Below, piece after piece: positions 1 through 64,000 of a DNA stretch of 64,000 bases. Under the pieces are notes generated by a model. It did no database searches, had not been told where the DNA came from, and was given only the letters and a program-made list of their open reading frames with translations. The position numbers and the translations under genes are program-made. Location of the stretch: contig NZ_JAKZEW010000002.1 of the NCBI RefSeq assembly GCF_022548875.1, forward strand, positions 124,898 to 188,897, in the 5' to 3' direction. The stretch is from Glycomyces sp. L485 (GTDB lineage: Bacteria; Actinomycetota; Actinomycetes; Mycobacteriales; Micromonosporaceae). Position 1 is the stretch's first letter; the number at the start of each line of letters is the position of its first letter.

Positions 1-1
1 C

Positions 2-451
2 GCGGGCGAACCGATGCCGGACTACCTGCGCGACCACGCCGTCTACTACGCGGGTCCGGCCAAGACGCCCGAGGGTTACGCCTCGGGTTCGTTCGGGCCG
101 ACCACGGCCGGGCGCATGGACTCCTACGTCGACCTGTTCCAGGCGGCGGGCGGCTCGATGGTCATGCTGGCCAAGGGGAACCGCTCGCAGAAGGTCACCG
201 ACGCGTGCAAGTCGCACGGCGGGTTCTACCTCGGCTCGATCGGCGGCCCCGCCGCGAAGCTCGCTCAGGACAACATCAAGGCCATGGAGGTCCTGGAGTA
301 CCCCGAGCTGGGCATGGAGGCGGTCTGGAAGATCGAGGTCGAGGACTTCCCCGCGTTCATCGTCGTGGACGACAAGGGCAACGACTTCTTCGAGGACACC
401 CGCAAGCCCACGCTCTCCATCGGCCGCAAGCCCAAGATCTCGGTGTCGTAG
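2..451 (+). CDS. fum: Fumarate hydratase class I, C-terminal part (5' end outside window)
   Basis: The last about 149 residues of a class I (iron–sulfur) fumarase, which interconverts fumarate and malate in the TCA cycle. The reading frame is open from base 2, so the true start lies upstream of the window. Family-typical blocks include [39 protein letters not shown] and [11 protein letters not shown], ending in [18 protein letters not shown]. These resemble the C-terminal (beta) domain of the single-chain FumA/FumB type rather than class II FumC. The stop is TAG and a short inverted repeat follows. The cluster-binding cysteines are in the missing part. Confidence 0.93.
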
Positions 452-453
452 TC

Positions 454-481
454 CGGCTCACCCGCGGCCGTAAGTGAGCCG
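454..481. terminator. Inverted repeat after the fumarase gene
   Basis: An 8-bp perfect stem, CGGCTCAC (454–461) against GTGAGCCG (474–481), begins three bases after the fumarase stop codon. There is no T-run. It may work as a weak or Rho-assisted terminator. It also overlaps the end of a gene relic read on the other strand, so the symmetry could be coincidental. Confidence 0.35.
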
Positions 482-568
482 CCTGAGCAGGGTCTCTGCC
501 GGGCCGCGGTAGGAGCGGCGCCGCATGAGGTCGGCGGCGGCGACCGTGGCCAGCCAGACCGCGACCGC
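458..568 (-). pseudogene. C-terminal relic of a DUF418-family membrane protein
   Basis: On the minus strand 36 codons followed by TGA read AVAVWLATVAAADLM, then RRRSYRGPAETLLRRLTYG. This is the usual tail of DUF418 membrane proteins (hydrophobic helix, GPAE, then an RxLTYG-like end). It aligns with the tail of the intact DUF418 gene ending at 27671, which has WLA, RR and GPAE at matching places. Upstream of about 568 the frame stays open but no longer resembles the family, and no start fits. I infer an eroded gene whose 5' part was lost. I see no recognisable gene in 569–695. Confidence 0.6.
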
Positions 569-695
569 GCAGAGACGTCGGGCTGCGCGCGCTGCGCCAG
601 ACCGGTCTCGACTGGGGCTCGAAGGTCGGCGTGGCCATGCTGGTCGGCGAATACGTGCGGCGTGCTCGAAGGCACCTTCGCGGCGTGCCCGGGGT

Positions 696-1589
696 TCAAG
701 CGTCGGGCGAGGTGAAGACCTCGTCAGCGCTGTCCGCGCTCAGGGCCCGGCGGAGCCACAGCAGGAAGGTCGCCTCGTCCTCGCAGACTGACACAAGCTC
801 CCGTTGAGACTGGCTGAGCTCGATGCCACGGGCGGCGAGCAGCTCGAACAGCATTGTCGCCTGACCTTTGTACATGCCGCGTTCCTCGCCGCGTTCTTCG
901 AATTCGCGGCGGAGTTCAGATCTGAGCGGGTAGGTCGTGGCCATGATTATGCTCCTCCAGTGTTTGCGTGCGCTACCTTCGCCGAGGCCGATCTCGACGT
1001 ACTCGGCGAAGAACTTCGCGGATTCGAGGTCGATGTCGACGAGGACCTCGGCGAGTGTGTCGAGCGCCGCGTGGATCCCAGGGTCCCGCCGATGAGCGAG
1101 CGCCGCGAAGACCGCGAGCATGACGTCTTCGGCGGCTTGAGCCTTTTCGGTGATGAACGGCGTGTTGTCCGGGCCGATCACGAACGGGTGGACGGTGGCC
1201 GAGGCCCTCCGCTCCGGTCCGAGCGTCATCGGCCTCCGGCAGGAGGTCGCCGTGGCCTTCTCCGCCGTGATGATGATCAGCGTGGCCGCCACGTCGAAGT
1301 GCGCCTCGAAGTACGACAGGTACCAGTGCCACGCCCGTATCTTGGCCTGCGTGGGCGGCTTCGACTGCGGTTCGATGATGAGGATCTCGGCACCCTCGTC
1401 GGTCTCGACCATGAGCGCCGTGTCCACTTCGCGGGTGATGGCCTTGATCTCGGTCGGATCCGAGTCGATGAGCGCCACGCTCCGGAACCTGGGGAAGTCC
1501 TCGTCCAGACATTCCTTCAGCGCGCGCCGGACCAGGTCAGGATCGTCGCGGAACAGATGGTGGAGAGCCTCATGGGGAGCTTTCGGCAT
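696..1589 (-). CDS. PD-(D/E)XK nuclease-like (Rpn-type) protein, 297 aa
   Basis: Hypothetical protein resembling the actinobacterial PD-(D/E)XK / Rpn-like family. The candidate active site is Asp56, then Glu73-x-Gln75-x-Lys77 in IIEPQSK. The N-terminus (HEALHHLFRD, then DFPRFRSVALIDSD) and all four candidate catalytic positions match the second copy at 20030–20899 residue for residue in spacing. The C-terminal part is charged and helical (REFEERGEERGMYKGQ), also usual for this group. Rpn relatives are DNA endonucleases that promote RecA-independent recombination; applying that here is inference. It lies alone beside a gene relic, which fits an accessory position. Confidence 0.65.
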   Translation of the reverse strand: MPKAPHEALHHLFRDDPDLVRRALKECLDEDFPRFRSVALIDSDPTEIKAITREVDTALMVETDEGAEILIIEPQSKPPTQAKIRAWHWYLSYFEAHFDVAATLIIITAEKATATSCRRPMTLGPERRASATVHPFVIGPDNTPFITEKAQAAEDVMLAVFAALAHRRDPGIHAALDTLAEVLVDIDLESAKFFAEYVEIGLGEGSARKHWRSIIMATTYPLRSELRREFEERGEERGMYKGQATMLFELLAARGIELSQSQRELVSVCEDEATFLLWLRRALSADSADEVFTSPDA

Positions 1590-1663
1590 GACGCGAGACT
1601 AGGAAGCACGAACGGCGAGCCCTCGTATTTCGACCGGCGAGTCTCCGTGCCGTGATCACCGTC

Positions 1664-3031
1664 TCAACGTTCGACGTAGCTGAGCAGGTCCTGGCGGGTC
1701 AGCACGCCGGTCGGCTTGCCCTCGGTGAAGACCATGAGCGCGTCGTGGTTCTCCAGGACCTCCACGGCCCGCTCCACGTTCTCGCCCGATCCGATCGTCG
1801 GCAGTCCCTTGCCGATGTGCCGCTCGATCGGGTCGTGCAGCGTCGCCTCGCCCTTGAACAGCGCGTCCATCAGGTCCCGTTCGGCCACCGCCCCGGCGAC
1901 CTCGCCGCTCATCACCGGCGGCTCGGCCTTGAGCACCGGCATCTGGCTGACGCCGTACTGGCGCATGATGTCGATCGCCTCACGAACCGTGTCCGTGGGG
2001 TGGACGTGGATCAGCTCGGGGATCTCGCCGTCTTTGCCGCCCAGCACCTGCCCGACCGTCGTGTCGCCGCTGCCGGCGCCCATGAAGCCGAACTCGGTCA
2101 TCCAGCCGTCGTTGAATATCTTCGACAGGTAGCCGCGCCCGCCGTCGGGCAGGACCACCACGATCACCGCCTCGGGCCCGGCCTTGCGCGCCACATCCAG
2201 CGCGCCGACCACGGCCATCCCGGAGGAGCCTCCGACGAGCAGGCCCTCCTCGCGGGCCAGGCGCCGCGTCATCTTGAACGCCTCGGCGTCGGTGACCTCG
2301 ACGATCTCGTCGGGCAGGCCCCGGTCGTAGTTGTCCGGCCAGAAGTCCTCGCCGACGCCCTCGACCAGGTACGGGCGGCCCGTCCCTCCCGAGTAGACCG
2401 ATCCCTCCGGGTCGGCGCCGACGATCCTGACGCGCCCGTTCGAGACCTCCTTGAGGTACTTGCCGGTCCCGGTTATGGTCCCGCCGGTGCCGATGCCCGC
2501 GACGAAGTGGGTGATCTTGCCCTCGGTCTGCTCCCACAGCTCGGGGCCGGTCTGGTGGTAGTGCGAGGCCACGTTCGCCGGATTCGAGTACTGGTCGGGC
2601 TTCCAGGAGCCCTCGATCTCGGTCAGGAGCCGGTCGGAGACCTTGTAGTAGGAGCGCGGGTCCTCCGGTTCGACCGCGGTCGGGCACACCACGACCTGCG
2701 CCCCGTACGCCTTCAGCACGTTCCGCTTGTCCTCGGAGACCTTGTCCGGGCACACGAACACGCAGTCGTAGCCGCGCTGCTGGGCCACCATCGCCAGGCC
2801 GACGCCGGTGTTGCCGCTCGTCGGCTCCACGATCGTCCCGCCCGGCTTGAGCTCGCCGGAGGCCTCGGCCTCGTCGATCATGCGCTGGGCGATGCGGTCC
2901 TTGATCGAACCGCCGGGATTGAGGTACTCGATCTTCGCGAGCACCGTGGCCGCCACCCCGTCGGCGACCGCGTTGAGCCGCACCAGCGGGGTGTTGCCGA
3001 TGAGGTCGAGTACCGAGTCGTAATACTGCAC
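1664..3031 (-). CDS. cbs: Cystathionine beta-synthase
   Basis: PLP-dependent condensation of serine with homocysteine to cystathionine in transsulfuration. At 455 aa it has a fold-type II catalytic core with DLIGNTPLVRLN at the N-terminus, the PLP lysine Lys44 in NPGGSIKDR, the PTSGNTGVGLA loop and the phosphate-binding GIGTGGTITG. A C-terminal pair of CBS domains follows from about residue 335 (IHVHPTDTVREAID and later GVLTRQDLLSYV). The CBS pair separates it from plain cysteine synthases of about 310 aa. The start is GTG. It is divergent from the 6PGDH gene. Confidence 0.93.
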   Translation of the reverse strand: MQYYDSVLDLIGNTPLVRLNAVADGVAATVLAKIEYLNPGGSIKDRIAQRMIDEAEASGELKPGGTIVEPTSGNTGVGLAMVAQQRGYDCVFVCPDKVSEDKRNVLKAYGAQVVVCPTAVEPEDPRSYYKVSDRLLTEIEGSWKPDQYSNPANVASHYHQTGPELWEQTEGKITHFVAGIGTGGTITGTGKYLKEVSNGRVRIVGADPEGSVYSGGTGRPYLVEGVGEDFWPDNYDRGLPDEIVEVTDAEAFKMTRRLAREEGLLVGGSSGMAVVGALDVARKAGPEAVIVVVLPDGGRGYLSKIFNDGWMTEFGFMGAGSGDTTVGQVLGGKDGEIPELIHVHPTDTVREAIDIMRQYGVSQMPVLKAEPPVMSGEVAGAVAERDLMDALFKGEATLHDPIERHIGKGLPTIGSGENVERAVEVLENHDALMVFTEGKPTGVLTRQDLLSYVER

Positions 3032-3208
3032 ACCCCCAGCCTAGGCCCAGCCCGATCGCGCCGTCCGCAGTCCGGGTCCGTGTCATCATCGGGCCGGGTC
3101 GATCCCGCGAGGTGGATACGATGAGCCGTGACGGCGTCACCGCCTGGCGCCTCCGGGACAATCACGGCACACACGGAACCTCTTCGAAACACAAGCAGGG
3201 AGACAGGC

Positions 3209-4639
3209 ATGAGCACCGCCGACATCGGAGTGGTCGGGCTGGCAGTCATGGGCTCCAACCTCGCCCGCAACTTCGCCCGCCACGGCTTCACCGTCGCGGT
3301 CTACAACCGCACCTACGCCAAGACCACCGAGCTCATCGACGACCACGGAGGCGAGGGCGACTTCGTCCCGTCCGAGGAACTCGCCGACTTCGTGGCCTCC
3401 CTCAAGCGCCCCCGCAAGGCCATGATCATGGTGCAGGCGGGCAAGGCCACCGACGCCGTCATCGAGGCCCTCGCCGACCTCATGGAACCCGGCGACATGA
3501 TCATCGACGGCGGCAACGCCCACTTCGAGAACACGCGGCGCCGCGAGGCCGCCCTGCGCGAGCGGGGCATCCACTTCGTCGGCACCGGCGTCTCCGGCGG
3601 CGAGGAGGGCGCACTGCTCGGCCCGGCGATCATGCCCGGCGGTTCCGAGGAGTCCTACGAGAGCCTCGGCCCGATCCTGGAGGCCATCGCCGCCAAGGCC
3701 CCCGACGGCACCCCCTGCTGCACGCGCCTCGGCCCCGACGGCGCCGGGCACTTCGTCAAGATGGTGCACAACGGCATCGAGTACTCCGACATGCAGCTCA
3801 TCGGCGAGGCCTACGACCTGCTTCGGCGCGGCGCCGACATCGAGCCGACCGAGCTGGCCAAGATCTTCTCCGAGTGGAACACCGGCGACCTCGACTCCTA
3901 CCTCATCGAGATCACCGCCGAAGTCCTCGGCCACACCGACGCCGAGACCGGCAAGCCGTTCGTCGACGTCGTCCTCGACCAGGCCGGCCAGAAGGGCACC
4001 GGACGCTGGACCGTCCAGATCGCCCTCGACCTCGGCGTCCCGGTCACCGGCATCGCCGAAGCCACGTTCGCACGGGCCCTGTCCAGCGGCACCAAGCAAC
4101 GCGAAGGCGCCGTCGGCGTCCTCGCCGGCCCGAACGGCAAGATCGACCTGCCCGAGAGCTTCGTCGACGACGTCCGCCAGGCCCTGTACGCCTCGAAGAT
4201 CGTCGCCTACGCCCAGGGCTTCGACCAGATCGCCGCCGCCAGCGCCGAATACGACTGGGACATCGACCTCGGCTCGTGCGCGGCGATGTGGCGCGCCGGC
4301 TGCATCATCCGGGCGCGTTTCCTCGACAAGATCACCGCCGCCTGGCGCGACAACCCGGGTCTGCCGACGCTGCTGGCCGCGCCCGAGTTCACCAAGATCG
4401 TCTCGGACGCCCAGGACGCGTGGCGCCGCGTGGTGGCCGCCGCGGTGCAGGCCGGGATCCCGACGCCGGGCTTCTCCTCGGCGCTGGCCTATTACGACGG
4501 GCTGCGTTCGAAGCGGCTCCCGGCGGCCCTGATCCAGGGCCAGCGGGACTTCTTCGGCGCGCACACCTACAAGCGGGTCGACCGCGACGGCGTGTTCCAC
4601 ACCGAGTGGTCCGGCGACCGTTCGGAGACCGAACTCTAA
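3209..4639 (+). CDS. gnd: 6-phosphogluconate dehydrogenase, long (dimeric) type
   Basis: Oxidative decarboxylation of 6-phosphogluconate to ribulose 5-phosphate in the pentose phosphate pathway. The 476-aa product has the Rossmann motif GVVGLAVMGSNLARN at the N-terminus, the substrate signature VGTGVSGGEEGA, and KMVHNGIEYSDMQ. The long C-terminal helical domain ends in TYKRVDRDGVFHTEW, which marks the long form. ATG 3209 was chosen because AGGGAGA lies just upstream. A hairpin follows the gene. A second, short-type 6PGDH sits in the dnaN–recF interval (43971–44846). Confidence 0.95.
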   Translation: MSTADIGVVGLAVMGSNLARNFARHGFTVAVYNRTYAKTTELIDDHGGEGDFVPSEELADFVASLKRPRKAMIMVQAGKATDAVIEALADLMEPGDMIIDGGNAHFENTRRREAALRERGIHFVGTGVSGGEEGALLGPAIMPGGSEESYESLGPILEAIAAKAPDGTPCCTRLGPDGAGHFVKMVHNGIEYSDMQLIGEAYDLLRRGADIEPTELAKIFSEWNTGDLDSYLIEITAEVLGHTDAETGKPFVDVVLDQAGQKGTGRWTVQIALDLGVPVTGIAEATFARALSSGTKQREGAVGVLAGPNGKIDLPESFVDDVRQALYASKIVAYAQGFDQIAAASAEYDWDIDLGSCAAMWRAGCIIRARFLDKITAAWRDNPGLPTLLAAPEFTKIVSDAQDAWRRVVAAAVQAGIPTPGFSSALAYYDGLRSKRLPAALIQGQRDFFGAHTYKRVDRDGVFHTEWSGDRSETEL

Positions 4640-4650
4640 GCGCCACTGGT

Positions 4651-4688
4651 CAAGAGAGGCGGCCCGGGCTCTGCCCGGGCCGCTCTTG
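4651..4688. terminator. Hairpin terminator after gnd
   Basis: A 10-bp GC stem, cggcccgggc (4660–4669) with gcccgggccg (4673–4682) and a 3-nt loop, is extended by CAAGAG/CTCTTG after a 3-nt bulge. It lies between gnd (+) and the converging Nudix gene (−) and could end transcription from both sides. Confidence 0.65.
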
Positions 4689-4694
4689 CGTCTC

Positions 4695-5213
4695 TCAGTC
4701 GCCGAATCGGGGACTGTAGGAGCCGCCGACGTCGATCGGTGCGGGCGGCACATTGCCGTCGCGCAGCCGTTTGACCAGCGAGACCAGGAGTCCGGGATTG
4801 AGCATGCCGTCGCTCGCGCCGCATTCCTCGATCGGGCGCCAGGTGAACCCTAGGTGCTGCTCGTAGCCGACGTCGCTGTGTATGCGCGGCTCGAAGCGCC
4901 GGACTCGGTGGAAGTAGTACCGGTTCTTCTGGACGAGCAGTCGCCCGTGGGGGAATGCGGCGAAGGTGCCGTGTGCGACCGGTCCGACCAGGTGGTCGGG
5001 GTCGATGCGCAGGCCGGTCTCCTCTGCCAGTTCTCGGACGGCGGCGTCCGCGGGCGATTCCCCGGCCTCGATGCCGCCGCCGGGGATGAACCAGTGGGTG
5101 AGTCCGTCGAGGCACTGGCCTCCTCCGATGTGGAGGACGGTGTCGTGCTCGTCGAGGAGGATGACTCTCGCGGCGGCGCGGAAGACGGCCCCGGTCTCGG
5201 ATTCGATGCTCAT
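4695..5213 (-). CDS. Nudix hydrolase (1 of 4 in this region)
   Basis: 172-aa single-domain Nudix protein. The complete Nudix box runs from the [14 protein letters not shown] segment to RELAEETGL, matching GX5EX7REUXEEXGU. This family cleaves nucleoside-diphosphate-X substrates; the substrate here cannot be told from sequence. The ATG at 5213 overlaps the stop of the next Nudix gene upstream by four bases (ATGA), so the two are probably translationally coupled. The two proteins are paralogues (shared RFEPR, GYEQ/AYEQ and a [14 protein letters not shown] tail). Confidence 0.88.
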
Positions 5214-5743
5214 GCGCGAATCGCCGCACCGGGGGCCGTGCGCGGGCCGATCGGTTCGAGTTCGATCGGTTCGGCGGGGACCTCGCCGCCGATGAGCCGC
5301 TTGATGAGGCCGAGCAGCGGTTCGATCTGGCGGAAGCCGTCGGTGGAGAGGAAGTCGCCGACGGCGACCCAGTTGAACTCGAAGTCCTGCTCGTAGGCGT
5401 CGCCGCCGGTGACGCGCGGTTCGAAGCGCTGGGCGCGGGTGAGGAAGAAGTTGTTCTCCTGCACCCACGGGCGGTCGTCGCGGATTCCCAGGTACAGCTG
5501 CCGGGCGACCGGGCCGATGAGGCGCTCGGGCGTGAGGCGCAGTCCGGTCTCCTCGTACAGCTCGCGGATCGCGGCCTCGGTCATGGTCTCTCCGGGGTCG
5601 ATGCCGCCGCCGGGGAGGATCCAGTGGGCCGCGCGGTCGGGCGTCGCAGGTCCGCCGATGAACAGGACGTGGTCATGTTCGTCGATGACGATGCCGCGTG
5701 CGCCGCGCCGGTTGATCTGGGGTGTCTGGTCGATCGCGCTCAC
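5210..5743 (-). CDS. Nudix hydrolase (2 of 4)
   Basis: 177-aa Nudix protein with box GGGIDPGE, then RELYEETGL. Start chosen as GTG 5743 (protein begins [17 protein letters not shown]); an upstream TTG at 5779 in the same frame is less likely. Paralogous to its downstream neighbour and followed by a four-base overlap. Substrate unknown. Its 5' side faces the divergent DUF4386 gene and that gene's operators, so the intergenic region may serve both directions. Confidence 0.86.
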
Positions 5744-5876
5744 CGTCCAAGTATCCCGGGGCGGCCCACCGCAGTCCAACCGCTTTCGACGCTCGCGCTT
5801 CGCGCATGCGCGGCGCTGGTGGCCGGCCCCGGGCGGCTTGCGCTCCGTGTCGCCTCAGCCGGCGATCCGTCATTAT

Positions 5877-5933
5877 CTTACCTTGTAAGTCTAGAATGCT
5901 TGACCTCCGTTCAATCTTGCCTTACATTGTAAG
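5877..5933. promoter_or_regulatory. Two palindromic operators, TetR-family style
   Basis: Two 13-bp palindromes of form CTTAC-NTT-GTAAG: CTTACCTTGTAAG at 5877–5889 and CTTACATTGTAAG at 5921–5933. Their centres are 44 bp apart, about four helical turns. The first lies just upstream of a −35 hexamer and the second covers the −10, so a bound repressor would block RNA polymerase. TetR/AcrR-type regulators commonly bind TTAC…GTAA palindromes. No TetR gene is in the window, so the regulator is elsewhere or this is a member of a wider regulon. Confidence 0.7.
5900..5928 (+). promoter_or_regulatory. Predicted promoter of the DUF4386 gene
   Basis: −35 TTGACC (5900–5905), 17-bp spacer, −10 TACATT (5923–5928). 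Expected start of transcription is about 5935, some 20 nt before ATG 5956. The −10 lies inside the second palindromic operator. Confidence 0.6.
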
Positions 5934-5955
5934 AGGAATCCTTCCCCCTCGAGAA

Positions 5956-6630
5956 ATGAGTCAGTCGATGACCCTCGCCGAAGCCCCTACCCGGTCACTG
6001 CGACCCGCCAGCCTCACCGCCGGAATCTCGCTCTTCTTCGTGATCGGACTGGCGTTCTTCGGAGCGTTCGGCGCCGTCGACGCCCTGGTGACCCCGGGCG
6101 ACGCCGCGCAGACCGCCGCCGACATCGCCGCCTCTGAGACCCTGTTCCGCTGGGGCATCGCCTGCCTGGCCGTGGTGGCGATGCTCGACCTCGTCCTGGC
6201 CGCGTCGCTGTACGTCGTGTTCGAGACGGTGAACCGCGCCGTGTCGATGCTCACGGCCTGGTTCAGGGTCGCCTTCGCGGCGGTCTACCTGGTGGCGATC
6301 TCCCAGCTCGTCTTGGCGGTGACGCGGCTCGACCACCCCGAGCAGGTGCTGGCTTCGATCGAAGCGTTCGAGATCATCTGGAACCTCGGGCTCCTGGTCT
6401 TCGGGGTGTACCTGGTGCTGCTCGGTTGGCTCGCGTACCGGGCGAGCTTCATGGCGAAGGTCGTCGGGGTCCTGCTCGTCGTCGCCGGACTCGGGTACTT
6501 GGTCGACAGCTTCGGCATGGTCCTGGTCAGCGACTACTCGCTGCAGGTGGTCCTGTTCACGTTCGTCGGCGAAGTCGTGCTGATGCTGTGGCTCCTCTTC
6601 AAGGGAACCCGCACGACCGTGGAGGCGTGA
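5956..6630 (+). CDS. DUF4386-family membrane protein
   Basis: 224-aa integral membrane protein with about six hydrophobic segments, starting LTAGISLFFVIGLAFFGAFG and ending VVLFTFVGEVVLMLWLLFKG. The layout and the phrase WNLGLLVFGVYLVLLGWLAYR fit the DUF4386 family, whose function is unknown. The ATG at 5956 follows the predicted promoter directly; there is no strong ribosome binding site, and a second ATG at 5968 is possible. The gene is inserted among Nudix genes in opposite orientation and has its own regulated promoter, so it probably forms a single-gene unit. Confidence 0.8.
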   Translation: MSQSMTLAEAPTRSLRPASLTAGISLFFVIGLAFFGAFGAVDALVTPGDAAQTAADIAASETLFRWGIACLAVVAMLDLVLAASLYVVFETVNRAVSMLTAWFRVAFAAVYLVAISQLVLAVTRLDHPEQVLASIEAFEIIWNLGLLVFGVYLVLLGWLAYRASFMAKVVGVLLVVAGLGYLVDSFGMVLVSDYSLQVVLFTFVGEVVLMLWLLFKGTRTTVEA

Positions 6631-6683
6631 GTCCTGCCGGTGGCGGTAGGAGTACGGGCCGAACCACGGTTCGAAAACGCGGT

Positions 6684-7208
6684 CTAGGGGAGCGGGCAGC
6701 GCTTGTTGTCGCCGCGCCAGTTCGCCCATTCCAGTTCGACGGGTTCGGGCGGAGTCTCACCGCTGAGGAGGCGTTTGACCAGGGAGGCGATCGGGACGGG
6801 GAAGACGGCTTCGTCTGCGGCCTGGAGCTGGTCGATGGAGAGCCAGGCCAAGCCGTTGAGGTCGGCGGCTTCGATCGGTTCGAGGTTCGCGAAGCTCACG
6901 TCGAAGCGTTCGGTGCGCAGGAAGAAGTAGGAGTGGTCCTGGTGTCCCGCGTGCCATACGCCCTCGGTGCGGGCCACGACCGGGCCGAGGTCGGCCGGTG
7001 CCACACGAAGCCCGGTCTCCTCGAACGCCTCGCGTGCGGCGGCCTCGGCGAGGCTCTCGCCCTCTTCGACGCCGCCGCCGACGGTCACGTAGTACTCCGA
7101 TTCCGGTGTGACGTAACCGGAGCTGTGCAGCAGGAGGACGTTGTCGCGTTCGTCGGCGATGAGCACGCGGGCGCAGTGGCGCACTTCGGGTGAGATCTCG
7201 TTCGTCAT
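6684..7208 (-). CDS. Nudix hydrolase (3 of 4)
   Basis: 174-aa Nudix protein. Box GGGVEEGE, then REAFEETGL, fits the consensus. The N-terminus CARVLIADERDNVLLL is the usual first strand. It shares the tail pattern (ASLVKRLLSGETPPEPVELEW) with the other three Nudix proteins here, pointing to local duplication. The upstream paralogue ends 42 nt before it, so they are likely co-transcribed. Substrate unknown. Confidence 0.87.
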   Translation of the reverse strand: MTNEISPEVRHCARVLIADERDNVLLLHSSGYVTPESEYYVTVGGGVEEGESLAEAAAREAFEETGLRVAPADLGPVVARTEGVWHAGHQDHSYFFLRTERFDVSFANLEPIEAADLNGLAWLSIDQLQAADEAVFPVPIASLVKRLLSGETPPEPVELEWANWRGDNKRCPLP

Positions 7209-7250
7209 GCAGTGAGTATCCTTGTCGTCACGCAGTTTGGCAACCGTATT

Positions 7251-7787
7251 CTATTGCGGCGCCGGTGGTTCGGCCGACGTGTCCACCCAGGGCAGTTCGA
7301 ACGGCTCGGTGAAGGATTCGCCCGCGATGAGCCGCTTGAGGATCCCGGCGAGGCCGATGGGGAAGACGTACGCGTCGGTGGCCTTCAGGTCGTCGAGGCT
7401 GAGCCATTCGTGGCGGCTGATCTCCTTCTCCTCGCCGTCCTCGAGTCCGTCGAGATTGACTTCGAAGTGCTCGGTGCGCAGGAAGAAGAAGTTGTCGTCG
7501 GAGTAGAAGCGGACCCCGTCGTGTGTGGTCCAGGCGCCTTCGGTGTGGGCGACGAGGTTGCCGAGTTCTTCGGGCGTCACGTGCAGGCCGGTCTCTTCGA
7601 ACGTCTCGCGTGCGGCGGCCTCGGCGAGGCTCTCGCCGTCTTCGACGCGGCCGCCGACGGTGAAGTAGTAGTCGGCGTCCTGCCGGACCAGTCCGGCGCC
7701 GAAGAATAGGAGCGCGCGGTCGTCCTCATCGACGATGAGGACCCGCGCGGCACGTCGGTGGATGAGGCCGTCAGGGGTTCGCTTCAT
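7251..7787 (-). CDS. Nudix hydrolase (4 of 4)
   Basis: 178-aa Nudix protein. Box GGRVEDGE, then RETFEETGL; a Thr replaces the usual aliphatic residue after RE, but the catalytic Glu residues are all present. Closest in pattern to the neighbour at 6684–7208 (both have ESLAEAAARE in the box and FFLRTE further on). Probably the first gene of a two-gene operon. Substrate unknown. Confidence 0.87.
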   Translation of the reverse strand: MKRTPDGLIHRRAARVLIVDEDDRALLFFGAGLVRQDADYYFTVGGRVEDGESLAEAAARETFEETGLHVTPEELGNLVAHTEGAWTTHDGVRFYSDDNFFFLRTEHFEVNLDGLEDGEEKEISRHEWLSLDDLKATDAYVFPIGLAGILKRLIAGESFTEPFELPWVDTSAEPPAPQ

Positions 7788-7884
7788 GCGGCAAGCCTAG
7801 CCGGATGCCGAAGGAGCCCAGACTGACCGGAGCTCGTTTCCCGAGATGCGGCCGCTCACTCAGCCGTGGCGCTCCATTCGGTGA

Positions 7885-8940
7885 TCAGAGGGCGTCGGCG
7901 AGGCTGACGATCGTCACGTCCATTGAGGAGTTCGCCGGGAAGTGCATCTCGGACGGGGCGACCCCGGCCGCGACGAGGTGCGAGCCGAGCGCCGCGACCA
8001 TCGCGCCGTTGTCGGTGCAGAGCTTCGGGCGCGGGAAGCGCAGCGTGAGACCGGCGTCCTCGGCCCGCTCGGTCGCCATGGCCCGGAGCCTGGAGTTGGC
8101 CGCCACGCCGCCGCCGAGTAGCAGCGTCTCGACGCCGTGCTCCTTGGCCGCGAGGATCGCCTTGCGCGTGAGCACGTCGCAGACCGCCTCCTGGAACGCC
8201 GCTGCGACGTGGTTCACCGGGATCGACTTGCCCGCGCGCTTCTCCATCTCGATCCAGCGGGCGACGGCGGTCTTCAATCCGGAGAACGAGAAGTCGTAGC
8301 GGTGCCGCTCCATGTCCTTCGCGGCGCTCAGGCCGCGCGGGAACTCGACATAGCCGCGGTCGCCTTCTTCGGCGGCCTTGTCGATGTAGGGGCCGCCGGG
8401 GAACGGCAGTCCGAGCAGCCGCGCGACCTTGTCGAACGCCTCGCCGGCCGCGTCGTCGATGCTCGCACCGAGCTGATGCACCTTTCCGGCCAGGTCCTCG
8501 ACCATCATGATCGTGGAGTGCCCGCCGGAGACGAGCAAGCCGATCGCCGGCTCGGGGATCGGGCCGTTCTCGAGCGTGTCGACCGCGATGTGGGCGCTGA
8601 GGTGGTTGACGCCGTACAGCGGGACGCCGGTGGCGAGCGAGTACGACTTCGCCGCGCCGACGCCGACCATGAGCGCCCCGGCCAGGCCCGGGCCCGCGGT
8701 GACGGCGATGCCGTCGAGGTCCTCCAGGGTGACCCCGGCGTCGTCGAGTGCGCGCTGCACGGTGGGCACCATGGCCTCCAGGTGCGCGCGCGAGGCCACC
8801 TCGGGGACCACGCCGCCGAATCTGGCCTGCTCTTCGACCGAGGAGGCTATGGCGTCGGCCAGCAGCTCGGTTCCGCGCACGATCCCGACACCGGTCTCGT
8901 CGCACGAGGTCTCGATGCCCATCACCAAGGGTTCACTCAT
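7885..8940 (-). CDS. tsaD: tRNA N6-adenosine threonylcarbamoyltransferase TsaD
   Basis: Transfers threonylcarbamoyl to A37 of ANN-decoding tRNAs (t6A) together with TsaB and TsaE, both encoded just upstream. The 351-aa protein shows the ASKHA-fold start [14 protein letters not shown], metal-ligand histidines in [10 protein letters not shown], the SGGHST loop and [10 protein letters not shown] near the C-terminus. The ATG directly follows the stop of rimI (TAGATG on the coding strand), so it is the last gene of a tsaE–tsaB–rimI–tsaD operon. Confidence 0.96.
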
Positions 8941-9390
8941 CTACAGATCCATCCTCATAACCGCGGCATCGGTGCCGGTGAACTGGTAGTAGTTCTTGCG
9001 CACTCCGATGCCGTAGAAACCGTACCGGTCGTACAGCCGCTGGGCCGGGCCGTTGTCGACCGCGACCTCCAGGAACACCGCCTTCGCGCCGCCCGCGCGC
9101 GCACGGGCGATGAGGTCGTCCATGAGCATCGTCGCGATGCCGCGGCGGCGCATGGACGGGTCGACGGCGATGTTGTTGATCCACGCCTCATGGCCGGTCA
9201 GCGCCACCCCGGCGTAGCCGAGGACGAACTCGCCGGAGAGCACGGCCCGGTAGTCGTGCCCGGCCGCCAACTCAGTCCACAAGAGACCTTCGCTCCAGGC
9301 CTCGGGCCCGAAGACCGCCCGCTCCATCCTCGCCACCACCGGCAGATGCCACCAGCGCAGCCGGCCCATATGCAAGTCGCCGTTCATCAT
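8941..9390 (-). CDS. rimI: RimI-type N-acetyltransferase
   Basis: 149-aa GNAT protein between tsaB and tsaD, the usual place for RimI, which N-acetylates ribosomal protein S18 (bS18). Acetyl-CoA site: VDPSMRRRGIATMLMDDLI. C-terminal AQRLYDRYGFYGIGVRKNYY matches RimI. Possible starts are ATG 9390, 9387 or 9369; the first is reported. Substrate assignment rests on synteny and family resemblance. Confidence 0.88.
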   Translation of the reverse strand: MMNGDLHMGRLRWWHLPVVARMERAVFGPEAWSEGLLWTELAAGHDYRAVLSGEFVLGYAGVALTGHEAWINNIAVDPSMRRRGIATMLMDDLIARARAGGAKAVFLEVAVDNGPAQRLYDRYGFYGIGVRKNYYQFTGTDAAVMRMDL

Positions 9391-9426
9391 CCCAGGTCTA
9401 CCACGGCGCGGCGCCCGCCACCACGA

Positions 9427-10065
9427 TCACGGCTTCGCCGCCTGCGCGTCAGGGCGGCGCAGGTACAGGGGCGTGAGCTTCTCGGTCGGCGCGCCCGATC
9501 GGACCCGCCCGGCCGCCAGCTCGGCGAGCTTCACCGGGTCCGGGTAGGCCGCGACGGCCTCCGCCGGGATGCGCAGCTCGTCGGCGTACTTGCTCGCGCC
9601 CTCGCCAATCGCGTAGTCCGCGTCGAGCTCGCCCAGCTCGGCGGGCTTGCCGACCTGCGGCTCGCCGACGCGCGCGCCGTTCTCGTACACGGCCCAGTAG
9701 ATCTCCTTGCGCCGCGCGTCGGTCGCCACGAGCGCCCGGCCCCTGGTGTTGCCGCCGATCCCGTCGAGCGAGCAGACTCCGTAGACGGGGATGCCGCGCC
9801 CGTCGGCGAACGCCGCGGCGGTGACCATGCCCACGCGCAGCCCGGTGAACGGGCCGGGTCCGACCCCGGCGACGACCGCGCCGACATCGGCGCTGGTGCG
9901 CCCGGCGTCGGCCAGGCACTCCTCGATGAACGGGGTGAGCCGCTCGACGTGCCCACGGCTGTCGATCTCGCGGCGGAAGGCGGACAGGAACAGCTCGTCG
10001 TCCTCGATCTCGACGAGCGCGGCCTGGACGGCGCTGGTGGCGGTGTCGACGACGAGTGTCAGCAT
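9427..10065 (-). CDS. tsaB: t6A biosynthesis protein TsaB
   Basis: 212-aa inactive ASKHA-fold partner of TsaD. It begins MLTLVVDTATSAVQAAL and carries the family motif GVGPGPFTGLRVGM, where TsaD needs metal ligands that TsaB lacks. The ATG at 10065 lies inside the end of tsaE (7-nt overlap), pointing to coupled translation. The end reads TPLYLRRPDAQ, typical of TsaB. Confidence 0.93.
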   Translation of the reverse strand: MLTLVVDTATSAVQAALVEIEDDELFLSAFRREIDSRGHVERLTPFIEECLADAGRTSADVGAVVAGVGPGPFTGLRVGMVTAAAFADGRGIPVYGVCSLDGIGGNTRGRALVATDARRKEIYWAVYENGARVGEPQVGKPAELGELDADYAIGEGASKYADELRIPAEAVAAYPDPVKLAELAAGRVRSGAPTEKLTPLYLRRPDAQAAKP

Positions 10066-10538
10066 GCGACCGCGCCCACCGGCTGCCCGAGCGCTTCGAG
10101 GCGGCTCGCCCAGTCGCCGCCGCGAGCGTGGAGCGACAGCGAGCGGGTCTCGTCGGCGTCTCGCTCGATCGCGATCTCCAGGTGCGACTCGGCGAGGCGG
10201 TCGGCGAGCCCGGCGCCCCATTCGACGACGGTCACCGAGTCGGCGACGTCGGTGTCGAGGTCCAGGTCGTCGAGCTCGTCGAGGCTTTCGAGGCGGTAGG
10301 CGTCGACGTGGACGAGCGGCAGGCCCGCCGTTCCGCCCCGGTGGGTGCGGGCGATGACGAAGGTGGGGCTGGTGATGCGGCCGTCGACGCCGAGACCGGC
10401 GCCGATGCCCTGAGTGAGGGCGGTCTTGCCGGCGCCGAGCGGGCCGGTGAGGATCACGAGGTCTCCGGCGCGCAGCAGCCCTGCGAGGCGCTGCCCGAAC
10501 TCCTGGGTGTCTGCGGCCGTCGGCATGGTAAGCCTCAC
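10059..10538 (-). CDS. tsaE: t6A biosynthesis ATPase TsaE
   Basis: 159-aa P-loop ATPase that resets the TsaBD complex. Walker A: TGPLGAGKTALTQG; then ITSPTFVI, HVDAYRLES and VVEWG, all TsaE signatures. Start GTG 10538 has GAGGAG eight bases upstream; ATG 10526 is an alternative. Four bases separate it from the alpha/beta-hydrolase gene. Confidence 0.94.
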   Translation of the reverse strand: MRLTMPTAADTQEFGQRLAGLLRAGDLVILTGPLGAGKTALTQGIGAGLGVDGRITSPTFVIARTHRGGTAGLPLVHVDAYRLESLDELDDLDLDTDVADSVTVVEWGAGLADRLAESHLEIAIERDADETRSLSLHARGGDWASRLEALGQPVGAVAC

Positions 10539-10542
10539 GATG

Positions 10543-11757
10543 TCACTCCTCAGTCTGCGTTCGTGTTCCGCTTTCGACGCGGCGCTGGTCGTGTCTGGTG
10601 AAAGGAGACCAACGGCGGCGCTGGTGCGGAACGGTGCCGGTCCGCCCAGAGTCTGCCGCAGTGGTGCCCACCGAGTCGATCTCGACCGCGACTTTGTCGA
10701 TCATCTCCAACAACAGTTGTGAGATCTCACCAGGGTACTCGAGTTGCGGTGAGTGGGCCGCCTCGGCTATGAGCACGAAACGGGACCCGGCGATGGCGTC
10801 CGCGAGCCGCCGCGAGTGCTGCGGCGGCGTCAACAGGTCGCTGTCGCCCACCGTGACGAGCACCGGAACGTCCTTGAACTGCGGCAACGTCTTCATCTCA
10901 TCGTGGTCGAGAATAGCGCGCACATAGCCGACGACGCTCTGCACGGGCGTGTGACGGTTCATGCGTTCGACGAGGCTGACCAGGGAATGCGGCGGATCGG
11001 CGCTGGCGAAGGCGTTGCGCCGGGTGACGAGATAGCCGATGTCGCCCGACAGGAGCCGGGCCCGGTCGATCAGCTGCGGCGTCCAACCGGTGATCTGCTG
11101 GAGCATCGGCAGGACCGTGCGCCGCATGCGCCGCAGCGCCCGCATCGGCTTGGTCTCGACGGTGTCGAGCCCCGCCGGGCTCGTCGAGAAGAACGCGACG
11201 CCCTTCACCCGTTCGTCGAAGACCTCGGACCTGATGCGCGCGAACGCCTGGATCGTCATGCCGCCCATCGAATGCCCGACGAGGATCAGCGGGCCCTTCG
11301 GCGCGACGGTCTCGATGACGTCGAAGAGGGTCTCGGCGAGGTCCTCGATCGAGTACTCGGTGATCGGCAGCGGCCCCGAGCGCCCGTGCCCGGGCTGGTC
11401 GTAGAACACCGCCCGCAGCGAGGCGCCCTCCTCGGCGGCCTTCGCGATCGCCTTGCGCTGGAAATAGAACGTAGAGGAGTCCTGGAGGTAGCCGTGGGCG
11501 AACACGATCGTGAGGTCGGCGTCCTCGGCGCCGACGGTCTCCACGTGGACCGGCACGCCGTCATGGCTGATCACGGTCCGCACCGAGTTCGTCGGCGGCA
11601 GCTCGAACGGCTCGTGCGCGTACGGGTCGCTCGCCTCCGAGCGGGCACGGCGGGCGAGGTAGCGGGGGACCCCGACGGCGATGGCGGCCCCGGCGGCCAC
11701 CCCGCCTGCGACCCCGCCCGCGAGCGCCAGGCCGCGCAGGCCGTTGCGACGGGTCAC
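10543..11757 (-). CDS. Alpha/beta hydrolase with N-terminal membrane segment
   Basis: 404-aa protein. An N-terminal glycine/alanine-rich hydrophobic stretch (residues about 9–30) probably anchors it in the membrane. The hydrolase domain has HGY (oxyanion region), nucleophile Ser163 in VGHSMGGM, an acid in GDSDLLTP and histidine in AAHSPQLEYP. An alpha/beta hydrolase between alr and tsaE is a recurring actinobacterial arrangement, but its substrate is not established here. GTG start at 11757 overlaps the alr stop by four bases (GTGA). The charged tail after about residue 370 is probably disordered. Confidence 0.85.
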   Translation of the reverse strand: MTRRNGLRGLALAGGVAGGVAAGAAIAVGVPRYLARRARSEASDPYAHEPFELPPTNSVRTVISHDGVPVHVETVGAEDADLTIVFAHGYLQDSSTFYFQRKAIAKAAEEGASLRAVFYDQPGHGRSGPLPITEYSIEDLAETLFDVIETVAPKGPLILVGHSMGGMTIQAFARIRSEVFDERVKGVAFFSTSPAGLDTVETKPMRALRRMRRTVLPMLQQITGWTPQLIDRARLLSGDIGYLVTRRNAFASADPPHSLVSLVERMNRHTPVQSVVGYVRAILDHDEMKTLPQFKDVPVLVTVGDSDLLTPPQHSRRLADAIAGSRFVLIAEAAHSPQLEYPGEISQLLLEMIDKVAVEIDSVGTTAADSGRTGTVPHQRRRWSPFTRHDQRRVESGTRTQTEE

Positions 11758-12878
11758 TCCGCCCCCCGGTTCCAGTAGCGCGGCACGCGATCGCCGATGC
11801 CGGTGAGTATCTCGTTCGGGATGGTCCCGGCCCACGCCGACCAGTCGTCGGCGTCCGGGTGGTGGGCGCCTGCGCCGATGAGGACGACCGGCTCGCCGGG
11901 CGCGACGGTGTCGTCGCCGAGTTCGACCACGAACTGGTCCATGCAGATCCGGCCGAGCACCCGGCGGCGGCGCCCGGCGAGGTACACCTCGGCGCGCCCC
12001 GAGGCGGCCCGCGGGATCCCGTCGGCGTAGCCGAGCGGCACGAGCGCGACGTTCGTGTCGCGCTCCAGGTGGTGGGTGTGGCCGTAGGAGATGCCGGTGC
12101 CCGCCGGGAGGCGTTTGACGGTGGCGACCTGGCTGCGCAGCTCCATCACAGGTTTGAGGTCGACGCGGATGTGCGGCACCGGGTTGTAGCCGTAGAGCGA
12201 GATGCCGGGCCGCACGAGGTCGTAGTGCGTCTCGGGGTCGGCGATGAGCGCGGCCGAGTTGGCGAGATGGCGCACGGCCGGTTCGAGCCCGGCGGCCCCG
12301 ACGGCGGCGAGGAAGCGCCCGAATGCGGCCTTCTGCTCGGCGTTGGCCGGATGCTCGACCGCGTCGGCGCAGGCCAGGTGACTCCAGGCGCCGACGACTT
12401 CGACCGCCCCGGCGGCCTGGTGCTTCGCGGCGGCCTCGGCGAAGGCCCCCCAGTCTGACTCGGCGACGCCGCCCCGGGAGATCCCGGTGTCGCCCTTGAG
12501 GTGGACCCGGGCGGTCGCGCCGGCGCGTTCTGCGGCCGCGGCGACCGCGGCCAGCTGCGCCTGCGACGAGATCCCGAGCTCGGCCCCGGCCTCGATCGTC
12601 TCGGCCAGGCCCGGCTGCTCGGGCGTGTAGAGGAACGCGAGCACCGGCACATCGGCCAGGTCGGGCAGGCGCCGCAGACGCCACGCCTCGCGGAGCGTCG
12701 CGACGCCGAGCCGCGCGGCCCCGGCCTCGACGCTGACGCGCGAAGTCGGGACGGTGCCGTGCCCGTAGCCGTCGGCCTTGACCATCGCCATCAGCGGCGC
12801 GTCGGTGAGGCCGGCCAGCGTCTCGACGTTGTGCGCGAGCCGCCGCCAGTCCATGCTCGCCTTCGCCAGCCCGGACAT
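11754..12878 (-). CDS. alr: Alanine racemase
   Basis: PLP enzyme making D-alanine for peptidoglycan. Starting at ATG 12878, the PLP lysine is Lys34 in MVKADGYGHG. Further family marks are HLANSAAL, RPGISLYGYNP, the substrate loop ISYGHTH, GYADGIPR and CMDQFVVELG. A GTG at 12926 in frame would add 16 residues; the ATG matches the usual start relative to the first strand (ASMDWRRLAHN), though its GGGAG lies close to the start codon. The D-Ala–D-Ala ligase that uses the product is also in this window (56848–57813). Confidence 0.92.
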   Translation of the reverse strand: MSGLAKASMDWRRLAHNVETLAGLTDAPLMAMVKADGYGHGTVPTSRVSVEAGAARLGVATLREAWRLRRLPDLADVPVLAFLYTPEQPGLAETIEAGAELGISSQAQLAAVAAAAERAGATARVHLKGDTGISRGGVAESDWGAFAEAAAKHQAAGAVEVVGAWSHLACADAVEHPANAEQKAAFGRFLAAVGAAGLEPAVRHLANSAALIADPETHYDLVRPGISLYGYNPVPHIRVDLKPVMELRSQVATVKRLPAGTGISYGHTHHLERDTNVALVPLGYADGIPRAASGRAEVYLAGRRRRVLGRICMDQFVVELGDDTVAPGEPVVLIGAGAHHPDADDWSAWAGTIPNEILTGIGDRVPRYWNRGAE

Positions 12879-13013
12879 ATCTCCCGATACCGGCTCAGAC
12901 ACGATGCGGTAGTTGTCAATCGCCACGCATTCAAGATTACGTGCCCGATCGGCGAACCTCGGAACGGCTTGCAAGCCGAGCTCGACGCGGCCGATCGGGC
13001 ACGCACGGGTCCT

Positions 13014-15245
13014 TTACTCGAGCTCGCCGCGGACGGTCCGGGCGGCGGCGACCAGATTCGCCAGCGCCGGGCGCACCTCTTCATACCGGCGCGTCTTCAG
13101 CCCGCAGTCGGGGTTCACCCAGACCCGCCCGGGGTCGACGGCGGCGACCGCGAGCCGCAGCGAGGCGGCCATCTCCCCGGTCGACGGCACGCGCGGCGAG
13201 TGGATGTCCCACACACCCGGACCCACCCCGCGCCGGTAGTCGGCGCGGTCGAGGTCGGCGAGGACCTCCATCTTCGACCGCGACGCCTCGATCGAGGTGA
13301 CGTCGGCGTCGAGGTCGGCGATCGCGTCGATGACGTCCCCGAACTCCGAGTAGCAAAGGTGCGTGTGGATCTGGGTCTGGGTCTTCACCCCGGCCGTGGC
13401 GATGCGGAACGCCCGCGTCGCCCACCGCCGGTAGTGCTCGCGCCGGTCCGATCGCAGCGGCAGCAGCTCGCGCAGCGCCGGCTCGTCGACCTGGATGATC
13501 GCGGTCCCGGCGGCTTCGAGGTCGGCGACCTCGTCGCGCAGCGCGAGCGCCACCTGGTCGGCGGTGTCGGCCAGCGGCTGGTCGTCGCGCACGAACGACC
13601 AGGCCAGGATCGTGACCGGGCCGGTGAGCATGCCCTTGACCGGTTTGTCGGTGAGCGATTGGGCGTAGGAGGTCCACTCGACGGTCATCGGCTCGGGCCT
13701 GGCGACGTCGGCGTACAGGATCGGCGGGCGCACGCACCGCGAGCCGTAGGACTGGACCCATCCGGCGGCGGTGGTGGCGAAGCCGGTGAGCTGCTCGGCG
13801 AAGTACTGGACCATGTCGTTGCGCTCCGGCTCGCCGTGCACCAGCACGTCCAGACCCAGTTTCTCCTGCTCGGCGATGACGGCGGCGATCTCGGCCCGCA
13901 TGCGGGCGTGGTAGTCGGCGTCGATCATCAGTCCGCGCCGGTGGGCGGCGCGGGCCCGGCGCAGTTCGGCGGTCTGTGGGAAGGAGCCGATGGTGGTGGT
14001 CGGCAGCAGGGGCAGCTCCGGTTGCGCCGCGACGCGCTCGGCGTAGTCGGCGCGGCGGTCGGCGCCAGCGGGGAGGGCGTGGAGGCGGGAGCGGACGGTC
14101 TCGTTGCGCCAGTGCTCGGGGGCGGCCGGGCGCTGCAGGCGCGGAGCGGCAGAGTCGGCGAGACTCGCGACCTCCCGGAGTTTCTGGCGGGCGAAGGCGA
14201 GCCGGTCGGTCAGCGAGGACGGCAGCTCGCTCTCGGCTTCCAGATCGACCGGGACGTGCAGCAGCGAGCACGAGGACGACACGGCGAGCCGGTCGGTGAT
14301 CCGGTGCAGTCGTTCGAGATCGGCGGCGGCCGCGAGCAGGTCGGTGCGCCAGATGTTGCGCCCGTCGACCACGCCGGCCGCGATCGATGTTTCACGTGAA
14401 ACGTTCAGGGACTCGAGCATTGCGATATCGCCGCGCCCCCGGACGAGGTCGAGCGCGATGCCGTGGACACCGGCCTCCACCAGCACCGGCAGCGACTCCC
14501 CAAGGGGCCCATAGCCGCCCGTGACCATCACGTCGACGAGCGGGGTCAGGCGCCGGTAGGCGGCGCCCACTGCCTCGAGTTCGCTCTCGTTGCGGTCGGC
14601 GCACAGCGCCGGTTCGTCGAGCTGGACCCAGTCGGCGCCCGCCTCCACGAGCGCCGACAGCAGCCGCTCGTAGACGGCGGTGAGCTCGCCGAGCTTGTCG
14701 AACGGGTCGAAACCGGTCGGCGCGTCGTCGGAGGCCTTGGCGAGCAGCAGGAACGACGCCGGACCGAGCAGGACCGGGCGGGCGGCCAAGCCGCGCTGGC
14801 GCGCCTCGTCGAACTCGGCGAGAGCCTTCTCGGGCCTGGCCTCGAACGCGGTCCCGGGCCCGATCTCGGGCACGAGGTAGTGGTAGTTGGTGTCGAACCA
14901 CTTCGTCATCTCCAGCGGCACCGCCTCGTGGTCGCCGCGGGCTGCGGCGAAGTACGTGGCGGTCTCGGTGCCGCGGCGGTGCCGGGGAGCGATCGCGTCG
15001 ACGGCGACGATCGTGTCGAGCACGTGGTCGTACAGCGAGAACACGCCGGTCGGAACCGAGTCCAGTCCCGCCGAGGCGAGATCGTCGAGCATCTGGGAGC
15101 GGATCGCGGCGGCCGCCGCGTCCAGGCCGGCCTCGTCGAGCCGCCCGGACCAGTGCGCCTCGAGGGCGCGCTTGAGGTCCCGGTTCGCGCCGATGCGCGG
15201 GTATCCGAGCACGGTGGCGTGCACGGTCTTCTTCTCATCGTTCAT
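13014..15245 (-). CDS. metE: Cobalamin-independent methionine synthase
   Basis: 743-aa MetE, transferring a methyl group from 5-methyltetrahydropteroyltri-glutamate to homocysteine. The N-terminus reads GYPRIGANRDLKRALEAHW; the catalytic half starts near LPLLPTTTIGSFPQT. Zinc ligands are visible as the His and Cys of THLCYSEFGD and the Cys of NPDCGLKTRRYEE. A cobalamin riboswitch lies directly upstream, so expression should fall when B12 is available. A parS site sits inside the gene and is translated as NVSRETS at about residues 281–287, in a loop before VVDGRNIWRTDL where relatives differ. Confidence 0.95.
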   Translation of the reverse strand: MNDEKKTVHATVLGYPRIGANRDLKRALEAHWSGRLDEAGLDAAAAAIRSQMLDDLASAGLDSVPTGVFSLYDHVLDTIVAVDAIAPRHRRGTETATYFAAARGDHEAVPLEMTKWFDTNYHYLVPEIGPGTAFEARPEKALAEFDEARQRGLAARPVLLGPASFLLLAKASDDAPTGFDPFDKLGELTAVYERLLSALVEAGADWVQLDEPALCADRNESELEAVGAAYRRLTPLVDVMVTGGYGPLGESLPVLVEAGVHGIALDLVRGRGDIAMLESLNVSRETSIAAGVVDGRNIWRTDLLAAAADLERLHRITDRLAVSSSCSLLHVPVDLEAESELPSSLTDRLAFARQKLREVASLADSAAPRLQRPAAPEHWRNETVRSRLHALPAGADRRADYAERVAAQPELPLLPTTTIGSFPQTAELRRARAAHRRGLMIDADYHARMRAEIAAVIAEQEKLGLDVLVHGEPERNDMVQYFAEQLTGFATTAAGWVQSYGSRCVRPPILYADVARPEPMTVEWTSYAQSLTDKPVKGMLTGPVTILAWSFVRDDQPLADTADQVALALRDEVADLEAAGTAIIQVDEPALRELLPLRSDRREHYRRWATRAFRIATAGVKTQTQIHTHLCYSEFGDVIDAIADLDADVTSIEASRSKMEVLADLDRADYRRGVGPGVWDIHSPRVPSTGEMAASLRLAVAAVDPGRVWVNPDCGLKTRRYEEVRPALANLVAAARTVRGELE
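14388..14403. other. parS site 1 (inside metE)
   Basis: TGTTTCACGTGAAACG, 15 of 16 bases of the ParB-binding consensus TGTTTCACGTGAAACA. It is about 37 kb from the next parS and on the other side of oriC. Read in metE it gives Val-Ser-Arg-Glu-Thr. No flanking palindrome. Confidence 0.85.
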
Positions 15246-15297
15246 GTGTCAGTTCCCTCGAACTTGCGACAGCGTGGACCGCGCGGAACGCGCGGTA

Positions 15298-15482
15298 CGT
15301 CGGCAGGTATTCGGACTCGCGGGCCCGCCGGATGTTCGTCCGGCGCCTACCGGCCGTCGCTTCCCAGGCTTCCACACCGTTTCCGATCGGAAAGGGTCTC
15401 GGCCAAGTGCTCATGACGGCTTTCGTTCCCGCTCACCGCTGCGGGGCAGTCCTGGATTCCCACCAGGTTCCCTCTTAGCCGG
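15298..15482 (-). ncRNA. Cobalamin (B12) riboswitch upstream of metE
   Basis: On the minus strand the leader carries the conserved core in order: GGGAACCTGGTGGGAATCC, then GGACTGCCCCGCAGCGGTGA, AAGCCG-like and ATGAGC segments, and finally the B12 box GAGTCCGAATACCTGCCG close to the 3' end. It sits about 50 nt before the metE start, so control by terminator or ribosome-site masking is expected. A B12 riboswitch on the B12-independent enzyme is a well-known logic: cobalamin shuts metE off in favour of MetH. Confidence 0.93.
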
Positions 15483-15589
15483 GGCAGCGTGCCGCTGCTC
15501 CGGAACCGGCGTCGCTGTCGATGGTACGGCCGCCCACAGAGATCCGGGACGGGCTCGGCCGCAGTGTGGGACAGGTACCGTGAACTGCC

Positions 15590-16330
15590 ATGGACACTCG
15601 CAAGATCGCCGTCGTCACCGGGGCCAGCAGCGGTATCGGCGCCGCTTCCGCGAAGGCGCTGGCCGCGGCCGGATTCGACGTGGTCCTCGGCGCCAGGCGC
15701 ACGGAGCGCCTGTCCGAGGTCGCGGCCGAATGCGGCGGGACCGCGTTGCCGCTCGACGTCACCGACGAGGCGTCGGTGGCCGCGTTCGTCTTCGAGATCG
15801 GCCGCTGCGACCTGCTCGTCAACAACGCGGGCGGCGCGTTCGGCCTCGACACGTCGGCCGAGGCCGACCTGGATGCCTGGCAGCGGATGTACGACGTGAA
15901 CGTCCTCGGCACGGCCCGCATCACCAAAGCGCTGCTGCCGCTGCTCGTCGCCTCGGGCGACGGCCAGGTCGTCACGATCGGCTCGATCGCCGCCCGCGTC
16001 CCCTACCAGGGCGGGGCCGGTTACAACGCCGCCAAGCACGCCGAGGCCGCGATCACCCGCGTCCTGCGCATCGAGCTGCTCGGCCAGCCGGTGCGGGTCT
16101 GCGAGATCGACCCGGGCATGGTCGAGACCGAGTTCAGCCTCGTCCGATTCGAAGGCGACCGGGCCAAGGCCGACGCGGTCTACGCGGGCATGACGCCGCT
16201 GACCGCCGAGGACGTCGCCGAGACGGTGGCCTGGGTGGCGACCCGCCCGCCGCATGTCAACATCGACCAGATCACGGTGATGCCCCGGGACCAGATCGGC
16301 CCCGGGATCGTCCACCGCTCCGCCGATTAG
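15590..16330 (+). CDS. Short-chain dehydrogenase/reductase
   Basis: 246-aa classical SDR. NAD(P)-binding TGASSGIGAASAKAL (residues about 10–24), NNAGG, and the catalytic Ser in TIGSIAARVPY with YNAAKHA (Tyr-x3-Lys). It resembles the YdfG/serine-3-dehydrogenase-like subgroup (DPGMVETEFSLVRF), so a 3-hydroxy acid substrate is possible but not shown. Its TAG stop overlaps the stop of the converging protease gene by three to four bases, leaving no room for a terminator. Confidence 0.88.
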   Translation: MDTRKIAVVTGASSGIGAASAKALAAAGFDVVLGARRTERLSEVAAECGGTALPLDVTDEASVAAFVFEIGRCDLLVNNAGGAFGLDTSAEADLDAWQRMYDVNVLGTARITKALLPLLVASGDGQVVTIGSIAARVPYQGGAGYNAAKHAEAAITRVLRIELLGQPVRVCEIDPGMVETEFSLVRFEGDRAKADAVYAGMTPLTAEDVAETVAWVATRPPHVNIDQITVMPRDQIGPGIVHRSAD

Positions 16331-18774
16331 TCCAGCGTGAACTCGGGCGAGGCCCACTGCTCCCAGTGGTCCGGGTTCGCCTCGTCACCGAGGGCCTTGA
16401 GCACCCGGACGTGGATCCGCCACCGGCCGGGTTCGAGCGCGCCGGGGACGTCTTCGGAGAACTGCGCCAGGTCTATGACGAGCGTGTCGTCAGGCCCGGG
16501 TGAGCGCTGGAGGAACTCCTTGCGTTCCCACTCGTGGACCTCGCCGGTGCGGGCGCTCTCGAAGGCGACCTCCATCGCCGCCGGATGGTGCCCCAGGTGG
16601 ACGAGCGCCGTGGGCAGCCGTCCACCGATGCCGAACGTCTCGCCGTCCTCGATGTCGCGGTAGTCGACGTCGCCGGTCTCCGCGTCGGCGTCGATCGCGA
16701 GGGCCAGCTTCGGGTAGTCCGGGTGGGCGAGCACGGGGTTGTCGAGGTAGTCGCCCATGTAGCCGGAGTACGCGGCGGCGAGCGGCACCCCGCCGTCCAC
16801 CGGCTTCGCGACGATCCGGCCGCCGAAGACGCTCCCTTCGGGCAGTTTCGCGTTCGGCTCGACGGTGACCTTCACGGTCGCGGCACGGCCGACGCCGACC
16901 TCGACGGTCTTCGGTTCGAACGTCACGGCGGGCTTGGCGACGTGGAAGCCGGTGTCGCGGATGTCGCCGGTGGTCGCGATCGCGCTCTGGTGGCGCAGCC
17001 GGTAGGTCTCGGTCCGCCACGACTCCGAGGTGAGCTCCAGCTCGAACGTCCTCGGGCCGGTGCCGTCGCCGACGTTGACGCCGCTGGGGGTCAAGGTGCC
17101 CCCGGCGTCGAGCGTGCGGATCGCGTCGACGACCCCGGTGCCCTGCCGGTGCGTCGCCTCCAGGTAGCCCAGCTCCGGGTTCTCGCCCCACTTGACGGGC
17201 CTGGCAGTGTTGGCCAGTCGCGTGCGCACCTGCGCCGGTTCGAGGTCGGGCCGGACCTGGAGCAGCAGCGCCGCGACGCCCGCGACGTGCGGCGCGGACA
17301 TCGAAGTGCCCGAAAGGGAGTCGTAGGAGTCGTCCTCGACCGGGACGGTCGACCAGATGCCGCCGCCCGGCGCGGCCACGTCGGGCTTGAACGACAGGTC
17401 GGGCGCTGGACCGTAAGCGGTGAACGAGGACGCGAGCCCGCCGCGCGGCAGGTCGACCAGGACGGTGCCGCCGGTGAACTCGATGACCGGATCGGCGCCG
17501 ATCTCGGCGAGGTCGCGCAGGTCCTGACCGTCGGTGTCGGCGATGCCGACGAGCGGCACGTCGAGGTCCTCGGCGCCGGTGCCGCCGAACGGGCCGGGCC
17601 GGTCGTTGTAGACGACGACGGCGCTCGCGCCCGCCTCGACCGCGCGCTCGTACTTCTCCTTGAACGTGCACTGCCCGCGCACGATGAGCGCGGTCTTGCC
17701 GTCGACGTCGTTTTCGGGTTCGTCGTCATCGCAGGCGCGCCCGAACCAGGCGAGCGGGTCGGTGACAGTCCCCGGCTCGGGCTCGACGGCCTCGGCGATC
17801 GGCTTGTATCCGATGCGCCGCTCGAGCGCCTCCACACGGGCGGCGCTCATGCGCTGCGCCGGATTGTCGGTCGAGGCGACGCCGATGACGTCGGCTCCGA
17901 CACCCGGGGCCGAAGCCGAGTACACGCCGGACTCGCCCGAGTTGCCGATGGAGGCGACGACGGCGACGCCCTCCGCGGTGAGGGCGTTCGCGGCCTCGGA
18001 GGTCGGGTAGCCGGGCCATTGGAACGCCTGACCCAGTGAGAGGTTGACGACGTCCATGCCGTCGGCGAGGCTCGCTTCCAACGCCAGCATGATGACCTCG
18101 GCGCTGGTGGATCCCTCGCAGCCGAATACCTTGTAGGCGCCGAACTCGACGCCGGGCGCGGCACCGGTGACCTCGCCGTCGGCTCCGACGATCCCGGCGA
18201 CGTGGGTGCCGTGGCCGCCGCAGTCGGTCGGATCGTCATCGGGTGCGGGTACGTCGTTGTCGGGGTCTTCGGAGTCGAAATCGTCGCCGACGAAGTCGGT
18301 GCCGGTGACCACTCGGCAGCCGGGGCCGAAGCAGCCGCCGAGGTCGGGGTGTGTGTAGTCGATGCCGGTGTCGATGACGCCGACCTTGACGCCCGAGCCG
18401 TCGATGCCGCGCGCGTGGGCGTCGACGGCGTTGGTGGTCTTAGTGGCGAGCGCGAGCTCGGCGCGGCGATCGGGCATCGCCGGGCCGGTGAACTCCACGT
18501 CGGACCAGACGCGCTCGACGACACCGAGCGATTCGAGTCTGCGGGCGGTGGCGGCGTCGGCGCCGACCGAGACGCCGTTCCACACGCGCTCGAAGTCGTG
18601 GCGGAGCGTGAAGTCGAGGTCGTGCGCGGCGGCTTCGAGCGTCTCGGCGCTGACGCCGGCGTCGAGCTCGACGAGCCAGACGTCCTGGGGCCCTTCTGCG
18701 TGCGCGGGCAATGCGGTGAACAGCGGCAACAGCACCGCGGCGGCGGCGAGCGGCAGGGAGCGGTGGCCCGGCAT
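16327..18774 (-). CDS. Secreted subtilisin-like serine protease (S8) with PA domain
   Basis: 815-aa secreted protease. Signal peptide 1–26 ending ALPAHA; propeptide-inhibitor-like region about 30–100; S8 catalytic triad Asp135 (VGVIDTGIDY), His188 (GGHGTHVAG) and Ser491 (SGTSMSAPHVAG), with Asn278 in SIGNSG as oxyanion residue. A protease-associated insert lies at about 355–440 (GQCTFKEKYERAVEAGA). The C-terminal third is beta-rich and resembles fibronectin-like domains of large subtilases. The ATG at 18774 is supported by GAGAGGA six bases upstream. Substrates unknown. Confidence 0.92.
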   Translation of the reverse strand: MPGHRSLPLAAAAVLLPLFTALPAHAEGPQDVWLVELDAGVSAETLEAAAHDLDFTLRHDFERVWNGVSVGADAATARRLESLGVVERVWSDVEFTGPAMPDRRAELALATKTTNAVDAHARGIDGSGVKVGVIDTGIDYTHPDLGGCFGPGCRVVTGTDFVGDDFDSEDPDNDVPAPDDDPTDCGGHGTHVAGIVGADGEVTGAAPGVEFGAYKVFGCEGSTSAEVIMLALEASLADGMDVVNLSLGQAFQWPGYPTSEAANALTAEGVAVVASIGNSGESGVYSASAPGVGADVIGVASTDNPAQRMSAARVEALERRIGYKPIAEAVEPEPGTVTDPLAWFGRACDDDEPENDVDGKTALIVRGQCTFKEKYERAVEAGASAVVVYNDRPGPFGGTGAEDLDVPLVGIADTDGQDLRDLAEIGADPVIEFTGGTVLVDLPRGGLASSFTAYGPAPDLSFKPDVAAPGGGIWSTVPVEDDSYDSLSGTSMSAPHVAGVAALLLQVRPDLEPAQVRTRLANTARPVKWGENPELGYLEATHRQGTGVVDAIRTLDAGGTLTPSGVNVGDGTGPRTFELELTSESWRTETYRLRHQSAIATTGDIRDTGFHVAKPAVTFEPKTVEVGVGRAATVKVTVEPNAKLPEGSVFGGRIVAKPVDGGVPLAAAYSGYMGDYLDNPVLAHPDYPKLALAIDADAETGDVDYRDIEDGETFGIGGRLPTALVHLGHHPAAMEVAFESARTGEVHEWERKEFLQRSPGPDDTLVIDLAQFSEDVPGALEPGRWRIHVRVLKALGDEANPDHWEQWASPEFTLD

Positions 18775-18857
18775 CGGGGTCCTCTCGATCGGCGGCAGGA
18801 ACCTGATATTCGGGTACCGGGGCAGGTGATCGGCGGACGCGGGCCCGGCGTGTCGGC

Positions 18858-19220
18858 TCAGACGAAGAAGAGGTGCGCGACGCCGAAGCCGAGCAGGCCC
18901 GCGGCGAGCCCGCCGCCGAGGTTGGCGGCCACATTGGCCAGCGCGTGGTGCCAGCGCCCGTCCTCGACGAGCCGCAGCGTCTCGTACGAGAGCGTGGAGT
19001 AGGTGGTGAGCGCCCCGCAGAAGCCGATGATGAGCAGTGCCGCCAGGTTGGAGTCGGCGATGGCTACGGCGAGGAAGGCGGCGAGCCCGGAGCCGGCGAC
19101 GTTGACGACGAGCGTGCCCCAAGGCAGGTGGCGGCCCGCGTAGTGGGCGAGGACCAGGTCGGTCAGGAACCGCATGGGTGCGCCGACGGCGGCGCCGGCG
19201 GCCACGAGCAGGAGCGTCAC
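18858..19220 (-). CDS. crcB: Fluoride efflux channel CrcB (second of pair)
   Basis: 120-aa CrcB/Fluc membrane protein with four hydrophobic helices. Family motifs GTLVVNVAGSGLAAF and GFCGALTTYSTLSYE (the TTYST segment lines the fluoride path). GTG start overlaps the stop of the first crcB by four bases (GTGA). In many Gram-positive bacteria two unlike CrcB subunits pair into one channel. Confidence 0.92.
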   Translation of the reverse strand: MTLLLVAAGAAVGAPMRFLTDLVLAHYAGRHLPWGTLVVNVAGSGLAAFLAVAIADSNLAALLIIGFCGALTTYSTLSYETLRLVEDGRWHHALANVAANLGGGLAAGLLGFGVAHLFFV

Positions 19221-19669
19221 TCGGTCTCCTTTCGGCGGTGGCGCACCAGGAGCCGTCTGGCCGCGTACATGCCGACCGCGGCCGAGAGCAGCGCCGCGGC
19301 CATCGTGGCGAACGCGAAGGTGAGCGCGAGGAATGTCGCCCCGGCGTTGGCGGCCTGCCCGATGTCGAGGATGTAGGTCGAGAACGTTGTGAAGCCGCCG
19401 AGGACGCCGACGCCGAGGAACGGCCGTACCAGGCGCGTCCCGGGCGCGACTTCGGTGATGATCACCATGAGGACGCCGATGAGCAGCCCGCCTGCGACGT
19501 TGGCGGTGAACGTGGCGATGTCGAACGAGCCGGGCTCCATCGGGAAGGCGACGGTGAGCGAGTAGCGGGCGAGCGCGCCGATCGCGCCGCCGATGGACAC
19601 GGCCAGCAGCGCGGAGCCCGGTGTCGCTCGCAACACCTGGCTCAGTCGGGGGCCCTGCTCGTCTGGCAC
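19217..19669 (-). CDS. crcB: Fluoride efflux channel CrcB (first of pair)
   Basis: 150-aa CrcB protein. GGAIGALARYSLTVAF, then FTANVAGGLLIGVL and GVLGGFTTFSTYILD are the signature segments. It has a longer N-terminal tail than its partner. I looked for a fluoride riboswitch in 19670–19774 and saw none. Confidence 0.92.
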   Translation of the reverse strand: MPDEQGPRLSQVLRATPGSALLAVSIGGAIGALARYSLTVAFPMEPGSFDIATFTANVAGGLLIGVLMVIITEVAPGTRLVRPFLGVGVLGGFTTFSTYILDIGQAANAGATFLALTFAFATMAAALLSAAVGMYAARRLLVRHRRKETE

Positions 19670-19770
19670 GGTACGAATGTACTTGTGGCCGGTGTTCGTT
19701 CACTCACCGAACCTCGCGCTGCGAAGTCGGCTGCCGGCCGGTACCCGCCGGACTTGGCCTCACAACGTGG

Positions 19771-20256
19771 TTCGCTAGCCCTCGAACAACTCGGCCGCGC
19801 TGCCCGCATACGGAGCGCGCATCATCCAGCGCCCGAGTTGTGCGATGTCGGCGCATTCGGCGATGCGCGCCCGGTCATCTTCACTGATCTCCACTCCACG
19901 CTCATCCAGGAACGCGAAGATCGCCTTGACGAGCGTCTCGACAGTGGCCTCAGCACGAGCCTCCGCACGAGCCTCGGCGCGAGCCTCGCGGCGGATCTCA
20001 GAGACGTAGCGGTATGACATCGGGTTTCGCTAGCCCTCGAACAACTCGGCCGCGCTATCCACGGACGAGGCGCGCACCAGCCAGCGCATGAGGGTCTCGG
20101 GATCAGTGCTTTCGACAATGCGCCCCCGATCGGCTTCGCCGACCTCCACTCCGCGCTCATCCAAGAGCGCGAAGATCGCCTTGACGAGCGTCTCGACAGT
20201 GGCCTCAGCAACGGCCTCGCGGCGGATTTCGGAGACGTATCGGTACGACATGGTCT
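19771..20256. repeat. Imperfect tandem duplication of the 3' end of the Rpn-type gene
   Basis: TTCGCTAGCCCTCGAACAAC occurs at 19771 and again at 20026, an offset of 255 bp. From each point the sequence continues in parallel through the codons for the last about 73 residues of the upstream gene. The downstream copy holds about 24 additional bases coding Arg-Ala-Glu-Ala repeats. The two copies have drifted by substitutions that mostly keep the protein sequence, so the duplication is not recent. Confidence 0.85.
19775..20020 (-). CDS. Stand-alone copy of the Rpn-type C-terminal domain, 81 aa
   Basis: Begins MSYRYVSEIRREARAEARAE and ends GSAAELFEG; it matches the last 73 residues of the gene directly upstream (20030–20899) with eight extra residues (RAEARAEA type repeat). 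An ATG is present at the duplicated boundary, so it may be translated as a separate small protein. The frame is intact despite many substitutions, which suggests either recent origin or selection. It could equally be a non-functional duplication remnant. Confidence 0.5.
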   Translation of the reverse strand: MSYRYVSEIRREARAEARAEARAEATVETLVKAIFAFLDERGVEISEDDRARIAECADIAQLGRWMMRAPYAGSAAELFEG

Positions 20257-20899
20257 TCATTATCTTCCTCCAGGTTTCTTTGGCGCAACCTTTGCCGAGA
20301 CCGCCTTCGGTGAACTCGGCCCAGTAGGCGGCCGTCTCGGGTTCCAGAGAATCCAGCGCGTCGGCCAGCGGCCGCAGCGCCTTCTCGATGTCCGGATTCA
20401 GTCGGTGGGTGAGAGCGGCGAAGACGGTGAAGACCACGTCCTCGACCGCTACCTCCGGTTCGGTGATGAACGGCATGTTGTCCGGCCCGCACACGTAGGG
20501 GAGCAGCCTCATGGACGGGCGCTGCGGCGGCCCGAGCGTGAGCGGTCCGCGCGCCCAGCGGGTGGTCGCCTCTTTGGGTGAGATCACCAGCAGCGTTGCG
20601 GGCAGTTCGTACTTGTTCTCCAGGAAACTCAGGTAGTAAGCCCAGCTTCGGATCTTCTGGCGGTCCTCCTTGGTCTGCGTCTCGATGACCAGCAGATGAG
20701 CGCCTTGTGAGGTCTCCGCCTTCAGGATCGTGTCGGCACGTCGTTCTAGGGCCTCCGTCTCGGTCAGGTCGGTGTCGATGACGCTGACCTCAACGATGTC
20801 TGGAAAGTCGGTCTCGAACACCCGCCGGAGAGTCCCGGTGAACAGAGCTGGGCTGTCGCGGAAGATGCGATGCAGCGCTTCATGGGGGATCTTCGCCAT
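20030..20899 (-). CDS. PD-(D/E)XK nuclease-like (Rpn-type) protein, 289 aa
   Basis: Paralogue of the protein at 696–1589. Shared N-terminus HEALHRIFRDSPALF; candidate active site Asp56, Glu73, Gln75, Lys77 (VIETQTK); shared LTLGPPQRPSM and FVIGPDN/YVCGPDN blocks before the C-terminal region. Rpn relatives nick DNA and promote recombination; function here is inferred. Its last 73 codons are duplicated directly downstream. Confidence 0.65.
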   Translation of the reverse strand: MAKIPHEALHRIFRDSPALFTGTLRRVFETDFPDIVEVSVIDTDLTETEALERRADTILKAETSQGAHLLVIETQTKEDRQKIRSWAYYLSFLENKYELPATLLVISPKEATTRWARGPLTLGPPQRPSMRLLPYVCGPDNMPFITEPEVAVEDVVFTVFAALTHRLNPDIEKALRPLADALDSLEPETAAYWAEFTEGGLGKGCAKETWRKIMKTMSYRYVSEIRREAVAEATVETLVKAIFALLDERGVEVGEADRGRIVESTDPETLMRWLVRASSVDSAAELFEG

Positions 20900-21034
20900 G
20901 TCATGAAGTTACAGAGCGCCCCATCCGATCCACTGGAACTCATCCGCGTGTCAAAAGTCCGAAATCTGACATCGACTGTCAGCCAGAGACACAGGTCCAC
21001 ACGGTGACGGGACTCCACAACGGGATCGCCGGCT

Positions 21035-21063
21035 TTGACGGCCTCAATTAACGTGGGTCTACT
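21035..21063 (+). promoter_or_regulatory. Predicted promoter for the gene at 21107
   Basis: −35 TTGACG (21035–21040), 17-bp spacer, −10 TCTACT (21058–21063). Transcription would begin near 21070, which rules out the in-frame start codon at 21035 and favours ATG 21107. Confidence 0.55.
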
Positions 21064-21106
21064 TGGCGAACAACGAGATCGCATCGAGCACGACGGAGTG
21101 GTGTAC

Positions 21107-22189
21107 ATGGAGCACGACGAGCGGATGAACACACGTGAGATCGATGCTTTGGCAAGCAGGATCGACGGTATCGAGCCGTTCTACGAACGCACCGAGAGCG
21201 GCATGCGGAAGCTGGCCGCCGACATCGGGTGGCAGCCGACCGAGGACGTCGAGTGGCCCCGCGCGGCCGACGGATCGCTGCGCGGAGTGGCCTGCACGGC
21301 GTCGGTCGACGGCACGGAACGGATCCGATTCGCCTATTACGGCACCGACGGCGTCGTCGTGCCGGTCTCCCGGGTCGCCGATGATGCGGTGACGCAGGCT
21401 GAGGAGTTCCGGCGCGTGGCCGATGTCGTGCAGGACGCCATCAACCCGGCGTCCTTCTTCGGGAACCGCTCGCCTGACAGTCGCGGCGACCGGCCTGATC
21501 GGGGCACACCGTATCTGCGTTGGCGCGGCAAGTACACGACAGTCGAGCTGCGCGCCGGAGAATCAGGGCCCGAACTGGTATCCGACTACACCGACAGCTG
21601 GGAGGACGCGTACCGGTACTCGATGGCGCGCAAACCCACCGGCTTCGTCGGCGCGGTCGCCGGCCCCGACCGCATCCAACGCGCGAAGTTCTCACCGGCG
21701 AACGACTGGGACGAGTTCACCGATGGCTTGGTCGATCTTCTGGCCAATCTGCCGGCGGAGACGCTGGCCCTTGGAGTGTCATTGAGTCTGCCGCTGTTCG
21801 GACGCATCCACTTCGAGGACGGGACGAGCGACAGTCCGCTGCTTTTCGACATCAGATGCTTCGATCGCCTGCATATCGGCTATGACGGGCCCGACTCGGC
21901 CGATCCCGCCTCTCTCGGATGGAGGCCCACCGACCAGCAGAACCTCAGGGGCGCAACCGAGGTCGAGCACTTCGAGTCCCCGTGGCATTTCGACGCCGGC
22001 GGTCCCGGCGCCGTGAAGGCAGCCGCGGCGGCCGAGCTCATCGTGAAGACCGCCGAAGCCGCAGGCGTGCGGGCAGTGGACGAGTTGATGCTCGGAGGCG
22101 AGGCAGAGCTCTCCGGAGACCAGAGCCACGCGAAGTATCGCGGCCCGTACGTCTTCCGTTATCCCGGATTGCGGCTGCGGACGGTATAG
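21107..22189 (+). CDS. Hypothetical protein, 360 aa
   Basis: I do not recognise the family. The protein is soluble and acidic, with no signal peptide or membrane segment. Two related segments can be seen: IGWQPTEDVEWPRAADGSLRG near the N-terminus and LGWRPTDQQNLRGATEVEHF near residue 265 (each followed by short strands), so it may hold a duplicated domain. ATG 21107 has GGAG eight bases upstream. It faces a converging cluster of equally unfamiliar genes and is separated from it by a strong hairpin, so it may be an accessory gene of that locus. Confidence 0.7.
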   Translation: MEHDERMNTREIDALASRIDGIEPFYERTESGMRKLAADIGWQPTEDVEWPRAADGSLRGVACTASVDGTERIRFAYYGTDGVVVPVSRVADDAVTQAEEFRRVADVVQDAINPASFFGNRSPDSRGDRPDRGTPYLRWRGKYTTVELRAGESGPELVSDYTDSWEDAYRYSMARKPTGFVGAVAGPDRIQRAKFSPANDWDEFTDGLVDLLANLPAETLALGVSLSLPLFGRIHFEDGTSDSPLLFDIRCFDRLHIGYDGPDSADPASLGWRPTDQQNLRGATEVEHFESPWHFDAGGPGAVKAAAAAELIVKTAEAAGVRAVDELMLGGEAELSGDQSHAKYRGPYVFRYPGLRLRTV

Positions 22190-22250
22190 GGACTCGCAAC
22201 GAGAGTTCATGCAGAGCAACATGCCTGTATCCGGGCTTCCGCCGCTCTTG

Positions 22251-22278
22251 AGGGGTCGGCCCGTTCGGGCCGACCCCT
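22251..22278. terminator. Bidirectional hairpin terminator
   Basis: A perfect 12-bp stem, AGGGGTCGGCCC (22251–22262) with GGGCCGACCCCT (22267–22278) and a GTTC loop. It lies between convergent genes ending at 22189 (+) and 22285 (−). Confidence 0.8.
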
Positions 22279-22284
22279 CGCGAG

Positions 22285-22749
22285 TCACGGGCCCAGGAGC
22301 CAGTAGCGCATGATCTTCTGGGCTTCGGTGATCACCTCGTCAAGGTTGTCCTGGATCTGCGGTTGCAGTCGGACCATGTGCCGAAGGACGACGTAGAAGC
22401 CGTGGCGGCTCTCCCGCAGCCCGATCTGATCGAGCAGGTACTCCTCGCCGTAGAGGGAGCGGATGGCGCCCTCCACCGCGAGGTGGTTGAGCGGCGGTTC
22501 GGCCGAACGTGTGTCGTGACGCAGCTCGGCCATGAACCGGCCGAGTTCGACGTGGTCGATCCGTTCCGCGTCGATGCCCGCGCCCGCGCCGAAGCGACCA
22601 CCGATGAGTATCGCGACGACGGCGCGCAGGTAGTCGAAGGCGCCCTTGTCGCCGTATTTGCCGAACTGCTTGCGAAGCTCGGCGGCCGTCTCCAGATCGC
22701 CTGCGGCGAGGGCTTTGACATGTGCCCGTTGAAGTTGCTCGGGCGTCAT
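22285..22749 (-). CDS. Hypothetical helical protein, 154 aa (paralogue group)
   Basis: Unrecognised, mostly helical. Clearly homologous to the protein at 24791–25234: shared pattern RFMAELRHDTRSAEPPLNHL, then VEGAIRSLYGEE. A weaker match to 22746–23255 includes YGE and HGFY. The ATG overlaps the upstream stop by four bases (ATGA) and has GGAG five bases before it. Last gene of a four-gene operon. One possibility is an immunity or chaperone role for neighbouring proteins, but nothing in the sequence proves it. Confidence 0.7.
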   Translation of the reverse strand: MTPEQLQRAHVKALAAGDLETAAELRKQFGKYGDKGAFDYLRAVVAILIGGRFGAGAGIDAERIDHVELGRFMAELRHDTRSAEPPLNHLAVEGAIRSLYGEEYLLDQIGLRESRHGFYVVLRHMVRLQPQIQDNLDEVITEAQKIMRYWLLGP

Positions 22750-23255
22750 CGCTGCTCCGATCCGTTGCTCGGGATCGGATCGGGCCCGTCGTAGAAGGCG
22801 GCGAGCGCGCTCGACTCGAAGACCGACTCCACGAAGCCCTTGGCCAGCAGGTCTACGTGCCCGAACAACTCCGTGAGATGGTCCTCGGTCCGATCGGGAC
22901 CGATCAGGTGCGTGATCACCGCCCACATGTAGAAGCCGTGCTCGGCCTGCGGGATCTCCACGTACAACTGGCTTTCGCCGTATACGACCCGGACGAGCGC
23001 CTCGGCCTTGAGTGAGGCGAACCCGCTTCGCTCGGCGCGGAGCGCCGCCATGGTCCGGGAGAGTTCGTCCCGGTCGAGCTCGTCGCCGAAGTGTTCGATG
23101 AGGACGGTGGCGAACAGGGCGAAGACGAAGATGGTGTGGGCGATCATCTGGTCGGGGTAGATCAGGCGGTGCGCCCGCGACGCCGTCGGCTGGTCGTCCC
23201 GGATCATTGCGACGGCATGTTCACGGAAGAGGGCTCTCCGCTCGTGCTTGTCCAT
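22746..23255 (-). CDS. Hypothetical helical protein, 169 aa (paralogue group)
   Basis: Divergent member of the same group as its neighbour. It has a hydrophobic central helix (TIFVFALFATVLIEHFGDEL) followed by ALVRVVYGESQLYVEI and AEHGFYMWAVITHL. Three bases after the stop of the preceding gene and overlapping the next start by four, so it is part of the same operon. Function unknown. Confidence 0.68.
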   Translation of the reverse strand: MDKHERRALFREHAVAMIRDDQPTASRAHRLIYPDQMIAHTIFVFALFATVLIEHFGDELDRDELSRTMAALRAERSGFASLKAEALVRVVYGESQLYVEIPQAEHGFYMWAVITHLIGPDRTEDHLTELFGHVDLLAKGFVESVFESSALAAFYDGPDPIPSNGSEQR

Positions 23256-23258
23256 TCA

Positions 23259-23618
23259 CTATCCCTCGCAATGCTTCTGGCAGTCGAACCAGATGTCGGC
23301 GGCGGCCTGTTTGATGCCCGGTGCGTTGGTGCCGGCCCAGGCCAGGTGCGCGGACTCGCAGACCCACAGGTCGGGTTCGCCCAGGACCAGGCCGGAGAGG
23401 AAGCCGAGCAGCGCCGGTTCAGTGTCGCCGAAGGTGACCCACAAACGCGGGGCGTCGGCGCACACTCCGAAGTCGACCGCTCGACCCGCGACGTTCGCCG
23501 ATCCGAGCACGGTGAGACCTGCCGGATCGGGCGCCACGACGGCTTGAGCCGGGATCGGTGTGCGATTCAGCGCCCGGCCGTAGGCGGCGCGAATGCGCGA
23601 GGGCGCGTAACGGTTCAC
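23259..23618 (-). CDS. Hypothetical protein, 119 aa
   Basis: Unrecognised. Starts at GTG 23618, overlapping the upstream stop by four bases. Mixed alpha/beta composition, no membrane segment. The middle (GSANVAGRAVDFGVCADAPR) and the end (DIWFDCQKHCEG, with CxxxC spacing) are the only notable parts. Its size and place between a proline-rich protein and two helical paralogues could fit an effector-partner pair, which is speculative. Confidence 0.6.
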   Translation of the reverse strand: MNRYAPSRIRAAYGRALNRTPIPAQAVVAPDPAGLTVLGSANVAGRAVDFGVCADAPRLWVTFGDTEPALLGFLSGLVLGEPDLWVCESAHLAWAGTNAPGIKQAAADIWFDCQKHCEG

Positions 23619-24481
23619 AGCGACGTACCTCCGACTGCCGGGTGGAGTTGGTCGAAGTGCCGCTCCCACTGGAGGACGTAGGGCGCTTCGGACCTGGGGT
23701 GCGGGCTGGGCCTGTTGGCCGGGACGTGCCGCATGTCGACCGGGTTCGTGTTGGCCGGCGAATCTGAGGGTGCTGCTGCCTCTGGCCCCTTGAGTACCAC
23801 GACGATCCACCGGACGAGACGGAGCAGGGCCGCGATCGTGCGCCCGCATTCGCGTTCGGTCGCCGAAAATGTGGACGTATGGGCGGCGGCTAGCGGCTCG
23901 GAGTCGACCAGCCACCGGTCCCAGGCATCCTCGCGCAGGTTCGAGAACCGGTACGGCTCTTCGCCGCCGGAGTCTTCTTCGCTCAAGACCCAGCGACGGC
24001 TCGGGGCCGGGCTCGGCCTTGCCTCGGCGACCGGATCGGGCTCTTTCTCCCACGGGGGAATCGGATCGGGCAACTCCCCGCGACGATGGCGGCCGGTACG
24101 CCGGTCCTGACGCCAACCCGGCGTCCCGTACGGGCCCGTGTCCTCCGGGTCATGGGGGCGGTTGGCATCAATGATCCAGGTATCACCCGGCTGGTGCCGC
24201 AGGTGCGGCGGCTCGTAACGCGGCGAAGCCGGATCCGAATCCGGCGCTTCAACATCGCACAGGTCCGGACGCGTTTGATACCGGTACGCACCAGGCGTCG
24301 CCGGATCAGGTGAGCCGTCGGGAAGGAAGAGGCGACGGTTCGCCCAGTCGTAATAGCCGCGCCCTGGGACCTCGGTGAGGCCGGGGTTGTCCGGGTGCGG
24401 GTATTGGTCCGCAGGAGCTTCGAAGTCAAACGACTGGCTGTTTTCAGGCAGCGTCGAATAGCGTATGGTCGTAGGCAGCAC
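23615..24481 (-). CDS. Hypothetical proline-rich protein with a C-terminal hydrophobic segment, 288 aa
   Basis: Unrecognised. GTG 24481 chosen: AGAGGAAG lies a few bases upstream, whereas the longer frame would need a TTG at 24538. The N-terminal half is rich in Pro, Asp, Tyr and Arg (GRGYYDWANRRLFLPDGSPD), a low-complexity linker follows, and one hydrophobic stretch (IAALLRLVRWIVVVLKG) near residue 215 may cross or touch the membrane. First gene of the four-gene operon. Confidence 0.62.
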   Translation of the reverse strand: MLPTTIRYSTLPENSQSFDFEAPADQYPHPDNPGLTEVPGRGYYDWANRRLFLPDGSPDPATPGAYRYQTRPDLCDVEAPDSDPASPRYEPPHLRHQPGDTWIIDANRPHDPEDTGPYGTPGWRQDRRTGRHRRGELPDPIPPWEKEPDPVAEARPSPAPSRRWVLSEEDSGGEEPYRFSNLREDAWDRWLVDSEPLAAAHTSTFSATERECGRTIAALLRLVRWIVVVLKGPEAAAPSDSPANTNPVDMRHVPANRPSPHPRSEAPYVLQWERHFDQLHPAVGGTSL

Positions 24482-24790
24482 AGGAGGCTTCCTCTCTGTG
24501 TGGGGCCGCCCGGTGGACGTGTAGTTGGTAGCTGACAACCACCGGGCGGCGTTTACATTCTGACCTATTGAATTGTATTGATACGATCCGCATAGATCGT
24601 AAGAAGATCTGTTCTAGACGTAAACCCTTGTGCGGGTTGTCCTTTCGCAGACCAGTGCGTTTGATGATGAACCAAGATCAAAGCAATGTCAACCATCAGG
24701 TCAAGCCCGTCAACAAATCCAGATGGGAATGCAAGCAGGACAGACCCAAAGGGCCTGCCCCACAAGAGATAAGGCTGATCGAGAGCCTCG
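24482..24790. other. AT-rich intergenic region between two accessory operons
   Basis: About 309 bp with clearly lower GC than its surroundings, most visibly 24550–24700 (for example TTGAATTGTATTGATACGAT). It should hold the promoter of the leftward operon beginning at 24481. I see no convincing −35/−10 pair, no terminator and no credible gene. The composition suggests acquired DNA. Confidence 0.5.
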
Positions 24791-25234
24791 TCACTCCCCG
24801 CTTTGCCACTGGGTCGCAAGCGTTTCAGCGTCAGTCAGATAGTCATCCATCCGAGCCTGCATTTCGGGTGACTGCCCGACGATTTTTCGGATTGCGAGCA
24901 GTTGAGTTCGGTATTGCTCCTGTGGGCTGATCTCATCGAACATCTGCTCCTCGCCCAACATTCCGCGAATGAGACCTTCGACTACCAGCTGCTTTACAGG
25001 CGGCTGTGCATCGCGGTAGTCATACCGCATCTCATCGGCGAACCGCTTGATCTCGGACAAGCTCTGGTCCTCCTGGAACCGGACGCCCAGAGCAGCGGCG
25101 AAGAACGCCACCACGAACATGTGGTATTCGTTGAGATCTGATTTCGGGATCTGGTCATAGAGACGACTTGCTTCGTCTGCGTTCCCCAAGGAGGCAGCGC
25201 GAATTGTCTCGCGGAACAGAGGGTTTCCGGTCAT
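24791..25234 (-). CDS. Hypothetical helical protein, 147 aa (paralogue group)
   Basis: Third member of the helical group, closest to 22285–22749: RFADEMRYDYRDAQPPVKQL followed by VVEGLIRGMLGEEQMFDEI. ATG overlaps the previous stop by four bases; GGAGAGG lies six bases upstream. It ends a three-gene operon headed by two coiled-coil proteins, so each accessory operon ends with members of this group. Function unknown. Confidence 0.7.
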   Translation of the reverse strand: MTGNPLFRETIRAASLGNADEASRLYDQIPKSDLNEYHMFVVAFFAAALGVRFQEDQSLSEIKRFADEMRYDYRDAQPPVKQLVVEGLIRGMLGEEQMFDEISPQEQYRTQLLAIRKIVGQSPEMQARMDDYLTDAETLATQWQSGE

Positions 25235-25956
25235 GATTTGCCTCTCCAGTTTCTGATGCCCCTAGCAGCCCAATCGGTCACTAGCACTGCCACAACCACG
25301 AGATTACCCATCGGGTTCTGGAAATCGGCCTGCACCTGTTGAGGCGCGGTAAAGGTTGCAGCAGGCTCAGCTACACCAACCGTTGGGTAGGTGTCAGTCG
25401 GCGGCTTCCAGCCGTTCTTCATCGTGGTGAAGGCCGGCTTGCTGAGCTCTTCAACGGCCTGCTTGAAGTCACCACTGTTCCGGACGGCACTCCGCGCCCC
25501 TCTGGCGAAAGGATTCAGGTTCCGATCGGCGTTCGCGTTCTCGTGCTCCTTCTGGAACGGGCCGACGCTCGAGTCGATTCCCATGAGCTCATCGCCGGTC
25601 GGGTTCCTGCCATGCCTCTCATGCGGCGGCATGACATCCAAGCCTCCGAGGCGCTCATCCATCTTCTCCTGGCTCGGTGCCTTCGGCGCTCCCGGACCGA
25701 TCCCGTGAATGGCCGCCATGACCTGCCAGCGGGCCTTCTCCAGACTGCCTTCGAGCGTGGCCCTTCCACTCTCGGCCTCTTCGAGTTCGGTCACGGCCTG
25801 CTCCATGCTCACCGCCATGCCCTCCGCGCCGAGCTCGCGCATCTTCGCGGCAGCCTCCTCGGCGGCCTGCTTCGCCGCCGCGAACTGCCCGGCGATCTGC
25901 GCCACCTGCTCCTTGTCGGCCTCTATCTTCCCGGCCAACTCGTGGGCACTCGTCAT
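25231..25956 (-). CDS. Coiled-coil N-terminus with C-terminal extension, 241 aa
   Basis: The first about 85 residues form a helical hairpin (ELAGKIEADKEQVAQIAGQF … VTELEEAESGRATLEGSLEK) that aligns with the small protein encoded just upstream. A central region (residues about 95–205) is polar and lacks a known motif; the C-terminus has a hydrophobic run (GNLVVVAVLVTDWAARGI) before a basic tail. A short helical hairpin plus a longer relative with a C-terminal extension recalls actinobacterial WXG-like/DUF6244-type exported proteins. No WXG motif is present, so that link is inference only. Confidence 0.68.
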   Translation of the reverse strand: MTSAHELAGKIEADKEQVAQIAGQFAAAKQAAEEAAAKMRELGAEGMAVSMEQAVTELEEAESGRATLEGSLEKARWQVMAAIHGIGPGAPKAPSQEKMDERLGGLDVMPPHERHGRNPTGDELMGIDSSVGPFQKEHENANADRNLNPFARGARSAVRNSGDFKQAVEELSKPAFTTMKNGWKPPTDTYPTVGVAEPAATFTAPQQVQADFQNPMGNLVVVAVLVTDWAARGIRNWRGKS

Positions 25957-25966
25957 CCGAGACCGC

Positions 25967-26224
25967 TCAAGCGTGCTTAGAGGCTTCGGCAGCGCCGCGC
26001 GCCTGCTCAAGCTTCTGCGCGAGCGCCGCATTCTGAGTCAGGCACTCCTCCAACTGATCCTTGGCCGCACTCAACGCGTGCCCGGCGGCCTCGATCCCCA
26101 GCTGCTGCAACGCCGTGAGGACTTCCTCGGCCTGCTGCTTGCTGCTCTCGATCTGGGCCCCGATCTCGCTCACCGCTTGCGTGTTCGCGTCGATCGAGCT
26201 GATCACTTCATCGATGGATGCCAC
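25967..26224 (-). CDS. Small coiled-coil protein, 85 aa
   Basis: Begins VASIDEVISSIDANTQAVSE at GTG 26224, with GGAGAGG ten bases upstream. Two predicted helices separated by QLGIEAAG; the length and shape resemble ESAT-6/WXG100-sized proteins and actinobacterial DUF6244-like proteins, but WXG is absent. Paralogous to the N-terminal domain of the next gene 10 bases downstream. Probably the first gene of a three-gene operon. Confidence 0.65.
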   Translation of the reverse strand: MASIDEVISSIDANTQAVSEIGAQIESSKQQAEEVLTALQQLGIEAAGHALSAAKDQLEECLTQNAALAQKLEQARGAAEASKHA

Positions 26225-26401
26225 GTGGGACGGGCCTCTCCAGTGATTGGGGGTGCAAGTCGGCCGAACACTCAATGACACTGCGCCATAAGCGGTCAGC
26301 GTACGACACGTTACCGGAATCCGGCCTCACACGCAGAACAGCCGCCGACCGCAGTCCCGCAACGGAGTGACCGCCTGAACCGGAACAGGAGAACGGCCGG
26401 T

Positions 26402-26433
26402 GGCCCGGCTGCGACTTTGGTCGCAGCCGGGCC
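26402..26433. other. Strong hairpin in the divergent intergenic region
   Basis: A perfect 14-bp stem, GGCCCGGCTGCGAC (26402–26415) with GTCGCAGCCGGGCC (26420–26433) and a TTTG loop. It sits about 85 bp before the DUF418 start in the 292-bp gap between divergent genes, where a terminator is not expected. It may be a leader structure or the scar of an insertion. Otherwise I see no gene in 26225–26516. Confidence 0.5.
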
Positions 26434-26516
26434 GCGCCACTCCACCGTTCGGACCGGGAGAAAGTCCGTCCCGCAGGAGGATTCATTGCGGCACAGGCGC
26501 GGACAGCCTTGGACCC

Positions 26517-27671
26517 ATGCACACCGCCACCACGACCGATGCCCCTGCCTCGCCGGGCGAAGCCGCCTCGAAACGGCTGCCGCTGCTCGACGTCCTTCGC
26601 GGCGTCGCCATCCTCGGCACCCTCGGCACCAACGTCTGGATCTTCACCGCCCCGCACGGCGAGGCCGGACCGCTCCTCGGATGGGCGGCCACCGACGCGA
26701 CGGTCTTGGGAGCCGCCTTCGAATTCCTGGCCAACGGCAAGTTCATCGCGATGCTGACGATGCTGTTCGGCGTCGGCCTGGCCATCCAGCACCGGTCCGC
26801 TGCGAAGCGAGGCAGACGATGGCCCGGCCGCTACCACTGGCGGACCCTGTTCCTGTTCGTCGAGGGCGCGGTTCACTTCACACTGGTGTTCGCCTGGGAC
26901 GTCCTCATGGGATACGCCGTCACCGCGATCGCCGTCGCCTGGATGCTGACGAGATCGCGTACGTTCCGGCGCGCCGCGATGTGGACGAGCCTCACCCTTC
27001 ACCTGGCGCTCATGGGGCTGATCACGAACGCCATGTTCACCGGCCCCGGCATCGACCCGCAGCGCGAGCCGTCGGTCGAGGCGCTCTACGCCTCGGGCTC
27101 TTGGATCGAGCAGGTCCAGTTCCGGCTCGACAACGCGCTCGCGTTCCGCATCGAGCCGATCGTGGCCTTCCCGCTGATGACGTTCCTGTTCCTGCTCGGC
27201 GTCGAACTGTTCCGGGCCGGGGCCTTCGGTGCCGACGAGCGGGCCCGCTCGGTCCGATCCCGCCTGCTGCGGTGGGGACTGGGCGTCGGCGCACCGGTCA
27301 CCATCGCCCTGATGGCCGGACCGGAGGAGCTGTTCTTCCTCGAACGCTATGTGGCCGCGCCGGTCCTCGCGCTCGGCTACATCGGACTGACCGGGTGGCT
27401 GGTGGACCGCTTCAGGCCCGGCCCGCTCATGGCAGGGCTTTCGAGCCTCGGCCGCACCGCCCTGAGCGGCTACATCCTGCAGAACCTGCTTGCCTCGGCG
27501 GTCTGCTACGGCTGGGGCCTGGGGCTCGCGGCCCGCTTCGGCAACTCGGCGTGGTTCGGTGCCGCGCTGTGGCTCGCGATCAGCGCCGTCCTCGTCGTCG
27601 GCGCGCGTCTTTGGCTGAGGCGCTTCGCAACCGGTCCGGCCGAGATGCTCCAGAAGACCCTCATCCGCTGA
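26517..27671 (+). CDS. DUF418-family membrane protein
   Basis: 384-aa multi-pass membrane protein with about ten hydrophobic segments. RLPLLDVLRGVAILGTLGTN at the N-terminus and the C-terminal SLGRTALSGYILQNLLAS are the typical DUF418 blocks; it ends RRFATGPAEMLQKTLIR. Function unknown; relatives have been linked to transport. An AGGAGG at 26475 is too far upstream and out of frame, so ATG 26517 is used without a clear ribosome binding site. Six bases separate its stop from the converging MmcQ gene. Confidence 0.88.
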   Translation: MHTATTTDAPASPGEAASKRLPLLDVLRGVAILGTLGTNVWIFTAPHGEAGPLLGWAATDATVLGAAFEFLANGKFIAMLTMLFGVGLAIQHRSAAKRGRRWPGRYHWRTLFLFVEGAVHFTLVFAWDVLMGYAVTAIAVAWMLTRSRTFRRAAMWTSLTLHLALMGLITNAMFTGPGIDPQREPSVEALYASGSWIEQVQFRLDNALAFRIEPIVAFPLMTFLFLLGVELFRAGAFGADERARSVRSRLLRWGLGVGAPVTIALMAGPEELFFLERYVAAPVLALGYIGLTGWLVDRFRPGPLMAGLSSLGRTALSGYILQNLLASAVCYGWGLGLAARFGNSAWFGAALWLAISAVLVVGARLWLRRFATGPAEMLQKTLIR

Positions 27672-27677
27672 CCGTGC

Positions 27678-28052
27678 TCAGTCGCCCTCCGCGTCGAGGA
27701 GGGCGACGAGCTTCGGCGGCGCGACGACCCGGTAGGCGTCCTCGCACAACCCCGCGATCTCGTCCCAGTCGTTCACGCCGTCGAGACGCACTCCCAGCCA
27801 ACCGCGATGACCGACATACGGCGGCTTGAAGAAGCGGTCCGGCGCCATCGCGATCGCCTCCTCCAGCGCACCGAGGGGAGCGGCGCACCACAGGTGCGCG
27901 AAGTCCTGGTCGTGGTGGCCCTGGTGCCACAGCATCACGAACATCTTCTTGTCGCGAACGAACCAGGTCGGTGTGCCGTGGCTGGGCCGCTCGGTCACCT
28001 CCGGCAGCGCCGAGCAGATCCGGCGCAGACGATCCGGCAGATCAGTGCTCAT
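27678..28052 (-). CDS. MmcQ/YjbR-family protein
   Basis: 124-aa single-domain protein. PEVTERPSHGTPTWFVRDKK at the N-terminus, the WCAAPLGALEEAI centre and GWLGVRLDGVNDWDEIAGL are typical of MmcQ/YjbR proteins, which have a double-wing DNA-binding-like fold. No specific role is known. Overlaps nothing; its start faces a small divergent gene. Confidence 0.85.
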   Translation of the reverse strand: MSTDLPDRLRRICSALPEVTERPSHGTPTWFVRDKKMFVMLWHQGHHDQDFAHLWCAAPLGALEEAIAMAPDRFFKPPYVGHRGWLGVRLDGVNDWDEIAGLCEDAYRVVAPPKLVALLDAEGD

Positions 28053-28128
28053 GCGGGGACGCTACCGCAGGTCGCCGACATCCCGTCGGATCCGCCTGAC
28101 CGTCTCCAGCCTCTCGTACGCTGACGAG

Positions 28129-28533
28129 ATGGAATGGTGGCAGTGGACGGGCCTGGGGTGTCTGCTCGTCATGTTCGCGATCGGCTTCGGCTGGTGGGCG
28201 CTGCTCCGCTCGACCGACACCCGCGGCACGGGCCTCGACTACGGCCGAGGCCCCAACGGCGGCCCGGTGCTGCTCGACACCCAGGACAACTGGGCCGAAT
28301 TCGTGCAGCGGACCCAGCAGGGCATCGAGCTCGAACGCGACTTCCGCGGCCCGAACCGGCTGCCGTTCAACCGCCCTCCGGGCATGACGCCCGAGGAGGC
28401 CGACTGGGGCCGGTGGTGGCTGGAGCGCCTCAGGTACTACAACGAGGACAACACCGAGAACCCGCAGCGCCACCGCGACCACATCATCCAGGCGCGCCGG
28501 GCCGCGGGCCTGCCCGAGCTGCCCGAGCAGTGA
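28129..28533 (+). CDS. Small membrane-anchored hypothetical protein, 134 aa
   Basis: One N-terminal hydrophobic helix (WTGLGCLLVMFAIGFGWWAL) followed by a soluble, charged domain containing FNRPPGMTPEEADWGRWWLE. I do not recognise a family. It is followed directly by a strong hairpin shared with the converging tctA gene. Confidence 0.65.
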   Translation: MEWWQWTGLGCLLVMFAIGFGWWALLRSTDTRGTGLDYGRGPNGGPVLLDTQDNWAEFVQRTQQGIELERDFRGPNRLPFNRPPGMTPEEADWGRWWLERLRYYNEDNTENPQRHRDHIIQARRAAGLPELPEQ

Positions 28534-28536
28534 ACG

Positions 28537-28573
28537 GCGGTGCGGGCCGGGGAACCAGTCCGGCCCGCACCGC
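28537..28573. terminator. Bidirectional hairpin terminator
   Basis: A perfect 14-bp GC-rich stem, GCGGTGCGGGCCGG (28537–28550) with CCGGCCCGCACCGC (28560–28573) and a 9-nt loop, fills the gap between the convergent genes ending at 28533 (+) and 28574 (−). Confidence 0.85.
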
Positions 28574-30082
28574 TCAGGCGTCGACCGTCTCCCTGTGCCT
28601 TGAGAGCCGACGCCGGGCCAGCATGACCAGCGGCCACGCCAGGATCACCGCGAGGATTCCGTAGATCGCCCACGACACCGGTCCGCCGACGAGCCCCGAC
28701 AAGTCCCCGCCGGAGAGCTGGAGGCTCATGCGCGCCTGCCGCTCCGCGATCGGGCCGAGGATGACGCCGACGATCAACGGCAGCACCGGGATCCCGAAGC
28801 GGCGCATGGCGAGTCCGACCAGGCCGAACACCAGCAGCACGAACAGGTCGAACGGCTGGGCGTTGACCGCGTAGGCGCCCATCGAGGCGAAGAACAGGAT
28901 GCCGGCGAACAGGTACGGCTTGGGGATGCGCAGCAGCTTGACCCATATCGGGATCAGCGGCAGGTTCAGCACCAGCAGCAGCAGGTTGCCGATGAACAGG
29001 CTCGCGATCAGCGTCCACACCAGCGCGGACTCACGCTCGAACAGCAGCGGTCCAGGCTGGATCCCGTAGCTCTGGAACGCGGCCAGCATGATCGCCGCCG
29101 TCGCGTTCACCGGCAGGCCCAGCGCCAGCATCGGCACCAGCGCCCCGGCGGCCGAGGCGTTGTTGGCCGCCTCCGGTCCCGCGACGCCCTCGATCGCGCC
29201 CTTGCCGAACTCGTCCTTGTGCTTCGAGACGCGCCGCTCGGTGATGTAGGACAGGAACGTCGTGAAGTCCGCGCCCCCGGCCGGAATCGCGCCGAACGGG
29301 AACCCGATCGCGGTGCCGCGCATCCACGGCCCCAACGAGCGCTTCCAGTCCTTGCGGCCCATCCACACCCGGCCGACCGGGAACAGCTCGTCGCGGCCCC
29401 CGCGAGCGCGCCCGGCCAGCCACAGCGCCTCGCAGACGGCGAACAGGCCCACCGTCACCACCACGATGTCGAGGCCGTCGGCCAGCTGCGGGACGCCGTA
29501 GGTCAACCGCTGCTGCCCGGTCACGGCGTCGATGCCGACGACGCCGATGACCAGGCCCACCAGCAGGGAGGTGAAGCCCCGGATGCGTGAGGAGCCGAGC
29601 ACCGAGGCGGTCGCGACGAAGGCCAGCAGCATGATCGCCAGGTAGTCCGGGGCGCCCAGGCTGATCGCGAACGCCACCGTCGCGGGAGTCACGAACACCA
29701 GCGCCAGCGTCGCGATGGTGCCGGCGACGAACGAGCCGATCGCGGCGGTCGCCAGTGCCTGCCCGGCGCGGCCGTTCTTGGCCATCTTGAAGCCTTCGAG
29801 CACGGTCACCGCCGACGACGCCTGCCCCGGAGTGTTCAGCAGGATCGACGTGGTCGAACCGCCGTACATGCCGCCGTAGAAGATCCCGGCGAACATGATG
29901 AACGCCTGCGTCGGCTCCATTCCGTACGTGATCGGCAGCAGCAGCGCGATCGTCATCGCCGGGCCCAGGCCCGGCAGTACGCCCACCGCGGTTCCGACGG
30001 TGACGCCGATGAGGGCGATGAGCAGGTTGCCCGGGGTCAGGATCGAAGCGAATCCCTCGAGGAGGGCGTTGAGGTTGTCCAT
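28574..30082 (-). CDS. tctA: Tripartite tricarboxylate transporter, large permease TctA
   Basis: 502-aa membrane protein, the large permease of a TTT transporter. Motifs: [20 protein letters not shown] at the N-terminus, [19 protein letters not shown], and later [16 protein letters not shown]. It begins directly after the tctB stop (TAAATG), so the tctC–tctB–tctA operon is very tightly packed. Substrate probably a tri- or dicarboxylate. Confidence 0.94.
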
Positions 30083-30619
30083 TTACAAGATCCCTTGGAG
30101 CACACCGGCGGGCAGCCCGACGCCCATGCCGATCGCGAAGCCGTAGAAGGTCGCCAGCGACAGCGCCACCGCGGCCGCCAGCGCGAGGACGTAACGCTTG
30201 CTGCCCAGAATGAGCGCCGAACCGTAGAACAGCAGCGAGCCCGCGATCACCCAGCCCAGCCAGTCGATGACCAGCGCGTTCGCGATGAACACGGCGCACA
30301 GCAGGCCGATGGTCCTCCAGTCGAAGCCCGCGTCCGGATCCGCGGCCTCGCCGCCCTCCGCCTCGCCGCGCCCGCCCCTGGCCACGTCGAGGGCGTAGAA
30401 CGCGGCCAAGACGATGCAGAGCGCGCCGAGGATGATCGGCACGGGTTTCGGCCCGATCGGGTCGTTCGAGGCGGTGAACGCGGGAATCTGCGACGCGTCG
30501 ACGATGACCAGGACTCCCAGCAGCGCCAGGAAGGCGCAGACCCAGTACTGCGCGCGGTCGCGCGGGGTGCGCGCCGCCCGGCCGTCCTGGCGTTGCTCGG
30601 TCGATTCGGCCCGCGTCAT
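30083..30619 (-). CDS. tctB: Tripartite tricarboxylate transporter, small permease TctB
   Basis: 178-aa protein with about four membrane helices (YWVCAFLALLGVLVIVDASQ; VPIILGALCIVLAAFYALDV; two more after residue 110) and a charged cytoplasmic loop rich in Gly/Glu. Size, position between tctC and tctA, and the GPKPVPIILG segment fit TctB. Its ATG overlaps the tctC stop by four bases. Confidence 0.88.
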   Translation of the reverse strand: MTRAESTEQRQDGRAARTPRDRAQYWVCAFLALLGVLVIVDASQIPAFTASNDPIGPKPVPIILGALCIVLAAFYALDVARGGRGEAEGGEAADPDAGFDWRTIGLLCAVFIANALVIDWLGWVIAGSLLFYGSALILGSKRYVLALAAAVALSLATFYGFAIGMGVGLPAGVLQGIL

Positions 30620-31614
30620 ACGAGACCGAGCTCCGAGAGGATGTCGGCGACACCGGTGTCCTGCTGGGTCAGGAACTCGCCGAACTCGTCGCCGGTGACG
30701 AACGCGTCGGTCCAGCCCTGCTTCTCCAGCTCGTCCTGCCACGCCTGGGAGTCGTGCATCGCGGTCAGAGCGCCGATCCACGCCTCGCGGTCCTCGTCGG
30801 AGATCTCGGGGGGAGCGACCCAGCCGCGCCAGTTGGTGAACACCAGGTCGACGCCCGAGCCGACGAATGTCGGCGCGTCGGGCAGGAGCGTCGAGCTCTC
30901 CTCCGAGGAGACGGCCAGCACCCGCAGCTGCCCGGCTTCGATCTGGTCGATGAACTCGCCGACGCCGCTGGCGCCGAAGGCGATCTTCTCGCCGAGCAGC
31001 GCGGGCAGCAGTTCGCCGCCGCCGTCGTAGGTGACGTAGTTGACCGCGGTCGGGTCGATGCTGACGGCGTTCGCCAGCTGCATCGGCAGCAGGTGGTCGG
31101 GGCCGCCGGGGGAGGAGCCGCCGCCGACGACCACTCCGGACGGGTCCGCCGACCAGGCCGACACCAGGTCGTCGATGGTCTGGTAGGGGGAGGCGGCGGG
31201 CACCACGATCGCGCCGGGCTCTTCGACGAGCTTGGCCAGCGGCGTGGTCTGGGTCAGCTTGGCTTCGGAGTTCTGGGTGTAGGAGGCGCCGACGACGCCG
31301 AGGCCCATCTGCATGGCCAGCTCGCCGTTGCCGGACTCGTTCACGGTCCGCTGGAGGCCGACGGTCCCGCCGGCGCCCGAGAGGTTGAACACCTCGATGC
31401 CGCTGGCGATGTCCTCGTCCTCCATGACGCGGGCGATCGCGCGGGCGGTCGTGTCGTAGCCGCCGCCGGGGCTGTTGGGCACCATGATCTGGAGGCCGGT
31501 GAGGGGACCGCCGTCGGAGGATCCGCCTTCGGCGGTCGCTCCGCAAGCGGAGGCGGCCGCGGCCACCGGTACGGCCGCCGCAGCGCTGAGGAAGGCTCTC
31601 CTGGGGAATTTCAT
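30616..31614 (-). CDS. tctC: Tripartite tricarboxylate transporter substrate-binding lipoprotein TctC
   Basis: 332-aa periplasmic-type binding protein. The signal peptide has an RRAFLS twin-arginine-like start and a lipobox ending ASAC, so it is probably a lipid-anchored, Tat-exported protein. The body (MVPNSPGGGYDTTARAIARV; DGGGELLPALLGEKIAFGAS) is typical of TctC/Bug proteins. Divergent from a two-component system that probably senses the same ligand. A 100-bp gap (31615–31714) separates them. Confidence 0.92.
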   Translation of the reverse strand: MKFPRRAFLSAAAAVPVAAAASACGATAEGGSSDGGPLTGLQIMVPNSPGGGYDTTARAIARVMEDEDIASGIEVFNLSGAGGTVGLQRTVNESGNGELAMQMGLGVVGASYTQNSEAKLTQTTPLAKLVEEPGAIVVPAASPYQTIDDLVSAWSADPSGVVVGGGSSPGGPDHLLPMQLANAVSIDPTAVNYVTYDGGGELLPALLGEKIAFGASGVGEFIDQIEAGQLRVLAVSSEESSTLLPDAPTFVGSGVDLVFTNWRGWVAPPEISDEDREAWIGALTAMHDSQAWQDELEKQGWTDAFVTGDEFGEFLTQQDTGVADILSELGLV

Positions 31615-31714
31615 GGTCGTTGCTCTTTCATTTCGAGGAATGTTCGAGAGACGATGGTCACCCCTGCGCTTGCCCGGCGTCAGCATTGTGTCCGTAACGA
31701 AAATTGAGTTCATT

Positions 31715-33364
31715 GTGTTCAAGCTCTCACCACGCCCGACATTGGCGGGCCAGCTGCTCGCCTTCCAGCTCACGATCATCCTGATCGTGCTCGCGGCGGT
31801 CGCCGGCCTGTCGCTCGCGCAGTCCGCGGCGACGTTCAACGCCGAGCAGGGCAGGCGCGTCACCCAGCTGGCGGAGCGACTCGCCTCGAACGACCTCGTG
31901 CGCGCCCGCGTCACCCGGCCCGCCCCCGAGCAGACCCTCGCGCCGCTGGTGCAGAGCACCCTGACGCAGTCGCAGGTCGCGTCCGTGACGATCGCCGACG
32001 CCGACGGCCGCGTCGTCGTCTCCACCAACCCGCTGCTCGTCGGCGACGAGCTGCCGGTCGGCGACGCGGCCGTGTTCGACGGCCGCGGCTGGAGAGGCGA
32101 ACTCGACGTCGGCGAAGACCGGCAGCTCACCGCCCAGATTCCCGTCATCGGCGCCGAGTCCTCCAACCTGGGCGACCTGCTCGGGATCGTCATGATCGGC
32201 CAGTCCTCCCCGACCCCGTGGGAGCGCCTGGTCGACGCCACCCCGAACCTGCTGCTCTACCTCGGCGTCGCCAGCGCCCTCGGCGTCGCCGGGTCGTGGC
32301 TTCTGGCCAGGCGCATCAAACGACAGACCCTCGGCATGGAGCCCCGGGAGATCGCCGGTCTCGCCGAGCACCGCGAGGCGATGCTCTACGGCATCGCCGA
32401 AGGCGTGGTCGCCATCGACGACCAGCAGCGGATCACCCTCGCCAACGACGTGGGCCGGCGACTGCTCGGGCTCCCGGACGACTCGGTCGGGAAGTCCCTG
32501 GCCGAACTCGAGGTCGGCGAGCGGCTCCGCGACGTCCTGACCGGCGTCGTCACCGGCTCCGACCAGGTGGTGCTCCAAGCCAACCGGGTGCTGGTCGTCA
32601 ACCGCATGCACGTCGAGAAGGACGGCCGGAACCTCGGCGCCGTCGCGACCCTCCGCGACCGCACCGAGCTCGCGCAGCTCGAGCGCGACCTCGGCTCGTT
32701 CCGCTCCACCGCCGAAGCGCTCCGGGCGCAGGCCCACGAGTTCGACAACAAGCTGCACACCATCTCCGGGCTCATCCAGATCGGCGAGTACGACGAAGTC
32801 GTCGGCTACATCGACGCGCTCAACCGGCACCGCCGGTCGCTCGACCTGTCGATCACCGGGCCCGTCCGCGACAAGGCGATAGCGGCGCTGCTCATGGCCA
32901 AGTCCGCGCAGGCATCCGAACGGCAGGTGCGGCTCGACGTCGCAGAGGGGACCGCGCTCGCCTCGCTGCACCCCGAGGACTCGGCCGACATCGGCACCGT
33001 TGTCGGCAACCTCGTCGACAACGCCGTCGAGGCGGCGACCGGCAGCCCGGAAGCCTGGGTCTCGGTCGAGATCCGCCAGCGCGAGGCCGACGTCGAGATC
33101 GTCGTCTCCGACTCCGGCCCCGGCGTTCCACCGGAAACCGCGCAAGAAGTGTTCACGCACGGATTCACCACGAAAGCGGCCGAGTCCGGCGACCACGGCA
33201 TCGGCCTTGCGCTCACGAAACTCGTGTGCGAGCATCGCGGAGGCGGCGTCACCGTGGCGAACACCGCCGACGGCGCTCGGTTCACCGCGAGGCTCCCCCT
33301 CTCGCACCCCGTACACGAAGCGCCCGCGCGACTGGCCGGTCCGGCCAGTGAGGAACTGACATGA
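31715..33364 (+). CDS. CitA/DcuS-type sensor histidine kinase
   Basis: 549-aa membrane kinase. TM1 about 12–34, extracytoplasmic sensor (PAS-like/CACHE) about 38–165, TM2 about 178–198, cytoplasmic PAS about 222–320. The phosphoacceptor His341 is in AHEFDNKLHTISGL, a CitA/DcuS-family H-box; N-box NLVDNAVEA; ATP-lid DSGPGVP and DHGIGLAL. The start is probably GTG 31715; GTG 31688 is also in frame. Four-base overlap (ATGA) with the response regulator. Divergent from tctCBA, so it likely controls uptake of a carboxylate. Confidence 0.9.
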   Translation: MFKLSPRPTLAGQLLAFQLTIILIVLAAVAGLSLAQSAATFNAEQGRRVTQLAERLASNDLVRARVTRPAPEQTLAPLVQSTLTQSQVASVTIADADGRVVVSTNPLLVGDELPVGDAAVFDGRGWRGELDVGEDRQLTAQIPVIGAESSNLGDLLGIVMIGQSSPTPWERLVDATPNLLLYLGVASALGVAGSWLLARRIKRQTLGMEPREIAGLAEHREAMLYGIAEGVVAIDDQQRITLANDVGRRLLGLPDDSVGKSLAELEVGERLRDVLTGVVTGSDQVVLQANRVLVVNRMHVEKDGRNLGAVATLRDRTELAQLERDLGSFRSTAEALRAQAHEFDNKLHTISGLIQIGEYDEVVGYIDALNRHRRSLDLSITGPVRDKAIAALLMAKSAQASERQVRLDVAEGTALASLHPEDSADIGTVVGNLVDNAVEAATGSPEAWVSVEIRQREADVEIVVSDSGPGVPPETAQEVFTHGFTTKAAESGDHGIGLALTKLVCEHRGGGVTVANTADGARFTARLPLSHPVHEAPARLAGPASEELT

Positions 33365-34026
33365 TCGATGTGCTCGTAGTCGACGACGACTTCAGAGTCG
33401 CCGCCATCCACCGGGGCTTCGTGAAGCGGACCCCCGGTTTCCAGGTCGTCGGGACCGCCGCGAACGGCGAAGAGGCGCTGCGGGCCGCCGCCGAACTGCG
33501 GCCCGACCTGGTCCTGCTCGACCTGTACCTGCCCGACGCGTTCGGGCTCGACCTGGTCACCAAGCTGCGCGCCGAGGGGCACGACTGCGACATCATGGTG
33601 ATCACCGCGGCCCGCGAAGCCGACGCCGTGCGCGCCGCGGTCCGCAACGGCGCCGTCAGCTACCTGCTGAAACCCTTCGGCTTCAACGACTTCCGCGACC
33701 GCATGGAGCAATACGCCGCCCAGCGGGCGGGGCTGAAGGCCGCCGCGGTGCGCGACCAGGCCGATGTCGACAAGGTCTTCTCCCGCGCGACAGCGCCCGC
33801 GGTGAGCATGCCGAAGGGCTTCAGTCCGGAGACCGCCGCGTTGGTGGAGGCCGCGCTGCGCGAGGCAGACGGGTCGCTCTCGGCCGCCGAATGCGCCGAG
33901 CGCATCGGCGTCTCCCGGGTCAGCGCCCGCCGCTACCTGGAACACCTCACCGAGAGAGGCAAGGCCGAGGTCACCCTCAACTACTCGGGACGGGGCCGCC
34001 CGGAGCGCCGCTACCGCTGGCAGTGA
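33361..34026 (+). CDS. CitB/DctR-type response regulator
   Basis: 221-aa regulator. Receiver domain with Asp54 in LVLLDLYLPDAFGLDLV, acidic pocket VVDDD and Lys in YLLKPF. The C-terminal helix-turn-helix (SAAECAERIGVSRVSARRYL) resembles the CitB/DpiA group. It ends in RGRPERRYRW, typical of this group in actinobacteria. Probably activates the divergent tct operon. A strong terminator follows. Confidence 0.9.
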   Translation: MIDVLVVDDDFRVAAIHRGFVKRTPGFQVVGTAANGEEALRAAAELRPDLVLLDLYLPDAFGLDLVTKLRAEGHDCDIMVITAAREADAVRAAVRNGAVSYLLKPFGFNDFRDRMEQYAAQRAGLKAAAVRDQADVDKVFSRATAPAVSMPKGFSPETAALVEAALREADGSLSAAECAERIGVSRVSARRYLEHLTERGKAEVTLNYSGRGRPERRYRWQ

Positions 34027-34082
34027 CCGCGCCGCCTGCGGCGGGAAGCGGTAGGTGCGTCGGGGACCGACATCAGGCAAGA

Positions 34083-34117
34083 AATGAGGGACCATCAGCA
34101 TGATGGTCCCTCATTTT
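34083..34117 (+). terminator. Rho-independent terminator after the two-component operon
   Basis: A perfect 16-bp stem, AAATGAGGGACCATCA (34083–34098) with its complement at 34102–34117 and a GCA loop, followed by T-rich sequence (TTCTGTATGTCTGTTTC). The A/T ends would work in both directions, also serving the AbiE operon that ends at 34219. Confidence 0.88.
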
Positions 34118-34218
34118 CTGTATGTCTGTTTCTGTGGACCTGGCAACGACCTACTTGAACCCACTGACACTCCACTGGGGAATACGGATAGCCGTCGGAG
34201 CTGAAACGCTGCTCGGTT

Positions 34219-35118
34219 TCAGTGTGATTGCCACTGTTGCTCGGCGGCACTCCAGGTCCAACCGTTGACCGTGCCGCTGACGACGGGATCGGCGAAACCG
34301 GTCACGGCGTCCAAAAGCTCGCTGAACTGCTCCGGCAGTCGGCCGTCGAGCCGTTGCTTGCGCCGCCACGCCCGCCACCGCGCTTGCGCGATTCCGGCGA
34401 AACCGTCGAGGGCTTCGCTCAGTGGCGCGAGCAGCGCTTGGCGGTGGGCGGCGACGCGGCCGACTGCCTCGGCCAGTTCGACACCGTTGACATCATGGCG
34501 GCGGAAAAGCAGGTAGATGTCGGCGAAGTCGCGCCAGCGAGTGTTGGCGGTGCCGCGCTGGATCGCGGTGACGAGTTTCTCGGCGAACACCATAGTGAGC
34601 GGGTACCCGACGAGATCGATGTGTCCACCGAGCAGTCGCGGAAGGGGTACCGGCCGTGGTCCGGGCCAGACAGGGTCTCCGACATTGATGTCGACATGGA
34701 GCCGGAGCCTCGCAACCGAGAGGCGGGCGCTGAAGATGATCCGGACGCCACTGTAGGTCTCCTCGTCGCGGATCGTCTCAACCGCGACATCGTCGTAGTC
34801 GAAATCCAGCCCATCGTCGAGTTCGATGTCGGCAATGCCGAGAACGACGTCCCGGAGGTACGTCTCATCGCCCGGGATCCGCTGGCCCTGAAAATCGATG
34901 TCGCGGGTCGGACGGCGGGTGTCGAAGGCGGCCAGGAGCACGCCGCCTTTGAGGACCAGCCGGTCGGCGTGCTCGGAGACCGCCAAACGGGCGAGGAATC
35001 CTTCGAGCGCGTAAATCTGGAGCAGCTCATCGGTCGGCCGCCGGTCGCGGCGGGCGAGATTCTGCAGATCGAGATAGGCGCGGCCGGCTGTGGTCGCTCG
35101 GGTCGGTCGCTCGGTCAC
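34219..35118 (-). CDS. abiEii: AbiEii-type nucleotidyltransferase toxin
   Basis: 299-aa toxin of a type IV AbiE toxin–antitoxin module. DNA polymerase beta-like motifs: LVLKGGVLL, then RPTRDIDFQG (the Asp-x-Asp pair), with the family's EKLVTAIQRG and RDFADIYLL further on. Relatives transfer nucleotides to tRNA or other acceptors and cause growth arrest, giving abortive phage infection. GTG 35118 overlaps the antitoxin stop by four bases (GTGA), the usual coupling. Same strand and order (antitoxin first) as known AbiE operons. Confidence 0.9.
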   Translation of the reverse strand: MTERPTRATTAGRAYLDLQNLARRDRRPTDELLQIYALEGFLARLAVSEHADRLVLKGGVLLAAFDTRRPTRDIDFQGQRIPGDETYLRDVVLGIADIELDDGLDFDYDDVAVETIRDEETYSGVRIIFSARLSVARLRLHVDINVGDPVWPGPRPVPLPRLLGGHIDLVGYPLTMVFAEKLVTAIQRGTANTRWRDFADIYLLFRRHDVNGVELAEAVGRVAAHRQALLAPLSEALDGFAGIAQARWRAWRRKQRLDGRLPEQFSELLDAVTGFADPVVSGTVNGWTWSAAEQQWQSH

Positions 35119-35720
35119 AGCAGGATCTCCAAGGCGTTCTGCAGCGCGGGGCGCGCATTCGGGAAGTCGCGGGACATGGCAAGGATGGCGGCTGGGGATG
35201 ATCCAGGGCGACGCAGCCATCGTTTCAAGGCCTCGACAGCGAGTTCGTGACCTTCGAGGTGTCGGAGGCGAAATGCGTCGATGATGCTCCGCTCGGGTCC
35301 GTACAGACCGATCGTGGTCGCCTCATCGAGCTGCAGTTCGGTGCGGCCGACGGTGAAGGTTGCTGGATCGAAGGAATGCCAGGCGACCGGCGATTCGGTG
35401 ACGGGGCGGCGGTGGCCTCGCGGGACCGCCATGTCTATGACGGGCGGGATCTGGTCGGTCAGGTCATGGCGGCTCAGTGCCGAGACCAGGCAGATCGTGG
35501 CTTGCGGCGCCCGCTGGACGATCTCGTGGAGCTCAAGGTCCGCGGGGAGATCGGCATCGGCGATCCGGAACCGGCCACGCCCGATCGCCTCGATGAACCC
35601 TTGGTCTCGCAAGCGGTACAGGGTCGATTTCGCGACGCCCGCTTCAGTGGCCATACGGTAGGTGAAGACGGGAGGCAGCTCTTGCAGCCGCGCTCGGGCT
35701 TGTCCGCGATTCCCCTTCAT
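35115..35720 (-). CDS. abiEi: AbiEi-type antitoxin / transcriptional regulator
   Basis: 201-aa antitoxin from ATG 35720. An N-terminal winged helix (MATEAGVAKSTLYRLRDQGF, then IEAIGRGRFRIAD) binds the operon's promoter; the C-terminal domain (TIGLYGPERSIIDAFRLRHLEG) is the neutralising AbiEi part. An upstream ATG at 35744 is in frame but lies inside the inverted repeat that is the likely operator, so 35720 is preferred. No Shine–Dalgarno is visible before it. Confidence 0.88.
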   Translation of the reverse strand: MKGNRGQARARLQELPPVFTYRMATEAGVAKSTLYRLRDQGFIEAIGRGRFRIADADLPADLELHEIVQRAPQATICLVSALSRHDLTDQIPPVIDMAVPRGHRRPVTESPVAWHSFDPATFTVGRTELQLDEATTIGLYGPERSIIDAFRLRHLEGHELAVEALKRWLRRPGSSPAAILAMSRDFPNARPALQNALEILL

Positions 35721-35754
35721 GGGAATAAGTGTACACACATCCATAGCATGTGTA
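35721..35754 (-). promoter_or_regulatory. abiE promoter with inverted-repeat operator
   Basis: On the minus strand TCTACA – 17 bp – TACACT ends about seven bases before ATG 35720, predicting a leaderless transcript. An inverted repeat TACACA (35732–35737) / TGTGTA (35749–35754) spans the same promoter, matching the autoregulation by AbiEi seen in studied AbiE systems. Confidence 0.5.
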
Positions 35755-35817
35755 GACGATTACTCCCAACAGCGGCCAGCCCGGCGGGGCGATGGCAACC
35801 ATCAACATGATGACCGC

Positions 35818-35910
35818 TCTCGCGCCAGCACAGACCGCGCCGCCATCGTCGGCGACCACCAAGCAGGCGCAACCCGGAAGACGCTCGCGCAGAAGTACAG
35901 CATCAGTAGG
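35818..35910 (+). pseudogene. Helix-turn-helix relic of a recombinase/transposase-like protein
   Basis: In one plus-strand frame the segment reads STDRAAIVGDHQAGAT, then RKTLAQKYSIS. It closely resembles the HTH tail found in resolvase-type recombinases and related mobile-element proteins (AAIVxDYxAGAT…LAxKYxIS). Neither a start nor the rest of such a gene is present. It lies within 90 bp of the 3' end of tRNA-Ala. I infer a decayed mobile-element fragment; the match is short. Confidence 0.4.
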
Positions 35911-35997
35911 CACGCGAAAGCGGCACCTGCCCGGAGGCCGGTGCCGCTGACGTCGACGATATTCACATGGCCCTGGGTCCAAGACCAGGCCTTATTG

Positions 35998-36070
35998 TGG
36001 AGCCAAGGGGAATCGAACCCCTAACCTCCTGCTTGCAAAGCAGGTGCTCTGCCAATTGAGCTATAGCCCC
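35998..36070 (-). tRNA. tRNA-Ala (TGC)
   Basis: 73-nt cloverleaf on the minus strand. Acceptor GGGGCTA pairs with TGGCTCC, including the G3·U70 pair that identifies alanine tRNA; anticodon TGC in CCTGCTTTGCAAGCAGG; T-arm GGGGTTCGATTCCCC; discriminator A. CCA is not encoded. It follows tRNA-Ile in the usual actinobacterial gyrA-downstream pair. Confidence 0.97.
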
Positions 36071-36168
36071 GGTACCCCGTGAGGAGTGCTGCGAACAGTA
36101 CGAGTATCCCCGCCGCGCTCATCGCACCAGCGAGGATACCCGGAGCGCAGTGAGGTGGCTAACGCCTT

Positions 36169-36300
36169 CTAGCGCACTTCTTCCGCGGATGTGGTGGCCT
36201 CGTGCCACAGGGTGCGCTCGTCGTTGATGGACTTGACCTTCTTGGCCACTACGACGGCGACGGTCGCGACACCCGCGACGATCAAAAGTTTCTTCCACAT
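36169..36300 (-). CDS. DLW-39-type small membrane protein, 43 aa
   Basis: Very short gene between tRNA-Ala and tRNA-Ile. The product has one helix (KKLLIVAGVATVAVVVAKK) and the tail NDERTLWHEATTSAEEVR. Actinobacteria commonly carry a about 39-residue DLW-39 family protein at this spot, ending in a DLW-x-EAT motif; here the motif is TLWHEAT. Function unknown. ATG 36300 is preceded by a G-rich stretch that could serve as ribosome binding site. Confidence 0.75.
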   Translation of the reverse strand: MWKKLLIVAGVATVAVVVAKKVKSINDERTLWHEATTSAEEVR

Positions 36301-36542
36301 GAACCCAGGCCCCCTGCATCCAGAGCTTGCTCCGTACGGCGACGTCAGGATCGACATCGCGCGATGCCGTTCAGCATAGCGAACACCGCCTCGCTCGGAC
36401 TTGCGGCCAGCTTGCGGGAGGCGTCAAAGGGGTGATCCGGGCGTGTCGGATAGGTCGCGGTCGAGGTCGGGATGTCCAGGCCGAGGGCCGGATCAGATCC
36501 CAGATCTGTGATACCCGTCGCAAGACCGGCGGGATATGAAAA

Positions 36543-36565
36543 AACCCGCCGTCTCGCGGCGGGTT
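36543..36565 (-). terminator. Terminator of tRNA-Ile
   Basis: A 9-bp stem AACCCGCCG / CGGCGGGTT with a 5-nt loop is followed on the minus strand by a run of six T. It lies just downstream of tRNA-Ile and ends its transcript. The rest of 36301–36542 shows no gene. Confidence 0.9.
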
Positions 36566-36570
36566 ATCGG

Positions 36571-36644
36571 TGGGCGTACCAAGACTCGAACTTGGGACCT
36601 CAGAGTTATCAGCTCTGCGCTCTAACCACCTGAGCTATACGCCC
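36571..36644 (-). tRNA. tRNA-Ile (GAT)
   Basis: 74-nt cloverleaf on the minus strand. Acceptor GGGCGTA pairs with TACGCCC; anticodon GAT within CAGAGCTGATAACTCTG; T-arm CCAAGTTCGAGTCTTGG; discriminator A. CCA is not encoded. Confidence 0.97.
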
Positions 36645-36802
36645 TGATCAGGTGTCCTCGTCGCCTGTCCGGCAACGCTGAGAAAGGTTACCTCACCAGG
36701 CGAAGCGGTGTTGACTCGACCCCCGGCGGGAAGGGACCGGCGTCACTGGCCTCCTTCGCCTTCCGAGTCTACGGCCGTCCGGTCCCGTCGTCGAACGCGA
36801 AA

Positions 36803-36834
36803 CGGCCCGCGATCCCCATCGGGATCGCGGGCCG
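36803..36834. terminator. Terminator after the gyrB–gyrA–DUF3566 operon
   Basis: A perfect 14-bp stem, CGGCCCGCGATCCC (36803–36816) with GGGATCGCGGGCCG (36821–36834) and a 4-nt loop, 10 bases past the DUF3566 stop. Only a short T-run (TTT) follows on the minus strand. Confidence 0.85.
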
Positions 36835-36844
36835 CTCCTCGCGT

Positions 36845-37525
36845 TCAGTCGCGTTCGGCGAGGGTGACCTCGACGCCGCCGACCAGGTCGGCGCACACGT
36901 TGTAGATGAACGAGCCCAGCGTCGCCAGGGCGGTGAACAGCACCATGTTCACCACGCCGAGCAGGGCCGCGGCGCCGATGACGCCCTTTGCGGTGATCCG
37001 GATGCTCTCGGTGTCGACGCCGGCTTCGCCGTTGGTGCCCATGAGCATCGCCAGCATGTCGTTGACGGTGTCGAAGACGCCCATCGCGTCGAGCGCGATG
37101 TAGAGCACGGTGGTGGCGACGACCATGACGATGAACAGCACGATCGACACGGCGAAGGAGAACTTCATGACCGACCACGGGTCGATCCGCTTGAGCCGCA
37201 GCTTGGCGCGCCTAGGGCCGCGGGCCGCGGCCTGCGAGACGGCCGCCCTCGCGGCGCGGACCGCGTCGGCCACGCGCGCGGAGCTGGCTACGCCCGTGTT
37301 CGGTGCGGCGGGTGCGCCCTGCATCTGCGAGACCGCCTCGGGCGTGACCGGCGGCGGAGTCATCCCCGGCGGGCGGCGGATCGTCAGGGTCTTGTCCTGA
37401 TCCTCCGCGGACGGCTCCGACGACGGCGAGTCGCCGCCGTCCGCTTTCGACTCCTCGTCCGGATCAGGCGTGGCCTCGGCGTCCTCGCGCTCCGTCTCCG
37501 CAGCGGTAGCCTTCGCTTCCGTCAT
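36845..37525 (-). CDS. DUF3566 transmembrane protein
   Basis: 226-aa protein, found downstream of gyrA throughout actinobacteria (CwsA-neighbour/DUF3566 group). The N-terminal about 100 residues are acidic and low in complexity; then KLRLKRIDPWSVMKFSFAVS starts the DUF3566 domain, with two membrane helices around FSFAVSIVLFIVMVVATTVL and IGAAALLGVVNMVLFTALAT. The ATG follows the gyrA stop directly. Biological role not firmly known. Confidence 0.9.
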   Translation of the reverse strand: MTEAKATAAETEREDAEATPDPDEESKADGGDSPSSEPSAEDQDKTLTIRRPPGMTPPPVTPEAVSQMQGAPAAPNTGVASSARVADAVRAARAAVSQAAARGPRRAKLRLKRIDPWSVMKFSFAVSIVLFIVMVVATTVLYIALDAMGVFDTVNDMLAMLMGTNGEAGVDTESIRITAKGVIGAAALLGVVNMVLFTALATLGSFIYNVCADLVGGVEVTLAERD

Positions 37526-40024
37526 CTACTCGTCCTGCCCATCATCGGGTTCTTCGGCGCTCTTGGTGATGGCGAGCAGCGAGACCTCGTCGGGGAGGTC
37601 GATCAGTTTGACGCCCATGGTGTTGCGGTCCGTGGTCTTGCGGACCGGCTTGACCGGAGTCCTGATGACGCCTCCCTCCGAAGTGATCGCGAACAGCTCG
37701 TCGTCCGGCGTCACGGACAGCGCCCCCACCAAGTCGCCGCGTCGTTCCGTGATCTTCGCTGTCAGGACGCCCTTGCCCCCGCGGCCCTGCGGCGGGTATG
37801 CGTCGACCGGAGTCCGCTTCGCATATCCGCGGCTGGTTGCCACGAGGATGTCCATGTTATCGCGCAGCACGATCATCGTGAGCAGTTCGTCGTCTCCGAC
37901 GAAACGCATGCCGATCACACCGCTGGTGGCGCGGCCCATGGGACGCAGGGAATCGTCCGAGGCCTGGAAGCGGATCGCCTGGGCCTTACGGGAGACGAGC
38001 AGCAGGTCGTCGGCGGGATCGATGAGCGCCGCGCCGACGAGTTCGTCGCCGTCGCGCAGGTTGATGCCGACGATGCCGCCGGTGCGCGGCGAGTCGAAGT
38101 CGCCCAGGCGGCTCTTCTTGACCAGGCCGTTCCTTGTGGCCAGCACCAGGTGAGGGGCGGCGTCGTAGGACCCGAGCTGGATGACCTGGGCGATCGTCTC
38201 GTCAGGCTGGAAGGCCAGGACGTTCGCCACGTGCTGGCCGCGGGCGGTGCGGCTCGCCTCGGGCAGCTCGTAGGCCTTGGCTCGGTAGACGCGACCCTTG
38301 TTCGTGAAGAACAGGATCCAGTCGTGCGTGGTGCAGACGAAGAAGTGGCTGACGATGTCGTCCTGCTTCAGCTGCGCGCCCTGGACGCCCTTGCCGCCGC
38401 GCTTCTGCGAGCGGAAGGAATCGGTCTTGGTGCGCTTGACATAGCCACCGTGCGTGATGGTGACCACAATGTCTTCGCGGGCGATGAGGTCCTCCATGGA
38501 GACCTCGCCGGCGTCGGGCAGGATCTGCGTGCGCCGCTCGTCGCCCCAGCGCTGCACGACCGTCGCGAGCTCGTCGCGGACGATCGCCCTCTGGCGCTCG
38601 GGCTTGGCGAGGATGTCCTCGAAGTCGGCGATCTTGGTCTCGATCTCGACGAGCTCGTCGATGATCCGCTGGCGCTCCAGGGCGGCCAGGCGCCGCAGCT
38701 GCATGTCGAGGATCGCGGTGGCCTGGATCTCGTCGACGTCGAGGAGGCTCATCAGGCCGGACTTGGACTCCTCCGCCGAAGGCGAGCGCCGGATGAGCGC
38801 GATCGTCTCGTCGAGCAGGTCGAGGGCCTTGGCCAGACCACGCAGGATGTGGGCGCGCTCCTCGGCCTTGCGCAGCCGATACCGGGTGCGGCGGACGATG
38901 ACCTCGATCTGGTGGGCCACGTAGTAACGCACCATCTGCGCGATGTTCAGGGTGCGCGGCACCCCGTCGACCAGCGAGAGCATGTTGGCGCCGAACGTCT
39001 CCTGCAGCTGCGTGTGCTTGTACAGGTTGTTCAGCACGACCTTCGGGACGGCGTCGCGCTTGAGCACGATGACGATCCGCATGCCGGTGCGGCCGGAGGA
39101 CTCGTCGCGGATGTCGGCGATGCCGGTGAGCTTGCCGTCCTTGACCAGCTCGGCGATGCGCTCGGCGAGATTGTCCGGGTTGACCTGGTAGGGCAGCTCG
39201 GTGACGACGAGGCAGGCGCGGCCCTTGGAGTCCTCTTCGACCTCGACGACGGCGCGCATCTTGATCGAGCCGCGTCCGGTGCGGTAGGCGTCCTCGATGG
39301 CGGCGCGGCCGAGGACCGTCGCGCCGGTCGGGAAGTCGGGGCCGGTGACGATGCCGAGCAGGGCCTCCAGGGCCTCCTCCTCGGTGGCCTCGGGGTGGTC
39401 GAGGCACCAGTTGACGGCGGCGGCGATCTCGCGCAGGTTGTGCGGCGGGATCTTGGTGGCCATGCCGACCGCGATCCCTTCGGAGCCGTTGATGAGCAGG
39501 TTCGGGATCCGCGAGGGCAGGATCGTCGGCTCGGTGGTCTTGCCGTCGTAGTTCGGCTCGAACTCCACCGACTCCTCGTCGATGTCGCGCAGCATCTCCA
39601 TCGCGAGCGGGTCGAGCCGCGACTCGGTGTACCGCATCGCGGCGGCCGGGTCGTTGCCCGGGGATCCGAAGTTCCCCTGGCCGTCGATGAGCGGGTACCG
39701 CAGGCTCCAAGGCTGGGCCATGCGGACCAGGGAGTCGTAGATGGCCGAGTCGCCGTGCGGGTGGTACTGCCCCATGACGTCACCGATGACACGGGAGCAT
39801 TTGACGTAGCCCCGGTCGGAGCGGTAACCGCCGTCGTACATCCCGTAGAGGATCTTGCGGTGGACCGGCTTGAGGCCGTCGCGCACATCGGGCAGGGCGC
39901 GCCCGACGATGACGCTCATGGCGTAGTCGAGATAAGAGCGCGACATCTCCACTTCGATGCCGACCGGATCGATGCGGCCGTGGCCCTCCGGCAGTTCCAG
40001 CTGGTCTTGGTTGTTCTCAGGCAC
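37526..40024 (-). CDS. gyrA: DNA gyrase subunit A
   Basis: 832-aa subunit that cuts and rejoins DNA during supercoiling. Active-site Tyr132 in [10 protein letters not shown]; quinolone region [15 protein letters not shown] with Ser93 and Asp97, the wild-type residues at the two main resistance positions; GyrA box QKRGGKG. GTG 40024 was chosen because AAGGAAG lies five bases upstream; ATG 40075 is in frame but poorly supported. 63 bp separate it from gyrB. Confidence 0.95.
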
Positions 40025-40087
40025 CAGTGCTTCCTTGCTCTGTAAGGCGGATCGTGGCGAGCTCCGCTCGCTCATCAAATGTCCAGG

Positions 40088-42046
<1,959 letters not shown>

Positions 42047-42320
42047 CGGCAACTCCTTCTGTCGTCGTTCACGGTCTGTGAGAAAGCTAATCCGTCGGTG
42101 TGACACTTTCGGCCGTCTCGGCCGCAGTGCCCCGCTCTGGGCGTCCCCAGCTCACCGGAGTCAAAGGGGAAGCGGTCGGAGCGCTGCGCCTCCGACCGCA
42201 TCACATGTCAAGTCTACTGCGGTCGCGCCCTGAGTTTCCTGTCTCTACGGCGTGATGTCGTCACAGTCGCATCCGGAGACGAGGACATGAACCCCCCTAC
42301 GGACCTAGGGGCGTATCGCT

Positions 42321-42770
42321 TCAGAACGTGTCACGAGAGCCATTAAATCGTACTCGCCTCGGACCGTACGAACGTGTCGGCTGTCTGGGCCCTACGATCT
42401 TCAATCGTTTGACTACGCCGGGCCCGAGCGCGGCGCCGATCTTCGCGTAGATCTGCGCCGAGAACAGGCGCAGCTGAGTGGCCCAGGCGGTGGACTCGGC
42501 GACGACCAGCAGCTCGCCGTCGACGAGCTGCTCGGGGCGGCAGTGGCCGGCGATCTCGGGGCCGACGATCTCGGTCCAGCGGCCGAACACCGAGGCGTTG
42601 GAGACCTTCCCGGTCCAGCCCTTCTTGCGCACGACCTGCCCCAGCAGCGAGCCGAGGGACTCGGGGTCGCGCTTGTCGGGCCCCGGCCCGGACCACTCCT
42701 TGCGGAATCGGGGGTCGTCGCTGCGGCCCCGCCTGCGGCGGGGCCGGTAGTCGTAGCCGCTAGAGGACAC
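42321..42770 (-). CDS. DUF721 (DciA-type) protein
   Basis: 149-aa protein between recF and gyrB, the usual actinobacterial place. The core KGWTGKVSNASVFGRWTEIV, then GPEIAGHCRPEQL and AQIYAKIGAALGPGVVKRLKI, is the DUF721/DciA fold. DciA proteins load or assist the DnaB helicase in bacteria lacking DnaC. GTG 42770 lies inside the end of recF (11-nt overlap) and has GGGGAGA six bases upstream. Confidence 0.9.
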   Translation of the reverse strand: MSSSGYDYRPRRRRGRSDDPRFRKEWSGPGPDKRDPESLGSLLGQVVRKKGWTGKVSNASVFGRWTEIVGPEIAGHCRPEQLVDGELLVVAESTAWATQLRLFSAQIYAKIGAALGPGVVKRLKIVGPRQPTRSYGPRRVRFNGSRDTF

Positions 42771-43896
42771 GTCGGATCTCCCCTTCCCAGACGTCGAACC
42801 GGGCGCCGGCGAGGCGATCGGGGACGTCGCCTGCGACGGCGCAGGTGATGAGGGTCTGCGGCGCGGCCTCGGCGTATTCGGCGAGGCGTTCGCGCCTGGT
42901 GGTGTCGAGCTCGGCGAACACATCGTCGAGGATCAGGATCGGGGCGGTGCCGTCGGCGCGCAGCAGTTCGAACGCGCCCAGGCGGAGCGCGAGCGCCACC
43001 GACCAGGTCTCGCCGTGGGAGGCGTAGCCCTTGACCGGCAGGTCCCCGAGGACGAGGTCGATGTCGTCGCGATGGGGCCCTACGAGGGTGGATCCGCGCT
43101 CGACCTCCTTGGCGCGCGAGCCGGCCAGCGCCGCCGAGAGCCGCGCGGTGAGCAGTTCGCGGTCGTCGGTGAGGTCGTCGCCGAGCTCGGAGGTGTAGGC
43201 GAGGGCGACCTCGCTGCGGCCGTCGGCGATGCGGGAGTGGGCCTTGGCGACGGGTTCGGCCAGGTCGGCGACGAGCGCGAGCCGTCCGGCGAGGAGCTCG
43301 GCGCCGTGCTCGGCGAGGTGGGCGTCCCAGGCGTCGAGGGTGGCCAGTTCGGCGCTGCCGGGTCCGCGGCCGCCGGTCTTCTTGGCGAGGTAGGCGGTGC
43401 GCAGGAGGGTGTTGCGCTGTTTGAGGACCCGCTCGTAGTCGGCCTTGACTCCGGCGAAGCGCGGGTAGCGCGAGCACAGGAGTTCGTCGAGGTAGCGGCG
43501 GCGCACGCTCGGTTCGCCGCGCACGAGCGCGAGGTCTTCGGGGGCGAAGGCGACGGCCTTGAGCGCCCCCAGGAGGTCGCGGGGGCGGGTCAGGGCGTTC
43601 TTGTTGAGGCGCGCTCGGTTGGACTTGCCGGGCACGATCGCGAGCTCGGCGAGGAGGCGGCGGGCGTCGTGGAGGATCTCGGCGCGGATGACGGCCTCCT
43701 CGGCGCCGACGCGCACGAGCGGGGCGTCGTTCGCGACCCGGTGCGAGCGCAGCGTCGCGAGGTAGACGAGCGACTCGACGAGGTTCGTCTTGCCGTGCCC
43801 GTTGGGGCCCACCAGAATCGAGGGCCCCTCGTCGAGCATTATCTGGGCGTGCGCGTAGGACCTGAAGTCGTTGAGTTGCAGCTGCCGTACTCGCAC
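42760..43896 (-). CDS. recF: DNA replication/repair protein RecF
   Basis: 378-aa SMC-like ATPase that loads RecA at gaps with RecO/RecR. Begins VRVRQLQLNDFRSYAHAQI; Walker A LVGPNGHGKTNLVES; signature region KGYASHGETWSVALALRLG; Walker B APILILDDVFAELDTTRRERL. The GTG start is the only one fitting the conserved N-terminus. Confidence 0.95.
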   Translation of the reverse strand: MRVRQLQLNDFRSYAHAQIMLDEGPSILVGPNGHGKTNLVESLVYLATLRSHRVANDAPLVRVGAEEAVIRAEILHDARRLLAELAIVPGKSNRARLNKNALTRPRDLLGALKAVAFAPEDLALVRGEPSVRRRYLDELLCSRYPRFAGVKADYERVLKQRNTLLRTAYLAKKTGGRGPGSAELATLDAWDAHLAEHGAELLAGRLALVADLAEPVAKAHSRIADGRSEVALAYTSELGDDLTDDRELLTARLSAALAGSRAKEVERGSTLVGPHRDDIDLVLGDLPVKGYASHGETWSVALALRLGAFELLRADGTAPILILDDVFAELDTTRRERLAEYAEAAPQTLITCAVAGDVPDRLAGARFDVWEGEIRRVL

Positions 43897-43970
43897 GCCT
43901 CTATTGTGCCGCCTTCGGACTACTCGGGGCGCACCGGATGCCGCGACCGCTTCGCGGCCCGCGCCCGCCG

Positions 43971-44846
43971 CTATTCCGGCCTCACGGCGTGCCCGCCGAA
44001 TTGATTGCGCAGGGCGGCGACGGCCTTCATGGCGGGGGAGTCGTCCTGGCGGGAGGCGAATCGGGCGTACAGCGAATCGGAGATCGCCGGAAGCGGCACG
44101 CGCAGGCGGATGGCCTCCTCGACCGTCCATCGGCCCTCGCCGGAGTCCTCGACCCAGCCGCGGATCTCGGCCAGTTCGGGGTCCTCGTCGAGCGCGCGGT
44201 CGAGCAGGTCGAGCAGCCAGGAGCGGATGACGGTGCCCGAGCGCCAGGACTTGATGACCTCGGCCACGTTCTCGACTTGGTCGGAGGCCTCCATGAGCTC
44301 GTAGCCCTCGGCGTAGGCCTCCATCATGGCGTACTCGATGCCGTTGTGAACCATCTTTGCGTAGTGCCCGGCGCCGACCCCGCCGGCGTGGACGAAGCCG
44401 TGCTCGCCTTCGGGTTTGAGCTCGTTGAAGATCGGCATGAGCCGTTCGACGTCGGCCTTGGCTCCGCCGACCATGAGCGCGTAGCCCTCGGTGAAGCCCC
44501 ATACTCCGCCGGAGACGCCGACGTCGACGTAGCCGATCCCGCGTTCGGCGAGCGTCGCGGCATGCTCGGCGTCGTCGGAGAACCGGGAGTTGCCGCCGTC
44601 GACGACGAGGTCGCCCTCGGAGAGCAGGCCGGCGAGCTCGGCGACGGTGGAGCGGGTGGCCTCACCGGCCGGGACCATGACCCAGACCGCCCTGGGGGCG
44701 TCAAGCGCGTCGACGAGTTCGGACAGCGAGCCGACGTCGGCCTTGTCCGGGTCGCGGTCGTATCCGACGACCTCGTGTCCGGTCTGTTGGAGCCGCAGCT
44801 TCATGTTGCCGCCCATCTTGCCGAGCCCGATCATGCCGAGTTGCAT
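43971..44846 (-). CDS. gnd: 6-phosphogluconate dehydrogenase, short (GntZ/YqeC-like) type
   Basis: 291-aa decarboxylating dehydrogenase. Rossmann motif MQLGMIGLGKMGGNM, VDGGNSRF, substrate motif DVGVSGGVWGF and KMVHNGIEYAMMEA. It lacks the long C-terminal extension of the other 6PGDH in the window; short forms are often NAD-dependent. Its place between dnaN and recF is a widespread actinobacterial arrangement. AAGGGGG lies six bases before the ATG. Confidence 0.94.
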   Translation of the reverse strand: MQLGMIGLGKMGGNMKLRLQQTGHEVVGYDRDPDKADVGSLSELVDALDAPRAVWVMVPAGEATRSTVAELAGLLSEGDLVVDGGNSRFSDDAEHAATLAERGIGYVDVGVSGGVWGFTEGYALMVGGAKADVERLMPIFNELKPEGEHGFVHAGGVGAGHYAKMVHNGIEYAMMEAYAEGYELMEASDQVENVAEVIKSWRSGTVIRSWLLDLLDRALDEDPELAEIRGWVEDSGEGRWTVEEAIRLRVPLPAISDSLYARFASRQDDSPAMKAVAALRNQFGGHAVRPE

Positions 44847-44931
44847 GTCGCGCCCCCTTCCACATGCTCGAGCGATGTTCGCGCCGAGGTACGCACGCCG
44901 CCATGCGAACCATGGGTCGGCAGAGCGCCTG

Positions 44932-46080
44932 TCAGGCGTCCCAACGCAATGGTTGCAGCATGTAGAGGTAGCCGTCGTAGTTTGTGTCGGACTCCTCAGC
45001 TTCGGGCGCGGCCTCCCCGGTCATCACGACCGGCCTGCCGAGCTCGTTCATCTTGAACGCGGTGATCGGCGAGTCGACGACCGAGAGCCCGTCGAGCAGG
45101 TAGGTCGGGTTGAACGCGATCTTGCCGGGTTCGCCCTCGAAGGTGCAGTCCATGGCCTCGGAGGCCTTGGCGTCCTCGGCGCCGCCGGCCTCGACGACGA
45201 GCCCGTCCTCGTCGAAGGACAGCCGGATCGGCGAGTTGCGGTCGCCGACGAGCGCGACGCGGCGGGCGACCTCGATCAGGTCCGAGGTCTTGACGCGCAG
45301 CACGGTGGCGTAGGCGGTGGCCAGAAGGCTCCGCAGCGGCGGCAGCTGGCCGTCGAGGACCCGCGAGGTGGTCTGGCGGCCGCCGGCGATGAAGCCGACC
45401 ATGCCGGGAGCGCCCTCGGTGCCGGAGGGCACGGCGATAGTGACCGGGCCGGAGGAAGATCCGAAGGTGCGGGCGGTGTCGGCGAGGGCCTTGGCGGGGA
45501 CGAGGACGGTGACGTCGACATCGGATTCGCCGGGCTCCCAGGCGGAGTCGCGGATGGCCATGCGGTAGCGGTCGGTGGCGAGCAGGCCGATGCCGCCGCC
45601 GGTCATCTCGATCTGGACGCCGGTCATCGTCGGGAGGGTCTCGTCCTTGCCGGCGGCGATGGCGGTCTGGGCGACGGCCTTGGCGAACTCGTCGGCGTCG
45701 ATGGTGCCGATGGCCTCGGGCATCTGCGGCAGGCTCGGGTAGTCCTCCAGCGGCATGGTCGGCAGGGTGAAACGCGCCGAGCCGCAGGTGAGCTCCGCGT
45801 GCGGGCCGTCGACGGTGAAGTTCACCGGCTTGTTCGGCAGGGCTTTGACGATCTCGGCCAGCAGCTTGCCAGAGACCAGCGCGGTGCCCGCGGATTCGCC
45901 GGTGACATCGACGGTGACGCGGGTGGAGATCTCATAGTCGAAACCGGAGATGGTCAAGGTGCCCTCGTCGACTGACAGGCGGGCGCCGGCCAGCACGGGG
46001 ACGGACGGTCGGGCCGGAAGGCTCTTGGCGGTCCACGAGACCGCATCGGCGAAGGTGTCCCGATCAACTTGGAACTTCAT
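44932..46080 (-). CDS. dnaN: DNA polymerase III beta subunit (sliding clamp)
   Basis: 382-aa clamp with three repeated domains. Begins MKFQVDRDTFADAVSWTAKS; internal LLATDRYRMAIRDS and the C-terminal PVVMTGEAAPE…YLYMLQPLR are standard. ATG 46080 has GAGGAG ten bases upstream; an in-frame start at 46098 is possible but would not fit the family's N-terminus. It reads away from oriC. Confidence 0.97.
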   Translation of the reverse strand: MKFQVDRDTFADAVSWTAKSLPARPSVPVLAGARLSVDEGTLTISGFDYEISTRVTVDVTGESAGTALVSGKLLAEIVKALPNKPVNFTVDGPHAELTCGSARFTLPTMPLEDYPSLPQMPEAIGTIDADEFAKAVAQTAIAAGKDETLPTMTGVQIEMTGGGIGLLATDRYRMAIRDSAWEPGESDVDVTVLVPAKALADTARTFGSSSGPVTIAVPSGTEGAPGMVGFIAGGRQTTSRVLDGQLPPLRSLLATAYATVLRVKTSDLIEVARRVALVGDRNSPIRLSFDEDGLVVEAGGAEDAKASEAMDCTFEGEPGKIAFNPTYLLDGLSVVDSPITAFKMNELGRPVVMTGEAAPEAEESDTNYDGYLYMLQPLRWDA

Positions 46081-46477
46081 GGCGAGGTTGCTCCTCATCT
46101 GGCTGATGCCTGGTTGTTCACAGCGCTATTACTAATGGTTTCTCTATAGATATAACTGTCGTCGTAGTAGTCGGTGCTGTGGAAACTGTGGAAAACGTGT
46201 CTTTTCCCTGCTAGACATCGATTTCGGGTTGTGGACGGACTGTGGAGAACCTGTGGATGAATCGGCAGTTTATCCACAGCGTCCGAGACTCGGGTAGTTT
46301 TCCACATCTCGTCCACAGCTGTATCCACAGCTTTTCCACAGGTTCTCCACAGGCTTGTGCACAGGGAAAACGCGAAGCGAATTCGCGCCTCCGACTGTTT
46401 TCCACACGCCGTCCACAGGCTTTCCACAGTAATCCCGGTTTATCCACAGCTTTTCCACAGAGTTGTCCACAGGTGGT
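46081..46477. other. oriC: oriC: DnaA-box cluster between dnaN and dnaA
   Basis: About 400 bp packed with DnaA-box-like sequences. Perfect TTATCCACA occurs at 46270–46278 and 46440–46448; near matches include GTATCCACA (46321–46329) and its inverse TGTGGATGA (46252–46260), plus many TTTTCCACA/GTCCACA variants in both orientations. The segment next to dnaN (about 46120–46165, TATTACTAATGG…CTATAGATATAAC) is AT-rich and a good candidate unwinding element. Boxes are denser toward dnaA. Confidence 0.93.
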
Positions 46478-48223
46478 TCATTCGTCTGTGTGTTTCAGAC
46501 GATTGGTCAATTCGGCGATCTGGTTGTACAGCGCCCGCCGCTCGGCCATCTGCTTGCGGATCTTCTTGTTCGCATGCATGACCGTGGTGTGGTCCCTGCC
46601 GCCGAACGCCTGCCCGATCCGCGGCAGCGACATGTCGGTCAGCTCCCGGCACAGGTACATCGCGACCTGGCGGGCGTTGACGAGCACCCGCGAACGCGAG
46701 TTGCCCTTGAGATCGGCGGTGGCGACACCGAAGTAGTCGGAGGTGGCGTGCATGATCTGGTCGACCGTGACCTCGGGATTCTGCCCGCCCTCGGGGATGA
46801 AGTCGTGCAGGACCTCCTCGGCCAGCCCCAGGTCCACGGGCTTGCGGTTGAGGCTCGCGTACGCGGTGACGCGGATGAGCGCGCCCTCCAGCTCGCGGAT
46901 GGAGTGGTGTATCTGCGAGGCGATGAACTCGACCGCGTCGGTGGGCACCTTCAGGTCGTCCTGGACGGCCTTCTTGCGCAGGATCGCGATCCGAGTCTCC
47001 AGGTCCGGCGGCTGGATGTCGGCCAGCAGGCCCCACTCGAAGCGGGTCCGCAGGCGGTCCTCCAGAGTCTGGAGCTGCTTCGGCGAGCGGTCCGAGGAGA
47101 TCACCAGCTGCTTGTTGGCGTTGTGGAGCGCGTTGAAGGTGTGGAAGAACTCCTCCTGCGTGCGCTCGCGGTCCATGAGGAACTGGATGTCGTCGATCAA
47201 GAGGATGTCGACGTCCCGGTAGCGGCGCTGGAAGGCCTGCTGACGCCGGTCCGACAGCGAGTTGATGAAGTCGTTCGTGAACTCCTCGGTCGTGACGTAC
47301 CGCACGGAGGCGGCCGTGCCGAGATCGTGGGCGTAGTGCCCGACCGCGTGCAGCAGGTGCGTCTTGCCCAGCCCGGAGCCGCCGTAGATGAACAGCGGGT
47401 TGTACGCCTTCGCCGGCGCCTCGGCCACGGCGAACGCGGCCGCGTGGGCGAACCTGTTCGACGAGCCGATCACGAACGTGTCGAAGTTGTAGCGGGGGTT
47501 GAGCCGCCCGACGCCGTCGACGGCCTTCGGCGTCGGGGCGGCCTTCGTGGTCTTGGAGACGCCGCCGCGCCGCTCGGGGTCGGGGTCGTCGGAGGGCGGC
47601 GGGGCGATCGGCGGGGAGGACGTCCCCGACTCGGCGGGCCGCTGCGACCGCTCGTCCTCGGACGGCTCGTTGTGCGGCTGCTGCTGGGGGATGCCCGGGT
47701 ACTCGGCTTCGGCACGCTGGTCGTGGACCTGCGCCTCGTACTCGGCTTCGGCCGCCCGGGCGTTCGAGCGGCGCTCGCCGGCCCGGAACGCGTCGGTGTC
47801 GAACAGGCTCGGCGGGTTCGGCGGGGCAGCCTGGTGGGGGACGGGGCCCGGGGGCTGTTGGACCGGGTCGATCTTCGGCATCTCGAAGATCAGCGTGTCG
47901 TCCGCCTCGGCCGGACGCGCCGGGGCCGGGGCAGGCTCGGCGGGGCCGTCGGCGGCGTTGTCCTGCATGGTCACGGCGATCTGCGTCGGCTGCCCCAGGC
48001 GTCGCGACAGCGAATCGCTGATCGGGTCGCGCAGCTTCGACTCGAAGGCCGCGCGGGCGAACTTGTTGGGGGCGGCGATGATGAACGTGCCGCTCACCGC
48101 CACCACCGGCTGCGTCAGCCGCATCCACGCCTGTTGCTGGCGGGTCAGCACCGACGCCTCAGTCAGCTCGGCGGTCACCGCCGACCAGACTGCCGCCAGA
48201 TCTTGGTCGGTCAACTTCGCCAT
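46478..48223 (-). CDS. dnaA: Chromosomal replication initiator DnaA
   Basis: 581-aa initiator. Domain I 1–90 (LAAVWSAVTAELTE…FARAAFESKL); a long, proline/acid-rich domain II (about 90–245), as in other high-GC actinobacteria; domain III AAA+ with NPLFIYGGSGLGKTHLLHAV and DILLIDDIQFL; domain IV with SLPRIGQAFGGRDHTTVMHA for DnaA-box recognition. It ends 30 bases from the nearest perfect DnaA box of oriC. Confidence 0.97.
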   Translation of the reverse strand: MAKLTDQDLAAVWSAVTAELTEASVLTRQQQAWMRLTQPVVAVSGTFIIAAPNKFARAAFESKLRDPISDSLSRRLGQPTQIAVTMQDNAADGPAEPAPAPARPAEADDTLIFEMPKIDPVQQPPGPVPHQAAPPNPPSLFDTDAFRAGERRSNARAAEAEYEAQVHDQRAEAEYPGIPQQQPHNEPSEDERSQRPAESGTSSPPIAPPPSDDPDPERRGGVSKTTKAAPTPKAVDGVGRLNPRYNFDTFVIGSSNRFAHAAAFAVAEAPAKAYNPLFIYGGSGLGKTHLLHAVGHYAHDLGTAASVRYVTTEEFTNDFINSLSDRRQQAFQRRYRDVDILLIDDIQFLMDRERTQEEFFHTFNALHNANKQLVISSDRSPKQLQTLEDRLRTRFEWGLLADIQPPDLETRIAILRKKAVQDDLKVPTDAVEFIASQIHHSIRELEGALIRVTAYASLNRKPVDLGLAEEVLHDFIPEGGQNPEVTVDQIMHATSDYFGVATADLKGNSRSRVLVNARQVAMYLCRELTDMSLPRIGQAFGGRDHTTVMHANKKIRKQMAERRALYNQIAELTNRLKHTDE

Positions 48224-48810
48224 CCTTCACCAAACTCATTGACGTCGACGCGAGCGTCAACGTCCCATGCTCATGTACGTCTCCGCGAGCGTCGACGCGA
48301 TGGGCTAGACTGCTGTACTCCAGCGGCCCGCATCGCCTCGCCCCGCGGACCGGTCGATCCACGCCGAACCAGGCATTCGCCCAAAGCGCGTCTAAGCAGT
48401 TTTCCACAGGTTATCCACAGGCTCTCAGCTGCCCTGTGTATATACGCCTCTCCTGACATTGCCTCACAAGCAACGGTCATGACCTGCGATTCTGTTTTCA
48501 GTGTCCGGTGATCGTCTTGCGGGGACACTGAAACCGTCCACCGATCGGGGGAAGTTATCCACAGGCAGGTCACGGCGCGCGTCGCCTCCCTCGGCGCCGC
48601 CCGCGCAACGGTACGGTCACAGTCGGACCACCGGTGGCCGCGCCCGCGCGTCGGCGAGTAACATGAGCGAGTTGCCCTCTGACCGGAGGGACATGCCACA
48701 CCCGCTGTCCGCGGCAGGAGCGGCACACGAAAGCCCTGCTAGGCTGACTTCTGCGTCCCGTAATACGCGGTCCGCAGCAGTCATTTGATTCGTAATGGGA
48801 GAAATCCGAC
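48224..48810. promoter_or_regulatory. dnaA–rpmH intergenic region with a second DnaA-box group
   Basis: 587 bp between divergent dnaA and rpmH with no credible gene. Two perfect DnaA boxes (TTATCCACA) lie at 48411–48419 and 48555–48563, with TTTTCCACA directly before the first. They sit upstream of dnaA and could mediate its autorepression or extend the origin. Near dnaA, GCGAGCGTCNACG is repeated twice (about 48251–48264 and 48286–48298). It must contain promoters for both genes; I could not assign them firmly. Confidence 0.75.
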
Positions 48811-48948
48811 GTGAGCAAGCGCACCTACCAGCCGAACAACCGCCGTCGCAAGCGCACCCACGGCTTCCGGCTGCGCATGCGCACCCGTGCCGGGCGCGCC
48901 ATCGTCAACGCTCGTCGCAACAAGGGCCGCAAGAGGCTGACCGTCTGA
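48811..48948 (+). CDS. rpmH: 50S ribosomal protein L34
   Basis: 45-aa, highly basic. [20 protein letters not shown], then [20 protein letters not shown] and the end KRLTV are the full L34 sequence pattern. Starts with GTG and is preceded by GGGAGA. First gene of the rightward block from oriC. Confidence 0.98.
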
Positions 48949-49034
48949 TCGGTCGAGCGCTCAACGACCCCGGAGCGCTTGCCGCCGGGCCGGGAGACGG
49001 CCCGCAGGCTTCGCCGTGGACGGACGTGATCCAG

Positions 49035-49445
49035 GTGCTTCCAGTCGACGCACGCATTCGCCGCAGCCGTGACTTCAGCTCCGCGCTGAAGCGGGGCAGC
49101 AGAGCGGCCCGCGGCGGCGTGGTGGTCCACTGGGCACCGGCCCCCGATCCGCAGGCCACACCGAGCACGACACCGTCCGATGCCGAACACCAAGCGGCGC
49201 GGGCGGGTTTTGTCGTATCCAAGGCCGTCGGCAACGCCGTCGTCCGCAATACCGTCAAGCGCCGGCTGCGCCACGCCGCGGCCGAGCAGATGCGCTCCTG
49301 GCCCGACGGCGTCGACGTGGTCGTGCGGGCCACACCGAGAGCCGCCGAGCGCGACTTCGCCGCGCTGAGCCGCGACCTCGCCCAGGCCGTCGAAGCCGCC
49401 CGCAGCGGCAAGAGCCGCAGGCCCCGGAAGACGGATCGGCCATGA
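49035..49445 (+). CDS. rnpA: Ribonuclease P protein component
   Basis: 136-aa basic protein that helps RNase P mature tRNA 5' ends. [21 protein letters not shown] is the usual N-terminus; the RNR motif region appears as [20 protein letters not shown] 49035 fits the family start; GTG 49026 is also in frame. Downstream of rpmH as usual, with a four-base overlap into yidD. Confidence 0.94.
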
Positions 49446-49777
49446 GCGGCCGGGTCTCGGCCGCCGCCACCCGAGTGGTGAGTCTGCCGATTGTCGCGTA
49501 CCGTCGGTGGGTAAGCCCGGCGCTACCCGACCGGTGCCGCTTCTACCCCAGTTGCAGTGCATATACCCTCGAGGCGCTGTCCCGACACGGACTGGTCCGT
49601 GGCATATGGTTGAGCTTGCGGCGACTGGGACGGTGTCACCCCTTCCATCCGGGCGGCTACGACCCCGTGCCCCCTCGGCGGGGAAGCTCAGACACGGCTC
49701 ACGAGCTTCACCGGAATGCCCCGCGAGCCGTACCCGAGCCAACTGTTGGAATTGAGACGACTGGAGTCCGCCAGTGA
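49442..49777 (+). CDS. yidD: Membrane protein insertion efficiency factor YidD
   Basis: 111-aa. [27 protein letters not shown] and [18 protein letters not shown] are the YidD signatures with the conserved cysteines. It overlaps rnpA and yidC by four bases each, so the three are translationally coupled. The last about 35 residues are a variable tail. Confidence 0.94.
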
Positions 49778-50907
49778 ACTTGAACTGGTTCTACATCGGT
49801 GTGTCATGGCTGCTGCTGCGATGGCATGACCTGTGGAGCAGCGTGTTCAACGGGGCACACGCCCTCGCGACCGACTGGGCCTGGGTACTCGCGATCGTCG
49901 GCGTGGTCATCACCATCCGGGTCATCTTGTTCCCCCTGTTCGTCAAGCAGATCCGCTCGCAGCGGGCGATGCAGAAGCTGGCGCCAGAGATCAAGGCGCT
50001 GCAGGAGCGCTACAAGGGCGACCGCGAGACGCTCCAACGCGAGATGATGGAGCTGTACCGCAAGGAGAAGGCCAACCCGCTCATGGGCTGCCTTCCCATC
50101 CTGCTCCAGATGCCGGTGTTCCTGGGCCTGTTCTGGGTGCTGCGGCGCCCCGACCCGCACCAGACGCTCAACACCACCCTGTACGGCTGGACGGGCTACA
50201 ACGACGGGCCGGGCTCCGATTGGAACTCCTACGTCGACGCGAGCCTGCTCGGCGCCCCCTTCTGGAGTACCTTCGGCACGCCCGCCTCCGACCTGGCGGA
50301 GGTCGGCGCCTCCGAAGTCACCGTCAAGATCGTCGCGGGCATCCTCGTCGCGGCCATGATCCTGACGACCTACCTGACCACCCGCCAGATGATCCTCAAG
50401 ACCGGCTGGTCCGAGGACGCCAACCAGCGCATGATCCAGAAGGTGATGCTGTACGGCATCCCGGTGATCATGATCTTCTCCGGCGCGATCTTCCCGATCG
50501 GCGTGGTCATCTACTGGACCATCAACAACCTCTTCTCGCTCGGGCAGCAGCAGTACGTGCTGCACAAGTACCCGCCACCGGCGCAGAACTCCGCGAACAA
50601 GCCGCCGAAGCCCGGCTCGAAGGCTCACGAGAAGATGCTCGAAGACCAGCGCGAAGCCGAGGAACGCAGGAAGTCCCTGGCTCCCAAGCCGGGACAGAAG
50701 CCGAAGCAGACCAAGGCGCCGCAGCCGAAGGCTCCGCAGAACAAGGACGACGGCTCGAACCCGACCGACAAGGCCAAGCAGGGCGGTCCCGGCTCGGGCA
50801 AGAACCTCTCGCGGGCCGAGCGCATCGCCCGGGCCAAGAAGGTCAGCGGCGCGCAGCAGGCCGGCAAGAAGAAAAAAGGCAAGGGGGGCGGCTCGCAGGC
50901 CGCGTAA
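49774..50907 (+). CDS. yidC: Membrane protein insertase YidC
   Basis: 377-aa Oxa1-type insertase without the large periplasmic domain of Gram-negative Yid[22 protein letters not shown] and [20 protein letters not shown] carry the usual helices and the hydrophilic-groove Arg; the last membrane part contains [16 protein letters not shown]. The C-terminal about 100 residues are Lys/Pro-rich and probably touch ribosomes. GTG start. Confidence 0.95.
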
Positions 50908-50987
50908 GCGACCGAGTGCTAGCCGCAATGGGGCAAACTAGGCTTGTAACTAGCGATAGGACATAGTTAGCGATTATGGGAGCAACG

Positions 50988-51470
50988 GTGCGGGAGGACG
51001 AGGTGGCCTCCGAAGACGAACTGTTCGAGCAGAGTGAAGTGGCGGCCGACTACATGGAAGGCCTGCTGGACATCCTCGACCTCGATGGCGACATCGACGA
51101 GCTGGTGGTCGGCGACCGCCCGCAGGTGGAGATCGTGGGAGAGGACCTCGGCGGCCTGGTGGGCCCGAAGGGCCAGACCCTGGAGGCATTGCAGGAGCTG
51201 TGCCGTCTTGCGGTGTACCGCAAGACCGGTGACCACTCGCGGCTGATGCTGGACATCGGCAGCTACCGCGCGGGCCGTCGCAAGAAGCTGGCCGAGTTGG
51301 CCGAGAAGACCGCGAAGAAGGTCATCGACGGCGGCGAGGTCGTCAAGCTCGACCCGATGAGCGCCTTCGAGCGGAAGTGCGTCCACGATGTCATCAACTC
51401 CACGGCGGGCGTGCAGAGCGAATCCGAAGGCGCCGAGCCGCGCCGCCGGGTCGTGGTGAAGCCCGAGTAG
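50988..51470 (+). CDS. khpB: KhpB/Jag RNA-binding protein (KH-R3H)
   Basis: 160-aa. KH domain with VGEDLGGLVGPKGQTLEALQ, then an R3H domain (ALxRxxxHxx-like SAFERKCVHDVINS). It lacks the long N-terminal Jag domain, as is common in actinobacteria. GTG 50988 was preferred because GGGAG lies five bases upstream; ATG 50976 is in frame but has no good ribosome binding site. Follows yidC and precedes rsmG by nine bases. Confidence 0.92.
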   Translation: MREDEVASEDELFEQSEVAADYMEGLLDILDLDGDIDELVVGDRPQVEIVGEDLGGLVGPKGQTLEALQELCRLAVYRKTGDHSRLMLDIGSYRAGRRKKLAELAEKTAKKVIDGGEVVKLDPMSAFERKCVHDVINSTAGVQSESEGAEPRRRVVVKPE

Positions 51471-51479
51471 CAGGAACTG

Positions 51480-52163
51480 ATGACCCAGGAGCCTGAGAGC
51501 TCCGAAGACGTCGAGGCCAATGTTTCACGTGAAACATTGGCCTCTGTGTTCGGGGACGATGATGAGCGAATCCAACAGGCACAGGACTATGTGGGCCTGC
51601 TGCGGACCGCGGGAATCGAGCGCGGTCTTATCGGCCCGCGGGAAGTGCCGCGGCTGTGGGGTCGCCACGTGCTCAACAGCGCGGTTGTCGGCGAGTTGAT
51701 CGGCCGCGACTCGGACGTGATCGACGTTGGCTCGGGGGCGGGCCTGCCGGGGATCCCGCTGGCGCTGGCGAGGCCGGACCTGTGGGTGACGCTCGTCGAG
51801 CCGATGCAGCGGAGGGTGGACTTCCTTCAGGAAGTCATCGGGACGCTGGGCATACCGAACGTAGAGGTGCTGAGAGCCCGAGCCGATGAGGTCGCGCCGA
51901 GAGGGCGGGCCGACGCGGTGGTGTCGCGGGCCGTTGCGCCGTTGGGGAAGCTGGCGCGTTGGTGCCTGCCGCTGGCGAGAGTCGGCGGAGCGATGCTGGC
52001 GATCAAGGGACAGAGCGCGGCGGAGGAGATCGAGCGCGATGCCAAGCATCTCAAGCGAGCAGGCGGCGGGAAAGCCGAAGTGAGGCTGTGCGGCCGGGAG
52101 AAGTTGGTCGATCCGGTGTTCGGCGTGCCCACTACGGTAGTGAGGGTCGAAAGGGCCCGCTGA
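51480..52163 (+). CDS. rsmG: 16S rRNA (guanine-527-N7) methyltransferase RsmG
   Basis: 227-aa SAM-dependent methyltransferase. VIDVGSGAGLPGIPLALARP binds SAM; VSRAVAPLGKLARWCLPL is typical of GidB/RsmG. Residues 15–19 (VSRET) are encoded by a parS site in a segment before the conserved core (ASVFGDDDERIQQAQDYVGLL). Loss of this enzyme confers low-level streptomycin resistance in other bacteria. Confidence 0.95.
   Translation: MTQEPESSEDVEANVSRETLASVFGDDDERIQQAQDYVGLLRTAGIERGLIGPREVPRLWGRHVLNSAVVGELIGRDSDVIDVGSGAGLPGIPLALARPDLWVTLVEPMQRRVDFLQEVIGTLGIPNVEVLRARADEVAPRGRADAVVSRAVAPLGKLARWCLPLARVGGAMLAIKGQSAAEEIERDAKHLKRAGGGKAEVRLCGREKLVDPVFGVPTTVVRVERAR
51513..51544. other. parS site 2 within a 32-nt perfect palindrome (inside rsmG)
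   Basis: TGTTTCACGTGAAACA at 51521–51536, flanked on both sides by eight complementary bases (GAGGCCAA / TTGGCCTC). It lies in the first codons of rsmG and is translated as Ala-Asn-Val-Ser-Arg-Glu-Thr-Leu-Ala. The RNA could fold near the start codon of rsmG. Confidence 0.95.
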
Positions 52164-52442
52164 AGAAGGCGAGCTGATCGGCGACGGCCCCGGACCGTGA
52201 AGCCACACACGGCAGGCACGCCCGGAGCCCGACGGGTCCCCTGAAGGGACAAGTCGGGAGATATCCACTGTCACTTCCAGCCTGGAGTATTCGATCTCTC
52301 AGCAGAGGTAAAGTCCTCGTCTATTGTGTTGCCGCGCAGGGCGTTCAGTATCGTCGCCCGCGTTGGCGACTCTTCGAACGCGGCAGGATTCACTCTGTTG
52401 GGCTAATGTATGGCTCGTAAGCTTCTTCAAGAACGGGGTCGA

Positions 52443-52458
52443 TGTTTCACGTGAAACA
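52443..52458. other. parS site 3 (just before parA)
   Basis: Perfect TGTTTCACGTGAAACA ending 15 bases before the parA GTG start, so ParB bound here could influence parA expression. The remainder of the 310-bp rsmG–parA gap (52164–52442) shows no gene. Confidence 0.96.
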
Positions 52459-52473
52459 TTCGGCCCGTAATCT

Positions 52474-53913
52474 GTGGCGGTGAATGTGCGCGACCCCCTT
52501 CCCTCAGAAGATCGTGAACACCAGAGCTCTCTCGGCGGCGATACCCCTGCTGAACGCCGCATCAAGAACCTTCTCGATGCCGCTGTGAGCGAGGATGAAC
52601 CTACTCCCCGTCGACGCCGCTATCGAGAAACTTCACAGTCGCCGGGTGGCGAAGCACAGCGCTACGGTTCCGCTGGGCCAGAATCGGTCCCTAGGAAGAC
52701 CGGCCAGACGGCCGGAACCACGGACCCGGTCTTCCGCAGTCAAAACGATCTGTCGAACGACAGCGGGGAACGGGACGGGATGCGCAGATCCACATCGCAG
52801 CGAGGCAAGTCCGGACGTCACACCGCGCCGGAGGCCACGGCCGACGGCGCTGGGCTCAAGCCGGGCAATGACTCGAAAGCTTCACAATCTCACGACACCG
52901 AGACGACTTCGAAGTCGAACAGCTATGACAGCATCGCCGATGCCTCAGGTGATTCGATGCCGCTGGTGGAGGAGCGCAGCGACGAGATCCCGCAGCAGTC
53001 CAACCCGCTCGAGGACGATCTGCCGCTCGCTCGAGAGGCGCAGCGTGCCGTTCGAGTTCTGAACCCGGCCGGCGAAGTCACCATGCCCCGGCCGCCGCGC
53101 CGTCGCGTGATCGCCGTGGCGAACCAGAAAGGCGGCGTCGGCAAGACCACCAGCGCCGTGAATCTCGCGGTCGCGCTCGCCCTGCACGGCAACCGGGTCA
53201 TGGTCATCGACCTGGACCCGCAAGGCAATGCCTCCACCGGCCTCGGTGTCGAGCACGGCGCCGGCACGCCGAGCGTGTACGAGGCGCTCGTCGACGCCAT
53301 GCCGCTTGAAGAGATCGAACAGCGTGTCGATGGAATTCCATCGCTCCACTGCATCCCGGCGACCATCGACCTCGCAGGCGCCGAGGTCGAGCTGGTGAAC
53401 GTCGTCGCCCGCGAGGCGCGGCTGGAAAAGATCATCGCGGCCTATGGCGGTGAAGTCGACTACATCCTCATCGACTGTCCGCCGTCGCTCGGCCTGCTGA
53501 CCGTCAACGCGCTTGTCGCGGCTGAGGAAGTGCTCATTCCGATCCAGTGCGAGTACTACGCGCTCGAGGGACTGGGGCAGCTGCTGAGGAACATCGAACT
53601 CGTCAAGGCTCACCTGAACTCGCGGCTGCGCGTCTCGACGATATTGCTGACGATGTACGACAAGCGCACCAAGCTCGCCGATCAGGTCGAGAAAGAGGTG
53701 CGCGGTCACTTCAGCGAGATCGTGCTCGACTCGGTAGTGCCGCGAAGCGTCCGAGTCTCGGAGGCTCCCGGATACGGCCAATCGATCATGACGTACGATC
53801 CCGGCTCGCGGGGCGCGACGAGCTATTTCGAAGCAGCCGAAGAGATCGCCCACAGGGGCGCGAAGCTGAGTTCGCGGCGATCAGTTCAGAAGAATGAGAA
53901 GGGCAGGAACTAG
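52474..53913 (+). CDS. parA: Chromosome partitioning ATPase ParA, with long N-terminal extension
   Basis: 479-aa; the ATPase core starts near residue 208 (RRRVIAVANQKGGVGKTTSA, Walker A Lys at about 219–224), followed by VMVIDLDPQGNASTGLG and YILIDCPPSLGLLTVNAL. The core is the usual about 260 residues; the first about 200 residues are an Ser/Gln/Thr/charge-rich, probably disordered extension with no domain I recognise. GTG 52474 is the first start after parS site 3; a start nearer the core cannot be excluded. Three bases separate it from parB. Confidence 0.93.
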   Translation: MAVNVRDPLPSEDREHQSSLGGDTPAERRIKNLLDAAVSEDEPTPRRRRYRETSQSPGGEAQRYGSAGPESVPRKTGQTAGTTDPVFRSQNDLSNDSGERDGMRRSTSQRGKSGRHTAPEATADGAGLKPGNDSKASQSHDTETTSKSNSYDSIADASGDSMPLVEERSDEIPQQSNPLEDDLPLAREAQRAVRVLNPAGEVTMPRPPRRRVIAVANQKGGVGKTTSAVNLAVALALHGNRVMVIDLDPQGNASTGLGVEHGAGTPSVYEALVDAMPLEEIEQRVDGIPSLHCIPATIDLAGAEVELVNVVAREARLEKIIAAYGGEVDYILIDCPPSLGLLTVNALVAAEEVLIPIQCEYYALEGLGQLLRNIELVKAHLNSRLRVSTILLTMYDKRTKLADQVEKEVRGHFSEIVLDSVVPRSVRVSEAPGYGQSIMTYDPGSRGATSYFEAAEEIAHRGAKLSSRRSVQKNEKGRN

Positions 53914-53916
53914 TCG

Positions 53917-55017
53917 ATGGCAGCGGCGAAACGTGGGGGGCTCGGTCGCGGGCTCGGGGCACTGATCCCGACCGGACTGGCCGAGACCACGACCACCGAA
54001 GTCGATGAGGTCGACGAAGAGCCCGCTCCGAAATCGAACGGGGCGCCACGACAGGATGTCCCGAGCACCCGCGATGTTTCACGTGAAACACCACCGGTGG
54101 AGGGAGCTGATGTTTCACGTGAAACATCGGCGCCCGAGCCGACGGTTCCCGACTTGGTGCCGGTCCCCGGGGCCAGCTTCCAGCTGATCCGGATCGACGA
54201 GATCTCGATGAACCCGAAGCAGCCGCGGCAGGTCTTCGACGAGGAGCATCTTGTCGAACTCCAGACCTCGCTGACCGAGGTCGGCATGCTTCAGCCGATC
54301 GCGGTCCGCGAGAGGGCGGAGGACGAGTCGTTCGGTGGCGCAGACGACGGATCCAAGTTCGAACTCGTCATGGGCGAGCGCCGGCTCCGCGCCGCCACCG
54401 CACTCGGCTGGGAGAGCGTTCCGGCGATCATCCGGCGGACCTCTGACGACGAGCTCCTGCGCGAGGCGCTGCTGGAGAACATTCACCGCGTGGAGCTGAA
54501 TCCGCTTGAAGAGGGAGCGGCCTATCAGCAGCTCCTCGAAGAGTTCAATGTGACACAGGAGGAGCTCGCGAAGCGGATCGGCCGGAGCCGCCCGCAGATC
54601 TCCAATATGATCCGTCTGCTGAGCTTGCCGCCGACCGTGCAGACGAAGGTGGCGGCCGGCGTGCTGACGGCGGGTCATGCGCGTGCGCTGCTCGGCCTTG
54701 ACAGCAATGACACACAGGAGCACATCGCCGAGCGGATCATCAGCGAAGGGCTGTCGGTGCGCAGCACCGAGGAGCTTGTGACCGCATGCCGCCTGGAGGA
54801 GACGCCGGAACTCGACGAGCCGAAGAGCGCCGCCGCTCGGGCTTCCAGTAAAGACCGGATCAAGGCACCTGGGCTGGACGAACTGAAGGACCGTCTCTCC
54901 GATCATTTCGAGACGAAGGTCGGCGTCACGTGGGGGCGCAAGAAAGGCAAGATCGTCATCGAATTCGGTTCACTGGCGGATCTGGACCGGATCGTCGAGC
55001 AGATCGGCGTCGAGTAA
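53917..55017 (+). CDS. parB: Chromosome partitioning protein ParB
   Basis: 366-aa parS-binding CTPase. RGGLGRGLGALIPTG is the ParA-contacting N-terminus; core ISMNPKQPRQVFDEEHLVEL, then GERRLRAATALGW (the GERRxRA CTP motif), LLENIHRVELNPLEE, the HTH QEELAKRIGRSRPQISNMIRL, and a C-terminal dimer domain. The linker at residues 54–70 holds two VSRET copies, each encoded by a parS site, so the gene carries its own binding sites. Confidence 0.96.
   Translation: MAAAKRGGLGRGLGALIPTGLAETTTTEVDEVDEEPAPKSNGAPRQDVPSTRDVSRETPPVEGADVSRETSAPEPTVPDLVPVPGASFQLIRIDEISMNPKQPRQVFDEEHLVELQTSLTEVGMLQPIAVRERAEDESFGGADDGSKFELVMGERRLRAATALGWESVPAIIRRTSDDELLREALLENIHRVELNPLEEGAAYQQLLEEFNVTQEELAKRIGRSRPQISNMIRLLSLPPTVQTKVAAGVLTAGHARALLGLDSNDTQEHIAERIISEGLSVRSTEELVTACRLEETPELDEPKSAAARASSKDRIKAPGLDELKDRLSDHFETKVGVTWGRKKGKIVIEFGSLADLDRIVEQIGVE
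54075..54090. other. parS site 4 (inside parB)
   Basis: Perfect TGTTTCACGTGAAACA, read as VSRET at ParB residues 54–58. The centre is 36 bp from site 5. Confidence 0.97.
54111..54126. other. parS site 5 (inside parB)
   Basis: Perfect TGTTTCACGTGAAACA, read as VSRET at ParB residues 66–70. Flanked by GA/TC, giving a 20-nt palindrome. Confidence 0.97.
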
Positions 55018-55072
55018 CCGAGGCGATCATCCGGGTCGGCCGCCGAACATGAAACCGGAAATTTAGTGAAAT

Positions 55073-55120
55073 GTCGCCCCTAAGGGACCCCTTGTATTAA
55101 GTCTAATCAGGAGGGGCGAC
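55073..55120. other. Hairpin-forming element after parB
   Basis: GTCGCCCCT (55073–55081) pairs with AGGGGCGAC (55112–55120), enclosing a 30-nt loop that has a minor stem (AAGGG/CCCTT). No T-run. It begins 55 bp after the parB stop and may be a parB terminator or a small structured RNA. The rest of 55018–55285 holds no gene I can support. Confidence 0.45.
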
Positions 55121-55285
55121 AACTCGCCCGTTCACGGTGTCACTGAATCAGGTGAGAGCGGCCGTGGGCTCGGATGCATTGGGATGCCCGGCGAAGATGC
55201 GGAGTCGGTTCGGCGCGATCTTGGACGAGTCTCGATCAGGCGGATGGTCGTACCGGGCGGAGGACCCGGGAGTCGAGGACAAAGC

Positions 55286-55323
55286 GCCGGGGCCGATGTT
55301 TCACGTGAAACATCGGCCCCGGC
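55286..55323. terminator. parS site 6 within a 38-nt perfect palindrome
   Basis: Perfect TGTTTCACGTGAAACA at 55297–55312 extended by 11 complementary bases each side (GCCGGGGCCGA / TCGGCCCCGGC). It lies 55 bp beyond the end of the leftward GNAT gene and could terminate its transcript as an RNA hairpin while being a ParB site as DNA. The terminator role is inference. Confidence 0.8.
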
Positions 55324-55378
55324 TTCTCATCGGTCTATTCGGTTCCCGCCGCTGCGGGTTCGCCTATCCGGTTCTCGG

Positions 55379-55954
55379 CTAGTTCAGTTCGCGCCACATG
55401 ATGATGTCGTCGCGGTAATCGTCGTCGGCCACGCGCACAGCGCGCGGGAGACGGCCGACCTCGGTGAACCCGTGCCGCCTGTAGAAGGCATCGGCACCGG
55501 TCCCCGAGCGGACCTTGAGGCTGAGCGCCTCCAATTTCAATTCCTCGCGTGCCACTCGATCGACCGCACTCAGGAGCTTGCCGCCAAGGCCGCTGCCCTG
55601 ACGCTCCGGGTCGACCTGTACGTGGCGGATGGTGCGCCATCCCTGCCTCGGCGGGCTGTCGTTTGATGTGAGAACACACCAAGCGACAATGGCGGCTCCT
55701 TCCTTTAGAGCGACCAGCGTGTCAGTCTGGTCGATCACTCGCGCGAGAATGGAAACGGTGTGAGGGCGAACCTCTTCGATGTTCACCGGCGGGACGAACC
55801 CGACGGAACCGCCGGCGTTCGTGACCTGTACCCAGAGGTGGCTGAGTTCATCGACGAGCGCGGCGGTGACCGGCGGATCCACCAGAACCGAGATGTCGTC
55901 GCCGTTGGCCGGCGACAACTCTGGCGTGGAACTATCAGTCACTGTTGCTTGCAC
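55379..55954 (-). CDS. GNAT-family N-acetyltransferase
   Basis: 191-aa acetyltransferase. Acetyl-CoA motif HVQVDPERQGSGLGGKLL, then LSLKVRSGTGADAFYRRHGFTEVG. The N-terminus (VTAALVDELSHLWVQVTNAG) resembles the first helices of small-molecule acetyltransferases. Substrate unknown. Confidence 0.85.
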   Translation of the reverse strand: MQATVTDSSTPELSPANGDDISVLVDPPVTAALVDELSHLWVQVTNAGGSVGFVPPVNIEEVRPHTVSILARVIDQTDTLVALKEGAAIVAWCVLTSNDSPPRQGWRTIRHVQVDPERQGSGLGGKLLSAVDRVAREELKLEALSLKVRSGTGADAFYRRHGFTEVGRLPRAVRVADDDYRDDIIMWRELN

Positions 55955-56162
55955 GCCTACCAGCTTGCCCTAAGTCCTCGGCCCGCCGACACCCCCGTCC
56001 CGCCATATGGGCGCACGTCACTATCGGACACCAATCGGCTCCTCTGACCATGATTTGCACCATTCAAACCCGACGCATAGGTCACGTATCGAAGTTCGTG
56101 ATAGTCAGGACTTCGCAAGCTGCACCAAGAGGTCGATTCCGGTGCTTTCCAGGCTCGCGCCC

Positions 56163-56798
56163 ATGCGGTACCTTTCGGGTGTGGCATCAGCGAGTACCCC
56201 CGGTCAAATCCCCCAGTCAAATCATTCGACACCGAACTCGCAGCAGGGAAACCAGCGCGCGAGCGGCGCCCGATCCGATCTGCCCGCCTTCGTCGCCTGG
56301 CCGGCCTTCCCGTTCGAGGGAGAGATGCGTCTCAAGCCCCTCCAGGAACCTGTCAGCGCCGAACCACCCAGGCGCGGTGATCGCCAGGAGCAGTGCTCCG
56401 CCTGCCATACACCGGACTCCGCGTACCTGTGGAGCAATGAGCGTTGGCGACTCAAGAGCCCGCCCGCGCCGAGCGGCCTGCCCGTCGTGGTGATCCTGGA
56501 GCCGCGCGCACACCTCGACCTCGGAGACCTCTCTACGATGCACGCCGCCGAGCTCGGTGTGCTCACTGTGCGGCTCGAACGCGCTATTCGGAACCTCGAG
56601 TCGGTCGCCCAGGTCCATGTGAACCGCTGGGGCGACGGGACTGCGCATTTGCAGCAGTGGTTCCTCGCGCGCCCCCACGGCTACCTTCAGCTGCGGGGGC
56701 CGTTCATGACCATGTGGGACGAGATCCTGCCGCCCGTCGAAGAACACGAGTGGCGCATGAACCTCGAGTACATCGCCGCCTGGCTCGCCGACGATTGA
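56163..56798 (+). CDS. HIT-like protein, probably lacking the catalytic triad
   Basis: 211-aa. Several blocks resemble the HIT/GalT superfamily: ACHTPDSAYLWSNERWRLKS, LPVVVILEPRAHLDLGDLS, and HVNRWGDGTAHLQQWFLARP. In true HIT proteins the last block is HxHxH; here it reads His-Leu-Gln-Gln-Trp, so nucleotide hydrolysis by the usual mechanism is unlikely. Start ATG 56163 chosen; GTG 56181 is an alternative, and neither has a strong ribosome binding site. The assignment rests on pattern only. Confidence 0.6.
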   Translation: MRYLSGVASASTPGQIPQSNHSTPNSQQGNQRASGARSDLPAFVAWPAFPFEGEMRLKPLQEPVSAEPPRRGDRQEQCSACHTPDSAYLWSNERWRLKSPPAPSGLPVVVILEPRAHLDLGDLSTMHAAELGVLTVRLERAIRNLESVAQVHVNRWGDGTAHLQQWFLARPHGYLQLRGPFMTMWDEILPPVEEHEWRMNLEYIAAWLADD

Positions 56799-56800
56799 AA

Positions 56801-56834
56801 AGGTCGAGATGTTTCACGTGAAACATCTCGACCT
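56801..56834. terminator. parS site 7 within a 34-nt perfect palindrome
   Basis: Perfect TGTTTCACGTGAAACA at 56810–56825 with nine complementary bases each side (AGGTCGAGA / TCTCGACCT). It fills the 49-bp gap between convergent genes (stop at 56798 and 56848), exactly where a bidirectional terminator would sit. Confidence 0.88.
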
Positions 56835-56847
56835 GAGTCGTGCCGGA

Positions 56848-57813
56848 TCAAGCCCGGGCCAGTGCCAGTCGCACCATCTTCGCCAGAGTCTCGCCGAAGT
56901 CCAGTCCCGCCGCCTCGATCGCCATCGGCAGCAGTGATGTCTCGGTCATGCCCGGTGCCACGTTCGCTTCGAGGACCTGCATGCCGCCGGCGTCGTCCAC
57001 CATGAGGTCGATCCGCGACATGTCGCGCAGACCGAGGGTCTGGTGGACCTTCACCGCGATCTCGGCGAGGCGCGCCGCCACGTCCTCGTCGATGTCGGCC
57101 GGGACCGTCCAGCGGGTCGCGCCCGGGTTGTACCGGGCCGCGTAGTCGTAGTCGCCGTGCAGCGGCGTGATCTCAACCGGTGGCAGCGCCGTCGGGCCGT
57201 CGCCGAGATCGACGACGCCGACGGCGATGTCGCGGCCTTCGGCGAAGGATTCGACGAGCGCGTCGTCGCTGTAGGAGAAGCAGCCCATCATCGCGGACGG
57301 GAAGTCGTCCTCCTTGTGGACCGCGTGCACGCCGAGTCCGGAGCCTCCCGAGTTGGGCTTGACGACCAGCGGCAGGCCCATCTTGGTCGCGATCCGGTCC
57401 AGGAGCGTGCGCGCGCCGAAGTCCGAGAATGCCTGGCGCGGCATCGTCGTCCAGTCGGGCGTGGGGAGACCGACCGAGCGCATCAGGTCCTTCGCGGTCG
57501 ACTTGTTCCACGCGCGCCGGGCGCCGACGGAGTCGGTGCCGACGTACGGGATGTCGGACAGTTCGAGCACCCCGCGCAGCGAGCCGTCCTCGCCGGGAGA
57601 GCCGTGTACCAGCGGCAGCACGACGTCAGGCGGGAATTCTTGGAGCGCGGGGAGCAGGTCGCTGTCGAGGTCGCGGATCTCGCAGACCATGCCCTGCCTC
57701 TGGAGCGCCGCGGAGGCGCGTCGGCCGGACTTGAGGGAGATCTCGTGCTCGTAGGACATGCCTCCGGCGAGGATCAGCACGCGGAGGTCCGAGGCGGCTG
57801 CGCTGTCCTTCAT
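56848..57813 (-). CDS. ddl: D-alanine–D-alanine ligase
   Basis: 321-aa ATP-grasp ligase joining two D-Ala for peptidoglycan. Begins RVLILAGGMSYEHEISLKSG (the GGxSxEHE motif), with PLVHGSPGEDGSLRG, LVVKPNSGGSGLGVHAV, and the metal/product site LEANVAPGMTETSLLPMA. AGGAGG six bases before ATG 57813; the ATG overlaps the aminotransferase stop by four bases. The N in LEANVAPGM replaces the more usual LEVNTxPGM pattern but the Asn metal ligand is kept. Confidence 0.9.
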   Translation of the reverse strand: MKDSAAASDLRVLILAGGMSYEHEISLKSGRRASAALQRQGMVCEIRDLDSDLLPALQEFPPDVVLPLVHGSPGEDGSLRGVLELSDIPYVGTDSVGARRAWNKSTAKDLMRSVGLPTPDWTTMPRQAFSDFGARTLLDRIATKMGLPLVVKPNSGGSGLGVHAVHKEDDFPSAMMGCFSYSDDALVESFAEGRDIAVGVVDLGDGPTALPPVEITPLHGDYDYAARYNPGATRWTVPADIDEDVAARLAEIAVKVHQTLGLRDMSRIDLMVDDAGGMQVLEANVAPGMTETSLLPMAIEAAGLDFGETLAKMVRLALARA

Positions 57814-59057
57814 ACGGTCCCTCCTGCGAAGGTGTCTCGCAGTTCGATGTCGCCGGCGACGACGCCCGCGAGGCGCCGGACGCCTTCGCGGATCGAGTCG
57901 GACGACTGGGTGGAGAAGTTCAGGCGCATCTGCCTGCGGCCGTTGCCATCGGCGTAGAAGCCGGTGCCCGGGACGTAGGCGACGCGTTCCTGCAGGGCGC
58001 GGGGGAGCATCGCCTTCGAATCGAGTCCTTCGGGGAGAGTGGCCCACACGAACAGCCCGCCGCCGGGCCGCGTCCAGCTCATGCCTTCGGGCATGTAGTC
58101 GCCCAGCGCGGTGAGCAGCGCGTCGCGCCGGTCGCGGTAGAGGGTGGTGAAGACCTTGACCTGCTGGCGCCATTCCATCTCGGTGAAGAACCGCAGCGTG
58201 GCCTCCTGGATGAGCGCCGAGGGGCACAGGATCGACGCCTCGACGGCGAGAAGCAGCTTGTCGCGCACGGCCGGCGGAGCCAGCACCCAGCCGAGCCTGA
58301 GGCCCGCGGCGAAGATCTTGGAGACGGTGCCGAGGTAGATGACGCCGCGGTCGGCGCGCGCCCGCAGCGACGCCGGGGGCGCCTCGTCGAACGAGATCAT
58401 GCTGTACGGGTCGTCCTCGATGATGAGCAGGCCGTGCCGCTCGGCGATCGCCAGGATCGCCTCCCTGCGGTCCTCGGTGAGCGTGACTCCGGTCGGGTTC
58501 TGGTAGCTGGGGACGGTGTAGAGGAACTTCGCGCGGCGTCCTTCGCGTTGCAGTTCGACCAGCGCGTGTTCGAGGCCTTCGGGGACGAGCCCGTCGTCGT
58601 CCATCGGCAAGTGCCGGACGTCGGCCTGCGCGGCCTGGAAGACGCCGAGTGCGCCGACGTAGGTCGGGCCTTCGGCGAGGACGATGTCGCCGGGGTCGAG
58701 GAAGGTGCGGGCGAGCAGGTCGAGGCCCTGCTGCGCGCCGTTGGTGAGGACGAGGTCGTCGGCCGAGGCGCGTACTCCGGAGAGGTCCATGACGCCGCAC
58801 AGGGCTTCGCGCAGCGCGGTGCTGCCCTGGCCGGGGCAGTAGCCGAGCGCCTGGGCGCCGTTCTGATCGAGAAGCCGGGTGAACATCTCGCCGAGTTCGC
58901 CCATGGGAAGCGCGGCGGTGTAGGGGTTGCCTCCGGCGAGGGAGACGACTTCAGGGCGGTTTGCGACCGAGAAGAGTGCGCGGATCTCCGACTGTGCCAT
59001 CCCGTGAACCCGGGATGCGTACCGACCGGTGTAATCGTCGAGTGTTGTACCGGACAC
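57810..59057 (-). CDS. PLP-dependent aminotransferase (2-aminoadipate/MocR-like)
   Basis: 415-aa fold-type I aminotransferase. LAGGNPYTAALPMGELGEMF, GQGSTALREALC, YTVPSYQNPTGVTLTEDRR and the Schiff-base Lys in GTVSKIFAAGLRLGW. Resembles LysN/2-aminoadipate and aromatic aminotransferases; substrate not determinable. GTG 59057 has AAGGAGG seven bases upstream and was chosen over longer frames. Coupled to ddl by ATGA overlap, suggesting a cell-wall amino-acid link. Confidence 0.9.
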   Translation of the reverse strand: MSGTTLDDYTGRYASRVHGMAQSEIRALFSVANRPEVVSLAGGNPYTAALPMGELGEMFTRLLDQNGAQALGYCPGQGSTALREALCGVMDLSGVRASADDLVLTNGAQQGLDLLARTFLDPGDIVLAEGPTYVGALGVFQAAQADVRHLPMDDDGLVPEGLEHALVELQREGRRAKFLYTVPSYQNPTGVTLTEDRREAILAIAERHGLLIIEDDPYSMISFDEAPPASLRARADRGVIYLGTVSKIFAAGLRLGWVLAPPAVRDKLLLAVEASILCPSALIQEATLRFFTEMEWRQQVKVFTTLYRDRRDALLTALGDYMPEGMSWTRPGGGLFVWATLPEGLDSKAMLPRALQERVAYVPGTGFYADGNGRRQMRLNFSTQSSDSIREGVRRLAGVVAGDIELRDTFAGGTV

Positions 59058-59292
59058 GCGGAGACCTCCTTCAAGGGCCTTCATAGCCCGTGGACGTCGC
59101 CCGCGGGCCTTCTGTCTGTTGTGCGCACGGAAATCAGTGTTCGGATCGCGTTTCGGACGCGCAGTGGCGTGCGAAGCGCTGATGACCAGCCTACGGGAAC
59201 CCCGCACCGATCGGGCAACTCTACTGGCCCACGGTGTCTGCCACGTGCGTGTTTTCCATCATGTGAACTCCCGTCCGTCGTAACCTGGTGGG

Positions 59293-59985
59293 GTGCATAG
59301 GCGCATGGTCAACCTCACGCTCGACTCCTTGGACGCCCTTCCGCGGCGCTGCCGCTCCTGTGTGTTCTGGGAGCTGTCGCCGCTTTGCGCGGGCGAGGGC
59401 GACGCCGAGCTGGAGAAGGAGGCGTGGCTGTCGCGAACGCTGCTGGAGTGGGGCGGCTGCGGCCGGGTCGCCTACGAAGGCGATCGTGTCGCGGGTTACA
59501 TCACGTACGCGTCACCGAAGTTCGTGCCGAGGTCGATGGAGTTCCCGTCGGGTCCGGTGTCGCCGGACGCGGTGCTGGTGATGACGGCGCTGGTGAAGCC
59601 GGCCTATTCGGGCACGGGCCTGGGCCGCCAACTGGTGCAGACGGTGGCGGCGGACGTGGCGCGCCGCGGGATCTTCGCGATCGAGGCGTTCGGGGACGCC
59701 CGAGGCGAGTCCGACGCATGCCTGGTCCCGGCGGACTTCTACCGTTCGGTGGGGTTCAAGACGGTGCGCTCGGATCCGCGCTATCCGCGGCTGCGGTTGG
59801 AGACGCGCCCGTCGATCGACCGGCCCGAGCAGGCCACGGACGAGTTGGAGCTGCCGGAGTCGCTCGAGTGGTTCGAACTCGACGACTTCGAACTTGAGCA
59901 GTTCTTCAGCGGGTCCGGCTTCGAGGAGCCGAGCATCGTTCGTCCGCGGTCGGACCGGCCGGGCGTTCCGCGGCCGGGGACGTGA
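59293..59985 (+). CDS. GNAT-family acetyltransferase, actinobacterial conserved type
   Basis: 230-aa. N-terminus MHRRMVNLTLDSLDALPRRC, then RSCVFWEL, a short Cys-containing segment seen in a conserved actinobacterial GNAT group near parAB/trx. Acetyl-CoA motif VKPAYSGTGLGRQLVQTVA, followed by AIEAFGDARGESD and FYRSVGFKTVRSDPRYPRLRLE. GTG 59293 gives an N-terminus like that of the conserved group; ATG 59305 is possible. Confidence 0.85.
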   Translation: MHRRMVNLTLDSLDALPRRCRSCVFWELSPLCAGEGDAELEKEAWLSRTLLEWGGCGRVAYEGDRVAGYITYASPKFVPRSMEFPSGPVSPDAVLVMTALVKPAYSGTGLGRQLVQTVAADVARRGIFAIEAFGDARGESDACLVPADFYRSVGFKTVRSDPRYPRLRLETRPSIDRPEQATDELELPESLEWFELDDFELEQFFSGSGFEEPSIVRPRSDRPGVPRPGT

Positions 59986-59986
59986 A

Positions 59987-60015
59987 ACGAGGCGAGACCT
60001 GCGGTCCCGCCTCGT
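59987..60015. terminator. Bidirectional hairpin between GNAT and trxA
   Basis: ACGAGGCG (59987–59994) pairs with CGCCTCGT (60008–60015), and GACC/GGTC continue the stem inside after one mismatch. It sits between convergent stops at 59985 and 60029. Confidence 0.75.
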
Positions 60016-60028
60016 GCCCTGCTCGTAC

Positions 60029-60343
60029 CTACTTTGCCAGGAACCGCTTGATGGCGGCCTTGGGCTGAGCGCCGATGAGCTGGTCGGCGGGCTGACCGTC
60101 CTTGAACAGGATCATGGTCGGCACGCTCATCACCTGGAACTTCCGGGTGATCTCCGGGTTCGCGTCGATGTCCAGCTTGCGAATCTCGATCGCGTCGGAC
60201 TCGGTGGCGATCTCTTCGAGCACCGGGGCGACCTTCTTGCACGGCCCGCACCATTCGGCCCAGAAGTCGACCAGGACCGGCTTGTCGGACTCGAGCACCT
60301 CGGACTGGAAGTCGGTGTCGTTGACTGCTTTGATGGCGCCCAT
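60029..60343 (-). CDS. trxA: Thioredoxin
   Basis: 104-aa thioredoxin. Active site WAEWCGPCKK; cis-Pro in SVPTMILF; usual length. The AGGAGG is directly before an ATG at 60349 with no spacer but six bases before ATG 60343, so 60343 is the real start (MGAIKAVNDTDF). Probably co-transcribed with trxB, 39 bp upstream. Confidence 0.96.
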   Translation of the reverse strand: MGAIKAVNDTDFQSEVLESDKPVLVDFWAEWCGPCKKVAPVLEEIATESDAIEIRKLDIDANPEITRKFQVMSVPTMILFKDGQPADQLIGAQPKAAIKRFLAK

Positions 60344-60382
60344 GGGCATCCTCCTGTTGTTCGGGTTCAGAGCTCGTGAGTT

Positions 60383-61315
60383 CTAGTCGGCGAGGCTGGA
60401 GATGAAGCGCTCCGCGTCGAGGGCGGCGGCGCAGCCGGTGCCGGCGGCGGTCACGGCCTGCTGGTAGGTGTGGTCGACGAGATCGCCGCAGGCGAAGACG
60501 CCCTCGAGGTTCGTCCTGGTGCTCGGCGAGGCGACCCGGACGTAGCCGGTCTCGTCGAGGTCGACCTGGCCCTTGACCAGCTCCGAGCGCGGGTCGTGGC
60601 CGATCGCGATGAACAGGCCGGTGACGGGCAGGACGCGCCGCTCGCCGGTCTCGGTGTCGGCGACTTCGACGCCGGAGACCTTGCCGCCCTCACCGATGAT
60701 CTCCTCGACCACGGTGTTCCACTCGACCTCGATCTTCGGGTTCGCCAATGCCCGGTCGGCCATGATCTGGGAGGCGCGGAACTCCTTGCGGCGGTGCAGG
60801 ATCGACACCTTGGAAGCGAACTTGGTGAGGAACGTGGCCTCCTCCATGGCCGAGTCGCCGCCGCCGACGACGGCGATGTGCTGGTCGCGGAAGAAGAAGC
60901 CGTCGCAGGTGGCGCAGGCGGAGACGCCGCGGCCCATGAGCTCGGTCTCGCCGGGGACGTTCAGGGGGCGGAACGCCGAGCCGGTGGCGAGGATGACCGC
61001 GCGCGCCTGGTACTCCTGGTCGCCGACCCACACCTTCTTGACGTCGCCGGTGAGCTCGACCTTGGTGACGTCGTCGGCGACGAGTTCGGCGCCGAAGCGC
61101 TCGGCCTGCTTGCGCCAGTTGTCCATGAGGTCCGGGCCCATGATGCCGTCGGGGAAGCCGGGGTAGTTCTCGACCTCGGTGGTCTGCATGAGCGCGCCGC
61201 CGAACTGGGAGCCCTCGAAGACCAGTGGGCGCATGTTGGCGCGGGCGGTGTAAAGCGCGGCGGTGTAGCCGGCCGGGCCCGAGCCGATGATGATGACATT
61301 GCGTATTTCGCTCAC
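60383..61315 (-). CDS. trxB: Thioredoxin reductase
   Basis: 310-aa FAD/NADPH enzyme. FAD motif [19 protein letters not shown]; redox pair in CATC ([11 protein letters not shown]); NADPH motif [16 protein letters not shown]-terminal [19 protein letters not shown]. Starts with GTG, GAGGAG nine bases before. Together with trxA it forms the disulfide-reducing system; a SigR-type promoter lies upstream. Confidence 0.97.
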
Positions 61316-61421
61316 CGGAATATGCTCCTCAGCGGTGTTTCGGCGGTTTCTCGCGGCCTTCCACGAGCAGGCGTCTGGATCGATGCCGGGGATCGTGCTC
61401 GGACCTTGAGGCTGACAGCTT

Positions 61422-61449
61422 CAACGCCATCCTATTGACAGGAAATTCC
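61422..61449 (-). promoter_or_regulatory. SigR/SigH-type promoter of trxBA
   Basis: On the minus strand GGAAT (61449–61445), 19 bp, GTTG (61425–61422). This matches the GGAAT–N18/19–GTT consensus of the oxidative-stress sigma factor SigR (Streptomyces) / SigH (Mycobacterium), which control trxB there. It lies about 107 nt upstream of the trxB start. Position and motif agree with known biology; it is a prediction from two short boxes. Confidence 0.55.
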
Positions 61450-61525
61450 TCAGGACAGGCCTGCGGCGCGCGTGTGACAGGCGAAATCGTCCAACGTGTG
61501 CAGTCTCACGTTCCTCGCGCGGTGC

Positions 61526-62302
61526 TCACTGCTGGGTGAAGAGCTGCTCGATGACCCCTTCGGCGCACCGAGGCGTGACGGCGACGGCGATCTCGCCCGA
61601 ATCGGACACGAGGAGCGCCACGACTGCGGGCTCGGTGCTGAAGCGGGCGAAGTCGGCGGCGACGACCAGGCCGTCGTAGTACCGGGCGATGGCCTCCTGG
61701 CAGTTCAGCCACAGCTCACCGCCTTCGGCGAGCTCGGCGAGCTCCTCGGGGACGGTCGCGTCGGTGGTGTCCTCGCCGAGCCGGCGCAAGGCGGCGAGGA
61801 GGTCCGTGTTCGCGCTGTAATCGGTGCCGCTGGCGAAGGTCTCGACGTCGCTGGTCGCCTCGAAGTCGTCGGGGCTCTCAGCCTGCGTCTCCTCTTCGGC
61901 GTCGAACTCCTCGGCCTCGGGGCCGGCGTCGGCGTCGTCGTCGGCGCGCCCTTCATCCAGGCCCGACTCTCCGGCGCTGCTGTGATCGGCGAGCGCGCCC
62001 GCCTCGTCACTGCCGCCGCCGGCGCCCGTGACCACCTGGACGGCGAGGGCCACGCCGCCGACCGTGACGAGCAGGGCCGCGGCGGCGCTCACGATGGCAT
62101 ACCGGACCCGCTTGGGCCGCAGCCGGTCCGTCCAGCGCTCGGCGCCGGACTCCTCGCCTGCGTGGAGGGTGTCGGCGGTGGGGAGCTGATCGAGCACCCG
62201 GTCGAGCCGGTCGGCGACGTCCACGGGGAGGTCGCCGTACCCGGCAGATGCGCTCCGCAGCAGCCTGGCGGCATCGGTCTCGTCTTCGCGCCGTCCGCTC
62301 AT
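61526..62302 (-). CDS. Membrane-anchored anti-sigma-like protein downstream of sigM
   Basis: 258-aa. A cytoplasmic N-terminus (LPVDVADRLDRVLDQLP), one membrane helix (VRYAIVSAAAALLVTVGGVAL), then a long acidic extracytoplasmic region and a small C-terminal domain (ELWLNCQEAIARYYDG … AVTPRCAEGVI with two Cys). Position and layout match the anti-sigma partner of actinobacterial SigM, although no zinc-binding HxxxCxxC motif is present. Its ATG overlaps the sigM stop by one base (TGATG). Confidence 0.72.
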   Translation of the reverse strand: MSGRREDETDAARLLRSASAGYGDLPVDVADRLDRVLDQLPTADTLHAGEESGAERWTDRLRPKRVRYAIVSAAAALLVTVGGVALAVQVVTGAGGGSDEAGALADHSSAGESGLDEGRADDDADAGPEAEEFDAEEETQAESPDDFEATSDVETFASGTDYSANTDLLAALRRLGEDTTDATVPEELAELAEGGELWLNCQEAIARYYDGLVVAADFARFSTEPAVVALLVSDSGEIAVAVTPRCAEGVIEQLFTQQ

Positions 62303-63000
62303 CAGCGGCCTCCCTCCTCTCGAACCGGTCTGTGCTCACTGGGTGTACCTGGTTCGACGACCGGCTGGGTCGGCGGGTTCCCGCCCCGCGGTGCAGCCTG
62401 CGGACCGGCGCCCGCCGGGTCGAACTCGGGGAGGATCGCGGCCAGGCGCCTGCGGCCTCTGGAGGCACGGGACTTGACGGTGCCCGGCCGGATCTTGAGG
62501 ATCGCGGCGACGTCGTCGACGGGGTAGCCGAGCATGTCGATGTAGACGAGGACGGCCCGCTGGTCGAACGGCAGCTCGGCCAGGGCGCGGTGGACGCTGA
62601 CCTTCAGCGCCGACGCCTCGGGGTCGGCTCCGGAGGCGGCGCGCGGCTCCTGCTCGGGCAGCGGAACCGTGGGGCGCCGCCCCGCGGCGCGGATCCGGTC
62701 GAGGCAGGCGTTGACGACGATGCGGTGCAGCCAGGTGGTGACCGCCGAGTTCCCGCGGAAGGAACCGGCGGCCTGGTAGGCCTTGACCATGGCGTCCTGC
62801 AGCGCTTCGGCGGCGTCCTCGGGGTTCGCCAGGGTGCGCACGGCGACGGCCCAAAGCCGCCCGCGGTGGCGCCTGAACAGCTCGCCGAAGGCGTCCCGAT
62901 CGCCTGCGGCGTGGCGGGACAGCAGTTCGGCGTCGGAGGGATCGCTGCTCGGCTCAGGCGAGGGCGAACCGCGTTCGGGCGGGCGTGGGGCGGCGGGCAT
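62302..63000 (-). CDS. sigM: ECF RNA polymerase sigma factor SigM
   Basis: 232-aa ECF sigma. Region 2: SRHAAGDRDAFGELFRRHRG … ALQDAMVKAYQAAGSFRGNS; region 4: LPFDQRAVLVYIDMLGYPVDD, then IRPGTVKSRASRGRRRLA. A disordered C-terminal tail follows. The placement pseudokinase–sigM–anti-sigma–trxB–trxA is the standard actinobacterial (mycobacterial SigM) neighbourhood. Six bases from the upstream gene. Confidence 0.93.
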   Translation of the reverse strand: MPAAPRPPERGSPSPEPSSDPSDAELLSRHAAGDRDAFGELFRRHRGRLWAVAVRTLANPEDAAEALQDAMVKAYQAAGSFRGNSAVTTWLHRIVVNACLDRIRAAGRRPTVPLPEQEPRAASGADPEASALKVSVHRALAELPFDQRAVLVYIDMLGYPVDDVAAILKIRPGTVKSRASRGRRRLAAILPEFDPAGAGPQAAPRGGNPPTQPVVEPGTPSEHRPVREEGGR

Positions 63001-63005
63001 GGCTC

Positions 63006-64000
63006 CTACCGGACGAAGACGTTGATATCGCTGATCGTGATCTTATATCCGCCTGACGACGGCGGCAGCTTCGTCACCCACACCACGACGTAGCGTGTGG
63101 CCTCGCCGCGTCCTTGGAGCTCGATGTTCGTGTCTGTGTCCTCGACCGGTTCGGCCAGGACCGAGTAGTTCTCGGCGATCGACTGGTCGCCTTCGGAACT
63201 GTCGCCGGGGTCTTCGGCGCCGCCCAGCAGGCCGATCGTGCCGCCCGCGCTGGTCATCTGGACGCGCACGGACGCGACCTCCATCTCCTCGCCGAGGTCG
63301 ACGAGGATGCCCATGCCGTCCTTGCCCGAGATGTTGCCGAACTCCGGGGCGTTGTACGTGTCGGTCGACCAGCCGGTGGAGGCGTTGCCGTCGACGACGG
63401 CGTCGACGCCTTCGAGTTCGGTGCGGTCGCCGCCGGGGTCGATGACGCGCACGTCACCGGATCCGAGATCGGCCTCGGTGGGGGCGGCGACCTCGGTCTC
63501 CTCGTCCGCGGGGCTCTCCGAGTCCTCGGTGACGACGTCGTCGCCGGTGAGACCGAGCGAGTCCTCGCTCGTCGAATCGGGCCCGTCCTCGCCGCCGCCC
63601 CACACCAGCGCACTGGTGACGACGCCGGTGAAGATGACCGCTGCGCAGGCCGCGGCGATGATCGCGAGGCGCTTCATCCCGGCGGGGGGCACTTCGGGCT
63701 TGACCGAGGCGCCGGCGCCCATGACTTCGAGCGGTCCCCGCTTCGAGGGGGCCTTCGCGTCGTCGACGTGGTGGCCGCCGGTCTCGGCGAGTTCGCGCAG
63801 CTCTACGGCGAGTTCGGCGGCCGACGGCGGGGCCTCGGCGGCGTCGAGCAGATCGCCGGTGAGGCGGCTCAGCGATGCGGGGACGCCGGTGGTGACGGCG
63901 CTCGCATCGAGCGGCCGCCCCCATTCGTCGGTCGCGGCATCCGGAAGGCCGGTGTCCTCGGTGGGGACGACGCGCGGCCAGGTGCCGGTCAGGCAGGCGT
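63006..64000 (-). CDS. Pseudokinase-type membrane protein next to SigM, C-terminal part (5' end outside window)
   Basis: Frame is open to the window's end; about 331 residues are visible. The visible N-terminal part (ACLTGTWPRVVPTEDTGLPD … EWGRPLDASAVTTGVP … LSRLTGDLLDA) resembles the C-lobe of the protein-kinase-like domain of the conserved actinobacterial protein encoded before sigM (like mycobacterial Rv3910's kinase-like part). One membrane helix (AIIAACAAVIFTGVVTSALVW) and an extracytoplasmic discoidin-like sandwich (VDGNASTGWSTDTY … RYVVVWVTKLPP) follow. Peptidoglycan-synthesis control with MurJ is known for relatives. Confidence 0.8.
   Translation of the reverse strand, partial: ACLTGTWPRVVPTEDTGLPDAATDEWGRPLDASAVTTGVPASLSRLTGDLLDAAEAPPSAAELAVELRELAETGGHHVDDAKAPSKRGPLEVMGAGASVKPEVPPAGMKRLAIIAAACAAVIFTGVVTSALVWGGGEDGPDSTSEDSLGLTGDDVVTEDSESPADEETEVAAPTEADLGSGDVRVIDPGGDRTELEGVDAVVDGNASTGWSTDTYNAPEFGNISGKDGMGILVDLGEEMEVASVRVQMTSAGGTIGLLGGAEDPGDSSEGDQSIAENYSVLAEPVEDTDTNIELQGRGEATRYVVVWVTKLPPSSGGYKITISDINVFVR

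Follow-up and report, generated by a model that had tools for sequence, protein, structure and literature searches.

Chromosomal ParABS systems carry the same 16-bp parS sequence, with the same clustering around parAB, as described here for Glycomyces sp. L485. Location of parS within genes has, in the available parts of the literature, been reported case by case: in M. bovis BCG one parS lies in parA and another overlaps the -10 box that precedes gidB (PMC2346475), while in C. glutamicum parS1 lies within trpCF (PMC7083940). Neither a frame rule nor a hairpin setting for parS is described in the accessible portions of PMC7022226, PMC2346475, PMC7083940 and PMC8743542. The three frames of parS read as a TGA stop, as FHVKH or as VSRET, as the initial annotation correctly worked out, and the sequence being palindromic, the same trio is found on either strand. 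In the open-access literature VSRET was not found together with "parS sites", and FHVKH was found only in a T-cell context. The study of Livny et al. 2007, whose subject was reportedly the distribution of parS, may hold a remark on frame.

In the window (the whole 64-kb stretch of L485 DNA that was analysed), seven parS-like 16-mers were found, compared with an average of 0.05 in shuffled sequences: six exact copies of the 16-bp palindrome TGTTTCACGTGAAACA (starting at 51521, 52443, 54075, 54111, 55297 and 56810) and one copy with a single mismatch (14388). A scan of the whole 4.42-Mb assembly at up to two mismatches found no parS beyond these seven, which span at most 42.4 kb of one contig, six of them lying within 5.3 kb around parAB (Table 1). 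The number is stable in Glycomyces, with exactly seven sites in 18 of 21 other genomes. As initially annotated, four of the seven lie in coding sequence (metE, rsmG and, twice and 12 residues apart, parB), and all four translate as VSRET. At equal odds four out of four would be expected once in 16 cases, which is weak alone; the main evidence comes from related genomes.

Table 1. Coordinates of parS sites, host genes and palindromes in the window
Feature	Position	Strand	Remarks
metE, cobalamin-independent methionine synthase	13014..15245	-	PF01717, PF08267
parS in metE	14388..14403	-	one mismatch, at an outer base; Asn-VSRET-Ser, residues 282-286
rsmG (gidB)	51480..52163	+	PF02527
32-bp perfect palindrome centred on rsmG parS	51513..51544		fold z -6.4
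parS in rsmG	51521..51536	+	VSRET frame, residues 15-19
parS upstream of parA	52443..52458		VSRET phase of the parA frame, but TAA intervenes (direct reading)
parA ORF	52474..53913	+	start uncertain; codon-model gene caller puts start at 52957
parB	53917..55017	+	PF02195, PF17762, PF23552
first parS in parB	54075..54090	+	VSRET, residues 54-58, low-confidence linker
second parS in parB	54111..54126	+	VSRET, residues 66-70, low-confidence linker
38-bp perfect palindrome, parS 55297-55312 central	55286..55323		between convergent parB and GNAT gene; terminator-like hairpin
34-bp perfect palindrome, parS 56810-56825 central	56801..56834		between convergent Pfam-less ORF and ddl-like gene (named by eye)

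Among 625 distinct sites with the 14-bp core in the fetched actinobacterial loci, 216 were read as VSRET, 24 as FHVKH and eight in the stop frame, and 377 were intergenic; sites near a locus end (context of 25 bases each side, or 30 for the distant genome G378) and repeated 66-bp contexts were dropped, gene starts are uncertain since genes were called by our own codon model, and one VSRET call of near-zero coding score (L246, 49 aa) is retained among the 216. Thus the two readable frames were not equally frequent in related genomes. Past codon 18, VSRET outnumbered FHVKH by 161 to 1. The sites are not independent, as 110 of the 216 VSRET cases are in parA and 73 come from Glycomyces parB, metE and rsmG and represent few events; grouped as family-by-genus units, interior sites gave 40 VSRET versus one FHVKH. 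Moreover, the one-in-two expectation proposed initially is the wrong null: codon usage of these loci predicts FHVKH over VSRET by ~59:1, opposite to what was observed, and the bias is therefore stronger than had been assumed. Where TCACGTGA occurred in genes outside parS, it was in the FHVKH phase six times (three of them in one orthologous gene) and in the VSRET phase once. A later locus set yielded eight VSRET and no FHVKH whole-site coding calls, a count that includes two Streptomyces sites resembling earlier ones and omits one partial call (VSRET_p, L416). Furthermore, the first 100 of the 108 sites of G378 included six VSRET and one clearly interior FHVKH.

At the DNA level, the exact 14-bp core was kept by 145 of 151 VSRET peptides examined, and all 151 were within three mismatches of parS, i.e., none occurred in the absence of parS-like DNA (this tally, like those of codon usage and of TCACGTGA above, covers the window and loci L031-L110 and L184-L263). 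Across 80 loci picked by ParB alone, 67 VSRET peptides were found versus 0.53 expected from amino-acid frequencies, and the synonymous codons were near-invariant: 61 of the 67 used GTT-TCA-CGT-GAA, for which the product of codon usage is 3.4e-5. Since 145 of 151 copies retain the exact core, the VSRET peptide looks, on this sequence evidence, like a by-product of the parS DNA. The reverse, that VSRET is a functional peptide motif (e.g., a binding motif in ParA or ParB) and the parS DNA secondary, would agree with the ParA copy, which stands 42-49 residues before KGGVGKT in 19 of 40 listed genera, and with the two copies in ParB at 20 of 20 Glycomyces loci (that of L485 included). We nevertheless regard it as extremely improbable, since synonymous codons barely drift, and since VSRET recurs in unrelated enzymes such as MetE, RsmG and those of exonuclease-helicase and Mur-ligase type.

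The ParA copy at its shared distance from KGGVGKT is probably one old site. This, together with the constancy of seven sites in Glycomyces, would also suit a historical accident, in which a few ancient sites chanced on VSRET and were then inherited and copied. Several observations make such an accident quite unlikely: i) VSRET hosts are many and unrelated, comprising metE, rsmG, parA, parB, one Streptomyces gene that has no Pfam match and five genes in G378 alone; ii) rsmG carries the site in the VSRET frame in some lineages and in the FHVKH phase in others; iii) nearly all FHVKH cases are accounted for by their position in the gene.

Position within the proteins agreed in part with the initial proposal that the sites lie outside conserved motifs. 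In ParB both copies fall within residues 1-76, for which AlphaFold2 predicts with pLDDT below 50, and in RsmG the site precedes the Pfam GidB match (31-205), bordering the first predicted helices; in MetE, on the other hand, the site is inside the Meth_synt_1 domain, though in a variable stretch immediately before the conserved GVVDGRNIW. All 22 Glycomyces MetE proteins have VSRET there, 19 of them with the exact 16-mer. In a comparison of 30 loci, out of 41 genomes with a match, 21 of these 22 proteins showed no length difference from seven of the eight relatives that lack parS (the other relative is one residue shorter), and the remaining one has three extra residues. The notion that sites were cleanly inserted in frame is thus not supported for MetE, where no length change was found in 21 of 22 species; in the linkers of ParA and ParB, VSRET may have arisen by either insertion or substitution.

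The FHVKH sites follow a position rule: 23 of 24 lie within the first 18 codons, compared with 55 of 216 for VSRET (Fisher 8.7e-12), and 11 of the 24 calls start within parS itself. Two interior exceptions were found, one in a Dyp peroxidase (codon 68) and one in an NTPase of G378 (codon 112). The eight stop-frame sites terminate genes, three of which score near the calling threshold. Hence the initial claim that parS in genes is always read as VSRET stands as a strong, DNA-driven bias (161 of 162 past codon 18; 8 of 8 in the later set), and its "always" falls to the FHVKH sites at gene starts and the two interior exceptions. A Shine-Dalgarno sequence adjoining parS, considered as a general hallmark of FHVKH sites, was weak overall (7 of 24, versus 29 of 216 for VSRET); it was clear mainly in rsmG of mycobacteria-like lineages, in which GAGGA or GGAGGA abuts parS. 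In rsmG-type sites the central GTG of parS may serve as the start codon.

Between convergent genes, parS often lies at the middle of a longer perfect palindrome, which looks like a bidirectional terminator hairpin and may terminate transcription. Arms extending at least 6 bp beyond parS on each side were found at 48 of 70 convergent, 4 of 57 tandem and 0 of 4 divergent sites (convergent and tandem tallies include exact 16-mers only, with summed neighbour distance of at most 1500 bp). The convergent-versus-tandem contrast was strong in Glycomyces, weak in Streptomyces (16/34 versus 4/12), seen outside these two genera (3/6 versus 0/36) and absent among the G378 sites listed (2/20 convergent, 3/48 tandem, 4/17 divergent). 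At the parB/GNAT site, 99.1% of cells in the arms were paired, nine of nine variable pairs were altered on both sides, and covariation was 0.429 versus 0.095 in shuffles, although one of five covariation measures (further pair types) was equalled by 34 of 500 shuffles; as expected of a terminator, a stable GC-rich stem-loop is thus maintained there by compensatory change. Fold z was -7.6 and -8.3 at 55297, compared with -2.8, -1.4 and -4.3 at 52443, 54075 and 54111 respectively, and +0.3 in metE. Terminator scoring was positive only for the minus strand of 55286-55323 and not for 56810 (four regional hits versus 3.3 in shuffles), and most of the hairpin sequences listed miss a clear U run.

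Long palindromes might instead be a mutational product, with template switching perfecting an existing palindrome, for which a perfect 16-bp palindrome could act as seed. Such an origin would cover the long arms inside a gene at rsmG (where all 32 bases are identical in 11 of 11 distinct Glycomyces sites listed), at Streptomyces tandem sites and at the tandem and divergent sites of G378. It would not lead one to expect that long arms are common at convergent and rare at tandem or divergent sites, overall and outside Glycomyces and Streptomyces, nor that arms offset by 1-5 bases pair in just 2 of 655 comparisons, nor that long-armed convergent sites are enriched in T after (0.29) and A before the stem (0.27), compared with 0.16 and 0.16 at short-armed ones. 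We therefore consider template switching rather unlikely.

Very probably, then, these are ordinary ParB-binding parS sites under DNA selection, with a protein filter that leaves VSRET in gene interiors, and with convergent copies often at hairpin tips. The sites would be bound by ParB and retained through selection on DNA, and a 16-bp site within a gene would have to be readable. The TGA frame would be possible only at a gene end (xFT-stop); the L/M/V-F-H-V-K-H/Q frame, bulky and partly hydrophobic, would occur where translation begins in or beside the site; the VSRET frame may be tolerated by linkers, tails and turns, and its peptide would need no function of its own. Through such frame-dependent tolerance, purifying selection would decide where parS persists, leaving VSRET in interiors, and between convergent genes parS would often sit at the apex of a long hairpin whose arms covary. 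A broader reading, doubtful though possible, is that parS is placed at joints of expression (terminators, start and stop regions, linker VSRET), with centromere and terminator selected as one structure; the terminator setting would then be favoured for stopping RNA polymerase before it traverses the site where ParB loads.

The frame rule offers a simple, testable account of how fixed chromosomal DNA signals fit protein-coding genes. For annotation, VSRET or MFHVKH near an actinobacterial origin may signal parS and not protein function. If centromere sites and terminators are combined, this could bear on the conflict between ParB loading and transcription.

Among known repeated words, the DNA uptake sequences of Neisseria and Pasteurellaceae likewise occur in genes with orientation and position bias, dozens of Neisseria ORFs are annotated with a start at the uptake motif, and a terminator role of inverted copies between genes has been proposed and disputed, according to the available text of PMC2346458. 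Uptake sequences, however, number hundreds to thousands of copies and are linked to DNA uptake, whereas parS numbers seven in this assembly, is linked to chromosome segregation and is itself a palindrome. Bidirectional intrinsic terminators likewise have a GC-rich perfect stem between convergent genes, with A enriched before and T after it; the hairpins here differ in that the loop-proximal 16 bp are parS and in that most of those listed show no clear U run. Rickettsia palindromic elements also place palindromic DNA in frame within protein genes, as long mobile repeats; parS, in contrast, appears to be a 16-bp protein-binding site, which MetE accommodates at unchanged length in 21 of 22 species.

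Six exact parS 16-mers and a seventh carrying one mismatch were found in the window, and a search of the whole assembly at up to two mismatches returned the same seven sites and no others. As the initial annotation had stated, along with the number of sites, those inside metE, rsmG and parB (two) are all read as VSRET; taken alone, four of four is weak evidence. Because the comparison genomes come without annotation, genes were called with a codon-based caller written for the purpose and trained on the fetched loci, and each site was classed by the phase of the called gene containing it; family names beyond Pfam matches come from BLAST to the window proteins or from general background. The caller recovered the expected window genes around the finding, with uncertain start codons, and placed three window sites between genes. 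The number of parS sites was very stable across 21 other Glycomyces genomes: at up to one mismatch, exactly seven were present in 18 genomes, eight in one, six in another and two in a genome that is 92% complete.

Features of the window associated with parS (fold z for the two strands)
Feature	Position	Setting or reading	Fold z
Perfect 32-bp palindrome centred on parS	51513-51544	rsmG coding sequence	
parS	52443	intergenic	
parS upstream of parA	52443-52512	VSRET phase with parA, TAA between	
parS	55297	intergenic, between convergent parB and GNAT genes	-7.6, -8.3
Palindrome	55286-55323		
parS	56810	intergenic	-6.3, -6.0
Palindrome	56801-56834		

Among 294 distinct exact 16-mers in the actinobacterial loci, 169 were intergenic, 114 VSRET, nine FHVKH and two in the stop frame. 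The frame tabulation over related genomes that the initial annotation had proposed, performed on the inner 14 bp with the outer base free (core-14; 625 distinct sites), yielded 216 VSRET versus 24 FHVKH, with 377 intergenic and eight stop-frame sites. Moreover, 23 of the 24 FHVKH sites lay within 18 codons of the gene start, versus 55 of the 216 VSRET sites (Fisher 8.7e-12), and the GTG inside parS was the called start in 11 of the 24 FHVKH genes. Beyond codon 18, core-14 sites numbered 161 VSRET and one FHVKH, the latter in a Dyp-type peroxidase (MFHVKHQPGI) at the start of its Pfam Dyp_perox_N match; counted as family-by-genus interior units, which are not independent, the ratio was 40 versus 1. 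The eight stop-frame sites end their gene as xFT-stop, since the TGA forces this, and three are weakly scored ORFs. A later set of loci, retrieved through exact parS matches and belonging mainly to families new to the analysis, held eight whole coding sites, all of them VSRET (two being Streptomyces sites of already seen kinds). In 80 loci found by ParB, parS was under-represented inside genes: 72 of 242 core sites lay in called genes, though these cover 79% of the sequence, a low figure, which means that some N-terminal extensions were probably classed as intergenic.

The codon-frequency product over 573,095 codons made the FHVKH reading ~59 times likelier than VSRET, because the latter needs GTT, TCA, CGT, GAA and ACA, codons that all end in A or T and are for the most part rare here; non-parS 8-mers TCACGTGA in genes were in FHVKH phase six times (three in one orthologous gene) and in VSRET phase once. 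Thus the VSRET bias runs against codon usage. In 2,164 genes (616,263 residues, some loci having been fetched for their parS content), all 151 VSRET peptides were encoded within three mismatches of parS (none in 84, one in 40, two in 23, three in four); the core-14 was intact in 145, the outermost bases being the usual differences. In the 80 ParB-found loci, 67 VSRET peptides were present versus 0.53 expected from amino-acid frequencies, and 61 of the 67 used GTT-TCA-CGT-GAA (codon-usage expectation 3.4e-5). Since VSRET is found in unrelated proteins, the most suitable view of the peptide is as a by-product of the DNA site.

In ParB, residues 1-76, including both VSRET copies, had predicted pLDDT below 50. 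In MetE, parS replaces a variable stretch before GVVDGRNIW: VSRET occupied that place in 22 of 22 Glycomyces (exact 16-mer in 19, one outer mismatch in three); in eight other MetE proteins, 10-14 of the 16 bases differed from parS, and 21 of the 22 showed no length change against seven of these eight. In 19 of the 40 genera listed, ParA has its copy 42-49 residues ahead of KGGVGKT, which makes this site look ancestral; the stretch corresponding to window 52443-52512 is open into parA in one actinobacterial locus (L199), and an N-terminal extension of parA seems to have been gained or lost there.

Two solutions were found in rsmG. In Glycomyces, Kribbella and five further genera parS is in the VSRET frame. 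In the window it occupies residues 15-19 of RsmG, at the edge of the first helices and ahead of the GidB match; in the other six genera it is mostly near the start, with one copy close to the C-terminus. parS overlaps the start, in FHVKH phase, in Mycobacterium-like lineages, Nocardia and Amycolatopsis; in mycobacteria-like rsmG, GAGGA or GGAGGA often directly precedes parS, leaving the central GTG in a good position for a start codon, as which it may serve. All 11 distinct Glycomyces rsmG sites that were listed share the 32-bp palindrome unchanged, TTG leucine codon included.

Between genes, a perfect palindrome extending exact parS by at least 6 bp on each side was found at 48 of 70 convergent, four of 57 tandem and none of four divergent sites (Fisher 2.5e-13). 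The window sites at 55297 and 56810, centred in the palindromes 55286-55323 and 56801-56834, are both of this convergent kind. Without Glycomyces (29 of 30 convergent, none of nine tandem), the counts were 19 of 40 versus four of 48 (5.4e-5); Streptomyces showed no clear contrast (16 of 34, four of 12), and outside both genera they were three of six and none of 36. With the right arm shifted by 1-5 bases, 6-bp arms paired in two of 655 comparisons. A later set gave a weaker effect (convergent six of 15, tandem one of eight). The alignment for the parB/GNAT site comprised 19 sequences (18 of 19 listed rows plus one listed apart, the armless Glycomyces site at 2727 of L008 excluded). Of its cells 99.1% were paired, both partners had changed in nine of nine variable pairs, and covariation scored 0.429 versus 0.095 in shuffles. 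Long-armed convergent sites had more A before the stem and more T after; a simple terminator scan marked one strand of 55286-55323 only, and the region showed no excess over shuffles.

In G378, a distant genome outside the class, 108 exact 16-mers are spread over the 3.38-Mb chromosome, mostly intergenic and with several pairs spaced 34-36 bp; the five other genomes of its family that were searched hold 2 to 11. Either multiplication of parS or use of this word by a different regulator would account for the number. The 100 sites examined were intergenic (89), VSRET (six), FHVKH (four) and stop (one). The five unrelated genes that hold the VSRET sites were assigned by Pfam to the TPP/ferredoxin oxidoreductase, exonuclease-helicase and Mur ligase types, a TPP enzyme and an NTPase. 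FHVKH sites lay at codons 1, 1 (a weak 43-aa call), 11 and 112; the last, in the NTPase, is 34 bp from a VSRET site, so that the two cannot both be VSRET. The convergent excess of long arms was absent in G378 (convergent two of 20, tandem three of 48, divergent four of 17).

We propose that selection on DNA, presumably through ParB binding, maintains parS, that protein-level selection decides which reading survives inside genes, and that, in Glycomyces and its neighbours at least, a terminator-like hairpin, which may end transcription, accommodates the palindrome where genes converge. Neither the frame rule nor the hairpin setting was described in the literature searched, which was mostly without subscription papers; in-gene parS sites are already known case by case, and an independent source (PMC2346475) places a parS of BCG at the gidB promoter and another within parA.
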